From: Frigoriglobus tundricola
Lineage (GTDB): Bacteria; Planctomycetota; Planctomycetia; Gemmatales; Gemmataceae
Direction of reading: 5' to 3'
NCBI RefSeq assembly: GCF_013128195.2
Contig: NZ_CP053452.2
Span: 620,001-684,000, forward strand
Length of the DNA stretch: 64,000 bases
The notes beneath the pieces are model-generated. The model did not search any database. It saw only the letters and a program-made list of their open reading frames with translations, and had not been told where the DNA came from. Below, in pieces: positions 1 through 64,000 of the stretch (position 1 is its first letter; the number at the start of each line of letters is the position of its first letter). Made by a program: the position numbers and the translations under genes.

Positions 1-15
1 GGTCCGGGCGACTGA

Positions 16-1914
16 CTATGTCGCGTCGTGGCCGGGCCGCGAGATGCCGAGCTTTTTCATCCGGCTGCGAAGCGTGTTCGGGTGCAGGCCGAGCACCTTC
101 GCGGCCCCGTTCGGCCCCTCGATCACCCAGCCGGTTTGGGTTAACACGCCCCGGATGTGATCCGTCTCGACTCTGACCAGGTTCTGCCCGCTCTCATCGG
201 GTGAAGCCGAATCGACTGTAGCTCCTGCGACCGGCAGCACCTCGGGGTCGATTTCCAGTTCGGGGCCGTCGGAGAGGATCACGGCCCGCTCCAAGACATT
301 TTCGAGTTCGCGGATGTTACCCGGCCACGAGTAGGCGACCAGCAGATCGAGCGTCTCCCGGCTCACGGTCTCGATCCGCTTGCCCATCCGACCGGCGAAG
401 CGGTTCACGAAGAACCGCACCAGGAGCGGGATGTCGCCCGTTCGCTCCCGGAGCGGTGGGAGCCGGACCGGGAACACGTTGAGACGATAGAAGAGGTCCT
501 CGCGGAGCTTCCCCTCCTTCGCCATCTTCGCGAGGTCGCGGTTGGTCGCGGCGATCACCCGCACGTCGGCCTTGACCGGTGCCGTTCCGCCGACGCGGTC
601 GAACTCGCGCTCCTGCAACACGCGGAGCAGCTTCGCCTGCGTTTCCAGGGGCAACTCGCCCACCTCGTCGAGGAACAGCGTGCCGCCGTCGGCCAGTTCG
701 AACCGCCCCGCTTTGCGCGCGGTGGCGCCGGTGAAGGCGCCCTTCTCGTGCCCGAACAGCTCGCTCTCGACAAGGCCCGCGGGCAGCGCGGCGCAGTTCA
801 GTTTGATGAGCGGCTTACCCTTCCGCGGGCTGGCGGAGTGGATCGCCCGTGCCACCAGCTCCTTGCCGGTGCCGGTTTCGCCGGTAATTAGCACCGTCGA
901 ATCGGTCCCCGCCACCTTCGACACGCGCTGGAGCACCGACACGAGCGCCGGGCTGCGGCCGACGATCTCGTCGAAGTTGTGGGCCGCTTTGATCTCCTCT
1001 TGCAGGTAGCGGTTCTGCTGCTGGAGCCGCGCCTTCTCCTGCTCCATCAGTACCCGCTCGGTGACGTCAATGAACATGGTGCGGGTGAACTTGCCGCCGG
1101 GATCGGGGCGCGACCACCACTGGACCCAGACCGAGCGGCCGTCGTCCTTGCGGCACAGTTCGAGCACGAGGCCACCCGGGTCGGTGCCGCGGCTGATCGA
1201 CGCGAACGCGTCTTTCACGCGCCGCCGGGCTTCCGGCGTGTCGGGCACGAGTGCGGTGCCGACGGTGCCGGCCACCTCCTCCGGTTTGAGACCGAGGATG
1301 CGGAGGGCCGTGCGGTTGGCGCGCAGGAACCGGGAATCAAGGTCTTCGTGGACGTACGCGATCGGCGCCTCTTCGAACAGGTCGCGAAAGCGCTCCTCGC
1401 TGTCCTTCAGCATCTTCTCGAACTTCAAGCGGTCCAGTTCGGCGGCGGCGCGGGCGGCGAAGATCTGAAACGTGTACAGCAACCGCGGTTCGGGGGGCAT
1501 CGGTTTGGTATCGAACACCGCGAGGTGCCCGAGAACGGCGCCGTTGGCGTCACGGAGCGGCACACCCAGATAGCTCTCCACCTCCGCTGAGCCGGGGTCC
1601 GACGCGAATTTGTGCCGCACGTCGGTCGGGTGGTGGCAGAAATTCCCCTCGAGCACGTCCTCGCACGGGGTGCCGGCCAGATCCCACTCGTCCGGCGGGA
1701 GGAACCGGCCGTTCTCCCAGTACGCGAGCGACCGGACCCGCGTCCGCTGGTCGGCGAACTCGGCGACGAACGCGTTCGGGACACCGGTCGCGGCGCTGAG
1801 GTTCCGCACGAGCGAGCGGAAGAATTCTTCGCCCGTGTACCGGGCGGTGCCCTCGACGATCGCGCGGAGGGCCGCGACTTCCTCGCGGTCGGCGGGTTGC
1901 TCCGAGTCGGACAT
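16..1914 (-). CDS. Sigma-54-dependent transcriptional activator (GAF-PAS-AAA+-HTH)
   Basis: This 632-residue protein should activate sigma-54 promoters in response to a ligand or cofactor. An N-terminal GAF domain (about 12-165) is followed by a PAS domain (about 170-290), a sigma-54 interaction AAA+ domain (about 315-550) and a C-terminal Fis-type helix-turn-helix (about 595-625). The Walker A motif GETGTGKE and the sigma-54 contact loop GAFTGA are intact, so it should be catalytically competent. No receiver domain is present, so it belongs with the FhlA/NorR-like, GAF-sensing type rather than two-component NtrC proteins. The signal and the target operon are unknown. A DoxX-like gene is divergent from it and is a possible target. 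Confidence 0.93.
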
Positions 1915-1997
1915 CGTACCCTTGCTGTGACCGGAACGGGTGTGCCGGCATCGTACCAGCGCACGCGGTTCGCCGCGAGTCCACCCCCCAACCGAGG

Positions 1998-2564
1998 ATG
2001 CCCATGACGACCGACCAGTCCCAGCCCGTCGCGACGCCCCCGGCTACGACCGACCAAGCCCAACCCGCCGGGGCGCCCCCGGCTGCGACCGACGGCACCT
2101 GCCGCGTCCCCGCACACGGAGCCAAAAATGACCCGTATGCCGATTGTCCCGTTCACAAGTACGTCGTGATCGTGCCCTGGTCGGCACAGGTTCTGGTGGC
2201 GATTCTTCTCGCACAAACGTTGTACTTCAAGTTCACGTACGCGCCGCAGACCCGGTACATCTTCGAACCGCTGGGCGGGCGGCCGGTGGCCACGGCCGTC
2301 GGCCTGTTCGAACTGTTGGCCGTGGTCCTGATCCTGATCCCGCGGACCGCGGCGATCGGCGCAGTGTTGGCGCTGGGGCTGATCGGCGGGGCGATCATGA
2401 CGCACCTCACCACGTTGGGCATATCGGTAGTCGATCCCGAAACCGGCGAGCGCGACGGCGGCCTCCTGTTCTCCATGGCGCTGGCGATCGCGTTCGCGTC
2501 GCTGGTGGTCCTGTGGTACCGCTGGGCCGACTTGCCGCTGATCGGCCGGCTGGCACGGCGGTGA
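1998..2564 (+). CDS. DoxX-like small integral membrane protein
   Basis: This is a 188-residue protein. A proline, alanine and threonine-rich cytoplasmic tail (about 1-50) precedes four hydrophobic segments. The first starts near [20 protein letters not shown], and the overall layout (short helix, FKF motif, paired helices around [20 protein letters not shown]) resembles DoxX/DoxD-type four-helix proteins. Members of that group are linked to quinone-dependent or redox processes, but their role is usually unknown. An ATG two codons downstream (2004) is an alternative start. The gene is divergent from the sigma-54 activator and ends just before a strong hairpin. Confidence 0.7.
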
Positions 2565-2587
2565 CACCAGACAGCCTGTACCCAGAA

Positions 2588-2624
2588 GCGAGCGGGCCGC
2601 CGGGGGAACCGGCGGCCCGCTCGC
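2588..2624 (+). terminator. Strong GC hairpin after the DoxX-like gene
   Basis: A perfect 14-bp stem (2588-2601 with 2611-2624) extends by two more pairs around a 5-nt loop and is followed by TTTCCC. It starts 24 bases after the stop codon, as expected for an intrinsic terminator, although the T-run is short. Confidence 0.7.
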
Positions 2625-2706
2625 TTTCCCTAGCCGCTCTGTAACTCGTTTTGATCGCGGGCATCCGAGAGGTACGAGAACTTTCACCGACGCGGAGCCG
2701 GACCCC

Positions 2707-3228
2707 ATGCTCGAAACGACGTGTACCTGTGAACCGATGGCGGTGCGCCCACTCATCGGTCTTCTGCACCAGCTCTTCGACCTCATCGAAACGCTCACCG
2801 ACGACGAGTACGCCCGGAAGCCGGTGGGCGTGGTGGAAAGCTCCATCGGGGGGCACGTCCGACACAACCTCGATCACATCGAAGCCCTGCTCAACGGGCT
2901 ACCGTCCGGCCAGTTGTGCTACGACCACCGCGACCGCGGAACGAACGTCGAGCGCGACCGGCTCGCGGCGCTGGGCGCGATCCTGCGGCTCGAAGGTGCA
3001 TTGCTCGCGTTCCCCTGGAGCGAGGTGCCCGCGGTCGTGGTCCTCGACGCGCTCGTGGCACCCGACCTGCCGCCCGTACAGGCGACCACGAGTGCGGAGC
3101 GGGAACTGGCCTTTGTCGTCAGCCACACGATCCACCACAACGCACTCGTCCGGGTTATGGTGAAGTGGCTCGGGCGAACGGTGCCGGCCGACTTTGGCTA
3201 CGCGCCGTCCACGATCGCCCGGCGGTAA
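2707..3228 (+). CDS. DinB-like four-helix protein
   Basis: This is a 173-residue soluble protein. It shows the DinB/YfiT-like histidine pattern: GHVRHNLDH in the second helix and a C-terminal VVSHTIHHNAL segment, which together form the usual three-histidine metal site. Some members are thiol S-transferases that use mycothiol or bacillithiol; many have no assigned function. The size is normal for the family. It lies 40 bases before the NRDE gene in the same direction and may be co-transcribed with it and the downstream DedA fusion. Confidence 0.75.
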   Translation: MLETTCTCEPMAVRPLIGLLHQLFDLIETLTDDEYARKPVGVVESSIGGHVRHNLDHIEALLNGLPSGQLCYDHRDRGTNVERDRLAALGAILRLEGALLAFPWSEVPAVVVLDALVAPDLPPVQATTSAERELAFVVSHTIHHNALVRVMVKWLGRTVPADFGYAPSTIARR

Positions 3229-3268
3229 CGAACCCGCGCCCCATCCCGCTCCGTGCCGAGGTCCGACC

Positions 3269-4168
3269 GTGTGTACGCTCACCATCATCCCGATGCCGTC
3301 GAACGGAGTCCAACTCGCCTTCAACCGCGACGAATCGCGCACCCGTGCCGCGGCCCTGCCGCCGCGGAAGCGTCGGTTCGGCAACCGCGTGGCGATTCTG
3401 CCGACCGACCCGACCTCCGGAGGGACGTGGCTGGGCGTCAACGACGCGGGGCTGGTGCTTGGCGTGCTGAACGTGAACCTCCCCTCGACGCGAAGACCTA
3501 CCCCCCCGGCCCCCCTCCCTTCAGACAGAGCGCGGAGCGCGGAGTGCGGTGCGCGGAATGAAGAAGCAGAACTAAAAAGTGCCTTTGGTCTTCCACTCCG
3601 CGTTCCGGGTTCCGCGCTCCGCCCTCCATTCGACGGGAGGGGGGCCGGGAGGGTGGGCTTTCCGCCGCGCTCGCGCGGCGAGATCATCCCCTCGCTTCTG
3701 GACTGCGATTCGCCTTCGGCGGCGCTCGCCGCGTGCGAAAAGCTGAACTACCGCGACTTCGCCCCGTTCCGGTTGGTGCTGGTCGGGGCCGGTATCGTCG
3801 CCGACGTGCGTTGGGACGGGGACGAGCCGATGGTCATGTCGCGCCTCCTCGGCAGTACACCGCTCATGTTCACGTCGTCCGGGTTGGGCGACGATCTGGT
3901 GGAAGGTCCGCGCCGGGGCCTCTTCGCCGAGATGTTCGCGGGCGGACCCGAGACGTGGGTGGCCGCGCAGCGCGCCTTCCACCGGCACGCGTGGCCCGAC
4001 CGCGAACACCTGAGCGTGAACATGAGCCGGGCCACCGCCCGCACCGTGAGCTACGCCGTCGTGGACGTGTGCGCGACAGAAGCCGACTTCACGTACCACG
4101 CCGATGCCCCGAACAGACACGCTCAAACGACCACCGTTTGCATACCTCTCACTCCTGGTGCCGCGTGA
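3269..4168 (+). CDS. NRDE family (TANGO2-like) protein carrying an inserted palindromic repeat
   Basis: The best start is GTG at 3269, because it places Cys at position 2 (M-CTLTIIP), the expected N-terminal nucleophile, and the family motif FNRDES follows at about residue 25. This gives 299 residues. The N-terminal block continues through GGTWLGVNDAGLVLGVLN. Residues from about 77 to 131 do not look like the family: they are proline, arginine and glycine-rich and are encoded by the palindromic element at 3497-3660. The reading frame stays open through the insert, and the conserved downstream part resumes at SLLDCDSPSAALAACEKLNY. Without the insert the length would match typical bacterial TANGO2-like proteins. 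The function of the family is poorly defined. Its stop overlaps the GTG start of the next gene (GTGA). Confidence 0.85.
   Translation: MCTLTIIPMPSNGVQLAFNRDESRTRAAALPPRKRRFGNRVAILPTDPTSGGTWLGVNDAGLVLGVLNVNLPSTRRPTPPAPLPSDRARSAECGARNEEAELKSAFGLPLRVPGSALRPPFDGRGAGRVGFPPRSRGEIIPSLLDCDSPSAALAACEKLNYRDFAPFRLVLVGAGIVADVRWDGDEPMVMSRLLGSTPLMFTSSGLGDDLVEGPRRGLFAEMFAGGPETWVAAQRAFHRHAWPDREHLSVNMSRATARTVSYAVVDVCATEADFTYHADAPNRHAQTTTVCIPLTPGAA
3497..3660. repeat. Imperfect palindromic repeat inside the NRDE gene
   Basis: The outer arms pair a run around CCCCCCCGGCCCCCCTCCC (from 3501) with GGGAGGGGGGCCGGGAGGG (from 3635). Inner segments rich in GCGCGGAGCGCGGAGTG also pair with CACTCCGCGTTCCGGG further right, so the whole 160-bp block is one long imperfect palindrome. 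Related CCCCTCCCTTC half-sites occur at about 13890-13990 and 19785-19815, which indicates a dispersed family. Confidence 0.75.
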
Positions 4169-5757
4169 CCGCCCTGCCCTTTCTCGACTCCGCGACCGGC
4201 CCGGTACTGTTGGCCCTGCTCGTCGTCGCGACGTTCGTTTCGGAGGATCTGACGTGCCTCGGAGCCGGCGCGCTGATCGCAGCCGGGCGCGTGGACTGGT
4301 TCGCGGGCGTGGCGGCGTGCTTCGTCGGGATCACCCTGGGCGATGCCGGCGTGTGGCTCGTCGGCCGTGCGGCCGGGAGTCGGACATGGGTGAAGCGTCG
4401 GCTCCCGGAACCGCGGCTGGCGGAACTGACCGATTGGCTCGGGCGCCACGCCGGGGCCGCGGCGTTCGTCTCCCGGTTCCTGCCGGGCACGCGGGTGCCT
4501 CTGTTACTCGCCGCCGGCGTCACGCGCCGCGGCGGCTCGCGGTACTTGCTCTGGGCGTTCGTTGCCGCTCTGGTGTGGGTTCCGCTGGTGGTGCTGTCGG
4601 TCGCGCTGTTCGGCACGACGGTTCCGCGCTGGGTGCTCCTCGCGGGCGCGTGCGGGGCGCTAGTCGCACAGCGCGTGCTCTCACGCCTCGCAACGCGGAC
4701 CGGCCGGGCACAGCTCCAGGCCAGTGTGTCGCGTCTGTGGCGATGGGAGTTCTGGCCGGCGTGGGTGTTCTACCTGCCACTCGTGCCGTGGTACTTCGCT
4801 CTGGGCGTCCGCTACCGGAGCTTCACGGTGTGGACGGCCGCGAACCCCGGCATCCCCGCGGGCGGCGTGGTGGGCGAATCGAAGTCCGACATCCTGGCGA
4901 AGCTCCCGCCGGAACGGATCGTTCCCACGCTCCTGGTTCCGGCGGGCACACACGCCGACCGTATCCGCACCCTTCGAGAAGCGATCGGGCACGGCTGGGC
5001 CTTCCCGCTGGTCCTGAAACCGGACGCCGGGCAGCGCGGCGCCGGCGTGAAAAAGGTGTCTGACGCGGTCGAGGCTGAGAAGTACCTGCTCGCGAACCCG
5101 GGACCGATCGTCGCGCAACCGTTCCATGCCGGGCCGTTCGAGGCCGGTGTTTTTTACTACCGCGTGCCGGGCGAGTCGGTGGGTCACGTGTTCTCGATCA
5201 CCGACAAAGTGTTCCCGGTGGTCGTGGGCGACGGGCACTCCACGCTGGCGCATCTGATCTGGTCGCACCCGCGCTACCGGATGCAAGCCGCGACCTTCCT
5301 GACCCGGCACGCGGCCGATGCCGATCGGGTCATTGCTGCCGGTGAACGGTTCCCACTGGCGCTGGCGGGCAACCACTGCCAGGGAACATTGTTCCGCGAC
5401 GGCGCACACCTCATCACCCCCGAACTGGAAGCCGCGTTCGATGCCGTTGCGAAGCAGTTCGAGGGGTTCTGGATCGGTCGGTTCGACGTGCGCTACGCCG
5501 ACCCGAACGAGTTCCGCGCCGGCCGCGGGTTCGCGATCGTAGAACTGAACGGCGCGACCTCCGAATCGACCAATCTCTACGATCCCTCATGGTCCCTGTG
5601 GCGGGCGTACCGAACCCTCTTCCGCCAGTGGGAGCTACTGTTTCGAATCGGTGCCGCAAACCGCGCACTCGGCCACGCGCCGATCCGCGTGCGCGAGCTG
5701 TTCCGAGTGATCCGCAGTCACTACCGCGACCGCGCCGTCACAGCTCTGGCGGACTGA
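4165..5757 (+). CDS. DedA-type membrane domain fused to an ATP-grasp domain
   Basis: Start GTG at 4165 overlaps the previous stop and gives 530 residues. Residues 1-190 are a DedA/VTT-type membrane domain with the signatures FVGITLGDAGVWLVGR and FVSRFLPGTRVPLLLAAGV; DedA proteins are implicated in lipid flipping and membrane homeostasis. After a further hydrophobic stretch (WPAWVFYLPLVPWYFALG), residues 265-510 form an ATP-grasp fold: FPLVLKPDAGQRGAGVK is the nucleotide-binding strand and loop, and FAIVELNGATSEST carries the metal-binding Glu/Asn. ATP-grasp enzymes ligate carboxylates to amines or thiols. The fusion suggests a membrane-anchored ligase that modifies a lipid or envelope substrate; this is inference. 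The continuous frame argues against two separate genes. Confidence 0.85.
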   Translation: MTALPFLDSATGPVLLALLVVATFVSEDLTCLGAGALIAAGRVDWFAGVAACFVGITLGDAGVWLVGRAAGSRTWVKRRLPEPRLAELTDWLGRHAGAAAFVSRFLPGTRVPLLLAAGVTRRGGSRYLLWAFVAALVWVPLVVLSVALFGTTVPRWVLLAGACGALVAQRVLSRLATRTGRAQLQASVSRLWRWEFWPAWVFYLPLVPWYFALGVRYRSFTVWTAANPGIPAGGVVGESKSDILAKLPPERIVPTLLVPAGTHADRIRTLREAIGHGWAFPLVLKPDAGQRGAGVKKVSDAVEAEKYLLANPGPIVAQPFHAGPFEAGVFYYRVPGESVGHVFSITDKVFPVVVGDGHSTLAHLIWSHPRYRMQAATFLTRHAADADRVIAAGERFPLALAGNHCQGTLFRDGAHLITPELEAAFDAVAKQFEGFWIGRFDVRYADPNEFRAGRGFAIVELNGATSESTNLYDPSWSLWRAYRTLFRQWELLFRIGAANRALGHAPIRVRELFRVIRSHYRDRAVTALAD

Positions 5758-5790
5758 ACCTGCGTGAGGCGTCGGTGTCTCTCCGACACC

Positions 5791-6486
5791 ATGCTCCACT
5801 ACCCGAAAATCCCCGGCAGCCGCGCCGCACCCACTGGCCGGTGCGTCGCGTTCGACAAACTCGACGGCACCAACCTCCACTGGTGCTGGGAGCGCGACTT
5901 CGGCTGGCACGCCTGACTGCCCCGAGCAACGGAACAAGGATGTTCCGGCAGGGGCAGTCGAGAGCTTGGCACGCGGCGCGACGAGTTCAATCTCACGGCC
6001 GATGGCACCGCGCGATTCGCGGCGGCACACCCCGGTTTGGAAGCGGCCGCGCCGGTGTTTCTCGCGTCTGTTGCGGACCCACTCGACGCCATCCTGCGCG
6101 ACCACGCGAACTATGCGGCGTTCACAACGGTGAAAGCGTTCACCGAGTTCGTCGGGACGAACTCGTTCGCGGGCGCGCACAAGCCCGACGACCCGGAACA
6201 AACGCGGCTCTTCGACGTGTGGGTGGACGGCTACGGGTTCATCGGCCCGCAGCAGTTTGTGGCCGACTTCGGGCACCTTCCGTCGCCGCGCGTCGTCTAC
6301 ACTGGCAAGTTGACCGGCACGTTCCTCGAAGCCGTTCGCGTGGGGAGATACGGCGTGGCGGAAGGCGTGGTGTGCAAGGGCGGAACCGGCGGCGTAGACG
6401 TGTGGATGGTGAAGGTGAAAACGTACGCCTACCTCGAACGACTGAAAGAGTCGTTCGGCGCGCGGTGGGAGGACTACTGGGAGTGA
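5791..6486 (+). pseudogene. RNA ligase-like gene interrupted by a palindromic insertion
   Basis: The N-terminal part starts at ATG 5791 and reads HYPKIPGSRAAPTGRCVAFDKLDGTNLHW. KLDGTN is the nucleotidyltransferase motif I of RNA and DNA ligases, with the lysine that becomes adenylated. After 41 codons the frame meets TGA at 5914 inside a hairpin-forming insertion. The ligase reading resumes in the same frame at about 5965 (GTRRDEFNLTADGTARFAAAH) and continues to 6486, with the C-terminal motif GVVCKGG..WMVKVKTYAYLERL. Removing 5914-5964 (51 bases) would restore one continuous protein of about 214 residues. Unless the stop is read through, the gene is inactive, although the downstream part could start internally near 6037. 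Confidence 0.75.
5914..5964. repeat. 51-bp palindromic insertion in the RNA ligase gene
   Basis: The stem pairs GACTGCCCC (5915-5923) with GGGGCAGTC (5951-5959). After unpaired bases, GGAAC (5931-5935) pairs with GTTCC (5942-5946) around the loop AAGGAT. The piece is 17 codons long, keeps the frame, and brings the TGA stop. TGGCACGC occurs on both sides (5905-5912 and 5967-5974) and may mark the target site. Confidence 0.65.
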
Positions 6487-6538
6487 TCAGGGTTCTGGCG
6501 CGACGGTACGAACACCAAAACCGAATTGAGCAACTCCG

Positions 6539-7438
6539 TCAAACCGCGACCGGCGCTTCGACGGCCGTTCGCTCCTCGCCGGACATGACGTGCTTGGGGG
6601 GCACCTTGACGTTCCACACGACGCCGACCAGCGCGAGCACCCGGATGACCTGATAACTCAGATCGAACTCGTACCACGCGAACCCGTGGCGGGCCGAGTA
6701 CGGGGCGTGGTGGTGGTTGTTGTGCCACCCCTCACCGTGCGTCAGCAGCGCGACCCAGAGGTTGTTCCGGCTCTGCTCGGGCGTCTCGAACCGCCGCGAA
6801 CCGAACAGGTGACAGACCGAGTTCACCGCGTACGTCGCCTGGAGCATGATCACGAGCGGCATGCAGTAGCCGATCACGACGCCGGCCCAGCCCATCGTCA
6901 GGTAGCAGAGCCCCGCGAACAACATGCCGGGCACGAGCCAGAGCCGGTCGAGCCAGACGAGTTCCGGGTACTTCCGCAAGTCCTTCACGACCGCGTAATC
7001 GACGAACAACGTGTCGCTCGCGAACATCCACCCCACGTGCGCGTGCCAGAACCCGCCCTGGACCGGCGAGTGCGGGTCGTCGGGCCGGTCGGAGTGCCGG
7101 TGGTGCAGCCGGTGCGTGGCCACCCACCACAGCGGCCCCTTCTGGATCGCCAGGCACCCGCCCAGCGCGAGCAGGAACTGGAACGCCCGCGAGGTGCCGA
7201 AAGACCGGTGCGCGAAATAGCGGTGGTAGCCGATCGTCACGCTCAGGCCGAACCCGTAAGCGACCCCGAACGCGACCAGGAACGGCCACACGCTCAGTTC
7301 GAGGAACGGGATGGTGAGAAGCGCGAGCAGGGTGACGAGAAAGGTCAAGTTCGAGAGGGCGTTGCGAATCGCGCACCAGCCTTGCGAGCGGGGCCGCGCC
7401 GCGCACGGCCCGAGCGCGTCCGCAGAATGATCTTCCAT
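6539..7438 (-). CDS. Acyl-CoA/acyl-lipid delta-9-type fatty acid desaturase
   Basis: This 299-residue membrane enzyme has the three histidine boxes of the desaturase superfamily: HRYFAH (HxxxxH), HRLHHRHSD (HxxHH) and HNNHHHAP (HxxHH). These bind the di-iron centre that introduces a cis double bond into a saturated acyl chain using oxygen and a reductant. Hydrophobic pairs flank the boxes (FLVTLLALLTIPFLELSVWPFL; LWLVPGMLFAGLCYLTMGWAGVVIGYCMPLV). The sequence around GGCLAIQKGPLWWVATHRLHH is typical of stearoyl-CoA 9-desaturase-like bacterial proteins. It probably adjusts membrane fluidity. It is transcribed alone, convergent with the broken RNA ligase gene. Confidence 0.92.
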   Translation of the reverse strand: MEDHSADALGPCAARPRSQGWCAIRNALSNLTFLVTLLALLTIPFLELSVWPFLVAFGVAYGFGLSVTIGYHRYFAHRSFGTSRAFQFLLALGGCLAIQKGPLWWVATHRLHHRHSDRPDDPHSPVQGGFWHAHVGWMFASDTLFVDYAVVKDLRKYPELVWLDRLWLVPGMLFAGLCYLTMGWAGVVIGYCMPLVIMLQATYAVNSVCHLFGSRRFETPEQSRNNLWVALLTHGEGWHNNHHHAPYSARHGFAWYEFDLSYQVIRVLALVGVVWNVKVPPKHVMSGEERTAVEAPVAV

Positions 7439-7501
7439 GATGTCGATTCGCTCGGGCGGCTCGTCCCGGGAATGGGCGTTTGCCGCGTCCCCATTAGATA
7501 C

Positions 7502-7529
7502 TCGGGCCGGCGGAAATCCGCCAGCCCGA
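7502..7529. other. Intergenic hairpin between desaturase and atpC
   Basis: TCGGGCCGGCGGA (7502-7514) pairs with TCCGCCAGCCCGA (7517-7529), with one mismatch and a 2-nt spacer. It lies in the 277-bp gap downstream of atpC and upstream of the desaturase gene. It could end atp operon transcription, but no T-run follows on the minus strand. Confidence 0.4.
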
Positions 7530-7715
7530 AGTCAAGAGAGCTGGAGCGAACACAGGAGCGCCTCGATATGAAATCGTGGCGTGTAATTTGAGATCGCGGA
7601 TCGCGGATCAACTAGAAAAACCAGCGTTTCGAGTGATTGCGGCCCGGGGCCGTGGGCGCCCCCACACGACCCAGATTACCCATGCTTACGCGCCGCGGGG
7701 GCCGTGAAATTGTAC

Positions 7716-8159
7716 TCAAGAAGACCGATTTTTTGTCGCGACCTTCAGGAGCCCGGCGGCGCGGTCGCTGGCCCTCGTTTTGTTCGCCCGTTCCACGGGA
7801 TTCGTGGCCGGCATCGCGGCGGCCTGGCTCGCCGCGGTCGTCGCCATTTCGTTGGTCACGGTCTCGGCCGGCTTGGCGTTGGCCGTGAGGACGGTCACGA
7901 CGTTCGCGCGCACCTGAACGAACCCGGCCTCGACGAACCACCGCTTCACCGCGCCGGTCTCCGTCAGCCGGAGTTCACCAGCGCCGAGCCGCCCGATCAA
8001 CGGGGCGCGGCCGGGCATCACGCCGAGTTCGCCGTCGAACATCGGCAGGATGACGAGGTCCGCGATCTCGTCCATCACGGCCTTTTCGGGCGTGACGACG
8101 ACGCACCGCACCCGTCCCTTCGGTAGGTCGCCCGTGTCTGCGGTCCCGGTGTGTTCCAC
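7716..8159 (-). CDS. atpC: ATP synthase F1 epsilon subunit
   Basis: This 147-residue protein is the last gene of the atp operon. The N-terminal beta-sandwich is recognisable from VRCVVVTPEKAVMDEIADLVILPMFDGELGVMPGRAPLIGRLGAGELRL, which matches the epsilon consensus (GElGIlpgHapli). Epsilon sits on the rotor with gamma and can inhibit ATP hydrolysis. The C-terminal helical region (from about 95) is alanine and threonine-rich and diverges from classical epsilon, so the inhibitory arm may work differently. It begins 76 bases after atpD. Confidence 0.93.
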   Translation of the reverse strand: MEHTGTADTGDLPKGRVRCVVVTPEKAVMDEIADLVILPMFDGELGVMPGRAPLIGRLGAGELRLTETGAVKRWFVEAGFVQVRANVVTVLTANAKPAETVTNEMATTAASQAAAMPATNPVERANKTRASDRAAGLLKVATKNRSS

Positions 8160-8235
8160 GATCGGCTCGGTGTGTGTGGTGGGGGCGGCGCGGACCCGCC
8201 GGTTGCCCCGACCGCGCGGTCGGGGGCGCGTCTCA

Positions 8236-9773
<1,538 letters not shown>

Positions 9774-9925
9774 AATGACCTCGCGACCTGTTGCGGCAAT
9801 GCGCCGCTCCAAATCAAACCTGTGGCACCAGAAAACTCAGATGGTGTTCGCCGTGCCTAATCACAGCCGGGGCACCTCGTCCTTGTCTCTCGTACCAAAC
9901 AGCGGTGACAGCCGAAGCGTAGCGG

Positions 9926-10240
9926 TCACGTCAGGAGCGGTCCGGGTGCCGCGGGTCGGAGCAGGCGGAAGCCAAGAAGTCCCGCGACCGCGCTCCCCAG
10001 CACCCACCACGCCGGCGAGTTCCCGATCACCCCAGATTGGCTGGCAAACGCCCGCCCGCCGTCCGATCGGATCTCTTGTTCCGTCCGGCTCTCGTACCAA
10101 GGCCACGGCTCGCCAATCGACGTCCACGAGACCTGTCGGACGCTTGAGCCAGCACTACTAGCGCCGCGCTCAACAGAGAAAAACGCCACCAGGCACGATA
10201 CCGCCAACGCAAGCACCAAACATCGCAAGATCCGCCGCAT
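9926..10240 (-). CDS. Small predicted membrane protein within the atp operon
   Basis: No family is recognised in this 104-residue protein. ATG at 10240 is preceded by a near-ideal GGAGGAAATGCC ribosome binding site. An N-terminal hydrophobic helix (MRRILRCLVLALAVSCLVAFF) looks like a signal anchor. A polar middle (about 25-75) is rich in serine, glutamate and tryptophan. A second helix near the C-terminus (SPAWWVLGSAVAGLLGFRLL) is followed by RPAAP. The gene lies between atpG and atpD on the same strand, where most bacteria have no gene. It may be an assembly or accessory factor for the synthase, or a passenger. Confidence 0.65.
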   Translation of the reverse strand: MRRILRCLVLALAVSCLVAFFSVERGASSAGSSVRQVSWTSIGEPWPWYESRTEQEIRSDGGRAFASQSGVIGNSPAWWVLGSAVAGLLGFRLLRPAAPGPLLT

Positions 10241-10266
10241 GGCATTTCCTCCAAGCGATCGCTCTC

Positions 10267-11169
10267 TTACTTCAGCGCCTCGGAGCCGGCGATCAGTTCC
10301 GAAATCTCCTTCGTGATGTTCGCCTGGCGCGTCCGGTTGTAGATCCGCGTGATTTCTTTGATCAGATCCCCGGCGTTCTCGGTGGCCGCCTTCATCGCCA
10401 CGCGGCGGGCGATTTGCTCGCTCACGGCGGCGTCCAGGAAGCACTTGAACAACCGCACCTTGAGGGCCGCCGGCACCAGTTCCTCCAGAATCTCGCTCGC
10501 GTCCGGAAGGAACTCGTAATCGACTTTGGGAGCCGCTGCCGCCTCGGGCGCCGTCGGGGTGGGGGCGGATTTGCGGGACTCGACGGCGACCGACGACAGC
10601 GGCAACAGCGTCTCGACGACCGGTTGCTGCCGGGCCGAGTTCACGAACTTCATGTACGCGACCTTCACCTCGTCGATTTGTCCGGCGGTGAAGAGGTCGA
10701 TGTAGTGGCTGGCGATCGCGTCCACATCGGCGAACGTCGGCTTGTCTTCGAAGTTGGTGTACTCCTTCGTCCGCGTGATCCCCTGGAAGCGGAAGAACGC
10801 GATCCCGCGGCGCCCAGCGACCTCGAGATCGAACGGCACGCGATCCGTCGCGTACTTGCGCGTTGCCCCCATCGCCTCGCGGAGGATGCTGCCGTTGTAC
10901 CCGCCGCACAGGCCGCGGTTGGCGGTGATGACGAGCAGGACCGATTTCTTGACCGGCCGCGTCACGAGCAGCGGGTGGCTCACGTCGCCCGCGTTCTTGC
11001 TCAAGTCGGCAGCGAGTTCCGCGATCTTGCGGGTGTACGCCTCGGCCTCCTGGGCGCGCTTGAGGGCGCGCTGGAACCGCGAGGTCGCAATCAGTTCCAT
11101 CGTCTTCGTGATCTTGCGGATGTTCCGCACGGCCTTGCGGCGCTTCACGAGGACACGAAGGTTTGCCAT
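10267..11169 (-). CDS. atpG: ATP synthase F1 gamma subunit
   Basis: This 300-residue protein forms the central rotor shaft. The N-terminal helix MANLRVLVKRRKAVRNIRKITKTMELIATSRFQRA and the C-terminal helix AMKAATENAGDLIKEITRIYNRTRQANITKEISELIAGSEALK are the classical coiled-coil ends. The middle contains the usual GLCGGYN motif. A proline and alanine-rich linker (ESRKSAPTPTAPEAAAAPK, about 208-228) is slightly longer than in typical gamma subunits. It lies downstream of a broken toxin-like gene in the atp operon. Confidence 0.96.
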   Translation of the reverse strand: MANLRVLVKRRKAVRNIRKITKTMELIATSRFQRALKRAQEAEAYTRKIAELAADLSKNAGDVSHPLLVTRPVKKSVLLVITANRGLCGGYNGSILREAMGATRKYATDRVPFDLEVAGRRGIAFFRFQGITRTKEYTNFEDKPTFADVDAIASHYIDLFTAGQIDEVKVAYMKFVNSARQQPVVETLLPLSSVAVESRKSAPTPTAPEAAAAPKVDYEFLPDASEILEELVPAALKVRLFKCFLDAAVSEQIARRVAMKAATENAGDLIKEITRIYNRTRQANITKEISELIAGSEALK

Positions 11170-11200
11170 CGGCGTTGCTGTTTGGTGTTTGGTGTTTCGG

Positions 11201-11465
11201 TCAGCCGCAACCCGGCGGCGGGTGCGGCATGTGGTACGCGGTGATGACGAAGATCAGATCCCCGTCGCCGATCCCGTTGTACCGCCAGATAATCTTGATC
11301 CACCGACCGTTCGGCACACGACCGTAGCTCTCGACACCCGGCACCGGCTCGTCCCACTCGGCCGCGTCGGTCCGGCTAGCCCACAGCGAACTCCACTTCG
11401 TCCGTGGAGAGATGGTGCATTTCCAGTTTTGATTGGTTCCAATCGATCCATAAAAATTCTGCCAT
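11201..11465 (-). pseudogene. Frameshifted BrnT/DUF4258-like small gene between atpA and atpG
   Basis: From ATG 11465, preceded by a G-rich ribosome site, the first frame reads IDWNQSKLEMHHLSTDEVEFAV and stops at 11376-11378. The neighbouring frame then reads WASRTDAAEWDEPVPGVESYGRVPNGRWIKII and ends FVITAYHMPHPPPGCG at 11201. Joined, the two pieces give one protein of about 88 residues with the layout of BrnT/DUF4258-like proteins: a W-x-x-K..H N-terminus, an EVE segment, and a GR..I..v(I/V)TA C-terminus. Such proteins include RNase toxins. A single-base change near 11376-11400 would explain the break. A GTG-start reading frame (11482-11201) covers the second half but not the conserved N-terminus. 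Confidence 0.6.
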
Positions 11466-11549
11466 CCCCCCTTTCTCTTCACTACGGCGGCCCCGGTGAC
11501 GCTTGGGGCCGGCCTGGGATGTTGTCATTGGCCGGCGCCGCTGACGAAC

Positions 11550-13271
11550 TTAGCCCTTGAACTGCGGCTGGAACGCTTTGATGGCTTCGTCCAGCGCCTT
11601 GATGACCTCGTCGGTCATCTTCTTCTCTTTGGCGAGGAGCGCGCGGGCTTCGCCCTTCTGCTCCTTCATGAACTTGAGGAACTGATCCTCCCAGTCCTTC
11701 ACCTTCTTGCGATCGATCTTGTCGAGCGCACCGCTGTTGCCGGCGTAAATGATCATGATCTGGTCGATCACGTTCAGCGGCTTGTACTGGCCCTGCTTCA
11801 GGATCTCGACCATGCGGTACCCGCGGTCGAGCTGCGACTGCGTCACCTTGTCCAGTTCGGTGCCGAGCTGGGCGAACGCTTCGAGTTCGCGGAACTGGGC
11901 CAGGGCGAGCTTCAGACCGCCGGCAACCGTCTTGTGCTTCATCGCACCGATCTGGGCGTTACCGCCGACGCGGCTCACCGAGATGCCCACGTCCACGGCG
12001 GGCAGCACGCCGGCGTTCTTCAGGTCGGGCTGGAGGTAGATCTGGCCGTCCGTGATGGAGATCACGTTCGTCGGGATGTACGCCGAAACTTCGCCTTCGA
12101 GCGTCTCGATGATCGGCAGCGCGGTCAGCGACCCGCCGCTCCCGACGACCTTGGCGATCTTCGCGCCGGGGAAGCTCTTGAGGTCGTGCTTCGCCTGGTC
12201 GAGGCCGCCCTTCTCACCCGGCCCGACGTAAACCATCCCGGCGTCGCCCGGGCCGCGCTTTTCGGTCGGGCTGGTCGCCTTGTTGATGCCCCAGTGGGCG
12301 TCGGCGTTCGCGCCGTCGGTGCCGCCGTCGAGGATCACCCACTTCTCGGCCAGTTTCGCGGACCGCTCGAGCAGGCGCGAGTGACAGTAGAACACGTCGC
12401 CGGGGTACGCCTCGCGGCCCGGCGGGCGGCGGACCAGCAGCGACAACTGGCGGTAAGCCGCGGCCTGCTTAGAGAGGTCGTCGTACACGCAGAGCGCGTC
12501 GCGGCCCTGATCGTAGGTGAAGAATTCGGCCATCGCCGTGCCGGAGTACGGCGCGAGGTACTGGAGCGGCGCCGCGTCGGCCGCGGAAGCGACGACGACG
12601 ATCGTGTAGGCCATCGCGCCGGTCTTCTCCAGGATCTCGACCACGCTCCGGACCTTCGACTCCATCTGCCCGCACGCCACGTACACGCAGACGACGTTCT
12701 CTTCCTTCTGGTTGATGATCGTGTCGATCGCGATGGCGGTCTTACCGGTCTTCCGGTCGCCGATGATGAGTTCGCGCTGGCCGCGGCCGACCGGGGTCAT
12801 GGAGTCGATGGCCTTGATGCCGGTCTGGAGCGGCTGCTTCACCGGCTGCCGGTCCACGATGCCGGGGGCCGGGCTCTCGACCAGTCGGCGCTTCGTGGTG
12901 TGGATCGGCCCCTTGCCGTCGAGCGGGTTGCCGAGCGGGTCCACGACGCGGCCGATCATGGCCTCGCCGACGGGCACCGACAGCAGTTCGCCCGTCGTCC
13001 GCACCTCCATCCCCTCGGACACCTTCAGGTAGTCGCCGAGGATGATGACCGCGACCGAGCTCTCTTCCAGATTGAAGGCGAGCCCCTTCACGCCGGCCTG
13101 CGGGAAGTCCACGAGTTCGCCGGCCATGACCTCGGAGAGGCCGTAGCACCGGGCGATGCCGTCACCGACTTCGAGCACCTGCCCGACCGAGCGGGTCTCG
13201 ACCTTGCGGTCGAAGTCGCTGATGTTGCGGCTCAGGACGCTGATGATCTCGCTGGCGTTGTTAGCGGCCAT
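11550..13271 (-). CDS. atpA: ATP synthase F1 alpha subunit with a ~60-residue insertion
   Basis: ATG at 13271 gives 573 residues, against about 500-515 in most bacteria. The nucleotide-binding [13 protein letters not shown] and the region GQRELIIGD are intact, and the C-terminal domain is recognisable. The extra length lies between [10 protein letters not shown] and [12 protein letters not shown], about residues 307-374. A short loop is expected there; instead it reads [19 protein letters not shown] followed by a charged, glycine-rich stretch and [18 protein letters not shown]. The insertion is in frame and looks like folded sequence rather than repeat DNA. The start lies inside the end of atpH, an 11-base overlap that suggests translational coupling. 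Confidence 0.96.
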
Positions 13272-13869
13272 GACTGTTGCCCCCATCGAGCAGGAGTGTG
13301 CGGATCGCCTGGAGCCGGAACCGGACGGAGGTGTCGATCACCGTGTCGCCCACCTGGACGACCAACCCGCCCAGCAGGTCCGGGTCCACCCGCACGTCGA
13401 GCATCGGCTCGCGGTTGAGAATGTCTTTGAGGCTCGCGGCCAGGGCGCCCTTCTGGGCGTCCGAGAGCGGGACGGCGGCGGTGACCTTGACCCACACGCG
13501 GCCGGCACGCTGGTCGAGCAGTTGACGGTACGCAGCGGAGACGTTGCGGAGCAGGTCGAGCCGGTGGTTTTGACCGAGCACACCCACGAGACCGCGGAGC
13601 GGGGCCGACGCACGATCCGCGAGGGCCACCGACAGCGCCGCCGCTTTGGCCCGTTTACCGACGGCCGGACTGGCCAGAAACCCGGCCACAGCCGGGTTCG
13701 CCCCGGCCTCTCGAACGAAGCCGGCCAGTTCGTCCCCGACCGCCTCCACCGCCTCGGGGGACTGCTTCAGCACCGATGCGAGCAGCGCCTCGGCGTACAC
13801 GCGGGCGAGGCGCGACCGCTTCGTGCCGGCTTCGAGAACGGTTTCGTGCAAGCTCTCGGCGTTAGCCAT
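13261..13869 (-). CDS. atpH: ATP synthase delta subunit
   Basis: ATG 13869 gives 202 residues and is preferred over an upstream in-frame TTG. Delta joins the peripheral stalk to the top of F1. The N-terminal helical domain ([15 protein letters not shown]) and the C-terminal [28 protein letters not shown] are family signatures (usual GGi.i.iGd.viDgSv...L..l). It overlaps atpA by 11 bases. Confidence 0.95.
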
Positions 13870-13884
13870 GTGTGGTCCCAAGAA

Positions 13885-13999
13885 ACCTACCCCCCCCCAG
13901 CCCCTTTCCTAACCAGGAAGGGAGTGTCAGAGAGGTTTCTTCTGTCCGGCGCCCCTTCCCTCACGAGCGAAGGGGCCGGGGCCGGGCTCTTACCCGCGC
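13885..13999. repeat. C-rich palindromic repeat between atpF and atpH
   Basis: Two imperfect hairpins lie here: CCCTTTCC..GGAAGGG at about 13895-13922, and CCCCTTC..GAAGGGG at about 13952-13977. The C-rich start resembles the repeats at 3497-3660 and 19785-19815. It occupies most of the 132-bp gap inside the atp operon. Confidence 0.5.
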
Positions 14000-14001
14000 C
14001 C

Positions 14002-14595
14002 CTAGGCCCGGTTGGCGTTTGTCTTCAGCTCCGCAATCGATTCGTTCAGAAGTTCGGTCTGGTTCTGGATCGTGACCTGCTGACGTATCGCCTTCGAGGC
14101 AATCAGCACGGCCAGTTGCACCGCCTGCGCCTGCACCTCTTTGGTCATCGCCTCTTGCTTGGCGGCGGTTTCGCGCTTCGCCCGCTCGCGCTCGGCCTCA
14201 GCGTCTTTCACACCGGCCTCGCGCTCGGCCACCCGGAGGGCCTCGGCGTCCTTACGGGCGTCTTCCATGATGACCCGAACCTGTTCCGCAGCTTTAGCCA
14301 TTTCCGCTTGCAACTGCGTGCGGAGGGCCGCCGCCTCTTCCTTCGCCTTTTTGGCATCGGTCAGGGCCTGAAACTGCGCGTCCTCGCGGGCCTGGAGCCC
14401 CTTCAGGATCGGCCCCCAGGCGAACGTGTACAGGATCGCCAGCAGCACACCGAACACGATCAGCGTGACGATGGAGTTGACGACGTTCGGTTCGATAACG
14501 CTCTTTTGCCCCGCGCCCCCTTCGGCGAGCGCGGCGGCCGGCAGCAGCAACACGACGACAAGCGCGCCTGCCGCCCGGCTGAAGGCCGTGGTCAT
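14002..14595 (-). CDS. atpF: ATP synthase F0 b subunit with N-terminal signal-like segment
   Basis: This 197-residue protein builds the peripheral stalk. The usual b transmembrane helix (VVNSIVTLIVFGVLLAILYTFAWGPILKGLQAREDAQF) is followed by a long charged coiled coil to about residue 165. Before it lies an extra hydrophobic segment (AAGALVVVLLLPAAALAEGG) with an AxA-like end that looks like a cleavable signal peptide. Signal-bearing b subunits are uncommon. It lies between atpE and atpH. Confidence 0.93.
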   Translation of the reverse strand: MTTAFSRAAGALVVVLLLPAAALAEGGAGQKSVIEPNVVNSIVTLIVFGVLLAILYTFAWGPILKGLQAREDAQFQALTDAKKAKEEAAALRTQLQAEMAKAAEQVRVIMEDARKDAEALRVAEREAGVKDAEAERERAKRETAAKQEAMTKEVQAQAVQLAVLIASKAIRQQVTIQNQTELLNESIAELKTNANRA

Positions 14596-14642
14596 GTGCC
14601 ATCCTCCCCGGTCGGGTGTGAAACGGGTCCGCCCGGTCGGGC

Positions 14643-14981
14643 TCAGGCCTTGCCGACGAGCGAGTAGCAGATGACGAGCAGCGCGATGATCGCGGCGCCT
14701 TCGACGAGCGCGGCGAGGACGATCATGTTCACCTGGATCGGCCCCTTCTGCTCGGGCTGCCGAGCGATGGCGGACAGGGCCGACCAGCCGATCAAGCCGA
14801 TGCCGATGCCGGCACCGACGATCGCGAGACCGGCGCCGATGCCCGCACCGAGACCGGCACCCGAGTTGGACGCGGAGGCCGTCGCGCCGGCCGGAGCGGG
14901 CGCCGGGTCGGCCGCGAAGGCCGGCAGCGCGGCAGCGGCGAGAACGAACAGAACAGAGGCGAAGCGGGAAACGAGGGTCAT
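14643..14981 (-). CDS. atpE: ATP synthase F0 c subunit with signal peptide
   Basis: Start ATG 14981 gives 112 residues. A signal-like N-terminus (FASVLFVLAAAALPAFAADP) and a short alanine and proline-rich linker precede the two-helix c hairpin. Helix 1 is glycine-rich (GLGAGIGAGLAIVGAGIGIG), the polar loop is ARQPE, and helix 2 carries the ion-binding glutamate in LVEGAAIIALLV. No glutamine of the Na+-binding type is seen in helix 1, so a proton-translocating ring is likely. If the signal is removed, the mature c subunit is about 75-80 residues. Confidence 0.93.
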   Translation of the reverse strand: MTLVSRFASVLFVLAAAALPAFAADPAPAPAGATASASNSGAGLGAGIGAGLAIVGAGIGIGLIGWSALSAIARQPEQKGPIQVNMIVLAALVEGAAIIALLVICYSLVGKA

Positions 14982-15057
14982 GGCAATCGGTCCCTTTTCT
15001 CGAGTCGAGCGGTAACGGATCGGTGAACGCACGGCACGACCAGCCATCGGTCGCGAA

Positions 15058-15930
15058 TCAGTGCTCCGGGTTCAATTGCATCCCGAGGAAGATCGAAGTC
15101 AAAAGTACGAAAACGAACGCCTGAAGGAACGCCACCAGGAGCTCCAGCAGACTCAGGCCGGTCCCCAGAACAACGGCCGCGGCGAAGCCGCCAGGGGACA
15201 CCCCGCCCGCGTTCAGGTCGGCGACGGCGAACAGCATGATCACCCCAAGGGCCACGTGCCCCGCAAAGATGTTGGCGAACAAACGAATCGCCAGCACCCC
15301 AGCCCGGATAAACGCCCCCATGACCTCGATCACCGTGATCAGCGGCACGATGAGGACCGTGAGGAAGACCGTCATCACGACGTTGTCCGCTTGCAAACTC
15401 GGGATGTAGGACTTCACGTACTTCAGGAGCCCGAGCTTGCGAATCGACGAAACGTGGATGACGAGAAACACCATCACAGCGAACACGAGGGTGACGCTGA
15501 ACTCCGCGGTGGGCGACCCCAGGAACGGAACCATCCCCAGGAGATTACACACCAGAATGAACAGGAACAGCGTCCACAAGAACGGAACGTAGCGGTCCGC
15601 ATAGTGCGCGTGCGGTCGATCGGCCGGCGGCCCTTGGACGTGCGGCGGACTCGTCAGCGCCGCACTGATGCCCGCCGGCTCGTCGTGATCGTGATCGTCG
15701 TGGCCGCCGTGAATGTTCGCCCGCGCGACCTCGTCACGGATGAACAGCAGCAGCATCTCGAGGAAGTTCCAGAACGGTCCGCGCGGCGGCTCTCCGTCCT
15801 TCACCCTGCGAGCGAGAAGGATGTATGGGATCGACAGAGCGGCAGCCGCCACCACCAGGAGAATCTGGTGCTTGGTAATCGGCCCCACCCAGGCGTGATC
15901 GAGAACGTGTTCGAGGGGATCCAGCGCCAT
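15058..15930 (-). CDS. atpB: ATP synthase F0 a subunit
   Basis: This 290-residue stator channel protein starts at ATG 15930. It is recognised by the helix carrying the essential arginine (RLFANIFAGHVALGVIML) and by FLWTLFLFILVCNLLGMVP near the middle. Between the first and second membrane segments is a histidine and aspartate-rich loop (NIHGGHDDHDHDEP, about 85-98) that could bind metal or simply be an exposed loop. It follows atpZ in the operon. Confidence 0.96.
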   Translation of the reverse strand: MALDPLEHVLDHAWVGPITKHQILLVVAAAALSIPYILLARRVKDGEPPRGPFWNFLEMLLLFIRDEVARANIHGGHDDHDHDEPAGISAALTSPPHVQGPPADRPHAHYADRYVPFLWTLFLFILVCNLLGMVPFLGSPTAEFSVTLVFAVMVFLVIHVSSIRKLGLLKYVKSYIPSLQADNVVMTVFLTVLIVPLITVIEVMGAFIRAGVLAIRLFANIFAGHVALGVIMLFAVADLNAGGVSPGGFAAAVVLGTGLSLLELLVAFLQAFVFVLLTSIFLGMQLNPEH

Positions 15931-15986
15931 TGTATTCGCTCTTCCTCTCCCACTGACCCGCGACATGCCGGCCGAACCCCGCCGCA

Positions 15987-16235
15987 TCAGGCAGACGGCC
16001 CGCCCCGGCCACTCTCGCCCCCGCCGCCGCCGTTAGAGCTGCTCGACCTGGAGGCGACCACCATCAGGTGAGCCACTCCCCCAACAAAGCCCACAACCGC
16101 ACCAACAAGCAAGCCCCACGGAGCGGAACCGTAGCGCCGATCGATCCATGCTCCGAGTAAAACCGGAACAACTAGCTCCGCGACTGCCGTGCCAGCCAGA
16201 GACAGCACGCGGTAATCAGCACGCTCAGCGCTCAT
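15987..16235 (-). CDS. atpZ: AtpZ-type small membrane protein of the ATP synthase operon
   Basis: This 82-residue protein has two transmembrane segments. The motif LLGAWIDRRYGSAPWGLLVGAVVGFVGGVAHL matches the AtpZ/F1F0-ATPase 'subunit 2' family (lG.~lD..~g..p~~~~~G~~~G). AtpZ and AtpI proteins are linked to c-ring assembly or Mg2+ supply. The tail is serine and glycine-rich. Its ATG overlaps the stop of the preceding gene by four bases (ATGA). Confidence 0.8.
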   Translation of the reverse strand: MSAERADYRVLSLAGTAVAELVVPVLLGAWIDRRYGSAPWGLLVGAVVGFVGGVAHLMVVASRSSSSNGGGGGESGRGGPSA

Positions 16236-16636
16236 GCCGCACCCCGGTGCGAATCACCTCGCAAGCCGCGAATGAGCAAACCACACTCAGCAATTAGCGT
16301 TACGACGTAGAGGTATGCCACCCAGCGAGCAAACAACCCTCTCGGCACCCCGTAACGAGCAACCACCTCTCCCAGCAACACAACACCAACAACCGCTACA
16401 CCCATTCGAAGCATTGTGCCTAGCACAATCGCCACAAGCCCCAAACCAGGCGAGACCCGCAAAACCATCTCAACCAGCAAAAACGTCGCAATTGCCGCAG
16501 ATAGGCACAGGCACGTCGCAACACTTGCCGGCAACAGCGAGCTGGAATCGGCCGGCCACCCCGCCACAACCAAGCCGGCGGCAGACGCAGCAAGCGCAAC
16601 GGCTACCAGCAAAGCAACTTTGATGGATGGCCCCAC
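16232..16636 (-). CDS. AtpI-like four-helix membrane protein, first gene of the atp operon
   Basis: This 134-residue protein has four hydrophobic segments and starts at GTG 16636. The sequence is divergent. Its position as first gene before AtpZ and atpB, its size and its helix spacing fit AtpI-like assembly proteins. Sequence identity to classical AtpI cannot be confirmed by eye. Confidence 0.65.
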   Translation of the reverse strand: MGPSIKVALLVAVALAASAAGLVVAGWPADSSSLLPASVATCLCLSAAIATFLLVEMVLRVSPGLGLVAIVLGTMLRMGVAVVGVVLLGEVVARYGVPRGLFARWVAYLYVVTLIAECGLLIRGLRGDSHRGAA

Positions 16637-16673
16637 AGGCGGTTACCATCCTGTAAGGTTATGGCATTGGCGT

Positions 16674-16701
16674 ATTGTGTATAGGCGGTGAGCAAAGTCA
16701 A
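16674..16701 (-). promoter_or_regulatory. Candidate atp operon promoter
   Basis: On the minus strand TTGACT (16696-16701) and CACAAT (16674-16679) are separated by 16 bases, 38 bases upstream of the first atp gene. The -10 match is only moderate. Confidence 0.35.
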
Positions 16702-16931
16702 CAGGCATCTAGTGAAAAAATTCACAAGGCTAGACGTTAGCGAAAAATGACCAAAAAACACGGACATTTGCGGCTCCAACCGGCTCTCTTACCATCGCAC
16801 ACCTGACACGCCATTCCACCCTTGACGTGACGCCACTACGATCAGTGCCCACTCCTTAGGCAACTCATGCGGGTTGTAACAGAATGAGGTAGAGCTTCTG
16901 TGTTGAAACCGCACGCCAAGGGCAAATTAGA

Positions 16932-16961
16932 TTGACATGTGCGACGCCGTTTTCCTAAGAT
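16932..16961 (+). promoter_or_regulatory. Candidate sigma-70-type promoter for the DUF4912 gene
   Basis: A perfect TTGACA (16932-16937) and TAAGAT (16956-16961) are separated by 18 bases. The predicted start site near 16968 gives a 5' leader of about 340 nt. Confidence 0.5.
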
Positions 16962-17309
16962 GAATAACGAGTTAGGAATTCCGGTTACGTCGATCGTTCG
17001 AGCGCCAGCCACCAACCCGCTCTTCCGATATTGTGGTTCGTCACGATATCTGTTTATTGTCTCGGACAGAACTTCGGTTGGAGCGCAACTGCCGAGGCAG
17101 ATTTGAGTTGTGGCTCGGGTTCACCCACCCGCACCTCTCATCTGCTGGAAGGATTGCGCGGTTCGGAGATACCCGCCCCAACAGACAGATAATGGGCCGG
17201 GGTTTGCTCGAGTTACCGGGACGGACCCCCGGAGCCGTAACACACCGGCATGGATGTTCACTAAGTTAGTCCCACCAACCGACGCTCCGGCGCGGGGAGT
17301 GGCTCGCCG

Positions 17310-18680
17310 ATGAAAACTGCTGGCGCACTGAGCGACCGCTCCAAGACGGAGCTGGCAAAACTGGCTCAAAGCCGCGGCGTGCGTGGCTGGGCTACAATGG
17401 ATAAAGTCGCTCTGGTCAGAGCCCTCTCCAAGCTCTCGAGCGTGGCCAAGTCCCCCGCTTCGGGCTCCAAAGCTTCACCTCCTAAAGCTTCAACGAAGGT
17501 GGTGAGCAAGGTGGCAAAGGCCAAACCTGCTGCGCCTCGGATCACACGGCCGGCTAAGGCCGCCAAGCCGACGCCAAAACCGGCCGTAAAAGTGGGCACG
17601 AGTACGAAAGTCGCGAAGCCCGCGGCCACGCAATTGGCCCCCAAGCCGACCACAAAAGCCACCCCGCCGTTGTCCAAGCCGGCTGCGCCGACGCCGACCC
17701 CGGTGGTCTCCGCAACGAGCGCCCGACCGACATCGAACGGGTCCCACAAGACCGCTGCCGAAACCCCCAAAACGGTCACCAAGTCGCTCATTCCGAAGCC
17801 CGCCCCCAAGTCGCTGGCGCCACGCGATGCGGCCCGGGATTCGGCCCCGCGGTCGTCCGCGCCGATGGCCAAGGATCGCATCCTGCTCGCCGTCTCGAAC
17901 CCGTACTGGCTCAACGCTTACTGGGAAATTTCCGCGCACTCGATCCAACGGGCCGAGGCCGCGCTCCGGCAGGACTGGCACGGCTCGCGGATGATCATCC
18001 GCTTGTTCGATGTGACCAGTCTCGACACGACCAGCACGTCCGAGACGCCGGTCAAGGACGTCATCATCCACGGCCCCGGACAGAACTGGTACATAGACGT
18101 GCCGCAGCCGCCGCGCATGTACCGCGCGGACATCGGCTACGTGTCCCGGCGCGGCGAGTTCTACGTCCTGGCCCGGTCGAACGTCGTAACCCCGCCGAAA
18201 GCTGGCGGCGCGGAACCCGGCACGGACATCGAGTCCGAATGGGACGACAACGACGCGAAGTGGAAGGCCGAGCGGATCCTGGCCATGTCCACCGGCTTCG
18301 AATCGACCGGTAACCCGGAACTGCGCGAGCTGTTCGAGGAGCGCCTGGGGCGGCCGCTCGGGCCGCCCAAGGAAACCGCGTTCGGTACGGGTGCCACGCC
18401 GCCCGGCAGCGTCAAGAAGTTCTTCTTCGAGATCGACGCGAAGCTGATCGTGTTCGGCCGCACCGACCCGGCCGCGCACCTGACGCTGAACAACGATCCC
18501 ATCAAGCTCAACCCGGACGGCACGTTCCGCATGACGTTCAACCTGCCGGACAGCCGGCAGATCATCCCCGCCGTGGCGGCCAGTGCCGACGGCGTCGAAG
18601 AACGCACGATTGTGCTCGCCGTCGAGCGCAACACCAAGCACCTCGACCCGATGATCCACGACCAGATGAACGAAGTCTGA
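17310..18680 (+). CDS. DUF4912 protein with an N-terminal SAP/Rho-N-like motif
   Basis: This 456-residue protein starts with a short helix-extended-helix motif (LSDRSKTELAKLAQSRGVRGWATMDKVALVRALSKL, about 7-42), which resembles the Rho N-terminal/SAP fold that binds nucleic acid. A long lysine, alanine and proline-rich region (about 45-185) looks disordered and basic. The DUF4912 domain follows (about 190-295), with NPYWLNAYWEIS, WYIDV, YRADIGYVSRRGEFYVLARSNVVTPP. The C-terminal part (from about 370) repeats a strand-rich pattern. The basic tail and the SAP-like motif suggest nucleic acid binding. The cellular role is unknown. Confidence 0.85.
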   Translation: MKTAGALSDRSKTELAKLAQSRGVRGWATMDKVALVRALSKLSSVAKSPASGSKASPPKASTKVVSKVAKAKPAAPRITRPAKAAKPTPKPAVKVGTSTKVAKPAATQLAPKPTTKATPPLSKPAAPTPTPVVSATSARPTSNGSHKTAAETPKTVTKSLIPKPAPKSLAPRDAARDSAPRSSAPMAKDRILLAVSNPYWLNAYWEISAHSIQRAEAALRQDWHGSRMIIRLFDVTSLDTTSTSETPVKDVIIHGPGQNWYIDVPQPPRMYRADIGYVSRRGEFYVLARSNVVTPPKAGGAEPGTDIESEWDDNDAKWKAERILAMSTGFESTGNPELRELFEERLGRPLGPPKETAFGTGATPPGSVKKFFFEIDAKLIVFGRTDPAAHLTLNNDPIKLNPDGTFRMTFNLPDSRQIIPAVAASADGVEERTIVLAVERNTKHLDPMIHDQMNEV

Positions 18681-18696
18681 TTCATAACACTCAGAG

Positions 18697-18808
18697 TTGA
18701 GCCACAGATCACGCAGATTCGGAGTCACTGGAAAGAATGAGGGTGAAATGCCCTCCCCCTTTCTCTGTTGTTTCGAACTTCGCGTGTTCTGCGTAATCTG
18801 TGGATCAA
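18697..18808. repeat. Intergenic inverted repeat (CCACAGAT/ATCTGTGG type)
   Basis: 18697-18717 pairs with 18788-18808 with 19 of 21 matches; the core is CCACAGATCACGCAGA. About 70 bases lie between the arms. It fills the gap between the DUF4912 and ApbE genes and may also act as a transcript boundary. Confidence 0.6.
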
Positions 18809-18821
18809 CCCCTCTTTCGCG

Positions 18822-19892
18822 ATGCTCCTCGACTATCTGTTCTCCGACGAGCCGGACACGTTGCCGGGTGAGTTCTCACTCGTCCGCGTGTCGCGGCGCG
18901 CGATGGCGACGACGTTCGAGGTCGCGATCCCTGTCGGAACGCACCCGAACCCGATCGCGGCGGCCGAGGACGCGCTGGACCTTATCGACGACCTCGAAGA
19001 CCAGATGACCGTATACCGCGATCATTCCGAGGTCACGCGGCTGAACGCGCGGGCCGCGAGCGACTTCGTGGCGGTCGAAGCCGGGTTGTTTGAGTTGTTC
19101 GCACGGTGCGCGATCTGGACGAAAGAGACCGGCGGTGCGTTCGACATCGCAACGGGCGCCCTGACGAAAGCGTGGGGCTTCTACCGACGAGACGGAGCCG
19201 TTCCCCCACCGGGCGAGCTGATTGACGCGATGCGGGCGACCGGCTTCCGCCACGTTATTCTGGACGAAGCGCGGCGGGCCGTGAAGTTCCGCGTCGCCGG
19301 TCTGGAGCTGAACTTGGGCGCTGTGGGTAAGGGCTATGCACTCGACCGCGCCGCCGAACTCCTTCAGTCGAAGTGGGGCGTGCGGTCGGCGCTCCTGCAC
19401 GGTGGCGGGAGCAGCGTGCTCGCGATCGGGCACCCGCCCGGCGATGGCCGGGGGTGGCCCATCCGGCTGAAGCACCCTTCCCGGCCCGAGGAATCGCTCG
19501 GCGTGGTCCGCCTCCGCGACGCCGGACTGGGCACATCCGCTGCCACCTTCCAGTTCTTCAAGTATAATGGACGTCAACTTGGTCACCTGCTCGATCCGCG
19601 CAGTGGCTGGCCGGCGGCCGGCACGGCCAGTGCCAGCGTGACCGCCCCCACCGCCGCCGAAGCCGACGCGATGTCCACGGCCGCGTTCGTGATGGGCGCC
19701 GCCGGGACGGAACAGTTGACCCGCCTGCGGCCGGCACTCGGTGCGGTGGTGCTGAGCGACGAAGGAAGACCGCCCGCCGCGGCCCCCCTCCCTTCGGATG
19801 GAAGGCGGAGCGCCGGTGATTTGCTGGCCTTCAATCTCACCCCTGAAGCGTACTCACCTCCGGTGCCGCACGGCCCGGTTCACGCGGACTGA
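18822..19892 (+). CDS. apbE: FAD:protein FMN transferase (ApbE family)
   Basis: ATG 18822 gives 356 residues. ApbE enzymes attach FMN from FAD to threonine residues of partner proteins such as NqrB/C and RnfG. The signatures include GGAFDIATGALTKAWGF, LNLGAVGKGYALDRAAELL and LHGGGSSVLAIG, with the Mg2+-binding C-terminal ASVTAPTAAEADAMSTAAFVMG. No lipobox or clear signal is seen, which differs from many ApbE proteins. The last 40 residues (RPPAAAPLPSDGRRS) match the palindromic repeat family and look like a later extension. It is 6 bases upstream of a DoxX protein, so the two are probably co-transcribed. Confidence 0.9.
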   Translation: MLLDYLFSDEPDTLPGEFSLVRVSRRAMATTFEVAIPVGTHPNPIAAAEDALDLIDDLEDQMTVYRDHSEVTRLNARAASDFVAVEAGLFELFARCAIWTKETGGAFDIATGALTKAWGFYRRDGAVPPPGELIDAMRATGFRHVILDEARRAVKFRVAGLELNLGAVGKGYALDRAAELLQSKWGVRSALLHGGGSSVLAIGHPPGDGRGWPIRLKHPSRPEESLGVVRLRDAGLGTSAATFQFFKYNGRQLGHLLDPRSGWPAAGTASASVTAPTAAEADAMSTAAFVMGAAGTEQLTRLRPALGAVVLSDEGRPPAAAPLPSDGRRSAGDLLAFNLTPEAYSPPVPHGPVHAD

Positions 19893-19898
19893 CCTGAC

Positions 19899-21131
19899 AT
19901 GAGCCATCTGCCGATCCCGCTCTCTGTGGTGTACGCGGGCCTCGCGGGGACCGTTCTTTCGCTTCTCGTTGCCACCGCAACGAACAAGTGGTCGCCCCGC
20001 GTGTTCTTCCTCCTCACGCTGCGCCTCGCGATCGGCTGGCACTTCGCGTTCGAGGGGTTGCACAAGATCCACTCGATCTCAACCGGTCCGACCGAGACGA
20101 ACCGGCCGTTCAGCAGCGAGCCGTACTTCAAGGTCGCGCCCGGCCCGCTCGGCGAGAAGATGCGGAAGGAGTTCTCCGATCCCGGTCACGAGATCGCAAC
20201 GAAGGTCAAGGCGTCGGAAGACATCGCCCCGGCGGAGTTCAAAAAGCTGTCGGTAGAGGACCAGGCGGCCAAGTGCCCGGCTGCGGTCGTGAAGTTGATC
20301 GACGCGGTCCAGAAAGAACCGGAAAAGGAAAAGAAGAAGGCCGACGAGATCGAGGCAAAGGAAACGGCCGAGGCACCCAACGACGAGGCGAAATCCCGGG
20401 CGAAAGCAAAAGCCGATGCCGCCCGGGCAGCGGCGGCGAAGAAGGCGGAAATGTTCGAGAGCGAGGCCGGGAAGACGCTGTTCCGAGCGGCCAAAGCGAC
20501 TTACGCGCGGTGGGTGTACGGTGTGGACGCCCGCGAGTGTAAAGTGAAGAGCATCTCCGGCGAGGTGCCCCTCACCGGCCCGCAGCGGATCGAACACCTG
20601 GAATGGGTGCGCCGGTTGGCGAAGAGCGCCGAGGCGCGCGAAACGGACGGGCTCGGGAACGGTTACGGCATCGACAGCAAGCGCGTCGCCGAGTTCCGCA
20701 TGGACGCACTGACTGCCGAGACCGAACTGGCCCGGGACGCGAACGCCTTCATCGCCGAACTCAAGAAAGACCTCAACGGCGGTAGCGCGGTCGAAGAGCC
20801 CACGGAACTGAGCAACGGCCAGTGGCTCGACCGCTACACGATGTGGTTCATTTTTCTGGTCGGCGTGTGCCTGATGGCCGGTCTGTTCACCCGGCTCGCG
20901 TGCGTCCTCGCGGCCGGCTTCCTGGTGATGACCTACCTCGCGCACCCGGCCTTCCCGTGGTACCCGCTCCCGCCGAACACGGAAGGCAACCCGGTGTTCA
21001 TCAACAAGAACGTGATCGAGGCCCTCGCGCTGCTCGCCCTCGCCTGTTACCCCACGGGCCGGTGGCTCGGTCTCGACGCCCTCGTCCTGCGCCCGTTCTG
21101 CAAGTACAAGGGCGAAGCGCCGGTTGCGTAG
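19899..21131 (+). CDS. DoxX-family membrane protein with a long charged insertion
   Basis: This is a 410-residue protein. The N-terminal helices contain the DoxX signature LRLAIGWHFAFEGLHKIHS (about 45-63), and the last three helices (FIFLVGVCLMAGLFTRL, AAGFLVMTYLAHPAFPW, NVIEALALLALACYPTGRWLGLD) complete the fold. Between them lies a segment of about 230 residues that is very rich in lysine, glutamate and alanine (EKEKKKADEIEAKETAEAPN) and likely coiled coil. Classical DoxX proteins have about 130-180 residues, so this is a large extramembrane insertion. The Gfo/Idh/MocA gene follows. Confidence 0.75.
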   Translation: MSHLPIPLSVVYAGLAGTVLSLLVATATNKWSPRVFFLLTLRLAIGWHFAFEGLHKIHSISTGPTETNRPFSSEPYFKVAPGPLGEKMRKEFSDPGHEIATKVKASEDIAPAEFKKLSVEDQAAKCPAAVVKLIDAVQKEPEKEKKKADEIEAKETAEAPNDEAKSRAKAKADAARAAAAKKAEMFESEAGKTLFRAAKATYARWVYGVDARECKVKSISGEVPLTGPQRIEHLEWVRRLAKSAEARETDGLGNGYGIDSKRVAEFRMDALTAETELARDANAFIAELKKDLNGGSAVEEPTELSNGQWLDRYTMWFIFLVGVCLMAGLFTRLACVLAAGFLVMTYLAHPAFPWYPLPPNTEGNPVFINKNVIEALALLALACYPTGRWLGLDALVLRPFCKYKGEAPVA

Positions 21132-21172
21132 TCGCCCGTGCCGAACGTCTTTCTGCGGCCCTGATCCTCGCC

Positions 21173-21178
21173 TACAAT
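21173..21178 (+). promoter_or_regulatory. -10-like element upstream of the oxidoreductase gene
   Basis: TACAATCCGA starts at 21173, 38 bases before the ATG. Similar TAYAATYCGR elements stand upstream of two other genes in the window (27752 and 43882). No clear -35 is visible. Confidence 0.4.
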
Positions 21179-21215
21179 CCGACAAGCCAAGAATACCCTT
21201 CGCGGAGTGGAAAAC

Positions 21216-22973
21216 ATGGCGCTCGACCTGACGCCCGAACAAAAGGCGACCGGTAAGACGAACTTCGAGCAGGCGAGCGGCGATCTCGCCCGCGCGGGCA
21301 AGATGAACACGCTGGCGACCGGCGGCACCGACCCCAAGCACCCGGACCGGCGCGACGTCCTCAAGGCCGGACTGGCCGCGGGGGCCGTGGTTCCGGTGTC
21401 GGCGGCCGTGTACTTCGGGTACGAGTCGTGGAAGGGGAACAAGGCGGTCAAGACCGCCCTCATCGGCTGCGGCGACGAGGGCGGCGTGCTCATCGGCGAC
21501 CACAACCCGGAGTACAACGAGATCGTCGCCGTGTGCGACATCCGACCGTCGAACATCAAGCGCATCTTCGACGGCGACACCGGACCGCGCAAGGGGCTGA
21601 AAAAGGTCTACGGCGAGGCCACCGCCAAGAAAATCGCCAAGTACGACAGCCTCTCCGCTCTGCTCGCGGACAAATCGAAGCTCGGCCTCGAAGCCGTCGT
21701 CATCGCCACCCCGCTCAACACGCACGACGTCATCGCCAAAACGTGCATGGACGCCGGCTTGCACGTGCTGTGCGAGAAGCTGATGGCCCGCGACGTCACC
21801 CGCTGCAAGGGGATGATCCAGTACGCCAAAGAGAAGGGCGCGCTCCTCTCCATCGGCCACCAGCGGCACTACAGCACGCTGTACGCGCAGTCGCTCGAAC
21901 TCATCGAGAACGGCATCCTGGGCGACATCAAGCACATCCGCGCCCTGTGGCACCGGAACAACTCCTGGCCCTACGACCCCCGGGCGTTCAACAAGGAGAA
22001 GTACGCCGAAGAGTACGGCATCCCGTACTACGTCGATTCGTGGTGGAAGGAAGTCCCGCGCGAGGACGCCGCGGCCCTGCCCCCGGCGAAACTGGCCGAA
22101 CTCGCGTTCGGCGACCCCTCGAAGTACGGGTTCAAGGACGTCGCCGAACTGGTCCGCTGGCGCTGCTCCGAGAAAACCGGCGGGGGCCTGATGGCCGAAC
22201 TCGGCAGCCACCAGCTCGACGCCTCCTCGATCATCCTCGGCCACGTTCACCCGCTCTCGGTCCAGGGCGTCGGCGGCAAGTTCTTCTACGGCCCGGGGCG
22301 CAACGACCGCGAGAGCGACGACGGCGTGTTCGTCACGTTCGAGTTCCCCGGCCCGAAGCACCCGAAGGCGCACAAGGGCGGGAAGGACGAGAACGACGTC
22401 GTGGTGGTCACCTTCACCTCGTTCAACAGCAACGAGTTTGAGGGCTACGGCGAATGGGTCATGGGCAGCCAGGGCACCATGTTCCTGGAAAAGGAATCCG
22501 ACGTGTACCTGTGGCGCGAGAAGGACAAGAGCAAGAAGGGCGACAGCGGCGGGCGCGAGACGAAGATCACCGTCAGCGGGGCGGGCGGCGGCAAGCCGGT
22601 GATGGAATCGGCGAGCACCTGGGGCGGCGGCGGCGCGACCGGCGCTCCCACGAAGACGGCGACCGGCGGGATGGCCTGGGACAGCGCCGTCCGGGGCTAC
22701 CGCACGGAGATGGAGCACTTCGCGTACTGCCTGCGTGAGTGGCAGAAGCGGGGCGGCAAGGTGAGCTACGAGAAGGACACCGCGACCGGCAAACTCAAGC
22801 ACGCGGACATCATCCCGCGGTGCCACGGCGAGGTGGCGATGGCCGACGCGATCATCGCGCTGACCGCCAACATGGCGATGGCGAGCCGCAAGCGCATCGA
22901 GTTCGAGGACGCGTGGTTCGACGCCGACAAGCCCGACGCGCCCGAAACGAAGTACGGAACCAAGAAGGCTTGA
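21216..22973 (+). CDS. Gfo/Idh/MocA family oxidoreductase with twin-arginine-like signal
   Basis: ATG 21216 gives 585 residues. The N-terminal part has DRRDVLKAGLAAGAVVPVSAAVYFGY (about 45-70), resembling a Tat signal that sits unusually deep after a 45-residue polar leader. The Rossmann domain follows (VKTALIGCGDEGGVLIGDHN, then VCDIRPSN and EAVVIATPLNTHD), with the conserved catalytic-region motif CEKLMARDVTRC (usually EKP). The C-terminal domain has inserts rich in glycine. Such proteins oxidise or epimerise sugars or cyclitols with NAD(P) and are greatly expanded in planctomycetes. It faces a DUF1080 gene across a large palindrome. Confidence 0.9.
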   Translation: MALDLTPEQKATGKTNFEQASGDLARAGKMNTLATGGTDPKHPDRRDVLKAGLAAGAVVPVSAAVYFGYESWKGNKAVKTALIGCGDEGGVLIGDHNPEYNEIVAVCDIRPSNIKRIFDGDTGPRKGLKKVYGEATAKKIAKYDSLSALLADKSKLGLEAVVIATPLNTHDVIAKTCMDAGLHVLCEKLMARDVTRCKGMIQYAKEKGALLSIGHQRHYSTLYAQSLELIENGILGDIKHIRALWHRNNSWPYDPRAFNKEKYAEEYGIPYYVDSWWKEVPREDAAALPPAKLAELAFGDPSKYGFKDVAELVRWRCSEKTGGGLMAELGSHQLDASSIILGHVHPLSVQGVGGKFFYGPGRNDRESDDGVFVTFEFPGPKHPKAHKGGKDENDVVVVTFTSFNSNEFEGYGEWVMGSQGTMFLEKESDVYLWREKDKSKKGDSGGRETKITVSGAGGGKPVMESASTWGGGGATGAPTKTATGGMAWDSAVRGYRTEMEHFAYCLREWQKRGGKVSYEKDTATGKLKHADIIPRCHGEVAMADAIIALTANMAMASRKRIEFEDAWFDADKPDAPETKYGTKKA

Positions 22974-22992
22974 ACCGAGTCGGAAGGCCCAT

Positions 22993-23108
22993 AAGGCCGA
23001 GCCGTAAAGTCGCAAAGTCGCAAGTCATAAAGTCGAAGACCCGAGGGCTGAGGTCTTCGACTTTATGACTTGCGACTTTACGACTTTACGGCCTTACGGC
23101 TCGGCCTT
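22993..23108. repeat. Large inverted repeat between convergent genes (AAGTCGCAAGTC type)
   Basis: Arms 22993-23041 and 23052-23108 pair almost fully. The innermost 28 bases are perfect and read AAAGTCGCAAGTCATAAAGT onward. The outer arms start AAGGCCGAGCCGTAA. The right arm has an 8-base extra GGCCGTAA-like unit. The loop is about 10 bases. A shorter relative lies at 44869-44926. Confidence 0.85.
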
Positions 23109-23112
23109 TCGA

Positions 23113-24192
23113 CTACGGTAGCGGAGCGATCCGGATGTTGCGGAACAGGATGTCCGTCGTCGGGTCGTGCCCCTGAATCGAGAGCGGCCCCTTCGCGGCG
23201 CGATAGCCCTGGCGCGGGTTGTCGCTCTCTTTTCGCTCGTCGGTCCAATCGACGGTCTGGTAGCCGTTCACCCACGTCGAAATGTGCTTGCCGTCCGCGG
23301 CGACGGTCATCGTGAACCACTCGTTGTCGTTGCTCACCACCTTCCGCGCCGGGACGCGGCGGTAGATCGCACCCGTGCCGAAGTCCAGGGGCTTCGTGCG
23401 GTCCTCCTTGAACGCGTTCTGGATCTGGGCCTCGTAACCGTTCTGGTACTGGCCCGGGACGCAGCGGAAGAACACCCCGCTGTTGAGCGCCGCACCGAGA
23501 GTTTTGCATTCGAGCTGAAGCACGAAGTTGTCGAACTCCTTCTCCGAGACGAGGTCACCGGGACCGTTCTTGACCGATAACTCGCCGTCCTTCGTCACCT
23601 CCCACTTCGATGCCATCCGCTTGGGGTCGGCCGCGTTGACCTTCCAGCCGTCGAGGTTCTTGCCGGTGAAGAGAGCTTTCGTTTCCAGCGGACGCAGTTT
23701 GATCGAACGGAGTTTGACATCGCTGTCACCACTCGAAACGATGCAGATCGGAGCGTTCTGGGCGCCGTCCGGCCGCTCACCACCGACCGTAGTGAGGTCT
23801 CCGGACGAGTTACCAAAACTTATTTCGTTCGAGTTCGATCGAATCGTGTAAGTGTCCCAGGCCTTTATCTTCTCGGCGTGTGCGAGTGGCGCTTTCATCG
23901 TGTGGTAGATGAGCGCTCCCCCGATCACGTCGAACGACACCTCGTAGTGCTTGATGAGTGCTGTCGGGTATACGGTTGTCTTCTTACCCTTCGGCAACAT
24001 CAATACGCCGTCTTTCACTTCGGCCGTGCCCTCGATCTTCCACCCGAACGTCGTTTCGCCGTCGAAGAGCAGAATCCAGCCGTCCGCGATTTCCTTCGGA
24101 GTGAGCGTGTTCGGCTTCGGTTTGTCCTTCTCCTCAGCGAAGACGGGAGATGGGACCGCAAGGGCGACACACGCGGCGAGTAAGCGGAGCAT
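23113..24192 (-). CDS. Secreted DUF1080 (3-keto-disaccharide hydrolase-like) protein
   Basis: This is a 359-residue protein. A signal peptide (MLRLLAACVALAVPSPVFAEE) is followed by two beta-sandwich repeats of the DUF1080/LamG-like fold. The first starts at GWILLFDGETTFGWKIEG and the second at TKALFTGKNLDGWKVNAADPKRMASKWEVTKDGELSVK, with NFVLQLECKTLGAALNSGVFFRC and NEWFTMTVAADGKHISTWVNGYQTVDW. Family members include 3-keto-glycoside hydrolases and often pair with Gfo/Idh/MocA oxidoreductases. The neighbouring oxidoreductase suggests a shared keto-sugar pathway outside the cytoplasm. Confidence 0.88.
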   Translation of the reverse strand: MLRLLAACVALAVPSPVFAEEKDKPKPNTLTPKEIADGWILLFDGETTFGWKIEGTAEVKDGVLMLPKGKKTTVYPTALIKHYEVSFDVIGGALIYHTMKAPLAHAEKIKAWDTYTIRSNSNEISFGNSSGDLTTVGGERPDGAQNAPICIVSSGDSDVKLRSIKLRPLETKALFTGKNLDGWKVNAADPKRMASKWEVTKDGELSVKNGPGDLVSEKEFDNFVLQLECKTLGAALNSGVFFRCVPGQYQNGYEAQIQNAFKEDRTKPLDFGTGAIYRRVPARKVVSNDNEWFTMTVAADGKHISTWVNGYQTVDWTDERKESDNPRQGYRAAKGPLSIQGHDPTTDILFRNIRIAPLP

Positions 24193-24215
24193 GAGTTCCT
24201 CCGTGGGATCCGTGC

Positions 24216-24254
24216 TTGTGGTGGGACGGCGCAGGACCTTGTCCCACCCTACAA
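24216..24254. repeat. Degenerate inverted repeat of the TTGTAGGGTGGG family
   Basis: TTGTGGTGGGAC (24216-24227) pairs with GTCCCACCCTACAA (24241-24254) with a two-base slip. The terminus matches the palindrome at 9717-9773. The right arm overlaps the stop codon of the SDR gene. Confidence 0.55.
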
Positions 24255-25103
24255 AACCGACTCACGCACCGCCACCGGCAGCCCGTCGCGGTAACTCGCG
24301 AACTCTGGCACCCAGCCGAGCGCGGCACGGGCCTTGGAAGAGTCGATGCGGCGGTTCGGTGCGCCGGGCTCGGCGCGGTGGTCGAATTTCGCCTCCGGCG
24401 CGTGGAGCAGTTCGGCGAGCCGGGTGTAGAAGTCACGCCGGGGTACCGGCGTGCCATCGGCAATGTGATAGGTCTCGGACGGCACGCCGCGGGCTTCGGC
24501 GCACAGCACCGCGGCCGCACCGTCGGCCACGTGAACGAGGTTCAGCCACTTGTCCGCGTCCCCGACGAGCGGTTCGCCCCTTAGTATCGGCTGTTTCCGC
24601 AGCAGGCGGTCCGGGCCATAAAGACCGGCGAACCGGAGAACGATCGCGTCGGGTCGGTGCGCCCGCAGCAGTTGTTCGGCTTCGAGCACGATCCGCCCCG
24701 ATTCTTCGGTCGGTTCCGTGGCGCTCGCCTCCGTCACCCAGCCGCCATCGGACTGACCGTAAACGCTCGTGCTGGACACGTAGAGGAACCGGGCACATGT
24801 CGGCAGCGCGGCCAGCACGTTCGCGAGGCCGGAGACGTACACGTCTCTCATCGGCCTGCCCGCGGCGCGGTCCCAACCGACCGCATAGAGGACCGTGGCC
24901 GCCCCCGGGAGCGCGCGCAGACTCCCGGGTTCGAGAACGTCGCCGCCGATCGGTTCGATGCCGCTCGCACGGAGCGCGTCCGCGTTTCCGCGCGTGAGTG
25001 CCGCGACCCGGTGCCCGGCGCCGCGCCACAACCGCGCGACGCGCCGGCCGAGGTAGCCGCAACCGAGGATCAAATGCGGTGCTGTAACTTCAAGGGGTGA
25101 CAT
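24249..25103 (-). CDS. NAD-dependent epimerase/dehydratase (extended SDR, YeeZ-like)
   Basis: ATG 25103 gives 284 residues; GTG 25112 would add three. The Rossmann glycine motif reads LILGCGYLGRRVARLW, and the catalytic region has YVSSTSVYGQSDG with the SDR tyrosine, although the usual YxxxK lysine is replaced (YGQSD). Downstream motifs are LRFAGLYGPDR, LNLVHVADGAAAVLCA and YHIADG. It most resembles YeeZ-type NAD-binding proteins of unknown substrate. The altered active site may change or abolish catalysis. It is a single gene on the minus strand next to the DUF1080 gene. Confidence 0.8.
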   Translation of the reverse strand: MSPLEVTAPHLILGCGYLGRRVARLWRGAGHRVAALTRGNADALRASGIEPIGGDVLEPGSLRALPGAATVLYAVGWDRAAGRPMRDVYVSGLANVLAALPTCARFLYVSSTSVYGQSDGGWVTEASATEPTEESGRIVLEAEQLLRAHRPDAIVLRFAGLYGPDRLLRKQPILRGEPLVGDADKWLNLVHVADGAAAVLCAEARGVPSETYHIADGTPVPRRDFYTRLAELLHAPEAKFDHRAEPGAPNRRIDSSKARAALGWVPEFASYRDGLPVAVRESVL

Positions 25104-25174
25104 CGGACGCACAATACCCTAACTATTCAACTTGACGCCAGTGGTTTACCAACGGTCCCAGGCACTTACCGCGC

Positions 25175-27662
25175 ATGTCCGATACGCTTGCCGCCGCGTC
25201 CGATCTCGCCCCCGCAGAAGCTGCACCCGGGGAGGTGCTGCCGTTTCCGGCCGAGCAGACGCCCCCGGCCGGGCTCGTCCCACAGGCCCCACCGCGGGAG
25301 CGGTTGGCGTGGTACGCGGGGGCCATGACCCTGGCGCTGGTGCTCGCCACGCTCGGCATGCAGCTCTGGAACCGCGACCTGCACGCACCGTTTTATTACG
25401 ACCGGGACGGGCTCCTGTACCTCCCGGTGGTCAAGACGACGGTCGCGACGGGCAGCCAGTGGCACACCGAACAGCTCGGCGCGCCGGGCGAGCAGGACCT
25501 GCACGACTTCCCGATCATCGACTACCTGCACTTCGCCGCGCTCTGGCTCATCGGCCGCGTGTTCTCCGACACCGTCCTCGTCTACAACGTCTACGGCATC
25601 CTCAACTACCCGCTCACGGTCCTGACGGCGATGTGGGTGCTGCGCTGGCTCCGGCTGACGCTGCCGGCCGCGGCGGTGGGTGCGGTCCTCTACGCCTTCA
25701 TACCGTACCACCAGGAGCGGTACCAGTACCATTACTTTCTGGCCGCGTACTGGTGGGTCCCGGTCTCGCTGGTGCCGGCACTGGCCATCACCAAGGGCAC
25801 GTTCCCGTTCTTCCGCCGCGGACCCGACGGGCGGTACCCGCCCGTGTCGATCGACTGGCCGCACGTGTGGGCGGTGGTGCGGGCCGCGGCGCGCGGGTCC
25901 GGTGCCGCGTGGAAAGCGGCCCTCGCCTGGGCCGCGCGCCGTGCGGTTCGGCCTGTCCGAGGCGGGCACGCGGCGGGCACTCGGCCCGATCGCGATCGGG
26001 GTCGTGACCGCCGCGGCCGGGGCGTACTACGCGTTCTTCGCCTGCGCCACCTACGCGTTCGCCGGCGCGTACGGCTGGGTCGTGTACCGCACCTGGCGCG
26101 CCGCGGCCGCGGCCGCGCTCGTGACCGCCCCCGTCATCGCGGCCGGGCTCGTGTACCACGCCCCGACGTTCGTGTACCACAGCAAGTACGGGAAAAACCC
26201 GATCACCCAGCGCTACCCGCAGGAGGCGGACGTGTACGGGCTGAAGATCGCCCACCTGCTCCTGCCGGCGAACGACCACAACCTCCGCCTGTTCGCGAAC
26301 CTGCGGGCCACGTTCTCGGGCGCCCCGAGCCGGCCGTCGGAGGACGAGACCGCCGGCTCGCTGGGCCTCATCGGCGGGGCCGGGTTGGTCGCGCTCCTGG
26401 GGCTGACGTTCCTGCCCGCCCGGCGCTTGTGGCCGGAAGGCGCCGTCGCCGCGCTCACGCTGTTCCTCGTGCTGCTCGGCACCATCGGGTCCTTCGGCTC
26501 GATATTCAACTTGATCGTGATAGCGGACATCCGGGCGTACAACCGCATCTGCGTGTTCATCGCGTTCCTCTGCTTCTTCATCGTGATGTGGTGGCTGGAC
26601 CGGTTCCTCCTCGCCCGCACCGGCCGGTGGGCGCGGAAGGCGCGGTACCCGGTCTTCGCGGCGGTCCTGCTCTTCGGCTACTTCGACGAGACGCCGTGGG
26701 GGTGGAACCCGATTAACCCCACGGCGATGGACAAGGTGGACCTGTTCGCGGAGCGGTTCCGGGCCGACAAGGAGTTCTTCAAGCGGATCGAGGACTCGAT
26801 GCCGGCCGGGGCCAAGGTGTTCTGCCTCCCATACACGGGGTTCCCCGAAACCGCGCCGGTTCACAAAATGGGCACCTACGAACACCTCCGCGGGTACGTC
26901 CTGACCGACAGGCTGCGCTGGAGCGCCGGGGCGATGAAGGGGCGCGAGGCGGACGCGTGGCAACGGGACGTGGTGTGGGCCAAGCTGGACGAGTTGCTCC
27001 GGCGGATCGTGGTTCGGGGGTTCGACGGGATCCTGATCGACGGCCGCGGGTTCATGGAGACCCGGGGCGTGGACCCGGCGGTGGCCATCATCAACCGGAC
27101 CAACGTCCTGTACCAGGGAATGGCCGGGCCGTCCGCCGGGCGCCTCCCGGAAATCGTCCACGAGGACGGCAAGCAGTTCTTCCTGGACCTGCGCCCGTAC
27201 CGGGACGCGTACCAGCGGCTCGACCCGGTCGGGTACGCGCGGAGCGCGACCGAGGAAGCGGAGTGGGTGGCCCCCCTGTGGTTGGGAGGCTTCGAAATCG
27301 ACGAACACGGCGGTGATCGCCACATCTGGGGGCCGTTCAAGTCCCAACTCGTCCTCGTCAACCCCACCGACCGCACCCGCAAGTTCGATATGAGCTTCAC
27401 GATGGGACCGATCTCCGCCGGCCCGTTCGATGTCACCATCGGCCCCCCGATTAACGACGCGTTCCAACTCGACAACAGTCCGGAGCCGACGGACACCCAC
27501 GACCGGAAGCGCACCGGGGTGTCACGGAAGTATTCCATCGAGCTGCCCCCGGGCCGCACGATCATTCCGTTCCGGTGCCGCCCGCCGGAGCACTACATAT
27601 CGGTTGAGAAGCGAAACCTCAGCTATTACATCAAGGACTTCAAGCTCAAGGAACGCCGGTAA
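25175..27662 (+). pseudogene. Large multipass membrane protein (glycosyltransferase-like), frameshifted
   Basis: From ATG 25175 the frame encodes about 255 residues of membrane protein (YAGAMTLALVLATLGMQLWN, a lumenal loop with DFPIIDYLHF, then YNVYGILNYPLTVLTAMWVLRWL). Near 25935-25950 the frame becomes non-native (RPVRGGHAAGTRPDRDRG) while the +1 frame continues the protein (RFGLSEAGTRRALGPIAIGVVTAAAGAYYAFFACATYAFAG). That frame runs to 27662, with several more membrane helices and a soluble C-terminus. The joined protein would have about 828 residues. Its early loop acidic residues and topology resemble GT-C type glycosyltransferases, but no family is certain. It is either a true frameshift mutation or an assembly error. 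Confidence 0.7.
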
Positions 27663-27751
27663 GTTTTACACCCGCCAGCCCCGCACGCGCGCCACGAATC
27701 CCCGTTCGGCGGGCGCGGTCCGAACACTGAAAGCGGCCCGCGCCCGCCGCG

Positions 27752-27757
27752 TATAAT
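27752..27757 (+). promoter_or_regulatory. -10 element upstream of glutamate dehydrogenase
   Basis: TATAATTCGG starts at 27752, which places a start site about 40 bases before the ATG at 27804. It is a perfect -10 hexamer, but no convincing -35 is seen. Confidence 0.5.
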
Positions 27758-27803
27758 TCGGTAGTGCCATCAGACGGCTCCTCTCCCCGTTTCGAGGTGC
27801 GGT

Positions 27804-29096
27804 ATGTCCGCAATGCCCCCGGCCCAGCCGGCGTCGAACCCGTTCATCAGTTCCCCGACGTATTTGATGGCCTGCCAGCAGTTGCGGCAGGTCGCACGTG
27901 AGACCGAGCTGGACGAGGGCGTGGCCGAGCGCCTGATGCTGCCCAAGCGGTCGCAGATCGTGTCCATCCCCGTGCGGATGGAGGACGGGCGCACCGAGGT
28001 GTTCGTCGGGTACCGCGTGCAGCACTCGCTCACCAGCGGCGCGAGCAAGGGCGGCCTGCGGTACGCCAAGAACGTCGATCTCGGCGAGGTCGCGGCGCTC
28101 GCCATGTGGATGAGTTGGAAGTGCGGCATCATGAACCTGCCGTTCGGCGGGGCCAAGGGCGGCATCGCGGTCGACCCGGCCGAGTTGCGCGGCGGGGAGA
28201 AGGAGCGGCTCACCCGCCGCTTCACGGACGAGATCCAGAACATCATCGGCCCGCGGGTGGACGTGATGGCCCCCGACATGGGGACCGACGAGCAGACGAT
28301 GGCGTGGATCTACGACACGTACTCGATGAAGGTCGGGTACGCGTGCCCCGAGATCGTGACCGGCAAGCCCGTCGAACTGGGCGGGTGCGTCGGCCGCAAG
28401 GAGGCCACCGGCCGCGGCGTCGTGTACTGCATCACCGAAGCGCTCAACGAGCTCCGCATCAACCCCGAGACGGCGACCGCCGTCGTGCAGGGGTTCGGCA
28501 ACGTCGGGTCGGTCACGAGCGAAGAGCTGGTCAAGATCGGCGCGAAGGTGATCGCCATCGGTGACCGGTACGGCGCGATCCGCAACGACCGGGGCATCAA
28601 CGTCGCCAAGCTGCTCGCCTACCAGAGCACGAACGAGCGGAAAACGGTCGTCGGGTTCCCCGAGGCGGAGGCGATCCCGGACGCGGAGCTGTTCACCACG
28701 CCCTGCACGGTGCTGGTTCCGGCCGCGATGGAGCGGGTCATCACCGGCGAAAACGCGAACAAACTGAAGTGCCGCGTGCTGGCCGAGGGCGCGAACGGCC
28801 CGACCGACCCCGCGGCCGACGCCATCCTCGCCCGGTCGGACATTTTCCTCATCCCGGACGTGCTGTGCAACGCGGGCGGCGTGACCGTCTCGTACTTCGA
28901 ATGGGTGCAGGACCTCGCCCAGTTCATGTGGGACGAGGAGGAGGTCAACTCGCAGTTGAAAAAACAGATGCTCCGGGCGTTCACCCGGGTCCGCGAGGAG
29001 GCCAAGAAGCGGAAGGTCACGAACCGCACGGCCGCACTCAGCATCGGGGTCCAGAAGGTGGCGCGGGAGAAGGCCAAGCGCGGCCTCTACCCGTGA
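27804..29096 (+). CDS. gdhA: Glutamate dehydrogenase (Glu/Leu/Phe/Val dehydrogenase family)
   Basis: This 430-residue enzyme oxidatively deaminates glutamate to 2-oxoglutarate and ammonia, or the reverse. The substrate-binding block LPFGGAKGGIAVDP contains the catalytic lysine, and APDMGTDEQTMAWIYD and GRKEATGRGVVYC are hexameric GDH signatures. The dinucleotide fold reads VVQGFGNVGSVTSEELVKIGAKVIAIGD, and LAEGANGPTDPAAD follows. The length fits NAD-type small hexameric GDH. No specificity-determining residue can be assigned confidently between NAD and NADP. Confidence 0.95.
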   Translation: MSAMPPAQPASNPFISSPTYLMACQQLRQVARETELDEGVAERLMLPKRSQIVSIPVRMEDGRTEVFVGYRVQHSLTSGASKGGLRYAKNVDLGEVAALAMWMSWKCGIMNLPFGGAKGGIAVDPAELRGGEKERLTRRFTDEIQNIIGPRVDVMAPDMGTDEQTMAWIYDTYSMKVGYACPEIVTGKPVELGGCVGRKEATGRGVVYCITEALNELRINPETATAVVQGFGNVGSVTSEELVKIGAKVIAIGDRYGAIRNDRGINVAKLLAYQSTNERKTVVGFPEAEAIPDAELFTTPCTVLVPAAMERVITGENANKLKCRVLAEGANGPTDPAADAILARSDIFLIPDVLCNAGGVTVSYFEWVQDLAQFMWDEEEVNSQLKKQMLRAFTRVREEAKKRKVTNRTAALSIGVQKVAREKAKRGLYP

Positions 29097-29310
29097 GCCG
29101 CCTCCGCTCGTTCCGAACGGGCCGGTCGGGGTCCGCACCCGCGTGCCGCGGCGCGCGGGCGCGGCCCCGCCCGCACACTTCGCTCCGCCCCTCAACTCTC
29201 ATATCATCACCTCGCGCCTCGGGCGAGTGACGTCACCGGGTGTGACACGCCCCCCGCCGTTCGATGGGTCGGAACCGAGCAGCGTGGATCGGCCCTTTTT
29301 TTTGCACCAT

Positions 29311-29333
29311 GACCGGAGGGCGTTCCTCCGGTC
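29311..29333 (+). promoter_or_regulatory. Leader hairpin just upstream of a membrane-protein gene
   Basis: GACCGGAGG (29311-29319) pairs perfectly with CCTCCGGTC (29325-29333) around GCGTT. It lies two bases before an AGAGGAG ribosome site and 16 bases before the GTG start. An 8-T run precedes it instead of following it, so it is not a standard terminator and might affect translation. Confidence 0.4.
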
Positions 29334-29348
29334 AGAGGAGATTGTTCG

Positions 29349-30881
29349 GTGAGCGGAAGCCCCAGTGATCCGATCCCGCGAGCCGAGCCCGCCGGCCCGA
29401 CCGGCGCGGCCGCATCGCCCCGGTGGGTTCGGCTCCTGGTGTTCGCCGCCTTCTGCGCGGCGGCCCTCGTGTTGCTCCGGGACGTGGGACACGGGCGCCG
29501 GCCGCGCCTCGTCGGAGACATCTGGGAGCACTGGCTCATTGCCGAATCGTTCCACAGTCACGGCACCCCCGACCTGCAACCGCAAGACATGGACGCCGTG
29601 TACGCCGAAGCGCGGCGCCACGGCCTCGTCCCGCCGCCCAAACCGTACGCCTACGAGACCGCTCCCGACGGTCGGTTGTACGGGATGCACTTCTGGGCTT
29701 ACGCCGCGTGTGGGGTGCCGGCCAAAGCGTACCTCCACTGGGCGGGTCAGTGCGAACTGGCCTGGCCCGCCCTGTCCAACGCGATGTGGTTCCTCCTCGC
29801 GATCGGAACCGTCCTGTTCGGCTCGTCGCGCCCCCCCGGAGAGCGGTTCGCCTTGGTCGGGCTCGCGGCGGCCGGTCCGGCCTGGCACTACGTGGCCTGG
29901 TCCGGGTCCGAACTGTTCAGTTGGGCGTTCGTTCTGATCGGGGTGTCGGCCTACCGGGACCGACGGTACGGCTGGGCGGGAGCCGCCGCCGGCGCGGCCG
30001 CCCTCCAGAACCCGCCCATCATCCTGTTCGGCGGGGTGGCGGTTCTGGCGGCCCTCGTCGAGCGCCGGTGGCGGTGCGCCGCCGGGGCGACCGCGGGGAC
30101 CGCGATCGGGCTCCTGCCCTACGCGTTCTTCCTGTACCACTTCGGGAAGCCGAACCTCATCGCCGTCGATCACGTCCGCACCGAATACGTCTCCTGGATC
30201 CGGGGCTGGAGTCAACTGACGGACCTGAGCCAAGGGCTCTTGCCGTTCGCCCCGGTGGTCCTCGCGGCCGGGGTGTTCGGGGCGGGCCGGCTCGCCGCCG
30301 GCCGCGACCCCCGCGGGCTGTTACTGCTGGTCGCGACCGTTGGCGTGGCGGTCGGCACGCAGGTGTCGCAGAACTGGAACTCCTCGTGCGACGGATTGCA
30401 ACGGTACCTGGTGTGGCTGATCCCGCTGGTGGCCGGGGTCGCGGTGGCCGGGATCGCGCCGGCCGGCGCGGGCGGGCCGCGGTTGTGGGCGCTGGGGGCG
30501 ACGGCGGTACTCATCCAGTCGGGCCTGATAACGGCCTACGCGAAAACCGGCGCGACCGCCGAAGGGTACCTCGGCCACAGCAAAATGGCCAAGTGGGTGC
30601 TGACCCGTTACCCGGAGGGCTACTGGGCCGAGTACGAGGTGTTCATCGAGCGCACGCGGCACTCCGACGATTGGCCACTGACCCCGTCCGAGTACCCCGT
30701 CGGGTTCGTCCGCGGCGACGGGACGGTGAGTAAAATGCTGCTCGATCCGGAGAGCGTGGAGAACGTGGCCGCGCGTTACCAGGTCGATCCCGGTTACATG
30801 ACCGAACTGCGGGCCGAAGCGGCCGGCCGGACCGGGCTGTTCTACGCCCACCCGCCCCACGGGGCGGTGCGTGTCCGTTAG
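29349..30881 (+). CDS. Multipass membrane protein of unknown function
   Basis: GTG 29349 with a near ribosome site gives 510 residues. A short cytoplasmic tail precedes about ten hydrophobic helices (WVRLLVFAAFCAAALVLLRD; AMWFLLAIGTVLFGS; WAGAAAGAAALQNPPIILFGG; GLLPYAFFLYHF and others). The first loop holds VGDIWEHWLIAESFHSHGTPDLQ, reminiscent of the acidic first lumenal loop of GT-C glycosyltransferases. The C-terminal domain of about 100 residues is soluble. Its architecture parallels the frameshifted neighbour at 25175, and both may act in envelope glycan assembly. No family is firmly recognised. Confidence 0.75.
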   Translation: MSGSPSDPIPRAEPAGPTGAAASPRWVRLLVFAAFCAAALVLLRDVGHGRRPRLVGDIWEHWLIAESFHSHGTPDLQPQDMDAVYAEARRHGLVPPPKPYAYETAPDGRLYGMHFWAYAACGVPAKAYLHWAGQCELAWPALSNAMWFLLAIGTVLFGSSRPPGERFALVGLAAAGPAWHYVAWSGSELFSWAFVLIGVSAYRDRRYGWAGAAAGAAALQNPPIILFGGVAVLAALVERRWRCAAGATAGTAIGLLPYAFFLYHFGKPNLIAVDHVRTEYVSWIRGWSQLTDLSQGLLPFAPVVLAAGVFGAGRLAAGRDPRGLLLLVATVGVAVGTQVSQNWNSSCDGLQRYLVWLIPLVAGVAVAGIAPAGAGGPRLWALGATAVLIQSGLITAYAKTGATAEGYLGHSKMAKWVLTRYPEGYWAEYEVFIERTRHSDDWPLTPSEYPVGFVRGDGTVSKMLLDPESVENVAARYQVDPGYMTELRAEAAGRTGLFYAHPPHGAVRVR

Positions 30882-31548
30882 TTTTGTCGCCCCCCTCGAC
30901 GTCCGAACCCCGACCCGGTGCGCGCGTTCGCTCAGCGTTCGTTGCGCCGTTCGAACTGGCTCCGCGCACCGGAGAAGTCCGAGTGAGCGGGCGGGTCAAC
31001 GCCTCACGGCCGTGCCCGCCACGGTCAGTTGGGGAACCCGAGTGACCGTGGCGAACTGGGTGACTTCCTGTTGACAAGGAACGCGGGGGACGGGTATCCA
31101 GCGCGAAGGGGACCGTGATCCGCGAGCCGTCAGGTTACAAACCGATTGCGGATCTCGTTCTTGAACTCCGGTCCCGAGTGAAAGCGCTCGGCCCGGGAAC
31201 CGACGAACAGGCCGGGGGGAAACGGGCGCGATCGCTCGTCCTCGAGAGTTGCGACCCGGTCGGGCCGACCGGCGCCGCGGGGGACGGGTTTTCGGTCACG
31301 CCGGGCGCGGCCCGTGACGGCCGAACGACCTCGGTGGCGCGCGGAACCGTTCGGAGTGTAGTGATGGTGGCGCGAAAAAAGCGCGGAAACCGGGCGGTAT
31401 CGGCCGTCGTGCAACTTGTTTTTCACCGTCCCTGCGTTACGATTCGTTCTTAAAGCGTTCTCGTCTCGGCGCGCGCCGCCGGTCGAGTCGCACCCGCGAG
31501 CCGGCCCCTGCGTGGAGCCGACCCGGGATTCGCGGACCCCTGGAGGTC
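30882..31548. other. Intergenic region upstream of kamA-like gene
   Basis: No convincing gene is seen in these 667 bases. A GTG frame at 31115-31453 (112 codons) has no family resemblance and biased composition. A TTGACA..TATCCA pair is listed separately. Confidence 0.55.
31071..31100 (+). promoter_or_regulatory. Candidate promoter in the kamA upstream region
   Basis: TTGACA (31071-31076) and TATCCA (31095-31100) are separated by 18 bases. If used, it gives a leader of about 440 nt before the aminomutase gene, or drives the doubtful frame at 31115. Confidence 0.35.
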
Positions 31549-33057
31549 ATGCGGCGTATGTTCGAGTCCGACGCCCGACGCGCCCTCGCCACCGCCGTGC
31601 AGCCGGCGGCGACCGCGTTCGAGGATGAAGAGCCTCCGAGTCAGCCGCGCAGACACCCGCAGTGGAAGGACGTCCCCCACGAACAATGGGACGATTGGCG
31701 GTGGCAGACCCACAACGCCGTCCGGTCCGTGCGCCAACTGCGCCACCTCCTCAGCTTCACACCCGCCGAACTGGAAGCGCTGGGCCGTCTGGAGGGCGAG
31801 TACAAGCTCGCCATCCCGCCGTACTACTTCTCGCTCATCGACCCCCGCGACCCGAACGACCCGATCCGCCTCCAGTCGGTGCCGTCGCCGCTCGAAGCCG
31901 AGAACCCGTCCGGCTACGAACTCGACGACCCGCTCGAAGAGGACAAGGACTCGCCGGTGCCGGGGCTCACGCACCGGTACCCGGACCGCGCGCTGCTCAT
32001 CACCACGCCCAACTGCTCGATGTACTGCCGGTACTGCACGCGGAAGCGTGCGACCCTCACCCGCGGCGGGTGGGAGGGCGTCAGTGCCGACGACGAGCGG
32101 ATGATCGATTACGTCCGCTCCCACCGCGAGATCCGCGACGTCATCGTGTCCGGCGGCGACCCGCTCACGCTCCCGGTGAGCAAGCTCCGGTTCTACCTCG
32201 AGAACCTCAAGGCCATCGACCACGTTGACGTGATCCGCATCGGCACCCGCGTGCCGGTGACGCTCCCGCAGCGGTTGTACGATCCGGAGCTGATCGAGCT
32301 GCTCGCCTCCGCCGAGAAGGTCTACATCCAGACGCACTTCAACCACCCGCGCGAGGTGACCCCCGAGGCGGTCCGCGTCTGCAAGGCGCTGCTCCGGGCC
32401 GGGATGCCGATCAACAACCATTCCGTGCTCCTCAAGGGCGTGAACGACGACCTCGGCACCATGCGGTCTCTGCTCCGCGGGCTGCTCCGGGCAAAGGTGC
32501 GGCCGTACTACCTGTTCCACTGCGACCCGGTGACGGGGGCCGGCCACTTCCGGACGAGCGTGTGGAAGGGCCTGGAGATCATGGAGGGGCTGCGCGGGCA
32601 CATGAGCGGGATCGGGATCCCGACCTATGTGGTCGACAGCCCGCACGGCGGCGGGAAGATCCCGATGATGCCGAACTACCTCGTCTCCATGTCCGACGAC
32701 GCGGTGGTGCTGCGCAACTACGAGGGGCTCCTCATCCGCTACCAGGCGGAGGACAAGCCGGCCGCGAACGGTCAGCCGACCAACACCCGGGGCGTGAGCG
32801 GCCTGCTCCAAGGTGACAAGACCGTCCTGATCCCCGAGCAGAACGAGCGGATGGCCCGGCGGAAGCCGCGCGTGGTCCGCGACGGGTGCGGCGGCGATTC
32901 GGACGCGAGCGACCTCGGCGGCGAAGGTAACACCGACGGCGGGGCGCTGCGCCCGATCATCCCCCTCCCCATGCTCAACGGGAACGGGCACGCCAACGGG
33001 AACGGAAACTCGAACGGTAACGGCCACGGCCACGGGCAAGCCGCGTCCAACGGTTGA
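31549..33057 (+). CDS. kamA: Lysine 2,3-aminomutase-like radical SAM enzyme
   Basis: This is a 502-residue protein. Radical SAM cysteines C156-x3-C160-x2-C163 (CSMYCRYC) bind the 4Fe-4S cluster. The PLP-binding lysine sits in SPHGGGKIPMMPNY at about K370. KamA converts L-lysine to L-beta-lysine by PLP-mediated 1,2-amino migration. The core to about residue 425 is typical, including VSGGDPLTLP and HFNHPREVTPEA. The last 75 residues are unusual: a polar linker, then a tail built of Asn-Gly and His-Gly repeats (NGNGHANGNGNSNGNGHGHG). No EF-P or EpmA gene is adjacent, so it is more likely metabolic (beta-lysine) than EpmB. Confidence 0.92.
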   Translation: MRRMFESDARRALATAVQPAATAFEDEEPPSQPRRHPQWKDVPHEQWDDWRWQTHNAVRSVRQLRHLLSFTPAELEALGRLEGEYKLAIPPYYFSLIDPRDPNDPIRLQSVPSPLEAENPSGYELDDPLEEDKDSPVPGLTHRYPDRALLITTPNCSMYCRYCTRKRATLTRGGWEGVSADDERMIDYVRSHREIRDVIVSGGDPLTLPVSKLRFYLENLKAIDHVDVIRIGTRVPVTLPQRLYDPELIELLASAEKVYIQTHFNHPREVTPEAVRVCKALLRAGMPINNHSVLLKGVNDDLGTMRSLLRGLLRAKVRPYYLFHCDPVTGAGHFRTSVWKGLEIMEGLRGHMSGIGIPTYVVDSPHGGGKIPMMPNYLVSMSDDAVVLRNYEGLLIRYQAEDKPAANGQPTNTRGVSGLLQGDKTVLIPEQNERMARRKPRVVRDGCGGDSDASDLGGEGNTDGGALRPIIPLPMLNGNGHANGNGNSNGNGHGHGQAASNG

Positions 33058-33075
33058 CCCGCTCACTCGGTTCCC

Positions 33076-33106
33076 AACAACCCCAGGCTCCGAGCCTGGG
33101 GTTGTT
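33076..33106 (+). terminator. Intrinsic terminator after the kamA-like gene
   Basis: AACAACCCCAGGCTC (33076-33090) pairs with GAGCCTGGGGTTGTT (33092-33106), followed by TGTT. It starts 19 bases after the stop codon. It can also work on the other strand, where AACAA forms the tail. Confidence 0.8.
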
Positions 33107-33179
33107 TGTTCCGGCCCGACGTCCTTCCCGCCCCCCGAGGTACTGCGGCGTCTGGCGATCCGCATTCCGAACGTTCCGA

Positions 33180-33289
33180 GTGTGGTCCGCTCGCTCCGCG
33201 AGCGGTGCGCCACCCCGAGACGGCGGCTGCGGAATGCTCGTGCCGACGGCACTCGGGACGCAACCGCTCGCGGAGCGAGCGGACCACAC
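33180..33289. repeat. Perfect 27-bp inverted repeat element
   Basis: 33180-33206 (GTGTGGTCCGCTCGCTCCGC onward) is the exact reverse complement of 33263-33289. 56 bases lie between. Each arm contains its own small palindrome (CGCTC..GAGCG). It sits in the intergenic gap before the ATP-grasp gene. Confidence 0.85.
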
Positions 33290-33316
33290 TGTAGGCCCAA
33301 CCCGGAGGAACCGGTC

Positions 33317-34339
33317 GTGCGAATCGGAATCGCGTGTACCCTGAAGCCGAACGGGCCGCTCCCCGCCGGCGCGCCGGACGACCTCCACGAGGAGTTCGAT
33401 TCGCCCGTCACCGTCACCGCCATCGCCGACGTGTTTCGCGCGTTGGGTCACACGGTTGACGAACTCGGCGACGGCCGCGAGTTCCTCGAAGCCGTGCTCA
33501 AGAACCCGCCGGACCTCGTGTTCAACTTCGCGGAGGGGGCCGGGGTGAGCCGCTCGCGCGAGTCCCGCGTGCCGGCCGCCTGTGAGATGCTCGGCATCCC
33601 GTACACGGGTTCCGACCCGCTCGCGCTCGGGGTCGCGCTCGACAAGGACATGACCCGCCGGTTCGCGGAGTCCCTCGGTGTGACCGTCCCGAAGGGGATC
33701 ACCCTCGCGGTCGTGCCGGGCGAATACGACGGCGATTATGCCGAGTTCCCGCCGATCCTCGAAGAAGCCGGGCTCCCGCTGCCGGTGATCGCGAAACCGA
33801 CCTGTGAGGGGTCGAGCAAGGGCATCCGCAACCGCTGCCTCATCAAAACGGCCGCCGAGTTCGGCCCCACCGTCGTCGGGCTCTGGAGGGACTACCAGCA
33901 ACCGGTGCTGGTCGAAGAGTTCATCGCGGGCGACGAGGTGACGATCGGACTCGTCGGCAACGACCCGCCGCAGTCGATCGGCATCATGCACGTGATCCCG
34001 AAGGCGCCTTCGGCGGACTTCGTTTACAGCCTGGAGGTGAAACGCAACTGGCACGACGCCGTGGACTACGTGGCCCCCGCGAAGCTTCCCCCGGCGTTGA
34101 CCCGCGCTATTGAGGCCGACGCGATGGCCGTGTATGTGGGGCTCGGGTGCCGCGACCTCGCGCGCCTCGACTTCCGTATTCGCGACGGTGTGCCGTACTT
34201 CCTGGAAGTGAACCCGCTGCCCGGCCTGAACCCCGATTCCAGCGACCTGTGCTACCTGGCCTACCGCATGGGGCTGACGTACCCGCAACTAATCGGCATG
34301 ATCCTCGATGCCGCGGTAACGAGGTGCCGGCTGGCATAA
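33317..34339 (+). CDS. D-alanine--D-alanine ligase-like ATP-grasp protein
   Basis: Start GTG 33317 is set by a GGAGGA ribosome site 8 bases upstream and gives 340 residues. The N-terminal domain reads VRIGIACTLKP and LVFNFAEGAGVSRSRESRVPAACEMLGIPYTGSDPLALGVALDKDMTRR, like Ddl's GxxGEdG region. The ATP-grasp core has PVIAKPTCEGSSKGIRN and VLVEEFIAGDEVTIGLVGN, with metal-binding LARLDFRIRDGVPYFLEVNPLPGLNP. It lacks a few Ddl substrate-binding residues, so a related carboxylate-amine ligase is possible. It is probably transcribed alone. Confidence 0.85.
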   Translation: MRIGIACTLKPNGPLPAGAPDDLHEEFDSPVTVTAIADVFRALGHTVDELGDGREFLEAVLKNPPDLVFNFAEGAGVSRSRESRVPAACEMLGIPYTGSDPLALGVALDKDMTRRFAESLGVTVPKGITLAVVPGEYDGDYAEFPPILEEAGLPLPVIAKPTCEGSSKGIRNRCLIKTAAEFGPTVVGLWRDYQQPVLVEEFIAGDEVTIGLVGNDPPQSIGIMHVIPKAPSADFVYSLEVKRNWHDAVDYVAPAKLPPALTRAIEADAMAVYVGLGCRDLARLDFRIRDGVPYFLEVNPLPGLNPDSSDLCYLAYRMGLTYPQLIGMILDAAVTRCRLA

Positions 34340-34366
34340 TCGGGACGTCTTTCGGGAGAACTTGCC

Positions 34367-34971
34367 GTGCCGTTCGCGACTGGACGCGGGTGCCTTCGGG
34401 CACGTTTCACAACTTCCATTTGCGGTGGCAGGCCGCAATGACGTCTGCCCTGAACGGCGGTGCTCTGCCGAACGGCTACTTTGCGGTGATCGAGCCGCGC
34501 GACGGTGGCCCCGTTCCGACGTCCTGGCGATCCAACTCCTTCCTCCCCCGGCGCCGATCAGGGACGCACCCGGCGGCCTTCCGGTAGCAACAGCACCACC
34601 CAAGACGCGGTTCGTGGTGCACACCGAGCCGGCCATCTATGCCCGAAAAGCCCCCGAATCACAGTGCGCGACGAGTTGGGCGAAGTGGTGACCGTCATCA
34701 AAATCGTTTCGCCGGGAAACAAGGACACTGAGAATTCGATCCAGGAGGAGCCATTTGAACTGCCGGCCGACTCGCAACTCACCGCCGGCGGGTACAGCGC
34801 CGAAGACCTACGGGATACATCGAACCTTTCCCAGTGGGCGAAGTATTACCCGATGTGCCCTTGTTTCTCCGCGACGAACGGTACGTGCCTGTCCGCTCGA
34901 AGCAGTTACCTGGCGACCTGGGCCGTGATGCCTACCACATCCGACGGTTGCATGAGACCGTTAACGGGTGA
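34367..34971 (+). pseudogene. Decayed DUF4058 family gene
   Basis: Fragments of the DUF4058 family appear in successive frames. The first reads RDWTRVPSGTFHNFHLRWQAAM (about 34372-34510), then SDVLAIQLLPPPAPIRDAPGG to HTEPAIYARKA (about 34520-34650), then RITVRDELGEVVTVIKIVSPGNKD to SYLATWAVMP (about 34650-34932), then AYHIRRLHETVNG ending at 34971. At least three frameshifts and an internal deletion of about 45 residues after SIQ are needed to explain it. The first codon GTG 34367 needs one more base to join the frame. Confidence 0.75.
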
Positions 34972-35360
34972 CGTATGGCCCCTATTCGCTACGTGCCAGC
35001 GTTACCGGATGTCGGCATCTCCGTACAGCCGATCCGGCGCGCGGCAGGCCGAGCGCGGGGGTCGGCCCGCCGTGGCGGTGTCCGGCGCCGCGGCGTCCCT
35101 TGCCCGAACGCAAACCCGACCCACCTCTGAATCGTCTTATCAGTGCAGCAGGTGCCGGGGCTACTTCAGTCGGCGCCCGTCGGACTTTTGGGACGACGAG
35201 GCGCTCGCCGAAGAGGCCCGTGCCAATTGCCGGCGTACCGGCGGTAGCGGTCGTGCATAATTTCGCGCCACCGGTTCGAACGAAGTCGCGCGTGAATGAA
35301 ATCGCGCTCACAAGCCGAGAAGCGGTGAGCCGAATGGATGCTTACCCACGAGGACGCATC

Positions 35361-35795
35361 ATGACCCGGTTCGCAATCGCGGCGGTTCTGGCCGTCGTGT
35401 TCGCTCAGGCAGTGGGAGCCCAACCGGCTCCGGCCGCGTCACCCATCAGCCCGGTCCCCCCCGGCACGCTCCCGTCGAGTACGATTCCGCCGGGCACGGT
35501 TCCCCCGGGCACGCCGCTACCCCCGCCGCCGCCGCCGGCCGTTTATCAACCGGACGTGTACGTACCCCCCGGCGCACCGCCGGGTCCCGCGATTCCGTAC
35601 CACAAAAACACCGGCTTGGTCGTCGGTGCTTACGGGTTTTATCCCTACGACACCGGGGAGTGGCTACTGGGCGGCTCCGAGGGGGTCACCCGTTCGCGGG
35701 GTTCCTTCACGATGGTTTATCCCGCGCCAAAGGCCACCGCGTCCGTGCCATGTGCTGACACGAGTGGACACAAGCACGGTTTCTTCCGGCGCTGA
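35361..35795 (+). CDS. Small secreted proline-rich protein
   Basis: This is a 144-residue protein. A clear signal peptide (MTRFAIAAVLAVVFAQAVGAQP) is followed by a proline, glycine and threonine-rich repeat region (PVPPGTLPSSTIPPGTVPPG, then PPPPPP) and a tyrosine and glycine-rich C-terminus (GLVVGAYGFYPYDTGEWLLGG). It has two cysteine or histidine-poor ends and no known domain. It is probably an exported or cell-wall-associated small protein. A GAGGACGC sequence precedes the start. Confidence 0.65.
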   Translation: MTRFAIAAVLAVVFAQAVGAQPAPAASPISPVPPGTLPSSTIPPGTVPPGTPLPPPPPPAVYQPDVYVPPGAPPGPAIPYHKNTGLVVGAYGFYPYDTGEWLLGGSEGVTRSRGSFTMVYPAPKATASVPCADTSGHKHGFFRR

Positions 35796-36257
35796 CAGTT
35801 GAGGCCCGATGTGAGAAACAGCGGATATCAGCGCCGGCGCGAATGCGACGCGGATCTGGTGTCGATACGGTAGTTCCGCCCTGGACGAACACCCGTTAGA
35901 ATCGCGGGTAAAGCGGAGTGCAGACGTACTGCACAAGGAATTCTGTTCCTAACATCATATTCGCGCAGCCTTTGGGCTGAGTGATCCGGTTAGAAAACGT
36001 TTGCGCGGAGCGACGGGTCGCGAGAGACGAACAAACTGAGTAAAGCAGCACTGGGTCCGCATTTTCATGTCCTTCTCATTTACTTCTGACATGCTAACAA
36101 AACCCAGGCCGCGCCGTTGTTATCGGACCCGCCGCTTCAAAACGCTTTCACAAGCGGACCCGTCCGCGATCAGAACTTTTTGATCCAGACGGTGTTCGTT
36201 TTTTTAAGTTAACCCACTCAAGACCGAACCGTTTCGTATTCTTCCAGGATTCTCACC
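35796..36257. other. Intergenic region upstream of the giant surface-protein gene
   Basis: No gene is seen in these 462 bases. Minor hairpins occur (GTGCAG..CTGCAC near 35920; CAGCC..GGCTG near 35967). The AT-rich stretch just before the start (36175-36215) probably contains promoter elements, but none can be named. Confidence 0.5.
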
Positions 36258-39200
36258 ATGCGTCGTCCTTCGTGGCTCCGGCAGTTCAAAAAGCGGTTCG
36301 TGGGACACGGGACCGTCGCCCCGGTGGTCACCCGGTTCGAGTGTGAACAACTCGAGGACCGGTCCCTGTTGGCCACCGCGATCTGGACCGGCGGCGGGGT
36401 CGCCGCCTCGGGGAGCGCGGTCTGGTCCGATCCCAGAAACTGGTACGCGGGGTACGAGCCCGAAACCAACGACGACGTGATCTTCCAGAGCGGTTTGTCC
36501 GCGGCCGCGAAGCCGCCCGCGACCGGCTCCGTTCCCGCCGGCACCTTTAAGTTCGTGGCGAACTCGATCGTGGACGGCGACTACACGATCCACGACCTCC
36601 AGATTAACGACGCGAACTACCACATCGACGCGGGCTCTTTGCCCGCCACGCTCACGATCACCGGCCGGTTACTCGTGAACGTCCCGGGGTCGGTCGGGAA
36701 CGATACCGGTCTGTCGGTTCTGGGGCCGATCTTCTCATCGACCGTGACCACGTCGAACCTCACGATCCAATTGAACGGTGTGAACCAGGAGTTCAACATC
36801 GCCGGGACCGGCCTCCTGGACATCACCGCGAGCCTGATCGATCCCGCCACCGGGTACGCCGGCATTCTGAAGACGGGAACCGGCGCGATCGAATTCGGCG
36901 GAACGAACAGTTACTCGGGCGTGACGCGGGTCAGCGCGGGAATTCTTTACGTCGCGAACGAATACGCGCTCGGCAGCACCATTCGCCCCACGATCGTCGA
37001 TTCGGGCGCGACGCTCTCCGTTGTGACGGACGACTTCCTAGCCGAAGACGGCATCGCGAACTCGCTCCAGATCACCGGGGCCGGCTTCAACGGCAAAGGC
37101 GCGCTGGAGGGCTCGATCGATCCGTTCACCCAGTTCGAGGGCTTAGCCAACAACGGCGGCGGGTTGTGGATCGGCGGGATCAGCCTCGTCGGCAACGCCA
37201 CGATCGGCACGGACGCCGGCGTCTTCGCTGACGGGGCCCAACTGGTCGTGGACGTCAACGGGATCAGCGGGAGCGGCACGCTCACGAAAGTGGGCGCCGG
37301 GGACCTGTCTGTAGAGGTGGCGAGCACCTACGCGGGCAACACCGTGATCAACCAGGGCAGCCTCTCCATTTACGACAACAAGGCGCTCGGGGTCGGGACC
37401 GGGTTTTCGATCACGGTGAATCCGACAGGGGGGCTCGGCGCCTCGCTGAGACTGGACGCCGGCCTCAACGTGAACGAAACGCTTTTCCTCAACGGCCCGG
37501 GGTATGATGTCGATTTCGCCAATCGCCTCCTCGGAGCGCTGAACCTGCTCAACCCGGGGGCCTCGACCTGGTCGGGCAGCATCACCATCCAAACCGCCGC
37601 CACCATCGGGTCCACGCTCGACGCCACCTTGACACTCGCCGGCGCCCTGGCCGGATCGGCCAGCCTGTCCAAGGTCGATCGCGGGACCGTCCGCATCGCC
37701 CGTGCGAATACCGGCTTCACCGGAACGACGACCATCGACAACGGAACACTCGACGTCGCGGACGCCCGCGCGGTCGGGACCGGCGCGATCACCGTCAACT
37801 CGACGACGGGCACCGCCGCCGAGGTCGGCACGCTCCTCCTTGACGGCACCTTCACGCTCGCACAGACCGTGACCACGAACGGGGTCGGGTTCGGCACGAA
37901 CGGGGCGATCAGTATCGTCAACCCGGCCGCGGGCGGCACCTCGAACATCACCCTGACCAACGTCGCCCTCCAGTCCGCGACGTCGCTCCACGTCGATCCG
38001 AACGCGAACCTGACGATCGCGGGCGTCATTTCCGACGCCCCCGGTACGGCGGTGGCGGGGGCGCCCCTTGAAGTGACCGGCTCTGGCACCCTGGTGCTCG
38101 CGGGCAACAACACCTACACTAGTGCCACGGTGCTCCGCGGCGGCACCACCATTCTCAAATCCAACAAGGCCCTGGGGGTGGGCACGCTCGGGGTATCCGT
38201 CACGTCCGGATCCGTTCTGGACCTGACGGGCGGCATCACTGTGTCCGTCCCGCTCACGGTGTCCGGCTCGACCACATCACCCGCGCGCTCCACGTTCGGC
38301 GTCCTGGCCGGCACGAACGTGTGGGCCGGGACGGCCACCTTCATCAGCAATGGCAGTTCGGTGGCCGTGAACGTCGCCGCGGGTACGAATCTCGTATTCA
38401 GCGGCACCCTCAGCGGCGATTCCGACATCCACAAGACCGGGACCGGGACGCTCCAGATCAGCGGAACACAGTCGAATAACGACCTCGGGACGCTGCTCAT
38501 TGACGCCGGAATGGTCACGCTCGGGATGAGGCCCGCGACGCCGAACACGACCCTGAACGCGACCGGCGGGAACATCGTGGTCGGGAACGGAACGGGCGCG
38601 GCCGGTGCGGCCGTGTTACAACTCGCGGCGTCCAACCAGATCTCGGACACCAACGCGGTGACCGTCAACTCGGACGGGCTGTTCAACCTGAACAACTTCA
38701 ACGAGACGCTCGGCGGCCAGACGGCGCTGACCCTCGCGGGCGGCCGGGTGACGACCGGGTCCGGCACGCTGACCCTCAACGGCAACCTGGAGACCAACGG
38801 GTCGACCGGCACCTCGGGCATCACCGGGAACGTGTCCCTGGGATCGGCGACCCGGAATTCCGGATACCGCCCGACGCCGCAGATGACGCTGTCCTCGAAC
38901 CTGAACGCGTCGCAGTTCGGTAACGCCGTGACGTACACGTTCACGGCGACGGGCATGGCGGGCGAACCGCTCGTGACCGGGTCGGTGAACTTCTATAGCG
39001 GGACCACGCGCATCGGCGCCACCCAGATCCTCTCCAACGGCACGGCGACGCTTACGACGACCGCCCTGCCCGGCGGCAACCAGCCGATCACGGCCATCTA
39101 TTCCGGGGACAACTACTACGCGCCCACCTCGGAGAACATGGCCCCGGGCCAGACCGTGGACAACCCGCCCGCCACCGAAACGCTCACCTCGAGCAACGTC

Positions 39201-42200
39201 ACAGCGACGACGGGCGAGTCGGTGACGTTCACCTTTACCCTCGCCGGCACGTCCGGCTCGACCGCCCCGACCGGGACCGTCGCGTTCTTCGACGGCAGCA
39301 CGCTGATCGGGACGGTGCAGGCGCTCGCGAACGGAACGGCCTCGGTGACGACAAGTTCACTGGCGGTCGGCACGCACGTCATCACCGCCGTCTACTCGGG
39401 CGACATCTTCTACGCGTCCAGCACCGTCACGCTCGCCCCGGTCCAAACCGTGGGCGCCACGCCCTTCGTCCTCCTGACCTCGAACGCGGACGTGATCACG
39501 GGCGGTCACACGGTGACCTTCACGTTCTCGAGCAGCGGCGACGTGGGGTTGCCGAAGCCGACCGGGACCGTCCAGTTCTTCGTCGACGGTATCCCGCTCG
39601 GCGCGGCCCAAACGCTGTCCGCGGACGGGACGGCGACGATGAGTAAGAGCGGCCTCTCGCTCGGCGACCACTTGATCACGGCCGTTTACTCGGGCGACAG
39701 CATCTACAACGGTGCGACGGCGACGCTCCCGGTGTCCGAAGTGGCCGCGACCCCGTTCGTGTCCACGCTCTACTCGAGCGCCAACGTGGTGTGCCAGAGC
39801 ACCCCGGCGAACGGGACCACCCCGGCCTACAACAACCCCGTCACGTTCACCTACGCGACCAGCACCAGCGCGGGTAACCCCCTGCCGACCGGGCAGGTAT
39901 CTTTCTCCGCGAGCCTCAACGGCGTCGTGCTCGCGTCGGGCTTCGGGACGCTCGCCAATGGGGTGGCGACTTTCACCACGATTTTCTCCCAGACGGGCAC
40001 GTACACGGTCACGGCGACTTACCTCGGCGACAACAACTACGCCGGGGCGACTTCAACCCTCGCCCCGGCCGAAATCGTCGTCGCGCCCGGCAACTACATC
40101 TCCTCCGAGGACGACCCCTCGCTGTCAGGCCAGAACGTGACGTACGTTTTCACCTCCAACACCAGTGCGGGGCTGTTGACCACGACGGCGGGAACCGGGT
40201 CGGTGGTCTTCTTCGATAACGGCAGACAGATCAGTGGGCCGATCGGTCTCAACGCGATCGGGCAAGCGCAGTTCACGGAGACCCAACCGACGGCCGGCAC
40301 GCACACGATCACGGCCCAGTACACCAGTTCCTCGGGCACCTCTACCGTTTCCCTCCCGACCCAGATCGTGGACGCCGATCCCTTGTCCGCGGTCCTCGTG
40401 TCTCAGAGCGAACCGGCCGCGACCGGGACGAACGTGACCCTCACGTTCGAGGGGGCGTTCTTCCGCACCTTGCCGGAGCCCAACCCCAGCCCCCCACCGC
40501 CGACGGTCAACTCGTCGATCCCGGCGCCGACGGGCACCGTGTCGTTCTTCGACGGTAGCACCCTGATCGGGACCGTGACGCTGCCACCGACCGGGACGGT
40601 GTCGATCAGCACCGACTCGCTGACCGTCGGCAGCCACAAGATCTTCGCCGTGTACTCGGGGGACTCGAACTACGCGACCTACCGCGTCGCGCTCCCCGTT
40701 CCCGAAGTGATCGGCCCCGCGCCGTCGATCCGGATCGTATCGAGCGCCGACCCGGTTCTGGTCACCGGGAACGTGACGTTCACGGTGTCGGCCTACGGCG
40801 GGTCGGGCCAGCCGACGCCGACCGGGAAGGTGACGCTGTACGTGGACGGGTTCCAACTTTCCGACGCGATCTCGCTCGAAAACGGGGTGGCGACGTACAG
40901 CGTGTCGGCCGCGACGCTCGGGGTCGGGAGCCACGTGATCACCGCCGACTACACCGGCGACCCCAATTACGCGACCGCCATCGGGACGATGGTTCAAAAC
41001 GAGGTTGTGGTCGATCCGCCCCCGGTCCAGATCACGACGAGCGCCCAGCCGCAGACGGTCAACGGGGTCGTCACGTACCCCGTGACCCCCGGCCAGAGCG
41101 TGACGTACACCCTGAAGGTGCCCAACGCGAACGCCAGCGCCGGCGACCCGGCGCCGGTCGGCACCGTCACGTTCACCCAGATCGATTCGCTGGGCAACTC
41201 CATCGTGATCGGCTCGGCGCCGCTGAACGCCAACGGGGTCGCGAGCATCACCGTCTTCAGCCCGGCGACGGTCGGCACGTACACGATCGTCGCCTCGTAC
41301 GCCGGCGACACCGCCGACGGTTACGAGCCCGTGTCGGTCACCATCTCCGCCCCGGTTCAAAACACCCTCGGCCCGGTCTCGCCCCCGCCGACGGTTGTGA
41401 ACCGCTTCGAGCCCGTCGCCACCGTGAACGGCACGATCAGCGGCGGGGCGGGCGCCGGCCTGACCTCGACGGGTCCCGGCGTGCTCGTCCTCAACGGCGT
41501 GAACACCTACAGCGGCGCCACCACCGTTAACGGCAGCGCGGGGACACTGATCGTCGGCGTGACCGGCGCCCTGCCGCCGGGCACCCCGCTGGCGATCGGC
41601 GCCGGCGGCACCGTGGATATGAACGGGAACACGGCCAGCGTCGCGGACCTGAGCGGCGCGGGCACCCTGTTCCTCGACGGCAACGGCAGCGCGCTCACCA
41701 CGGGCACGGACAACACCTCCACCACGTTCAGCGGGGCGATCACCGGGACCGGCACCCTGACCAAGGTGGGCAACGGCACGCTCACGCTCTCCGGGGCCAG
41801 CCCCACGTACACCGGCCCCACCTTCGTTTCCGGCGGGGCCGTCTTCGTTAACGGGAACCAGAGCGGCAGCGCGGTTCAGGTCGCGAGCGGCACGACCCTC
41901 GGCGGCAACGGCGGAATCGTCGGCGCCGTCACGGTGAGCGCGGGCGGCACGGTCGCCCCGGGCACGAACGGGCCGGGCCTCCTGAACACCGGGGCCATCA
42001 GCTACGCCGCCGGTTCGACGTTCGCCGTGACCCTGAACGGGACCACGGCGGAGAGCCAGTACAGCCAGTTGGACGTCACCGGCACCGCGACCCTCAACGG
42101 TGCGACCCTCTCTCTCAGCGTGGGCTTCGCGCCCGCGGTGAACAACACGTTCGTCATCTTGACCGCGACGACGATCGTGGGCACCTTCAAGGACAGGAAC

Positions 42201-43778
42201 GGCAACGTGCTGGGCGAAGGGGCGACCTTCGACCTCAACGGCCGCGTCTACACGATCTCGTACCTGGGCAACCAGGTCACGCTCACGGTGACCGGGTTCG
42301 CCGAGACCTCGACGCTCACCTCGAACCTGAACCCGGCGCAGCCCGGCCAGAGCGTGACGTTCACCGCGACGTACACCCAGATCCTCCCCACCGACCCGGC
42401 GCCGCAGGGGAGCGTGCAGTTCTACCTGGACGGGGCCACGACCCCGTTCGCCACCGTGGCCCTGAACGGTTCGGGCTCCGCGTCGGCCTCGCTCGCGCTG
42501 GCGGTCGGCGCGCACACGATCACCGCCGTGTACACGTCCACCAACGGCTTCCAGAACACGACCACGACCCTGACCGAATCGGTGAGCGGGGTCCCGGCCG
42601 TGGCCCTGACGACCTCCGCGAGTTCGGTCATCTTCGGCACCGCGGTCACCTACACGGCTCAGGTATCCGGCAGCATCGGGACGCCGACCGGAACGGTCAA
42701 CTTCTACAACGCGTCGACGGGGGCGTTCCTCGGCTCCGCGAACCTGGACGGGAACGGGTTCGCACAGCTGACCACGTCCGCTGTGAGCCACGGCACCAGT
42801 ACGATTCAGGCCGTGTACACCGGCGACAGCAACTATCGCTCCGGGGCGGCGACCGTCACCCAGGTCATCACGAGCGTACCGTTGTACGCGGCCGGGAGCG
42901 GCCCGAACGGCCCGGGCATCGTGACCGCGTTCAGCGCGATGACGGGCGGGGCGCTCATCTCGTTCGCGCCGTTCGGCGCTTACGCGGGCGGGGTGAAGGT
43001 GGCCGTGGGCGACGTGAACGGGGACGGGTACAGCGATCTGATCGTGATGGCCGGACCCGGAGCCCTCAACGGGCTGGTCCAGATCTACAGCGGCCGGGAC
43101 TTCTCGCTGTTGAGCACGTACTTCGCGTTCCCGGGGTACGCCGGGGAGTTCAACATTGCGGCCGGGGACCTGACCGGTAACGGGATCGACGACGTGATCT
43201 TCTCCACGGCCACCGGGGGCGACTTCGTGTTCGCCTACGCCGGGGCCAGCAACACCTTCATCGTGCCGATCTTCTCGGCGTTCGGCGGGTTCACCGGCGG
43301 CGTCACCATCGCGGCCGGCGACGTGCGGGGCAGCGGCGTGGACCAGATCATCGTGGGCACCGCGTCCCAGGTCGGCGCGGCCGGGGTGTTCAACCAGTAC
43401 GGCCAACTGCTCCAGCCGTACTACTTCGCCCCGGTCGCGATGAACGGGGTGAACGTCGCCGCCGCGGACCTCAACAATTCGGGCCACGACGACATCATCT
43501 TCGGGGCGCGGACCGGCTCGACGCTGGTGCTGGAGTTCGACGGGGTGTCGCAGGGGCTGATGGGGTACTTCTTCGCGTACCCGGGCCAGACGTTCGGGGT
43601 GACCGTGGCGGCCGTCGACCCGACCGCGAGCGGGTACGCCAACATCGTCACCGGGTTCACGAGCAACGTGTCGGCGATCGCGATCTACAGCGGCCTCTCG
43701 TTCCAACTGCTCGACGTCAACGGGCAGCCGAGCGGGGCCGGCGGGGTCAGCGTCGCCGGCAGTGGCACCACCAAGTGA
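36258..43778 (+). CDS. Giant planctomycete surface protein (beta repeats, Ig-like repeats, FG-GAP)
   Basis: This protein has 2,506 residues. The N-terminus carries a basic region and the planctomycete extracellular motif CEQLEDRSLLA (about 29-40), which takes the place of a normal signal. Residues about 200-870 and 1745-2010 contain autotransporter-associated beta-strand repeats (LTKVGAGDLSVEVASTYAGN; YSGATTVNGSAGTLIVG). Residues about 877-1700 and 2017-2204 hold ten Ig-like (Big_3-type) repeats ending in AVYSGDSxY. Residues about 2207-2506 hold five FG-GAP/VCBS-like calcium-binding repeats (VGDVNGDGYSDLIVM; AGDLTGNGIDDVIF). It is likely displayed on the cell surface and used in adhesion. No C-terminal anchor is recognisable. 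Confidence 0.9.
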   Translation: MRRPSWLRQFKKRFVGHGTVAPVVTRFECEQLEDRSLLATAIWTGGGVAASGSAVWSDPRNWYAGYEPETNDDVIFQSGLSAAAKPPATGSVPAGTFKFVANSIVDGDYTIHDLQINDANYHIDAGSLPATLTITGRLLVNVPGSVGNDTGLSVLGPIFSSTVTTSNLTIQLNGVNQEFNIAGTGLLDITASLIDPATGYAGILKTGTGAIEFGGTNSYSGVTRVSAGILYVANEYALGSTIRPTIVDSGATLSVVTDDFLAEDGIANSLQITGAGFNGKGALEGSIDPFTQFEGLANNGGGLWIGGISLVGNATIGTDAGVFADGAQLVVDVNGISGSGTLTKVGAGDLSVEVASTYAGNTVINQGSLSIYDNKALGVGTGFSITVNPTGGLGASLRLDAGLNVNETLFLNGPGYDVDFANRLLGALNLLNPGASTWSGSITIQTAATIGSTLDATLTLAGALAGSASLSKVDRGTVRIARANTGFTGTTTIDNGTLDVADARAVGTGAITVNSTTGTAAEVGTLLLDGTFTLAQTVTTNGVGFGTNGAISIVNPAAGGTSNITLTNVALQSATSLHVDPNANLTIAGVISDAPGTAVAGAPLEVTGSGTLVLAGNNTYTSATVLRGGTTILKSNKALGVGTLGVSVTSGSVLDLTGGITVSVPLTVSGSTTSPARSTFGVLAGTNVWAGTATFISNGSSVAVNVAAGTNLVFSGTLSGDSDIHKTGTGTLQISGTQSNNDLGTLLIDAGMVTLGMRPATPNTTLNATGGNIVVGNGTGAAGAAVLQLAASNQISDTNAVTVNSDGLFNLNNFNETLGGQTALTLAGGRVTTGSGTLTLNGNLETNGSTGTSGITGNVSLGSATRNSGYRPTPQMTLSSNLNASQFGNAVTYTFTATGMAGEPLVTGSVNFYSGTTRIGATQILSNGTATLTTTALPGGNQPITAIYSGDNYYAPTSENMAPGQTVDNPPATETLTSSNVTATTGESVTFTFTLAGTSGSTAPTGTVAFFDGSTLIGTVQALANGTASVTTSSLAVGTHVITAVYSGDIFYASSTVTLAPVQTVGATPFVLLTSNADVITGGHTVTFTFSSSGDVGLPKPTGTVQFFVDGIPLGAAQTLSADGTATMSKSGLSLGDHLITAVYSGDSIYNGATATLPVSEVAATPFVSTLYSSANVVCQSTPANGTTPAYNNPVTFTYATSTSAGNPLPTGQVSFSASLNGVVLASGFGTLANGVATFTTIFSQTGTYTVTATYLGDNNYAGATSTLAPAEIVVAPGNYISSEDDPSLSGQNVTYVFTSNTSAGLLTTTAGTGSVVFFDNGRQISGPIGLNAIGQAQFTETQPTAGTHTITAQYTSSSGTSTVSLPTQIVDADPLSAVLVSQSEPAATGTNVTLTFEGAFFRTLPEPNPSPPPPTVNSSIPAPTGTVSFFDGSTLIGTVTLPPTGTVSISTDSLTVGSHKIFAVYSGDSNYATYRVALPVPEVIGPAPSIRIVSSADPVLVTGNVTFTVSAYGGSGQPTPTGKVTLYVDGFQLSDAISLENGVATYSVSAATLGVGSHVITADYTGDPNYATAIGTMVQNEVVVDPPPVQITTSAQPQTVNGVVTYPVTPGQSVTYTLKVPNANASAGDPAPVGTVTFTQIDSLGNSIVIGSAPLNANGVASITVFSPATVGTYTIVASYAGDTADGYEPVSVTISAPVQNTLGPVSPPPTVVNRFEPVATVNGTISGGAGAGLTSTGPGVLVLNGVNTYSGATTVNGSAGTLIVGVTGALPPGTPLAIGAGGTVDMNGNTASVADLSGAGTLFLDGNGSALTTGTDNTSTTFSGAITGTGTLTKVGNGTLTLSGASPTYTGPTFVSGGAVFVNGNQSGSAVQVASGTTLGGNGGIVGAVTVSAGGTVAPGTNGPGLLNTGAISYAAGSTFAVTLNGTTAESQYSQLDVTGTATLNGATLSLSVGFAPAVNNTFVILTATTIVGTFKDRNGNVLGEGATFDLNGRVYTISYLGNQVTLTVTGFAETSTLTSNLNPAQPGQSVTFTATYTQILPTDPAPQGSVQFYLDGATTPFATVALNGSGSASASLALAVGAHTITAVYTSTNGFQNTTTTLTESVSGVPAVALTTSASSVIFGTAVTYTAQVSGSIGTPTGTVNFYNASTGAFLGSANLDGNGFAQLTTSAVSHGTSTIQAVYTGDSNYRSGAATVTQVITSVPLYAAGSGPNGPGIVTAFSAMTGGALISFAPFGAYAGGVKVAVGDVNGDGYSDLIVMAGPGALNGLVQIYSGRDFSLLSTYFAFPGYAGEFNIAAGDLTGNGIDDVIFSTATGGDFVFAYAGASNTFIVPIFSAFGGFTGGVTIAAGDVRGSGVDQIIVGTASQVGAAGVFNQYGQLLQPYYFAPVAMNGVNVAAADLNNSGHDDIIFGARTGSTLVLEFDGVSQGLMGYFFAYPGQTFGVTVAAVDPTASGYANIVTGFTSNVSAIAIYSGLSFQLLDVNGQPSGAGGVSVAGSGTTK

Positions 43779-43881
43779 CCCGCCCGCCGGACGCGGCTCC
43801 CCGCCCCGGACGCTCGGGCGTCCGGGGCGGTTTCGTTTTCGGTGCCGGCCCGCGGCGAGGTGCCGGCCGGGGCGCGCTCCG

Positions 43882-43887
43882 TACAAT
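43882..43887 (+). promoter_or_regulatory. -10-like element immediately before the ABC ATPase gene
   Basis: TACAATTCGG starts at 43882, only 6 bases before the ATG at 43894. A start site here would give a leaderless or nearly leaderless mRNA. It matches the TAYAATYCGR pattern at 21173 and 27752. Confidence 0.4.
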
Positions 43888-43893
43888 TCGGGG

Positions 43894-44838
43894 ATGCCTT
43901 CAGCCATTCGCGTCCAGAACCTTGTCAAGACCTACCCCGGCCGCCCGCCGGTCGAGGCCGTGCGCGGCCTCGACCTGGAAGTGGGGGTCGGCGAGTGTTT
44001 CGGTTTGCTCGGCCCGAACGGGGCCGGGAAGACGACCACCCTCGAAATCATCGAGGGGCTGCTCGACCCGACCGCCGGCGCGGTCGAGGTGCTGGGCCTG
44101 CGGTGGGGCGAGAGCGACGCCGCGATCCGCTCGAAGATCGGGATCTCGCTCCAGGAGACGCGGCTCTCCGACAAACTCACCGTGCGCGAAACGGTCGCCC
44201 TGTTTCGGTCCTTCTACGGGAGCGGGCTGACCCCGGACGGGGCCATCGCCCGTGTGGGCCTGGACGAGAAGGCGGGGAGCTACGTGGACAAACTGTCCGG
44301 GGGGCAGCGGCAGCGGTTGGCGGTCGCGACCGCGCTGGTCGGCGAGCCGGAGCTGCTCTTCCTCGACGAGCCGACGACCGGCCTCGATCCGCAGTCGCGG
44401 CGGCAGTTGTGGGACGTGATCCGGACCCAGAAGGAGCTCGGCCGTACGGTCGTGGTCACCACGCACTATATGGACGAGGCCGAGCGCCTGTGCGACCGGG
44501 TGGCGGTGATCGACCACGGGCGGACGATCGCGCTGGGCACGCCGGCCGAGCTGATCGCCCGTGTCGGCGGGGAACACGTCATCGACCTGGACGTCGCGGC
44601 CGACAGCCCGGCCCGGCCCGCAGTCGCCGACCTGACCGAACTGCCCACGGTGACCTCGGCGCGTGAAGTGGGCACCCGTTTCACGCTCGCGGCGGGCGAG
44701 CCGCACCGCGCGCTGCCGGCGCTTCTCGATTTCGTCCGCGCGGCCGGCGTGAAGATCACCGGGCTGACCACCCGCACCGCGACCCTCGAAGACGTGTTCG
44801 TCACGCTGACGGGCCGGCACCTGCGCGACTCGGACTAA
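43894..44838 (+). CDS. ABC transporter ATP-binding protein (ABC-2 type)
   Basis: ATG 43894 gives 314 residues. It is complete: Walker A GPNGAGKTT, Q-loop LQETRLSDKLTVRETV, signature LSGGQRQRL, Walker B LLFLDEPTTGLD, and H-loop TTHYMDEAE. The C-terminal 90 residues form the typical DrrA/NatA-like extension. The ABC-2 permease gene follows, separated by a palindromic repeat. Together they form an exporter for a drug, lipid or polysaccharide; the substrate is unknown. Confidence 0.95.
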   Translation: MPSAIRVQNLVKTYPGRPPVEAVRGLDLEVGVGECFGLLGPNGAGKTTTLEIIEGLLDPTAGAVEVLGLRWGESDAAIRSKIGISLQETRLSDKLTVRETVALFRSFYGSGLTPDGAIARVGLDEKAGSYVDKLSGGQRQRLAVATALVGEPELLFLDEPTTGLDPQSRRQLWDVIRTQKELGRTVVVTTHYMDEAERLCDRVAVIDHGRTIALGTPAELIARVGGEHVIDLDVAADSPARPAVADLTELPTVTSAREVGTRFTLAAGEPHRALPALLDFVRAAGVKITGLTTRTATLEDVFVTLTGRHLRDSD

Positions 44839-44868
44839 CCGCCGGTGCCGAGTTGAACGTCCTACGGT

Positions 44869-44926
44869 CGCGAGTCATAAAGTCGCGGACCCGACCGACT
44901 GGCCGCTCGGGACTTTACGACTTGCG
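44869..44926. repeat. Inverted repeat between the ABC ATPase and permease genes
   Basis: CGCGAGTCATAAAGTC (44869-44884) pairs with GACTTTACGACTTGCG (44911-44926) with 14 of 16 matches. It belongs to the same family as the repeat at 22993-23108. Confidence 0.7.
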
Positions 44927-44962
44927 CCTTTACGACTTTCGACCTCAAGCGCTGGGTGATGC

Positions 44963-46009
44963 ATGTCCCCGCTTTGGCACCTCACACTCGCGCGGGTGCG
45001 CGAGTTTTACCGCGAGCCGGCGGCCCTGTTCTGGGTTTATGGGTTCCCCCTGATCCTTGCGGGCGTACTCGGGCTGGCGTTCAGCGAGAAACCGGTGCCG
45101 GCATCGGTAGTGGACGTGCAGGACGACCCGACGGCCCCCGGCGCGACCGAGCAGCTCCGGGCCGCGCTGGCGCGCGACCCGGGCGTGAAGGTCGCCGTTT
45201 ACGACGCGGCCGCGTGCCGCCAGCGGCTCCGCACCTCGAAGACGGACGCCGTGGTCGTGCCGCGCCCCGAGAGCGGGAGCGGGAGCGAGTACCTGTTCAA
45301 CCCGACCCGCGCCGAAAGCGTGCTGGCCCGCGACGCCGCCGACCGCGCGCTGCTCCGCGCCGCTCACCCGTCCGAGGCGACCGCGATCGAAACGCCCGTG
45401 AGCGAACCCGGCGGCCGGTACATCGACTTCCTGGTCCCGGGGCTGCTCGGGATGAACCTGCTCGGCGGGGGCCTGTTCGGCGTCGGGTTCGCGGTCGCGG
45501 ACATGCGGGTGCGGAAGCTGCTGAAGCGGTTCCAGGCGACGCCGATGCGGCGCTCCGATTTTATGCTCAGCCTGATGCTGAGCCGCCTGCTGTTCACGCT
45601 GGTGGACATTGGGCTCCTGCTCGGCTTCGCGCACCTCGTGTTCGACATCCGGGTGCGCGGCAACCCGCTGGCATTTCTGGTGCTGATCGCGGCCGGCGGC
45701 GCGAGCTTCGCCGGACTCGGTTTGCTCCTCGGGAGCCGCGCGCGCACGATGGAGACGGCCGCCGGGCTGGTGAACGCGGTCATGTTGCCGATGTACGTGG
45801 TGTCGGGGGTGTTCTTCTCCGCGACACGGTTCCCGGAGGCGCTTCAACCGCTCATCCAAGCGCTGCCGCTCACCGCATTGAACGACGGGCTGCGGGCCGT
45901 CATGAACGACGGGGCCGGGTGGGACGCCCTGCCCTACCCGCTGCTGGTGCTGGGGATCTGGGGGGGGATCAGTTTCGCTCTTGCGCTGCGCGTCTTCCGC
46001 TGGCGCTGA
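44963..46009 (+). CDS. ABC-2 type transporter permease
   Basis: This 348-residue protein has an N-terminal helix (FWVYGFPLILAGVLGLAFSEK), an extracytoplasmic domain of about 110 residues, and then five helices in the C-terminal half (YIDFLVPGLLGMNLLGGGLFGVGFAVADMR; LSRLLFTLVDIGLLLGFAHLV; NPLAFLVLIAAGGASFAGLGLLLGS; VMLPMYVVSGVFFSA). This is the ABC-2 topology (DrrB/NatB type). It is paired with the upstream ATPase gene. Confidence 0.92.
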   Translation: MSPLWHLTLARVREFYREPAALFWVYGFPLILAGVLGLAFSEKPVPASVVDVQDDPTAPGATEQLRAALARDPGVKVAVYDAAACRQRLRTSKTDAVVVPRPESGSGSEYLFNPTRAESVLARDAADRALLRAAHPSEATAIETPVSEPGGRYIDFLVPGLLGMNLLGGGLFGVGFAVADMRVRKLLKRFQATPMRRSDFMLSLMLSRLLFTLVDIGLLLGFAHLVFDIRVRGNPLAFLVLIAAGGASFAGLGLLLGSRARTMETAAGLVNAVMLPMYVVSGVFFSATRFPEALQPLIQALPLTALNDGLRAVMNDGAGWDALPYPLLVLGIWGGISFALALRVFRWR

Positions 46010-46037
46010 ACGTGAACCGGAACGTGAACGTATTGAG

Positions 46038-46110
46038 TACCCTCGGCGCGATTCGAACGCGCGACCCCCGGTTTAGGAAACCAGTGCTCTATCCCCTGAG
46101 CTACGAGGGC
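46038..46110 (-). tRNA. tRNA-Arg (anticodon CCT)
   Basis: Read on the minus strand, 46110 to 46038 folds as a 73-nt cloverleaf. The acceptor pairs GCCCTCG with CGAGGGT, the D arm has AGCTCAGGGGATAGAGC, the anticodon stem CTGGT/ACCGG encloses TTCCTAA with anticodon CCT, and the T arm has GTTCGAATC. CCA is not encoded. It lies 156 bases before the integrase gene, with its 5' end facing it, so it is a likely attachment target. Confidence 0.93.
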
Positions 46111-46165
46111 AAATCACAGAAATCCTAGGCTTTTTCACATAGATTGACGATTCGCACTTCCACGT

Positions 46166-46194
46166 TTGACGCCTGCCGTGACGCCTGCTATTCT
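46166..46194 (+). promoter_or_regulatory. Candidate integrase promoter
   Basis: TTGACG (46166-46171) and TATTCT (46189-46194) are separated by 17 bases. The expected start near 46201 gives a leader of about 65 nt before the integrase ATG. Confidence 0.5.
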
Positions 46195-46265
46195 CGGAAG
46201 CGGCCGAGGGCGTCGTTACCGCCCCGGCCGTGTCCACAACACCCGCTTTCTGAGGAGCGGCCGTC

Positions 46266-47468
46266 ATGTCCAAGAGCGATTCTACAAGCTCAGGGTCCGC
46301 ACACAAGCCGACGAAGCCCAACAAACCCTACGCAGATTTCCCGCTCTACGCGCACGCCACGAAACGGTGGGCGAAGCGAATCCGTGGGGTGATCCACTAC
46401 TTCGGTCCGTGGAACGATCCCGATGGGGCGCTCGCGAAGTACCTCGCGGAGAAGGACGCGCTGCACGCGGGCCGCAAGCCCCGCGAGGCGTCAACGGGCG
46501 TCACGGTCAAAGCCCTCGCCAACGCCTTTCTGAACCACAAGAAAGCCCTCCTCGACGCGGGCGAGCTCTCACCGCGGACGTGGAAGACGTACCAGGACGC
46601 GGCCGCAATGGTTGTGACCCAGTTCGGGAAGAGCCGTCTTGCCGCAGACCTGGGGCAAGACGACTTCGCCGAGCTGCGAAAGTTCATGTCCAAGAAGTGG
46701 GGCGCGGTTCGGATGCGGAACGCCGTGCAACAGGTGCGGAGTGTGTTCAAGTACGGGTACGAGTCGGAGTTGCTCGCGGTGCCAATGCGGTTCGGGCCGG
46801 GGTTCGCGGCGCCGACCCGCAAGACGATCCGCCTCGAGCGCGCGAAGCAGGGGCCGAAGATGTTCGAGGCCGAGGAGGTCCGCTTGCTCCTCACGGGCCG
46901 CACCGTTGAACGGAAGGGCGGGGCGGCACACGTCCGACCGAGCGTTTCGCTCAAAGCGATGATCCTTCTGGGCGTCAATTGCGGGTTCGGCAACTCGGAC
47001 TGTGGGACGCTCCCGGTATCTTCCCTCGACCTGGCCGGCGGATGGGTGAACTACCCGCGTCCGAAAACGGGCATCACACGCCGATGCCCGCTCTGGCCGG
47101 AAACGGTCTCAGCGCTTCGGGCCGTCCTTGCTGAGCGGCGTGAACCGCTCGATGCGGACGATGCCGGGCTCGTGTTCCTGACCGCGACCGGCCGGAGATG
47201 GCACAAGGACATCGACGACAACCCCATCTCGAAGGAGATGCGGAAGCTGCTCGACGCGCTCAAGATCGGGGGCAAGCGGAACTTCTACGCGCTCCGGCAT
47301 ACGTTCGAGACGATCGGGGGTGAGTCCCGCGACCAGGTCGCCGTGGACCACATTATGGGCCATACCCGCGACGACATGGCCAGCGTGTACCGGGAGCGCA
47401 TCAGCGACGAACGGCTGAAGGCCGTGAGCGACCACGTGCGGAAGTGGGTGTTCACGGAGGCGAAGTAG
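46266..47468 (+). CDS. Tyrosine recombinase/integrase with atypical box I
   Basis: This is a 400-residue protein. Residues 1-80 form a basic N-terminus, 80-190 a SAM-like core-binding domain (SPRTWKTYQDAAAMVVTQFG), and 200-400 the catalytic domain. The third box is LRHTFETIGG (ALRHTF at about 340), followed by DHIMGHTRDDMASVYRERI with the histidine of GH and the nucleophilic tyrosine of VYRE (about 374). The expected first arginine (TGxRxxE) is not visible: the corresponding stretch reads GVNCGFGNSDCGTL. The beta-hairpin lysine is probably in RPKTGITRR. It should integrate the element at the adjacent tRNA-Arg gene. Another residue may supply the missing arginine. Confidence 0.9.
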   Translation: MSKSDSTSSGSAHKPTKPNKPYADFPLYAHATKRWAKRIRGVIHYFGPWNDPDGALAKYLAEKDALHAGRKPREASTGVTVKALANAFLNHKKALLDAGELSPRTWKTYQDAAAMVVTQFGKSRLAADLGQDDFAELRKFMSKKWGAVRMRNAVQQVRSVFKYGYESELLAVPMRFGPGFAAPTRKTIRLERAKQGPKMFEAEEVRLLLTGRTVERKGGAAHVRPSVSLKAMILLGVNCGFGNSDCGTLPVSSLDLAGGWVNYPRPKTGITRRCPLWPETVSALRAVLAERREPLDADDAGLVFLTATGRRWHKDIDDNPISKEMRKLLDALKIGGKRNFYALRHTFETIGGESRDQVAVDHIMGHTRDDMASVYRERISDERLKAVSDHVRKWVFTEAK

Positions 47469-47489
47469 CCAGAAGCCATTCAAGCAAGT

Positions 47490-47514
47490 AACTGCCGGAA
47501 AATTTCCGGCAGTT
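47490..47514. terminator. Bidirectional terminator between convergent integrase and regulator genes
   Basis: AACTGCCGGAAA (47490-47501) and TTTCCGGCAGTT (47503-47514) form a 12-bp perfect palindrome around one A, followed by TCC on the plus strand. It lies 21 bases after the integrase stop. Confidence 0.75.
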
Positions 47515-47578
47515 TCCTTCTTTGGGCGCCCGAGTGAAACGAGGTGACGTTCCGATCCACCGTCAGAATGCGACGGCC

Positions 47579-48094
47579 TCAGAGCTGCGGCTCGACAATC
47601 GCCCACACGGCCAGCGCGCCTTCCACGAAGGCGGAAGCGAACTGCTCCTCATAGATCCTCTCGGCGTCCTTTTCTCCAAGCACGCTGCTCCAGTAGCCGT
47701 TCACCTCGGCGCGATCGACGTCCGCGCCCTTGTGGAAGGTCACATAGAGGATGCCCGGCCATCCGAACGTGTCGGGAACGCCAACGAACAGTTCATCACG
47801 GATTTCGGCCAGACGGCGCAGTTGCGCAGGCGTGGCTGTGTCCCGTGCCCACTTCTCACCTGCCTGTTTGCCGGCTCGGTGTTCAGCGCTCTCTTCCAAC
47901 TTTGCCGCCGCCTTCATGCGATTAACGACCTGCTGCATAGTTGCTCCTTTTTGAGACGATCGAATCTCCAGCAACTTGAGGCGGAATGCCTCGGCTGCCA
48001 CGTTCGACCAGTTCACATCCTTCACCGCGTCCATCTCGCGTTTCAGGTCAGTCGGAAGCGAGATGTTCATTCGACCGAACGCTGAATCTGCCAT
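47579..48094 (-). CDS. Ribbon-helix-helix-like regulator of the element
   Basis: This is a 171-residue protein. The N-terminus MNISLPTDLKREMDAVKDVNWSNVAAEAFRLKLLEIRSSQ (about 9-48) matches the RHH pattern: a beta strand with alternating polar residues (NISLP) followed by two helices. The rest has a helix rich in lysine and glutamate (45-75) and a C-terminal domain of about 90 residues (GVPDTFGWPGILYVTFHKGADV, WSSVLGEKDAERIYEEQF) that is not recognised. A ribosome site AAGGAG lies 9 bases before its ATG. It is divergent from the AAA+ gene, and the shared region holds an array of TGACA repeats that it could bind. Confidence 0.65.
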   Translation of the reverse strand: MADSAFGRMNISLPTDLKREMDAVKDVNWSNVAAEAFRLKLLEIRSSQKGATMQQVVNRMKAAAKLEESAEHRAGKQAGEKWARDTATPAQLRRLAEIRDELFVGVPDTFGWPGILYVTFHKGADVDRAEVNGYWSSVLGEKDAERIYEEQFASAFVEGALAVWAIVEPQL

Positions 48095-48220
48095 TGATCA
48101 ACTCCTTCGGCCGGTGACGGTAGTTGTTTCGACAAGGGAGGAAAGCTATCTTGACACGAATGCGCACCAAGTGAAAACTGCGCTGCGCATCGAGTAGTAG
48201 TTGCGCATCGCCCTCTCGGC

Positions 48221-48251
48221 TGTGACACATTGACAGTTTGACACTTTGACC
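48221..48251. promoter_or_regulatory. Operator-like 31-bp site A with TGACA octads
   Basis: This site reads as consecutive 8-base units starting TGACACAT, TGACAGTT, TGACACTT and TGACC. It is 17 bases upstream of the AAA+ start and 126 bases upstream of the RHH gene. Its reverse complement recurs at 49234-49264 with 29 of 31 identities. An 8-bp spaced array of short direct repeats is typical of RHH repressors. Confidence 0.65.
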
Positions 48252-48268
48252 GAAAGGCGGATGCTGTC

Positions 48269-49219
48269 ATGGATGCCGGTCCACTCAAGCACATCATCAA
48301 CAACCGCGCCGAGCTGTTCGCGGAACTCCGGACGCGACAAGACATCATCGGTGATTACGTTCGCGGCGTCGCCCTCCGGTACTCGACGGGGCTCTACCTG
48401 TTCGGGCGCCCTGGCACCGCGAAAACGCACACGGTTCGCGCGGTGCTAGATGGCGAGTTGAACGAGCCTTACGTGTACAGACACGGTCACCTAACGCCTG
48501 GCGGTCTGTTCGACCTTCTCGCCGAACACCCCGAAGCGCTCATCGTCCTCGATGACCTCGTTGACGTCTTCAGGTCCGACATAGCACTTCAGATACTGCT
48601 CTCCGCCCTTGAGGCGCCCACGAATCCGGACCGCACGCGCGTGGTCCAGTACCAACGAAAGGGATCAAAGGAGAGCGTGGCGTTCCGCGGCGGTATCGTC
48701 TGCATTACAAATCGCGAACTGCACAGCCACGATCTGCTTGGGGCGTTCAAGAGCCGTGTCCACATCCTCAAGTATGACCCTTCTGACGCCCACATCGGCG
48801 CCCACTTGCTGGCCAGTGCCGAACTGGGCTGGCCGCCTGGTGCGTCGGAGCCCGCAGTTCCCGCGAGTGAAACGAAAGAAGTGGCGATGCATGTCCTCAG
48901 CGAAATGATTCGCCTTGGTACTCGCTTCGACCTGCGCGTCTTCTACAGCAAGGCGATACCTGATTACCTTCAGTGGTCAGACGGTGAGACGCGGTGCCAC
49001 TGGAAAGACCTCGTCACCGCGTCCATCCAAGAGCACCTTATTGAGCTCCAGCACCACGGTGAGCAGCTGTCGAGAGATGAAAAGAAGAAGAACGAAGCGT
49101 CGCTGATTCTCGAAATCATCAAGCAACATCCTGACCGGAGAGAGCAAGTCGAAGTATGGAAGAAGCGTACCGGGAAGTCATCGCGCGCGTTCTACCGCCG
49201 GTTGCAGGAAACTGGCTGA
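48269..49219 (+). CDS. AAA+ ATPase (helicase-loader or McrB-like)
   Basis: This is a 316-residue protein. The Walker A motif is GRPGTAKTH (about 47-55), Walker B is LIVLDDLVDV (about 91-100), and sensor-like residues follow in IVCITNRELHSHDLLGAF (sensor 1 N). It resembles phage replication helicase loaders of the DnaC/IstB type, but no exact family is recognised. The C-terminal part (about 220-316) holds an acidic helix and a polybasic tail (KKRTGKSSRAFYRRLQE). It is flanked by inverted operator sites, so its expression is probably tightly repressed in the lysogen. Confidence 0.7.
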   Translation: MDAGPLKHIINNRAELFAELRTRQDIIGDYVRGVALRYSTGLYLFGRPGTAKTHTVRAVLDGELNEPYVYRHGHLTPGGLFDLLAEHPEALIVLDDLVDVFRSDIALQILLSALEAPTNPDRTRVVQYQRKGSKESVAFRGGIVCITNRELHSHDLLGAFKSRVHILKYDPSDAHIGAHLLASAELGWPPGASEPAVPASETKEVAMHVLSEMIRLGTRFDLRVFYSKAIPDYLQWSDGETRCHWKDLVTASIQEHLIELQHHGEQLSRDEKKKNEASLILEIIKQHPDRREQVEVWKKRTGKSSRAFYRRLQETG

Positions 49220-49233
49220 CACGCGATCAACAA

Positions 49234-49264
49234 GGTCAAACTGGCAAACTGTCAATGTGTCACA
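49234..49264. promoter_or_regulatory. Operator-like 31-bp site B (inverted copy of site A)
   Basis: The sequence from GGTCAAACTGGCAAACTGTC onward is the reverse complement of site A with two mismatches (positions 8 and 11). It begins 14 bases after the AAA+ gene and ends about 214 bases before the winged-helix gene at 49479. Below it, 49265-49478 is noncoding with C/G-rich hairpin potential (GGCCGGCCGGGG repeated near 49350 and 49440). Confidence 0.65.
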
Positions 49265-49478
49265 CTTTGCCGGCCGGGCAATCTGAATGGACTGTACGGC
49301 GCCGCTGGGCGCCGATCGAGATGCGTAAGAAAGACATGCGGCGGCGGGGAGGGCCGGCCGGGGGTATGCTTCTGACGGCAAGCGGCTGTACACCCGCGAA
49401 TGCCCTGGCCGGACGTGTGGGACTCGCACCCCGCAGCGACCGGCCGGGGCTGCCGTCTTTAAGTGCGAGGTAGGTGTC

Positions 49479-50504
49479 ATGGCTGACACGTCACGTCGTG
49501 TCCCCGCGGACGCGCTACAAGCTCCGCCACGCTTTAGAGACGCATCTCTTGACTCGATTCTGACAAGCGTTCGCGCGCTGCTACTCCAGATGACATGTGA
49601 CGCATGGTGGCTGCGCCTTTTCAACCTGCGCGAACAACTCAAGCAGTCGCTTGAGAGCGGCGAAACCGGCGAACAGGCGAGTATGCGTTACGGCCGCGCG
49701 CTGGCTGCCATCGAAGGTGACCACGTCGCTGTGCTGTGGTTTGCCCGCGAGTATTGCCCGGCTGCACTGGTCCCTTTTCCTTTGCTTCCCCCGCAAGATC
49801 TTGTTCATCTCGATGAAAAGAGGTGTACCGCGAGCCGTTGCGCGAACGCTATGGTCGCCGTAGAAGGGTACGTTCGATCTGCCTACCCTGCGAAAACTGT
49901 TGCCGCGCCCACTTCTCCGAATGCGTGGGAGCCCAACAGTGACACTCAGGTCACTTCACCGGCCACTCAGCAGGAGTCTCCGAGCGGAATGGCCGGTGGA
50001 GACTCCTGCGGAGTGGAACACAAGGATCAGTCACCCCACGGTGAGGGGGAGCCAGACGGCTCCACATTGGTCGTAGCGCAAACACTCTCAGCTACCGCAC
50101 ACGCTCTGTCGGCTAAGACCGCTAGTGTCATCGAGCGGCCTGCCAACAGTCTCGATGCCGCGCCCCCGTGTCCGATACGAATCTCGCGTGCCGCGGATCA
50201 GACTTTAGTTGAGGTGAGGAGCGGTTCGGTATGGCACACCGTCGCGAATTTGACTCAGGCAATGGTCGAATCGCTCTTTGAACTGGTGACCGCGTATCCG
50301 CACGGGATGACGAGCAATCAGATCCGGGACAAAGTAGCTGTAAGCGATCCCGCGAAGGCGCTTCGCGATGCAGTGAAAAGATGCTCTCGGCTTGGCTCTT
50401 ATTTGTCGCTTCCTGGCGGCGCACGCAGAGGCACCACACACCGCGCTAACTGCGGGATCTACCGAATTTTGGATCAGCCGACGCAAGTCGATCCCCGCGC
50501 ATAA
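49479..50504 (+). CDS. Winged-helix-like protein of unknown function
   Basis: This is a 341-residue protein with no recognised family. Residues 1-110 are helical (LDSILTSVRALLLQMTCDAWWLRLFNLREQLKQSLESG). The middle (about 120-240) is polar and low complexity. The C-terminal 90 residues look like a winged helix or MarR/phage repressor-type fold (NLTQAMVESLFELVTAYPHGMTSNQIRDKVAVSDPAKALRDAVKRCSRLGSYLSLPGG). It follows operator site B and lies upstream of the iterons and the HTH gene. It might be a replication initiator or regulator. Confidence 0.55.
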   Translation: MADTSRRVPADALQAPPRFRDASLDSILTSVRALLLQMTCDAWWLRLFNLREQLKQSLESGETGEQASMRYGRALAAIEGDHVAVLWFAREYCPAALVPFPLLPPQDLVHLDEKRCTASRCANAMVAVEGYVRSAYPAKTVAAPTSPNAWEPNSDTQVTSPATQQESPSGMAGGDSCGVEHKDQSPHGEGEPDGSTLVVAQTLSATAHALSAKTASVIERPANSLDAAPPCPIRISRAADQTLVEVRSGSVWHTVANLTQAMVESLFELVTAYPHGMTSNQIRDKVAVSDPAKALRDAVKRCSRLGSYLSLPGGARRGTTHRANCGIYRILDQPTQVDPRA

Positions 50505-50548
50505 CCGGCCATCCCCGCCGATCGCTTTCCATCCCCGCCGACCTTTCC
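50491..50548. repeat. Three ATCCCCGC direct repeats spaced exactly 20 bp
   Basis: ATCCCCGC begins at 50491, 50511 and 50531, with exact 20-bp steps. The last two copies extend to a 20-base tandem repeat (CCATCCCCGCCGAYC..) at 50509-50528 and 50529-50548. The region overlaps the 3' end of the winged-helix gene and the gap before the small gene at 50603. Confidence 0.65.
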
Positions 50549-50602
50549 ACTCCTCCTTTGGCTCTACGTCGGATGATTCTCCTGTCCCCAGGGAGAATCG
50601 AC

Positions 50603-50791
50603 GTGGACAACGCCGCTCCGATCACCATTCAGACTGTACCGTCCCCAGAAAAGCTCAAGGCGGAACTCATCGCTTTGTACAGGACAGTCCGCCACACTCG
50701 ATCGCTCCTGCGACTCTCGGAACGCATCCACGCCGACCGCCAAAGTAACAAGTCCGCGTCCATGCCGGAGGCCGCGCATGCCGCCCGCTGA
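50603..50791 (+). CDS. Small phage-type protein
   Basis: GTG 50603, preceded by GGGAGAATCGAC, gives 62 residues. The protein is helical, with an arginine and leucine-rich amphipathic part (AELIALYRTVRHTRSLLRLSERIHADRQ). Its stop overlaps the start of the HTH gene at 50778, which suggests translational coupling. Its function is unknown. Confidence 0.5.
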   Translation: MDNAAPITIQTVPSPEKLKAELIALYRTVRHTRSLLRLSERIHADRQSNKSASMPEAAHAAR

Positions 50792-51053
50792 CGCCACTGC
50801 ACCGACGCGCGGTCTAACCACCGAAGAAGTAGCGGCCCGCTACCGCGTCGGGCCGGACAAGGTCCGCGCCTGGATCAAGTCCGGCGCCCTCCGCGCAATC
50901 AACACGGCCGACGTGGCGTGCGGTAAACCGCGATTCGTCGTCACGCCCGAAGCACTCACCGCCTTCGAAGCGGCGCGCTCTGTCGAAGCACCGCCCCCCC
51001 AACCGAAGCGCCGCCGGCGGGTGGCCAACGAAGTAGATTTCTTCCCCGACTAA
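50778..51053 (+). CDS. AlpA/MerR-type helix-turn-helix protein
   Basis: This 91-residue protein has a MerR-like/excisionase fold: LTTEEVAARYRVGPDKVRAWIKSGALRAINTADV, followed by GKPRFVVTPEALTAFE. This matches small excisionase or AlpA-type regulators that guide integrase directionality or activate phage genes. The C-terminus carries a short basic run PKRRRRV. Confidence 0.75.
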   Translation: MPPADATAPTRGLTTEEVAARYRVGPDKVRAWIKSGALRAINTADVACGKPRFVVTPEALTAFEAARSVEAPPPQPKRRRRVANEVDFFPD

Positions 51054-51060
51054 AGCAGAA

Positions 51061-51088
51061 CGCCCCGGAGCAACGTTGCTCCGGGGCG
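51061..51088 (+). terminator. Palindromic hairpin after the HTH gene
   Basis: CGCCCCGGAGCAAC and GTTGCTCCGGGGCG form a perfect 28-base palindrome. It starts 8 bases after the stop codon. No T-run follows. Confidence 0.55.
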
Positions 51089-51160
51089 CCGGGGGAACCA
51101 CGAATGCCATGAGCTTCAACCCATCCGGCTGTTAGCGCAGCCGAACCACGAGATTAAATC

Positions 51161-51427
51161 ATGACGCACATTCACGACGATCTCAAGCCCGGATCCACCA
51201 AGATCGTCCCGCCCTCAATCTCAGGCCCCCGTACCACCGTCACGCTGCTCTTGTCGGTGCCGGAAGCGGCGACCCTGTACGCCGAACTGATGCTCCTCGG
51301 CGCAGTGACCCGCCCGGCGCGGGGCACGGCCGCCCACCTTACGCCGGTCGTGATCTGCGAGCGCGTGGAGATGATCGATCGCCTGCGGCGGAAGCTCGCC
51401 GTCGCCCTCCACGACGGGGGGTGCTGA
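51161..51427 (+). CDS. Hypothetical phage protein
   Basis: This is an 88-residue protein with no recognisable family. The N-terminal part is polar, and the middle is hydrophobic and likely a beta-alpha unit (TVTLLLSVPEAATLYAELMLLGAV). Its stop is two bases upstream of the next gene's ATG, so the genes are probably co-translated. Confidence 0.5.
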   Translation: MTHIHDDLKPGSTKIVPPSISGPRTTVTLLLSVPEAATLYAELMLLGAVTRPARGTAAHLTPVVICERVEMIDRLRRKLAVALHDGGC

Positions 51428-51429
51428 TC

Positions 51430-51813
51430 ATGCGGGCGGAGCTGTTTTCGTACTACGCCACGTTGGAGCCGGCGCTTCTCGACCTTGAGGTGTTCACCCG
51501 CGTCGCTGCGAAAATGCGCGGCCACCGCGAGCGCATCTGGTCGACCGAGATCAAGAGCGTCCTCGTCACGCTCGTGGGCTGGGCGCGGCGAGTTCCGGAC
51601 GCGGTCCGCGTCGAACGCGTCCGCCGCCCGGACGGACTGCTGGTGCTCGAGGACATCTGCGACGCCGGCCGCCGGCAGGACCGCGCGAACGCAGCGGCCC
51701 TCGCCTGTGCCGGCGCGTCGGACGTGTTCGCCCACGATGAGCTCGCGACCGTCCAGGCGTACCGCACGTGCTTCGATCACCTCCGCGGCATCTTCGATGC
51801 GGGGGGTGCGTGA
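51430..51813 (+). CDS. Hypothetical phage protein in the replication cluster
   Basis: This 127-residue protein starts at ATG 51430; a GTG at 51421 would add three residues. It looks globular and helical (LLDLEVFTRVAAKMRGHRER; KSVLVTLVGWARRVPDAVRVERVRRPDGLLVLEDICDAGRR). No family is recognised. Its stop codon overlaps the ATG of the following gene (TGATG). It is probably an accessory of the replication operon. Confidence 0.55.
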   Translation: MRAELFSYYATLEPALLDLEVFTRVAAKMRGHRERIWSTEIKSVLVTLVGWARRVPDAVRVERVRRPDGLLVLEDICDAGRRQDRANAAALACAGASDVFAHDELATVQAYRTCFDHLRGIFDAGGA

Positions 51814-52667
51814 TGGAGGCGGCCTACCCGAAGCGGCCATCCCACTTCGACCGGACATACCTGCGGTGGCTTATCGACGCGCGCGCGGTCAATCAGATTG
51901 GCGCCGACGGCGTACTTTTGCTCACGGTCATCGTGTTGCAAGAGGACCAGTGCCGGTACAGCGGCCCCGTGGACTTTTGGAGTGGGCAACTGATGCACGC
52001 CACGGGCATCGCATCAGAGGACACACTCGGTCGGGTGAGGAAGCGATGCGTCGATGCGCGATTGTTGAATTACGAACCTGGGAGCCGCTCCAAGCCGGCC
52101 CGGTATTGGGTGGCTGAACCCTGCGCGAACCCCGCGCCAACTCCGCGCGAAGAACCGCAACCATGCAGTACTTCGGAACCAACTACCGCAGATTTGCGGC
52201 CCTTGGTGCGGACCATGTGCGGGACTTCCTTACCTGATCCTAGTCCTAAAGACATTTCCGCTGACGCGGAGAGCGCAAGTGGTGCGGAACCCAAGAAGGT
52301 GAGGACCCGGAAGGCGCCCCCGAAGGAAAAGAAACCACGGCCGCGGAACCTTCTGTTTGACGCTCTCGCAGAGGTAACCAACGCAGATGTCGCACTGGAC
52401 GGCAGCCTCCTCGGAAAAGTTGCATCGAACTACGCGAAGGCCGCGCCTCCTGTCACGCCTGACGAGGTGCGCGACTTCGCCCAGCATTGGCGTCAGGCGT
52501 TCGCCTGGGCAGCCGACGCCGAGTGTCAGCCCACTCTCTCGATTGGCATTCTGCAAAAGCACATGAGCGAGTTCCGGGCGTGGCGTAAAAGCCGCCCACG
52601 CACACCCATGTTGGACAGAGCGCCCGCGGGCTTTCCCGACTTCGACCGCCAACCACCTCGAGGCTGA
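51813..52667 (+). CDS. Putative replication initiator (phage O/DnaD-like)
   Basis: This is a 284-residue protein. The N-terminal half contains a winged-helix-like segment (FDRTYLRWLIDARAVNQIGADGVLLLTVIVLQ, then GIASEDTLGRVRKRCVDARLLNY). The middle is charged and low complexity (KKVRTRKAPPKEKKPRPRN). The C-terminal part is helical (VRDFAQHWRQAFAWAADAECQPT). It lies directly upstream of the DnaB gene, where phages often place a replisome initiator or loader. Function is inferred from position and fold. Confidence 0.6.
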   Translation: MEAAYPKRPSHFDRTYLRWLIDARAVNQIGADGVLLLTVIVLQEDQCRYSGPVDFWSGQLMHATGIASEDTLGRVRKRCVDARLLNYEPGSRSKPARYWVAEPCANPAPTPREEPQPCSTSEPTTADLRPLVRTMCGTSLPDPSPKDISADAESASGAEPKKVRTRKAPPKEKKPRPRNLLFDALAEVTNADVALDGSLLGKVASNYAKAAPPVTPDEVRDFAQHWRQAFAWAADAECQPTLSIGILQKHMSEFRAWRKSRPRTPMLDRAPAGFPDFDRQPPRG

Positions 52668-52669
52668 AC

Positions 52670-53995
52670 ATGAACGTGTCGATGCCCGTACCGCCGCAAA
52701 ACCTTGAGGCCGAACGCGCCGTGTTGGGTGCGATCCTGCGTGATTCGGACGTATTGGCCGACGTGTTGGCGGTGGTGCGCCCGGAGGCGATGTACTTCGA
52801 TCACCACCGTCGCATTCTCACGGCGGCCGTTGACATCGCCCAGCGCGGCGCTCCGGTCGATTTGGTCGTGCTGTATGACGAACTGCGGAAGAGAAAGTGG
52901 CTCGAAGACGTAGGCGGTGAAACGTACCTGATCGAATTGTGGGAAGCGGTACCGACCGGGGCCAACGCGGCGTATCACGCGAAGCTGATCGCGGACGCCG
53001 CTTTGCTCCGGTCGCTCATCCACAGCGCCAACGAGACGATCCGCGACGCGTACTCCCCGACGGCGCCTGCTGAGGATCTGTTGGCCCAGGCCGAACGGAG
53101 ACTGTTTGCGATCAACGCGGATAACGGAGCCGACGTAGCCCCGCGCTGCGTCGGGGAGGTCGCGCGCGAGGCCCTGATCGATATCGACTCGCGGATCGCC
53201 GCCGGGGCCACGCTGGCCGGGCTGAGCACCGGCTTCGTCGATCTGGACAGAATGCTGGGCGGGCTCCGTCCGGGGCAACTGGTCGTCATCGGCGCGCGGC
53301 CGTCGATCGGCAAAACGGCGTTCGCGTTGAATGTCGCCGATCGGGTGGCCAGCGGCGGCGCGCCGGTTCTGTTCTTCAGTCTGGAGATGCCGGCCCGGGA
53401 AATTACCGATCGGCTCATCAGCATGCGCTCCGGTGTGCCAATGAGTCGGATGGGCCGGCCGCGGGACTTGCGGCCGGACGACCTCACGGCGCTGACCGAC
53501 GCGGCCGCCGAACTCAGCTCTACGCCCTTGTACATCGAGGACGCGGGCGATGTGACGGCCGCTCGCGTCGCGGCCGTATCCCGCCGGGCGTGTCGCCGGC
53601 TTGGCGCCCAACTCGTCGTCGTTGATTACCTCAGTCTGCTGCGCCCGGAGAACCCGAAAGAGAATCGCACGCTCCAGGTCGGCACGCTGGCGCTGCGCGT
53701 GAAGCAGATGAGCCGATCGCTTGGCGTGCCTGTTCTTCTGCTCAGCCAGCTGAATCGGGAACTGGAACACGCCAACCGCCGGCCGCGACTGGCGGACCTG
53801 CGCGATTCCGGAGAAGTCGAACAGCACGCGGACTGTGTCTTGTTCCTCCATCGCGAGCAGAACCTGCCGGTAGACGATCCAGTCTGGCCCGTTGAGGTGA
53901 TCGTCGCAAAGAACCGAAACGGACCGGTCGGAGAGATTGGGCTCGCGTACCGCCGGCCCGTCCTGCGGTTTGAGAATGCAGCGGTTGGCCGATGA
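52670..53995 (+). CDS. dnaB: Replicative DNA helicase (DnaB family)
   Basis: This is a 441-residue protein. The N-terminal DnaB domain (PPQNLEAERAVLGAILRDSDVLADVLAVV) is followed by a linker and the RecA-like C-terminal domain: Walker A GARPSIGKTAFALN (about 207), the hexamer interface motif FFSLEMPAREITDRL, and Walker B VVVDYLSLL. SQLNRELE and RRPRLADLRDSGEVEQHAD complete the DnaB signature. It unwinds DNA at forks and gives the element its own helicase. It is the last of a tightly packed set starting at 51161. Confidence 0.95.
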   Translation: MNVSMPVPPQNLEAERAVLGAILRDSDVLADVLAVVRPEAMYFDHHRRILTAAVDIAQRGAPVDLVVLYDELRKRKWLEDVGGETYLIELWEAVPTGANAAYHAKLIADAALLRSLIHSANETIRDAYSPTAPAEDLLAQAERRLFAINADNGADVAPRCVGEVAREALIDIDSRIAAGATLAGLSTGFVDLDRMLGGLRPGQLVVIGARPSIGKTAFALNVADRVASGGAPVLFFSLEMPAREITDRLISMRSGVPMSRMGRPRDLRPDDLTALTDAAAELSSTPLYIEDAGDVTAARVAAVSRRACRRLGAQLVVVDYLSLLRPENPKENRTLQVGTLALRVKQMSRSLGVPVLLLSQLNRELEHANRRPRLADLRDSGEVEQHADCVLFLHREQNLPVDDPVWPVEVIVAKNRNGPVGEIGLAYRRPVLRFENAAVGR

Positions 53996-54279
53996 TGCCG
54001 CGCGCGAGACCTTTAGCGCGCGCAGCGGATTTGCTCAAACGTGCCAGGGCCGAATGCTCCAACACATCCGCTGTCGGGTTGCGCCTCCACCTCGATGAGC
54101 CCAGAATCCATTATCAGGGCTTGTTAGAGACCAGCACGCCTCATTGCGGGCTGCCGGGCAGGCGTGATGATGTTGGAGTGCAGTGTCCCCATGAGGAGCC
54201 TGGACATGACGATCGCCGCCGCTGCGCCCGCTCCTGCCATGCCGTACCGCGTGGCGATGCTGCGCTACGGCATCGGTGA
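53992..54279 (+). CDS. Possible small overlapping gene after dnaB
   Basis: The ATG overlaps the dnaB stop (ATGATG), a common coupling arrangement. The first half (MMPRARPLARAADLLKRARAEC) looks helical and basic, while the C-terminal half is arginine and cysteine-rich and overlaps the next gene out of frame. It may be a short peptide or a spurious frame. Confidence 0.25.
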   Translation: MMPRARPLARAADLLKRARAECSNTSAVGLRLHLDEPRIHYQGLLETSTPHCGLPGRRDDVGVQCPHEEPGHDDRRRCARSCHAVPRGDAALRHR

Positions 54280-54802
54280 GGGCGTCGAGCGGCCGACGAA
54301 GGTGCTGCCCGGCGGAGGCGGTGACCTGCTCACGCCCGACGAGATCGCGGTGTGGAGCTATGTGAAGTGGCTGGAGAGCGAGGTGGCGCGGATGAAGGAG
54401 TCGGCGGAAGTGGTAACCGCCACCTCCAACACGACCGCGGCCAACACGTCGCCCCCGATGAGCCCGGACGCGCCCAACACGTTGGGGTCCCACCCGGTCG
54501 ATGCTTCCAACCTCGTGCCGGACAACGAGGCCAACACCTCCAACTCCGGCTTCTCAAAGCGAAAGTTGGCCGAGCAGGAGTTGTTGCGGACGCCTTACGC
54601 GAGCAATGTCGCGATCGGCGAACGGCTCGGCGTCTCGGACGAGTGGATTCGTCGCGTGCGGAAAGAACTGGAGGCAGCCGGGCGGTTGGAGCCGATGGGC
54701 ACGGTCGCGCGGCGGGACGGCACGAGCTATACGACCGGCACGGTTGGCGTGGCCGCCGCGAGAACCGATGGGACGAGCGAATCGGACTCCACCACCGGCT
54801 GA
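54206..54802 (+). CDS. Putative HTH regulator
   Basis: Start ATG 54206 has an AGGAG site 8 bases upstream and gives 198 residues. The N-terminus is alanine-rich. Residues 40-60 form a helix (DEIAVWSYVKWLESEVARMKESAE). A threonine, asparagine and proline-rich linker covers about 65-115. The C-terminal HTH reads KRKLAEQELLRTPYASNVAIGERLGVSDEWIRRVRKELEAAG (about 118-160), a classical DNA-binding helix pair. It may control the late genes or act as a small terminase partner. Confidence 0.55.
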   Translation: MTIAAAAPAPAMPYRVAMLRYGIGEGVERPTKVLPGGGGDLLTPDEIAVWSYVKWLESEVARMKESAEVVTATSNTTAANTSPPMSPDAPNTLGSHPVDASNLVPDNEANTSNSGFSKRKLAEQELLRTPYASNVAIGERLGVSDEWIRRVRKELEAAGRLEPMGTVARRDGTSYTTGTVGVAAARTDGTSESDSTTG

Positions 54803-54812
54803 GGTTGTAGAC

Positions 54813-55100
54813 GTGGCGCTGAACTCACGGCAACTCCGGTTCATTGCGGCGTACCTGCAGGGGCTTCGCGAGGGTACGCCGTGCGCAACTACGGCGTACT
54901 TGTCGGCGGGATACAGGGCCAGCAGGGAGTCCGCCCATGCGTCCGCGAGCCGCTTGTTAGCCTCCGAGCCGGTCCAACAACTTGTGCGGCCGGCCGCACA
55001 AGCGATCGAGGCGGCCCGCCTCCAACAGGTCCGCGGGTTGGAGGCCATGCGGGACCAAATCATGGAACAGTATGGATCGGCGCCCGTGCACACAGAGTAG
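54813..55100 (+). CDS. Terminase small subunit-like protein
   Basis: GTG 54813 gives 95 residues. LNSRQLRFIAAYLQG..CATTAYLSAGYRASRESAHASASRLLASEPVQQLVR matches the N-terminal helix-turn-helix and helical part of phage small terminases (xxKQxxFvxxYLxd, tqAa.rAGYs, a.~~a.rLL~~~~V). Small terminase recognises pac/cos DNA and recruits the large subunit. Here no large terminase follows. The assignment rests on sequence pattern and should be tested by structure prediction. Confidence 0.65.
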   Translation: MALNSRQLRFIAAYLQGLREGTPCATTAYLSAGYRASRESAHASASRLLASEPVQQLVRPAAQAIEAARLQQVRGLEAMRDQIMEQYGSAPVHTE

Positions 55101-55218
55101 GCCAAAACCGGGGGTTGGCTTGGAGGTTGGAGCCGCCCTGAACCAAACGTTACCTGCTGTGTGATGATTGGGCTTAGCGTCTGTGAGTGCTAAGGGTCCG
55201 TCACGCGAGGAGCGTCCG

Positions 55219-55443
55219 ATGTACGACCGCATCGTCAACGCGCTGGAGGAGTTCGGGCTTCGCCTCTGCGCGGACTCGGTTCCCGTGCGGGACGCTGACG
55301 ACCTGGCCGCCCGCATTGACATCGCGGCCCGAAATTTCGCTGCTGGCCGACGCAAAGCACTCCGGCGAAGTCGATCGCGGGAGTACGGGCTGGAGGGTAC
55401 TCCAACTCTCGCGCCCGAACCGTGGTACGGCCCCGGACGTTAG
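55219..55443 (+). CDS. Small phage protein
   Basis: ATG 55219 has a GAGGAGCG site 7-8 bases upstream and gives 74 residues. The N-terminus is helical (MYDRIVNALEEFGLRLCADSVP), followed by a region (DADDLAARIDIAARNFAAGRRKALRR) rich in arginine. No family is recognised. Confidence 0.45.
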   Translation: MYDRIVNALEEFGLRLCADSVPVRDADDLAARIDIAARNFAAGRRKALRRSRSREYGLEGTPTLAPEPWYGPGR

Positions 55444-55490
55444 GGCCTGTTTGTGATCTTGTTAGCCTCAACATTCCGCGAAGGAACACC

Positions 55491-55898
55491 ATGTCCGCCA
55501 CCAATGCCGACCCGAACCCGGCCGCCAGCCCCCAGAGCGACGAGCAGCGGCTGACCGCCGCCCTCGCGAACGTCGCCGCCCTCACCCGCGGCCTCACCGA
55601 TAGCCTGGGTGAGGCCTTGCAGGGTCCGGTGGCGTTGCTGCAGGCGTTGTCGAAGGCCACGCGAATGACCGGCTCTGAGACAGCGATCTACGGCCAGTCC
55701 ACGGAAAACACCTGTACCCTGTACTTCGCCAGCGCGAAAGATCTGCGAGCGGCCTTCGGCCTCCTCCGCGCCCTCCTGGCCAACTCCCCGCAGACGGCCA
55801 ACACCCCGTCCCAGTCGGCCGGCTCACCCTTCGATCACTGGCTGGCGCCGCTCGCGGACTTGAAGCCGCCCGGAGACGGGACGCAGCCCACGGCATGA
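55491..55898 (+). CDS. Hypothetical protein upstream of the tail chaperone
   Basis: ATG 55491 has a GAAGGAACACC site and gives 135 residues. A helical region (EQRLTAALANVAALTRGLTDSLGEALQGPVALLQALSKATRM) is followed by a short strand-rich part (ETAIYGQSTENTCTLYFASAKDL) and a proline-rich end. It takes the place where a head-tail connector or major tail protein gene might be expected, but it is not recognised as one. Confidence 0.45.
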   Translation: MSATNADPNPAASPQSDEQRLTAALANVAALTRGLTDSLGEALQGPVALLQALSKATRMTGSETAIYGQSTENTCTLYFASAKDLRAAFGLLRALLANSPQTANTPSQSAGSPFDHWLAPLADLKPPGDGTQPTA

Positions 55899-55958
55899 CG
55901 AGGCGGTCGGTAAGGGGCATTCTCGCTCGCGTTGGTTCTCACAGTTATGGAGCACACC

Positions 55959-56261
55959 ATGTCCGAGTTGGTCATCACCGACGACGGGTTCATTGCCGTG
56001 AAAATTGGTGACGTGGAAGCCGTCATCGATTCGTATCAGATGCACAATCAGTTATTAGACATCGACGCGAAGCTTGCCGACGAGATGCCGGAGGCCAGCC
56101 CGGCGGCCCGTGCGGTGGCGTTCAACGAGCGTGTCGCGGCGCTGCTCCAGCCAAAGTTCGGCACCGTGAGCCACCGGGCCGCGGACAAGTTCGCGCAGGC
56201 GCTGTTCCGGGCGGTCGAAGAGCTAAAAAAAGCCGACGCGGCCGCGCCGACGCCCGCCTAG
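55959..56261 (+). CDS. Tail assembly chaperone, short form (gpG-like)
   Basis: ATG 55959 is preferred because GGAG lies 6 bases upstream. This gives 100 residues in frame 0 (MSELVITDDGFIAVKIGDVEAVIDSYQMHN, then a helix LADEMPEASPAARAVAFNERVAALLQPKFGTVSHRAADKFAQALFRAVEELKK). It ends at TAG 56259-56261. The last codons before the stop include the A7 slippery site. Short and long chaperone forms are typical of phage tail modules and act on the tape measure protein. Confidence 0.75.
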   Translation: MSELVITDDGFIAVKIGDVEAVIDSYQMHNQLLDIDAKLADEMPEASPAARAVAFNERVAALLQPKFGTVSHRAADKFAQALFRAVEELKKADAAAPTPA

Positions 56262-56284
56262 CGTTCCACTACGGCGCGGCCGCG
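56225..56284 (+). promoter_or_regulatory. Programmed -1 frameshift signal (A_AAA_AAA slippery site plus stem)
   Basis: Seven As (56225-56231) are positioned as A_AAA_AAA in frame 0. Four bases downstream of the following G, a perfect 12-bp stem CGCGGCCGCGCC (56237-56248) pairs with GGCGCGGCCGCG (56273-56284) around a 24-base loop. The stop codon of frame 0 (56259-56261) lies in the loop. This layout matches the classical gpG/gpGT frameshift. Confidence 0.85.
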
Positions 56285-56497
56285 CTGAGCCTCCCGCCCG
56301 GGCAGAAGCTCGTCCTGCTCGCCCAACTCGACGGCGTGTTGGCCGAGGAGGAGCTGCGCGCCACGGGCGGCGCGGGCCTCTCCACCGAAGCGTACTTCCA
56401 CCTGGTGGAGGCGGCGACCGGGAGCACGGCGGCGGCCGAGCGGGCGGCGCGGAAGCGGGTGGCCGAGCAAATGCGGAACGGGCAGACGCCCAGCTGA
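56231..56497 (+). CDS. Tail assembly chaperone, -1 frameshift extension (gpGT-like)
   Basis: After slipping on the A-run the ribosome would read AGC onward in the -1 frame and make an 88-residue extension: a basic link, then FHYGAAALSLPPGQKLVLLAQLDGVLAEEELRATGG, YFHLVEAATGSTAAAERAARKRV and a stop at 56495-56497. The fused product would have about 179 residues. No ATG, GTG or TTG lies in this frame until 56333, so the conserved part cannot be translated independently. This strongly supports the frameshift model. Confidence 0.8.
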   Translation, partial: SRRGRADARLAFHYGAAALSLPPGQKLVLLAQLDGVLAEEELRATGGAGLSTEAYFHLVEAATGSTAAAERAARKRVAEQMRNGQTPS

Positions 56498-56510
56498 AAT
56501 AAGGTGCAGC

Positions 56511-58035
56511 ATGGCAGACGCGCGTTTAGTCATTTCGATCCGGGACGACGGCCCGACCGCCGAGCGCCCCCCCGGCGCGCCCGGCAATCCGGCGGACCGG
56601 GCCACGGACGCCGCGTGGGTAACGGCATCGATCGCGGCGGCGCGCGCCGAAGAGGACTACTACCGCCGGGCTGCTGCTGGCGTGCTCCCCGCCGGCCGGG
56701 GCGTGGCCGGCGGGGCTCATCTCCGCCCGGCGCACCACCTCCGGCCCCAGTAGGCGGCCTGCCCGCCAGTCCGCCCCGCGCCCGCGGGGGCGCTCGTGGT
56801 CCGATCTGGGGTTCGACGAGCAGCGCAAGGCGGCCCTCAACGGCCGGCCCGAGGGCGTTACCGATCGCGAATGGGAGGCGTACGGTCGGCAGAACGCGCG
56901 CCTCGGGGCCTCGGCGGCACGCGTCTCCGGCCGGGCGAGCGCTCAGGCCCAGCGCCGCCGGGAAGAGGAAGAGGAGCAGGCCCGCGCGCAGGCCGAAGAG
57001 GACGCCCGGACGTTCGCCCGCGGACGCGACCGGCGCGAGCGGGCCGCGGCTCAGGAGGCTTCCGAGCGGGCCCAACTCGAAAACCGACGGCGCGCTGAAT
57101 CGCATGCCCGGTCCGAGGCGGGAACGGTCGCCGGGGCCGGTTTCGGACGCTACGCCGGAGCTGCGATCGGCACCGCCGTTGCGCCCGGGGTAGGTACGGC
57201 CATCGGCGCCGTGGGCGGCGGCCTCTTGGGGGGCCTCGTTGGCGGCCGCGTGGCGGGCGAGCGGGACGCGGCGAAAGACGAGAAAGAAGGCAAAGGCGGC
57301 GTCCGCGGGCAACTCGAGGCCGGCGCCGACGGTGTCAGCCAGGCGCTGCGGTTTGCGGGCGACGTGGTCCAGAACTACGGTGAGCGCTTTCAGAAAGTCG
57401 CCCAGGGCGACGCGGTCGGCGCCCTGAACAAGGCCGTGGAGGGGGCCGCGCACGTGGTGGAGCAGATCCCCGTCGTCGGCAAGCCGCTCGCCGAGGGGAT
57501 GACCTTAGCCCGGAAGGCGCTCCAGGCGTTCAAGGACACCGTGGACGCGTTCGCCACCCGCGGGCGGGAGATCTCAGGCTACAACGGCGCGCTGGCCGCG
57601 TCGGTCGCCCGCCAGGACGTGACCCGGACGCTCACGGACATCCGCGAAGCGCAGATGCTCGGCGACAAGTACGCCAAGCTCATCGACGGGCAGACGCGCT
57701 TCGAGGAGACGCTCAAAGCGGGACTGTTGCCGCTAAAAGAATTCGTGCTCGACGTGCTGACTAAGTGGATGGACGTCATCCTGGAATACATGATCAAAGG
57801 GCTCGAACTCCTTAACAAATTGAACCCCTTCGGGGACATCCTCGGCGACATGGCCGCCAGCGCGCGCGAGACGCGCGACCTGCTCCGCGGCGACGGCGAC
57901 CCCCGCTTCGGAAGCGGTTCAAGCCTGGTGGACGCGTGGCTCCGGGCACCGCTCGGCACCCGCCCGGCGCCCGGCGAGCGGCTCCCCCCGGACGTTGGCG
58001 GCCTCGGCGTCCCCCTGTTCGCTCCCGGCCGGTAA
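56511..58035 (+). CDS. Tape measure-like tail protein, frameshifted in this sequence
   Basis: The gene follows the tail chaperone directly, as tape measure genes do. From ATG 56511 the frame reads MADARLVISIRDDGPTAERP to AEEDYYRRAAAG and then ends at 56753. The +1 frame continues without a start codon from about 56700 (WSDLGFDEQRKAALNGRPEG) to 58035, with a coiled-coil, glutamate-rich middle, glycine-rich hydrophobic stretches (AGAAIGTAVAPGVGTAIGAV and GGGLLGGLVGG) and a helical C-terminus. The combined protein has about 507 residues. The frame break is near 56660-56720. It could be a mutation, an assembly error or a second recoding site. Confidence 0.65.
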
Positions 58036-58044
58036 GGAGAGGTC

Positions 58045-59967
58045 ATGGCGCTCGAACGCTTCGGCGACCCGATGCACGCCCAGTACGGTTCGCACGTATT
58101 TAGTGCGGCGGCGGAAACGACGGATCTACGCATCACGCCCACTTATGACGCCGCGGGCCGGACGGTCCCCTATTCCGTCTACAGCATCACGATCAGGGAG
58201 TACATTTCTCCGTCGATCGGCGGAATCGCGGTCGCTCCGACTTCGGCCCAGATCCTCACCGCGGCCGCCGTGAAAAGTGCGATTGCAACCCTCTCCAAGA
58301 ACGGCGACGTCTTCCGCTATCAAAGCCGCGGGCTCGGCGACCTCACCATCAATACGGGCGCGACGACGGACGTCGTGTGGGGACCCAAGCCGCGCGTCAT
58401 CGGAGTGAAATTGCACGGCGGCCTGACCGTCGAGCTGACGTGGACCGTCGAGGTCGCCATCCCGAACTGCGCCGACGCGGTGTTCAAGTTCGCGCTGATG
58501 GAATTCAACTTCAAGCTCTCGTTCGACAAGGACCGCCAGGGCTACACCACCCGCGTCTACTCCGGGTTCCTTCGGATTCCGCAGACCAAGCGGAGCGTCG
58601 GCGACCGCACCCTCTCCGACAGCGCCGACGCGTACCTGGAGAAGATCTACCCGCCCATGCTCCCCGGGTTCCGCCGCATCCCCGGATCGTGGGTGCTTTC
58701 GGAGGACAGATGCCGGGGCGACTTTACGATCACGGACGAGGAGATGCCCCCGACCGCGCCGCCGGTGGGCTGCATCGAGGTGGAATCGAACCACGTGTAC
58801 CACACGACCGGCTCGCTGGCCAAATGGGGCGTGACGCTGTCGGCGAAGTACGACATCCAGCGCGGCGCGAGCCCGGTGTTCGCGGTTCAGGCGTTCCTGG
58901 CGCTGCTCAGTGCCCGCATGGCGACCGACGTGGCCGGGATGAAGGTCGGGGACGGGCTCGACCTGAGCGGTACCGATCTCGCCCCGAAGCTCAAGCCGTT
59001 TCTGGACAACAAATCGAAGCCGATCTCACTGATCCCGGTTGCGGCGTCGGCCTCGGAGCCGAACATCTACGGCCGCACGCAGGCGCAACTGTCCGTCACC
59101 CTGGCCTTCGCCGGCGTCGGGTTCGGGGCCGTGTTCGCAAAGAGCAGCCTCTGGACGTCAGTACCGGCGGCGGCCGGCGGCGTGTGGAAGGACTGGGCGC
59201 TCAACGTGGGCACCCTGCTCGGCCCGCGGGGCTACGCTCAGCTCGTGTTCCGGCCGAACGAAGACTCCATCGTGGACCTGTGCGGCAGGACGAGCGCTGC
59301 CACGCCCGGCGGCGGCGCCGGCAGCACCATCGGCGCCCCGCCCGCGGCACCGCCCTCCCCCGGCGGCGGGGGCATCTTTGGCCTCTTCGGCGGGGGCCTC
59401 TCGGGCCTCCTCAGCGGTGCGATCGGGTCCCTGTTCCCGCCCCCCACCCCGGCGACGTCCTGGCTGCACTACAAGTGCGACGCCACCGTTCACGCCGACA
59501 CCGGCCGCGTCGTGGTGACCACGCTCCCGAACAGTCCGATCGTGCCCAGCCCGCAGACCCAGACGGCGGTGTGGGACGTGTTCAACACGCTCCCGGTGGT
59601 GGACGGCCAATCGGCGTCGGCGTTCCCCCCGCTCGCCGGCATCATCGACCAGGGGCCGGGCGGCCAGGGCGGCTCGCAGAGCGACGTCGGGACGGTGACC
59701 ACCCAGCAGCGCACGCGGCCGAAGCTGTACGTGACGATCACCGGGCAGGCGCTGCGCGCGGGGTTCCCGATCCCGATGCCCGAAGTGGTGTCGATCAACG
59801 GCGCGGCCCCGACCCTCATCGGGCGCCCGTACTTCGCGCAGGCCATCGTCGCGAACGGGCTCACCCCGATCGTCCGCGCCGACTGGTCGTACACCTATCT
59901 GTTCACGGATGACGGCGGCCTGCCGTCCGGCCCGGTGCCGGTCGTGCCCACCGGGTTCCTGACGTGA
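58045..59967 (+). CDS. Large tail structural protein of the element
   Basis: This is a 640-residue protein with an AAGGAGAGG ribosome site. No family is recognised. The N-terminal 430 residues look beta-rich (YSVYSITIREYISPSIGG; LTVELTWTVEVAIPNCADAVFKFALMEFNFKLSF; YHTTGSLAKWGVTLSAKYDIQ). A low-complexity glycine and proline region lies at about 430-475 (GGGAGSTIGAPPAAPPSPGG, then GIFGLFGGGLSGLLSGAIGS). The C-terminal 160 residues are beta-rich. Position after the tape measure suggests a distal tail or hub protein. Confidence 0.6.
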   Translation: MALERFGDPMHAQYGSHVFSAAAETTDLRITPTYDAAGRTVPYSVYSITIREYISPSIGGIAVAPTSAQILTAAAVKSAIATLSKNGDVFRYQSRGLGDLTINTGATTDVVWGPKPRVIGVKLHGGLTVELTWTVEVAIPNCADAVFKFALMEFNFKLSFDKDRQGYTTRVYSGFLRIPQTKRSVGDRTLSDSADAYLEKIYPPMLPGFRRIPGSWVLSEDRCRGDFTITDEEMPPTAPPVGCIEVESNHVYHTTGSLAKWGVTLSAKYDIQRGASPVFAVQAFLALLSARMATDVAGMKVGDGLDLSGTDLAPKLKPFLDNKSKPISLIPVAASASEPNIYGRTQAQLSVTLAFAGVGFGAVFAKSSLWTSVPAAAGGVWKDWALNVGTLLGPRGYAQLVFRPNEDSIVDLCGRTSAATPGGGAGSTIGAPPAAPPSPGGGGIFGLFGGGLSGLLSGAIGSLFPPPTPATSWLHYKCDATVHADTGRVVVTTLPNSPIVPSPQTQTAVWDVFNTLPVVDGQSASAFPPLAGIIDQGPGGQGGSQSDVGTVTTQQRTRPKLYVTITGQALRAGFPIPMPEVVSINGAAPTLIGRPYFAQAIVANGLTPIVRADWSYTYLFTDDGGLPSGPVPVVPTGFLT

Positions 59968-60061
59968 GTGGGACAACTTCAACCCGTCGGCAGGACCATG
60001 CAGCCGTTGAGCAATGCGGCCTGATCGCTGTCGCAAGTCGTTGGCATACGTGTCGAAAGGG

Positions 60062-60403
60062 TCACTGTTGCTCATTATCAGCGAATTGACGCAGCAGCTC
60101 GATTCTCTCCCGTTTGCTCGGCAGTGTCTTTGCATGCGCGTGAAGCTCGGGCGCGACCGCTCGGATGAGAAACGCCACCTCCTGCCGACTCACGGAGTCG
60201 TGCATCAGCTCCTCGGCCAGGGCGTCCCACAAGGCCGGATCGATTCGCGCCGCTGCGAGTTTCGCGGCGAAACTATCCAAGTCCGGCGGCGGCGGCGGTT
60301 CCGGTCGGATGGGCACATTCCAGGCGCGAGCGATCTGCTCCGCCTGCGCGCGGTCCTTCGAAGTACGGAGCAGGTTGTCCCACTTCGCGTAATCGGGTTG
60401 CAT
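60062..60403 (-). CDS. Small hypothetical protein
   Basis: ATG 60403 gives 113 residues (a TTG at 60439 would add 12). It contains MQPDYAKWDNLLRTSKDRAQAEQIARAWNVPIRPEPPPPP, a proline run, and a helical C-terminal region (RIDPALWDALAEELMHDSVSRQEVAFLIRAVAPELHAHAKTLPSKRERIELLRQFADN). It lies just after a truncated P63C gene and might have been part of it. It overlaps the tail of that frame. Confidence 0.45.
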   Translation of the reverse strand: MQPDYAKWDNLLRTSKDRAQAEQIARAWNVPIRPEPPPPPDLDSFAAKLAAARIDPALWDALAEELMHDSVSRQEVAFLIRAVAPELHAHAKTLPSKRERIELLRQFADNEQQ

Positions 60404-60930
60404 CCCGCCGATTGGACCAGAGCCCGACCCGCGCGCCAAGCACGAACCACCTGAGCCGACCCGGATGGGCTAGAGCGGCACGCGGAAGCAGGGCCCGTTT
60501 TTGCGAGCGCAATCACCACGTTCTGGCACATCGCGGCGATGCGCTCCTGGCTCTTGTGGAGCGCGCCAGCAGCGCGCGCGTCGAGGTACACCTTGCAGAT
60601 GTCGGGCAGGATGCAGCAGTCGTAGCCCAGAACGGGCGACTTGTTGCCGACGGGCTGGTAAAGAATTAGCGACACCGAAACGCCCTGGAAAACGTAGGGC
60701 TTCAGGTTGTTTGCACCCATGAAAATGGGCATTTCTAGCGAGTCGGTTTTCCCGGCGATTTTGCCGGTCATCTTGTACCCGATTGCGAGCCGAACGCCCT
60801 GGTCGCTGAGCACCCGCCGGCCGTCCTCCAAGACGGCACACGCGACCTTCCGACCGTTGAAGTCCAGTTCAACCATGTGGGATGCCTTGGGCGGCTGATC
60901 CACACAAACGCGCGTCGCGGGTTGCGACAT
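60205..60930 (-). pseudogene. P63C domain protein, truncated
   Basis: ATG 60930 leads to VACAVLEDGRRVLSDQGVRLAIG, then NLKPYVFQGVSVSLILYQPVGN and the P63C-type segment GYDCCILPDICKVYLDARAAGALHKSQERIAAMCQNVVIALAKTG. P63C proteins are common in phages and mobile elements. The typical end (LVDEATGY) is missing. After about 60500 the frame runs into low-complexity arginine-rich sequence until 60205. Only 60490-60930 resembles the family, so the gene is probably truncated or frameshifted. Confidence 0.55.
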
Positions 60931-61023
60931 CGCACCGGTTTCGCGCAGGAGCCGCGGACGGTCCTCCCGATGTGCATCGGGAGCGTCCGACGCGACCGGC
61001 CCGTAGCGCGCACGCTGGGGGCC

Positions 61024-61290
61024 TCAGACCGGAGGCGTGCCTTCGGCATCACAATCGTCACGGTTGGCGCCTTCCACGGGTGCGGGTTGCTCGGCGGTCG
61101 CCGGCTTCTTCCCCGACGTGCGCTCCAGGGCTTTGATCGTGTTCGCCAGCAGCACCCTCTCCGCCCGGATCTGTGCCAGCCGGCGCGCCGAATCGTACAC
61201 CGCGCGCAGCTTCGGCGGGAGGGTGTTAGGGTCGAACGGCGGGGTATTCGGGCCGGCCGGGGTGCGCGGGCACATCGGCTTGCCGCTCAT
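61024..61290 (-). CDS. Small hypothetical protein
   Basis: ATG 61290 gives 88 residues: a proline-rich start, a helical part (PPKLRAVYDSARRLAQIRAERVLLANTIKALERTSG) and a polar tail. It lies about 80 bases downstream (minus strand) of the hairpin element at 61370-61400. No family is recognised. Confidence 0.45.
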   Translation of the reverse strand: MSGKPMCPRTPAGPNTPPFDPNTLPPKLRAVYDSARRLAQIRAERVLLANTIKALERTSGKKPATAEQPAPVEGANRDDCDAEGTPPV

Positions 61291-61369
61291 GGATGGGAGT
61301 GGTCGGCCTGGAGTATGCCCGCGCCGTCGGTACGGGTCAACGCGCCATCGCCCTGGATTTCCCGTCGTC

Positions 61370-61400
61370 GGCAACCGTGGTGATTTCCACCACGGTTGCC
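61370..61400. promoter_or_regulatory. Hairpin element I (GCAACCGTGGTGATTTC)
   Basis: GGCAACCGTGGTG (61370-61382) pairs perfectly with CACCACGGTTGCC (61388-61400) around ATTTC. It is about 80 bases upstream of the minus-strand gene at 61290. Its loop and most stem positions recur at 63683-63707. Confidence 0.6.
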
Positions 61401-61531
61401 CATTCGGGTTCGTTTGGCCGCTCACTGGAGCGCCGCCGCGGGTCGCACCCGTCCCGTTCGGGATGGCCCGTCCGGGGGAAGGTCGGTACACACCTCGCGT
61501 GCAGGAACTCGGCAACGAAGGAAGGCGTACC

Positions 61532-61771
61532 ATGCCAACGACAGAAAAGTTGCGGCTGGTGAGCCGCGAGGAAGCGTGCCAGCGGCTGGGCTGCTCGAAG
61601 AACACGTTCTTCCGCAAGTGGCACCGCGTGTTCACCGAGACGCGCGAGATCGGGAAGCGGGAGCGGTTTGAGCGGAAGGTCTACAGCGACGAACTGGACT
61701 GCGCCATCGAGAACGCCAGCAAGGCCGCGGCCGCGGTGGCGAACCTGCGGCGGAAGATGAAGCGGCTGTAG
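61532..61771 (+). CDS. Small HTH protein (Xis/AlpA-like)
   Basis: ATG 61532 has GAAGGCGTACC upstream and gives 79 residues. It reads LVSREEACQRLGCSKNTFFRKWHRVFTETREIGKRERFERKVYSDELDCAIENAS, a phage excisionase/AlpA-like helix-turn-helix with a basic C-terminus. It is the only plus-strand gene in the closing cluster and may switch excision or late transcription. Confidence 0.7.
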   Translation: MPTTEKLRLVSREEACQRLGCSKNTFFRKWHRVFTETREIGKRERFERKVYSDELDCAIENASKAAAAVANLRRKMKRL

Positions 61772-61921
61772 CGAAACGAGGGCACAATCGCCGCTTGACG
61801 CTTGTGCGTCCGGGTGCGCGTCGCGCGGGTCGATCTTCATCGCACGCACCGGACGAAAAGGGTATATGCACTGTATACACCCCTGGCGGAAGCTGTGACC
61901 GCCTCTTTGTTTCCAGTAGAC

Positions 61922-61940
61922 GTGTCCACAGTATGGACAC
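61922..61940. other. Short perfect palindrome (GTGTCCA..TGGACAC)
   Basis: GTGTCCA (61922-61928) pairs with TGGACAC (61934-61940) around CAGTA. It is just after the stop of the minus-strand winged-helix gene at 61964 and may be an operator or terminator. Confidence 0.35.
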
Positions 61941-61963
61941 CTTTCTCGTCCTCGTCGAAGCCG

Positions 61964-62419
61964 TCACCGGATCAGCAGCCTGTACCCGTTCCCCGTCGCC
62001 TCGATCAACTCGCCGGGGTAGTCGGGGAACGATGCCTTAAGCGCCTTCTTCAGCTCGCCGATCTGCCAGCGGATCGTGCTCTCTTCGGCCTTGTAGTCAC
62101 CCCACGCCGCGCGCAGGTCATCCACCGTCGCGGTCTCGTTCTCGACCAGCACCCGCAACACGTCCCGTTTGCGCCCGGTGACGGGCACGGCCTTGCCGTC
62201 GAACGTCGCCCCGCGGTCGGTGACGCACCACCCGGCCATCGGCGCCGCCGGCCGCTCGTCCTCCGTCACGGACGCGGACGCGGGAACGGTCATATCCAAC
62301 ACCTTCGCCCCGCGGGTATCGAACACGACGACGCGCGCCGCCCGCTCGCCCGGCGCGACGTGTTCGGCGGCGGCGCGGGCGGACGCCTGGAGCCGTCGGA
62401 TGGGATCGGGTGGGGACAT
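61964..62419 (-). CDS. Winged-helix DNA-binding protein
   Basis: ATG 62419 gives 151 residues. Residues 85-151 (VPVTGRKRDVLRVLVENETATVDDLRAAWGDYKAEESTIRWQIGELKKALKASFPDYPGELIEATGNGYRLLIR) show an OmpR/Trans_reg_C-like winged helix, with the recognition-helix segment near TIRWQIGELKKAL. The first 80 residues are unrecognised. It probably regulates the element. Confidence 0.65.
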   Translation of the reverse strand: MSPPDPIRRLQASARAAAEHVAPGERAARVVVFDTRGAKVLDMTVPASASVTEDERPAAPMAGWCVTDRGATFDGKAVPVTGRKRDVLRVLVENETATVDDLRAAWGDYKAEESTIRWQIGELKKALKASFPDYPGELIEATGNGYRLLIR

Positions 62420-62499
62420 GAGTTGAGCCGGAGAGTGATCGGGAAAGCGGCCGGGCCAAAAGCGCCTGGCCCCAAAAAAGAGGATCGAGGGCACGAGCC

Positions 62500-62814
62500 C
62501 TATTCGTCTTCAATCGCCAACAGGAAGAGAGGAGTCACGTTCGGCGAACATGCCAGGATCGCGTCTTGGATCGCATCCCGCACGTCATCGAGACAGTTGT
62601 GGAGGCGGTTCGCGGTCGCGTTGTCGAGCCTCTTGGACAGTTTGCCGTTTGTTTGGAGCGCGACGGTAACGTTGTCGAAAATCGCGCGCTGCTCCACCAG
62701 CCACAGCAGGATTGTGCCTTGAGTCAATTCCTGTTGCGAGCCGGTCGCCGTGATTGAGCGGCCCGCAAGCGACTTCCGGGAGCGCTTCGGCGAGTTGAGT
62801 TGCTGCTTCGCCAT
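62500..62814 (-). CDS. Hypothetical helical protein A (paralogue of the gene at 63707)
   Basis: This is a 104-residue protein. After a basic N-terminus (KQQLNSPKRSRKSLAGRS) it reads ILLWLVEQRAIFDNVTVALQTNGKLSKRLDNATANRLHNCLDDVRDAIQDAILACSPNVTPLFLLAIEDE. The same layout, with LLLWLAEQRATF, occurs in the protein at 63707, so these are paralogues. No known family is identified. Confidence 0.55.
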   Translation of the reverse strand: MAKQQLNSPKRSRKSLAGRSITATGSQQELTQGTILLWLVEQRAIFDNVTVALQTNGKLSKRLDNATANRLHNCLDDVRDAIQDAILACSPNVTPLFLLAIEDE

Positions 62815-62933
62815 TTATGCACCTTTTTCTTTTCCAGAGGAACGGGTCAGGGTGGACACGTTGCCACCATCTGAGGGCCGGCCGGGACCCACCCCGCCAA
62901 CGGGGCGGGGTGTGAGGTGGTTATCGGGCTCGG

Positions 62934-63305
62934 TCAGACGTTCCAGTGCTTCATGTACCCTTCGGCGTACTTAACCGGGTCGCCCGGCTTACAGTCCACG
63001 AGCAGGAGGCACAGCTCGCCGGTGAGGCTCTCCAGGTCGAACACCGCCTCACCGAGGCGCTTGGCATCGAGGGCGCCGTGGAGCAGGTGCTCCGGGTCCG
63101 CCACGGCGTCGTGGACCGCCCCCATGCTCTTGCAGACGGCTTCGAGTTGGGCGCGGACCGACATGAGCCACGCCGCCAGGTCGCGGCGGGTGAACTCCTC
63201 TGCGGTCTCGCGCGCGCCGAGGTCGTCGGTTGCGGCCTCCTTGCCCGGGGCCTTCGCCCTGCGGTCCCGGGCCGGCTTCGTGGTCGTCTTCGTTCGGCTG
63301 TCCAT
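62934..63305 (-). CDS. Hypothetical helical phage protein
   Basis: ATG 63305 gives 123 residues. A basic low-complexity start (TKTTTKPARDRRAKAPGKEA) precedes a helical domain (LAAWLMSVRAQLEAVCKSMGAVHDAVADPEHLLHGALDAKRLGEAVFDLESLTGELCLLLVD). No family is recognised. Confidence 0.5.
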   Translation of the reverse strand: MDSRTKTTTKPARDRRAKAPGKEAATDDLGARETAEEFTRRDLAAWLMSVRAQLEAVCKSMGAVHDAVADPEHLLHGALDAKRLGEAVFDLESLTGELCLLLVDCKPGDPVKYAEGYMKHWNV

Positions 63306-63397
63306 GAGAATCGCTCCGGAAGTGGGCGCTCCCCCGAGCGCCCGATTGCCCCGCGAACGGCTCGAACGTTCGCGCCTGCCGGTCGGGGCCGGGCGGG

Positions 63398-63625
63398 TCA
63401 CTTGCCGCGCTTCCCCTTCGTCGGCTCGGCGTCCGCTTCGGCCGCGTCCGCCTTCGCCGCGGCGAGCGGCTTCGGCTGGACCGCTGTCGCCAGCATGGCC
63501 CGCAACTCCGCCAGATCGGCCGGGGGCTGCTCGCCCTCGGGAGTGACGGCCTTCACGCCGTCCGCGACGCCAGATACGATGGCTTCCGCGGCCTTCCGCC
63601 GGAGCCAAGAGAACGGATCGATCAC
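63398..63625 (-). CDS. Small hypothetical protein
   Basis: GTG 63625 has GGAGATTTCCC directly upstream and gives 75 residues. IDPFSWLRRKAAEAIVSGVADGVKAVTPEGE is helical, followed by an alanine and lysine-rich tail. It lies about 57 bases downstream of hairpin element II. Confidence 0.45.
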   Translation of the reverse strand: MIDPFSWLRRKAAEAIVSGVADGVKAVTPEGEQPPADLAELRAMLATAVQPKPLAAAKADAAEADAEPTKGKRGK

Positions 63626-63682
63626 GGGAAATCTCCACAAGGGGGTGAGAAGGGCCGGACAACACGCCCGACCCGGAGTGTC

Positions 63683-63707
63683 AACTGTGGTCATTTCGGC
63701 CACAGTT
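63683..63707. promoter_or_regulatory. Hairpin element II (related to 61370-61400)
   Basis: AACTGTGG (63683-63690) pairs with CCACAGTT (63700-63707) around TCATTTCGG. The loop core ATTTC and most stem bases match element I. It overlaps the stop of the gene at 63707 and stands about 57 bases upstream of the minus-strand start at 63625. Confidence 0.55.
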
Positions 63708-64000
63708 CAATGGCGTTCCAGTTCCCGCAGAAAGGGCGGCGTCTCGCCCGACGTACAGGAGTCGAGTGCGTACTGAAGCCCGTCGGTCACCGCATCGATC
63801 TCACCGGCGATGGCCTCCGCGTCGGCTGTGCCCAACAACTCGCTCAGTGCGCCGTGCCCCCGCAGCGAGTCGGCCACGGCGACGAACGTAGCCCGCTGCT
63901 CCGCCAGCCACAGTAGCAACGCGCTCCGGGCGCGCTGTCGGGCCAGCGCCGGGGCCGGTTTGGCAACGCGTCGGGCTGCTCGCTTCGAAGTCTTCTTCGC
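63707..64000 (-). CDS. Hypothetical helical protein B (partial; continues beyond window)
   Basis: The frame is open to the end of the window with at least 97 residues; an internal TTG at 63919 is the only start candidate here. The N-terminal part visible is basic and alanine-rich (KKTSKRAARRVAKPAPALA), then LLLWLAEQRATFVAVADSLRGHGALSELLGTADAEAIAGEIDAVTDGLQYALDSC and GETPPFLRELERH. It is a paralogue of the gene at 62500. The true start lies beyond 64000. Confidence 0.5.
   Translation of the reverse strand, partial: AKKTSKRAARRVAKPAPALARQRARSALLLWLAEQRATFVAVADSLRGHGALSELLGTADAEAIAGEIDAVTDGLQYALDSCTSGETPPFLRELERH

What the first reader, a model, noticed from the sequence alone, without database searches (positions are those of the whole stretch)
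55959..56497. Tail assembly chaperone gene with a textbook -1 programmed frameshift
Frame 0 ends shortly after an A_AAA_AAA slippery run (56225-56231). Four bases beyond the following G, a perfect 12-bp GC stem (56237-56248 with 56273-56284) would pause ribosomes. The -1 frame is open for 88 codons with no usable start codon in its first 100 bases. The gene stands right before a tape-measure-like gene, exactly where such chaperones occur. The site layout matches lambda G/GT, but the protein sequence looks novel.
Basis: partly seen in the sequence, partly recalled or inferred. Interest (0 to 1): 0.85.

Follow-up and report, generated by a model that had tools for sequence, protein, structure and literature searches.

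The report
Phage tail chaperone with ribosomal frameshift
A prophage-like element in a planctomycete carries a probable tail-building helper gene read in two overlapping frames by a ribosomal slip, a trick well known from phage lambda but here in a protein family that matched nothing in the databases searched.

Summary

Relatives make it more than a pattern. All five genes of this family that I found (four genomes, one order) have a single in-frame XXXYYYZ exactly where homology passes to the -1 frame. A second copy in the same genome has G_GGA_AAA: all three X bases changed together, which argues against sequencing error and, there, against transcriptional slippage. The -1 domain is 33-38% identical to the three distant members and changes like protein in that frame. 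The strong stem is kept in 3 of 5. Two relatives lie in fuller prophages with terminase and head genes.

Most likely it is a lambda G/GT-type tail assembly chaperone of a sequence family without a Pfam, PHROGs or phage-record match: a new member of a known kind. In the window's element no capsid, portal, tube or large terminase was recognised among the genes scanned, and the tape-measure gene is frame-broken, so it may be a remnant. Fusion protein and chaperone function are inferred.

The parts
55959..56261 (+). Frame-0 product of the tail assembly chaperone (G-like), 100 aa, ATG to TAG
   Evidence: homologues in four genomes; AF2 model pLDDT 83.7 from a 5-row alignment, beta hairpin plus three helices
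56225..56231 (+). Slippery heptamer A_AAA_AAA; G_GGA_AAA in the second copy of the same genome
56232..56236 (+). 5-nt spacer (same length in Zavarzinella formosa)
56237..56284 (+).
   Evidence: z about -3 to -4
56231..56497 (+). -1 frame extension (T-like), 88 aa after the slip; fused product 179 aa
56511..58035 (+). Tape-measure-like gene; does not read as one frame in either copy of this genome (indels), so disrupted or misread
58045..59967 (+). 640-aa protein found beside the module in all loci compared; possibly a tail hub (weak fold evidence)
54804..55100 (+). Terminase small subunit-like protein (start assumed)
   Evidence: phrog_51, E 1e-9
55491..55898 (+). 135-aa protein of unknown function between terminase-like gene and chaperone; relative in the second copy

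Best explanation
55959-56497 is a tail assembly chaperone gene of a tailed prophage (or its remnant) expressed by a programmed -1 ribosomal frameshift. Most ribosomes read frame 0 and stop at 56261 (100-aa G-like product). A minority, paused by the GC stem, slip back one base when P- and A-site tRNAs re-pair on A_AAA_AAA, and read on to 56497, giving a 179-aa GT-like fusion. By analogy with lambda, the short form would coat the tape measure protein and the -1 domain would recruit tail tube subunits. Shown by sequence: site, both frames, conservation. Inferred: the slip itself, its rate, the chaperone function.
For: (1) Window, second copy in the same genome, Zavarzinella formosa DSM 19928 (handle G028; identified by equal contig length, 405,270), G093 (another family of the order) and G014 each have exactly one in-frame XXXYYYZ, where homology passes from frame 0 to -1; fused lengths 179, 181, 180, 171 and 176 aa (sums; 179). 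(2) The second copy has G_GGA_AAA: all three X positions changed from A to G, slipperiness kept, followed by 81 identical nt. (3) The -1 domain is 33-38% identical to the three distant members; between the two copies it has 16 synonymous and 10 nonsynonymous codon differences in -1, against 4:21 and 1:21 in the other frames. (4) Between the copies the only indel within 55959-56497 is 6 nt, while the tape-measure-like gene carries six and the 640-aa gene one that are not multiples of three. (5) Family profiles of the N and C parts hit the same four genomes of 102 in the order at E below 1e-30; the next hits are E 0.08-0.10 (2 genomes) and 0.01-0.09 (8 genomes). These profiles were built from the same five genes. 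(6) Context: followed by a tape-measure-like gene; the G014 and G093 relatives lie in prophages with terminase (phrog_979) and major head protein (phrog_29; E 9e-5 in G014, 1e-14 in G093) and, in G014, a Mu Gp36-like protein. (7) Lambda yardstick, same layout: G_GGA_AAG, 15 nt before the G stop, 144-aa extension.
Against: No match to any described chaperone by sequence, by profile against lambda G or by fold. The downstream stretch folds no better than shuffles in G093 and G014. Gene place varies: after the 640-aa gene in Z. formosa and G093, on the opposite strand between tube-like and tape-measure-like genes in G014. In the window's element no tube, capsid, portal or large terminase was recognised among the genes scanned, and its tape measure is disrupted. 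Most loci with a 640-aa relative did not show this family (2 of 14 did). No protein data.
Confidence: 0.85

Rival explanations
1. Transcriptional slippage on the A run, not the ribosome, makes a fraction of mRNAs with a changed A number, so the fusion is made by ordinary translation.
For: Seven A in the window, Z. formosa and G093, nine A in G014. Either mechanism gives the same fusion.
Against: The second copy has GGGAAAA, only four A, at the same junction, which favours tandem tRNA slippage; the stem at a 5-nt spacing in the window and Z. formosa also fits the ribosome.
Confidence: 0.05
2. The frame break is a sequencing or assembly error, or a decayed gene: one indel in a homopolymer splits a single ORF.
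For: The two copies of the neighbouring tape-measure-like gene differ by indels that break frame, in GC-rich runs, so the assembly or the element does contain such errors or mutations.
Against: The same -1 break at the same place in four separately assembled genomes of one order, one a named isolate; different heptamers at the site; no frame-breaking indel within the chaperone gene between the copies.
Confidence: 0.01
3. Two separate genes: the -1 ORF has its own start and is translated by coupling.
For: GTG/TTG codons exist inside the -1 ORF; in G014 the -1 frame is open upstream too.
Against: In the window the first start is 105 nt past the slip and in G093 the first is at gene nt 465, beyond most of the conserved -1 block.
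Confidence: 0.02
4. A genuine programmed frameshift, but in a phage protein other than a tail assembly chaperone (for example another structural or regulatory protein).
For: No sequence or fold match to known chaperones; variable gene place; in Z. formosa only three neighbours were scanned and none matched a head family.
Against: Short helical N product plus a 84-91-aa -1 extension beside tape-measure-like and tube-like genes is the usual arrangement of such chaperones (recalled). The frame-pair scan of the G014 and G093 stretches gave one hit each in L052 and L056 (this gene), none in L066 and three in L068 that I take for chance, one of them antisense to a head gene.
Confidence: 0.07

Closest known systems
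Phage lambda gpG/gpGT (gene G/T frameshift, J02459)
   Same: Single in-frame XXXYYYZ near the 3' end of a small ORF, -1 extension, gene next to the tape measure gene (function from passages of PMC5009743)
   Different: Heptamer G_GGA_AAG; 140 aa and 144-aa extension against 100 and 88; no detectable sequence similarity
Other tail assembly chaperone frameshifts of dsDNA tailed phages (Xu et al. 2004, seen only as a reference entry; passages of PMC10885494)
   Same: Programmed shift in a chaperone gene, widely conserved despite low sequence similarity (passage of PMC5009743)
   Different: No relative of the frame-0 product in 50,697 phage records; host is a planctomycete
A second frameshift gene family in Gemmatales loci L061, L064, L065
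   Same: Small gene between tube-like and tape-measure-like genes (L061, L064) with C_CCT_TTC, or C_CCT_TTT in L065, at a -1 switch; the extensions of L061 and L064 are homologous (42% over 50 aa, E 2e-11)
   Different: No similarity to this family noticed; other heptamer; the relative in L062 lacks the site

Membership tests
Lambda G/GT-type tail assembly chaperone | Slippery XXXYYYZ in frame near the end of the short ORF | tested here: met
   5 of 5 family members, one site each, 27-63 nt before the frame-0 stop
Lambda G/GT-type tail assembly chaperone | -1 frame open past the 0-frame stop and conserved as protein | tested here: met
   84-91 aa in 5 of 5; alignment A4; codon changes fit the -1 frame
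Lambda G/GT-type tail assembly chaperone | No independent start for the -1 domain | tested here: met
   4 of 5 members; L052 cannot be judged, its -1 frame being open upstream with GTGs
Lambda G/GT-type tail assembly chaperone | Downstream pausing structure | tested here: inconclusive
   Strong in window, copy 2 and Z. formosa (z -3.1 to -4.8), not in L056 and L052
Lambda G/GT-type tail assembly chaperone | Lies between tube gene and tape measure gene | tested here: inconclusive
   Window: before a tape-measure-like gene, no tube gene recognised. L052: between tube-like and tape-measure-like genes, opposite strand. Z. formosa and L056: after the 640-aa gene. 'Tube-like' and 'tape-measure-like' rest on position, appearance and homology among these loci; family searches gave no significant tail match
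Lambda G/GT-type tail assembly chaperone | Sequence or fold similarity to described chaperones | tested here: inconclusive
   No family match, hhalign to lambda G probability 0.2%, no clear fold match; such chaperones are very diverse
Lambda G/GT-type tail assembly chaperone | Both forms made at a defined ratio; short form binds tape measure, extension binds tube | not testable with these tools
   needs protein data

The most novel reading that the evidence does not exclude
The two elements of this genome are not dead prophages but satellites that carry their own integrase, replication, terminase part, tape measure, chaperone and hub, and borrow capsid and tube from a helper phage; the frameshifted chaperone would then couple a satellite-encoded tape measure to a helper's tube and reset tail length.
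Probability: 0.05. Interest if true: 0.75.

Novelty: new member of a known kind. Interest (0 to 1): 0.36.

Why it matters
It extends the lambda-type frameshift, as a prediction, to prophages of Gemmatales (Planctomycetota) and adds a chaperone-like sequence family without a match in Pfam, PHROGs or the searched phage records. The A_AAA_AAA / G_GGA_AAA pair within one genome is a natural experiment suggesting that slipperiness, not the codons, is what is kept. Such sites also give a sequence-independent way to spot chaperone genes in prophages whose proteins match nothing.

Tried and rejected
IMG/VR scans with the -1 peptide (45 pattern matches, none confirmed) and the 640-aa protein (no match); phage records with the frame-0 product and the 640-aa protein: no relative. 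The -1 part was not searched in the phage records. Phylum-wide searches of 392 genomes drawn evenly: the N profile gave only the window's genome at E 0.01; the C profile gave that one and an E 0.0088 hit in an 832-aa frame, not followed. Only some first-look candidates per genome were scored there, so relatives can be missed. The first search with P0002 gave weak hits in G014 and G006; G014 proved real (opposite-strand gene in L052); the G006 place did not recur with the family profile, and the stretch fetched for it (L016) was not analysed.

Fold of the frame-0 model: PDB best E 1.4; BFVD best E 0.03, an uncharacterised protein of an uncultured phage (TMq 0.66); VIA-align best Z 4.5. The 640-aa model is poor (pLDDT 60.5); best VIA-align Z 6.2 (112 residues, rmsd 3.5, a T5 connector chain) and 6.1 (109 residues, rmsd 3.3, a type VI secretion protein similar to a T4 one), both in the N-terminal part: a lead only.

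The first DNA alignment of the two copies was made in the wrong orientation and discarded. Of the 14 stretches fetched for 640-aa relatives, 2 hold this family (L052, L056), 1 a T_TTT_TTC candidate (L060), 4 the second family (L061, L064, L065 with a site, L062 without), and in 7 no chaperone gene was recognised (L053, L054, L055, L057, L058, L059, L063). The frame-pair scan of 17 loci gave 20 hits: 2 are family members, 3 candidates (L060, L061, L064), 15 I take for chance; it missed L065 because of its distance limit.

PHROGs passes over genes of the window element and copy 2 showed no head, portal or tube protein except the small (window) and large (copy 2) terminase; one 169-aa protein of copy 2 had a weak hit (E 0.007) to a tail protein with lysin activity. 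Not all predicted genes were scanned.

Literature: five searches listed no paper whose title or abstract start describes a frameshifted chaperone in planctomycete prophages; the library is limited and those papers were not read. Seen: passages of PMC5009743 and PMC10885494; the rest as listings.

Full report
What was claimed and what is there. All of it is in the sequence at the stated places. Frame 0 runs 55959-56261 (100 aa). The run 56225-56231 is in phase as A_AAA_AAA. The stem 56237-56248 / 56273-56284 is perfect and follows a 5-nt spacer. The -1 frame gives 88 more residues, ending at 56497. The first possible -1 start is 105 nt past the heptamer.

A second copy in the same genome. The window is G000:C1:620001-684000 of a 9.86-Mb genome. 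A second copy of the gene lies at G000:C1:9719693-9720230 on the minus strand, 90% identical. Blocks of homology run from window 55518 to about 67003, with a gap near 61.5-61.9 kb and without the integrase and replication genes. In that copy the junction reads CTG GGA AAA G, so the heptamer is G_GGA_AAA: the three X bases have changed from A to G and the Y and Z bases have not. The next 81 nt, stem included, are identical. Three changes that keep XXX a repeat are hard to explain unless slipperiness is selected. The only length difference within the gene is 6 nt, while the tape-measure-like gene carries six and the 640-aa gene one indel that break frame.

Distant relatives. In each, one in-frame XXXYYYZ lies exactly where homology moves to the -1 frame; it is AAAAAAA in these three. 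The fused proteins of the five are 171-181 aa. With family profiles, which were built from these five genes, both halves are found in the same four genomes at E below 1e-30 among 102, and the remaining hits are at E 0.01 or weaker. The genomes are separate assemblies, so a shared error is not credible.

Selection on the -1 frame. Between the two copies, the stretch after the slip has 16 synonymous and 10 nonsynonymous codon differences if read in -1, but 4 and 21 in frame 0 and 1 and 21 in +1. The frame-0 tails after the slip are short, Ala/Pro/Ser-rich and unconserved apart from the two near-identical copies.

Structure of the signal. The stem is strong in the window, copy 2 and Z. formosa (z about -3 to -4.8), in the last with different sequence but the same 5-nt spacer. 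In G093 and G014 the downstream stretch folds no better than shuffles. So the heptamer is the constant element and the stem is not.

What the protein is. No significant Pfam, PHROGs, PDB-sequence or phage-record match (the phage records were searched with the frame-0 product only). AlphaFold2 gives a fairly confident small fold, a beta hairpin and three helices, without a clear structural match. The chaperone assignment therefore rests on gene layout and context. The window's gene precedes a tape-measure-like gene part of which is homologous to a 475-aa protein near the Z. formosa gene. In G014 and G093 the relatives lie in prophages with large terminase, major head protein (weak in G014) and other head or connector genes. 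By analogy with lambda, where gpG and the rare gpGT bind tape measure and tube (passages of PMC5009743), the two products here would do the same; that is inference.

State of the element. The window element starts beside tRNA-Arg (46037-46110) with an integrase (phrog_1), then a DnaB-like helicase and a small-terminase-like protein. Copy 2 has a large terminase upstream (phrog_38, E 1e-61); none was recognised in the window's element. No capsid, portal or tube gene was recognised in either among the genes scanned. The tape measure gene is not a single frame in either copy, and the copies disagree by indels in GC-rich runs. The element may be a remnant, or the assembly may carry errors; the chaperone frames are intact in both.

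A second frameshift family. Loci L061, L064 and L065, with distant 640-aa relatives, carry another small gene with C_CCT_TTC or C_CCT_TTT at a -1 switch. Their frame-0 proteins are homologous (L061-L064 42% over 159 aa), and so are the extensions of L061 and L064 (42% over 50 aa, E 2e-11), with a short match to L065; a fourth relative, L062, lacks the site. L060 has a T_TTT_TTC candidate from a scan with a high chance rate.

Verdict. A conserved programmed -1 frameshift signal, most likely in a lambda-type tail assembly chaperone of a new sequence family in Gemmatales prophages. It is a new member of a known kind; the paired heptamers in one genome and the moving gene place are its most notable features.

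Noticed in passing
window 56511-58035 and copy 2: Tape-measure-like gene is split over several frames in both copies, with differing indels in GC-rich runs: decay or assembly error.
   Followed up: partly
window 46072-46124 and G000:C1 715638-715691: A 54-bp near repeat (96%) of part of the tRNA-Arg gene and its upstream flank lies about 49.6 kb away: likely attachment repeats of a composite island with further integrase-like genes.
   Followed up: partly
L052 3545-4071: Chaperone gene lies on the opposite strand between tube-like and tape-measure-like genes, with nine A at the slip site.
   Followed up: partly
L061 7503-8050 (-), L064 7237-7778 (-), L065 5184-5767 (+): A different small gene family with C_CCT_TTC or C_CCT_TTT at a -1 switch; extensions of L061 and L064 homologous; the L062 relative (7000-7377) lacks the site.
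   Followed up: partly
L060 2071-2639: Candidate frameshift gene with T_TTT_TTC upstream of a neck-like gene in G038.
   Followed up: partly
window 60062-64003, minus strand: Block of small minus-strand genes mostly near identical in the two copies (five at 100%, one at 72%), far more conserved than the replication genes; function unknown.
   Followed up: no
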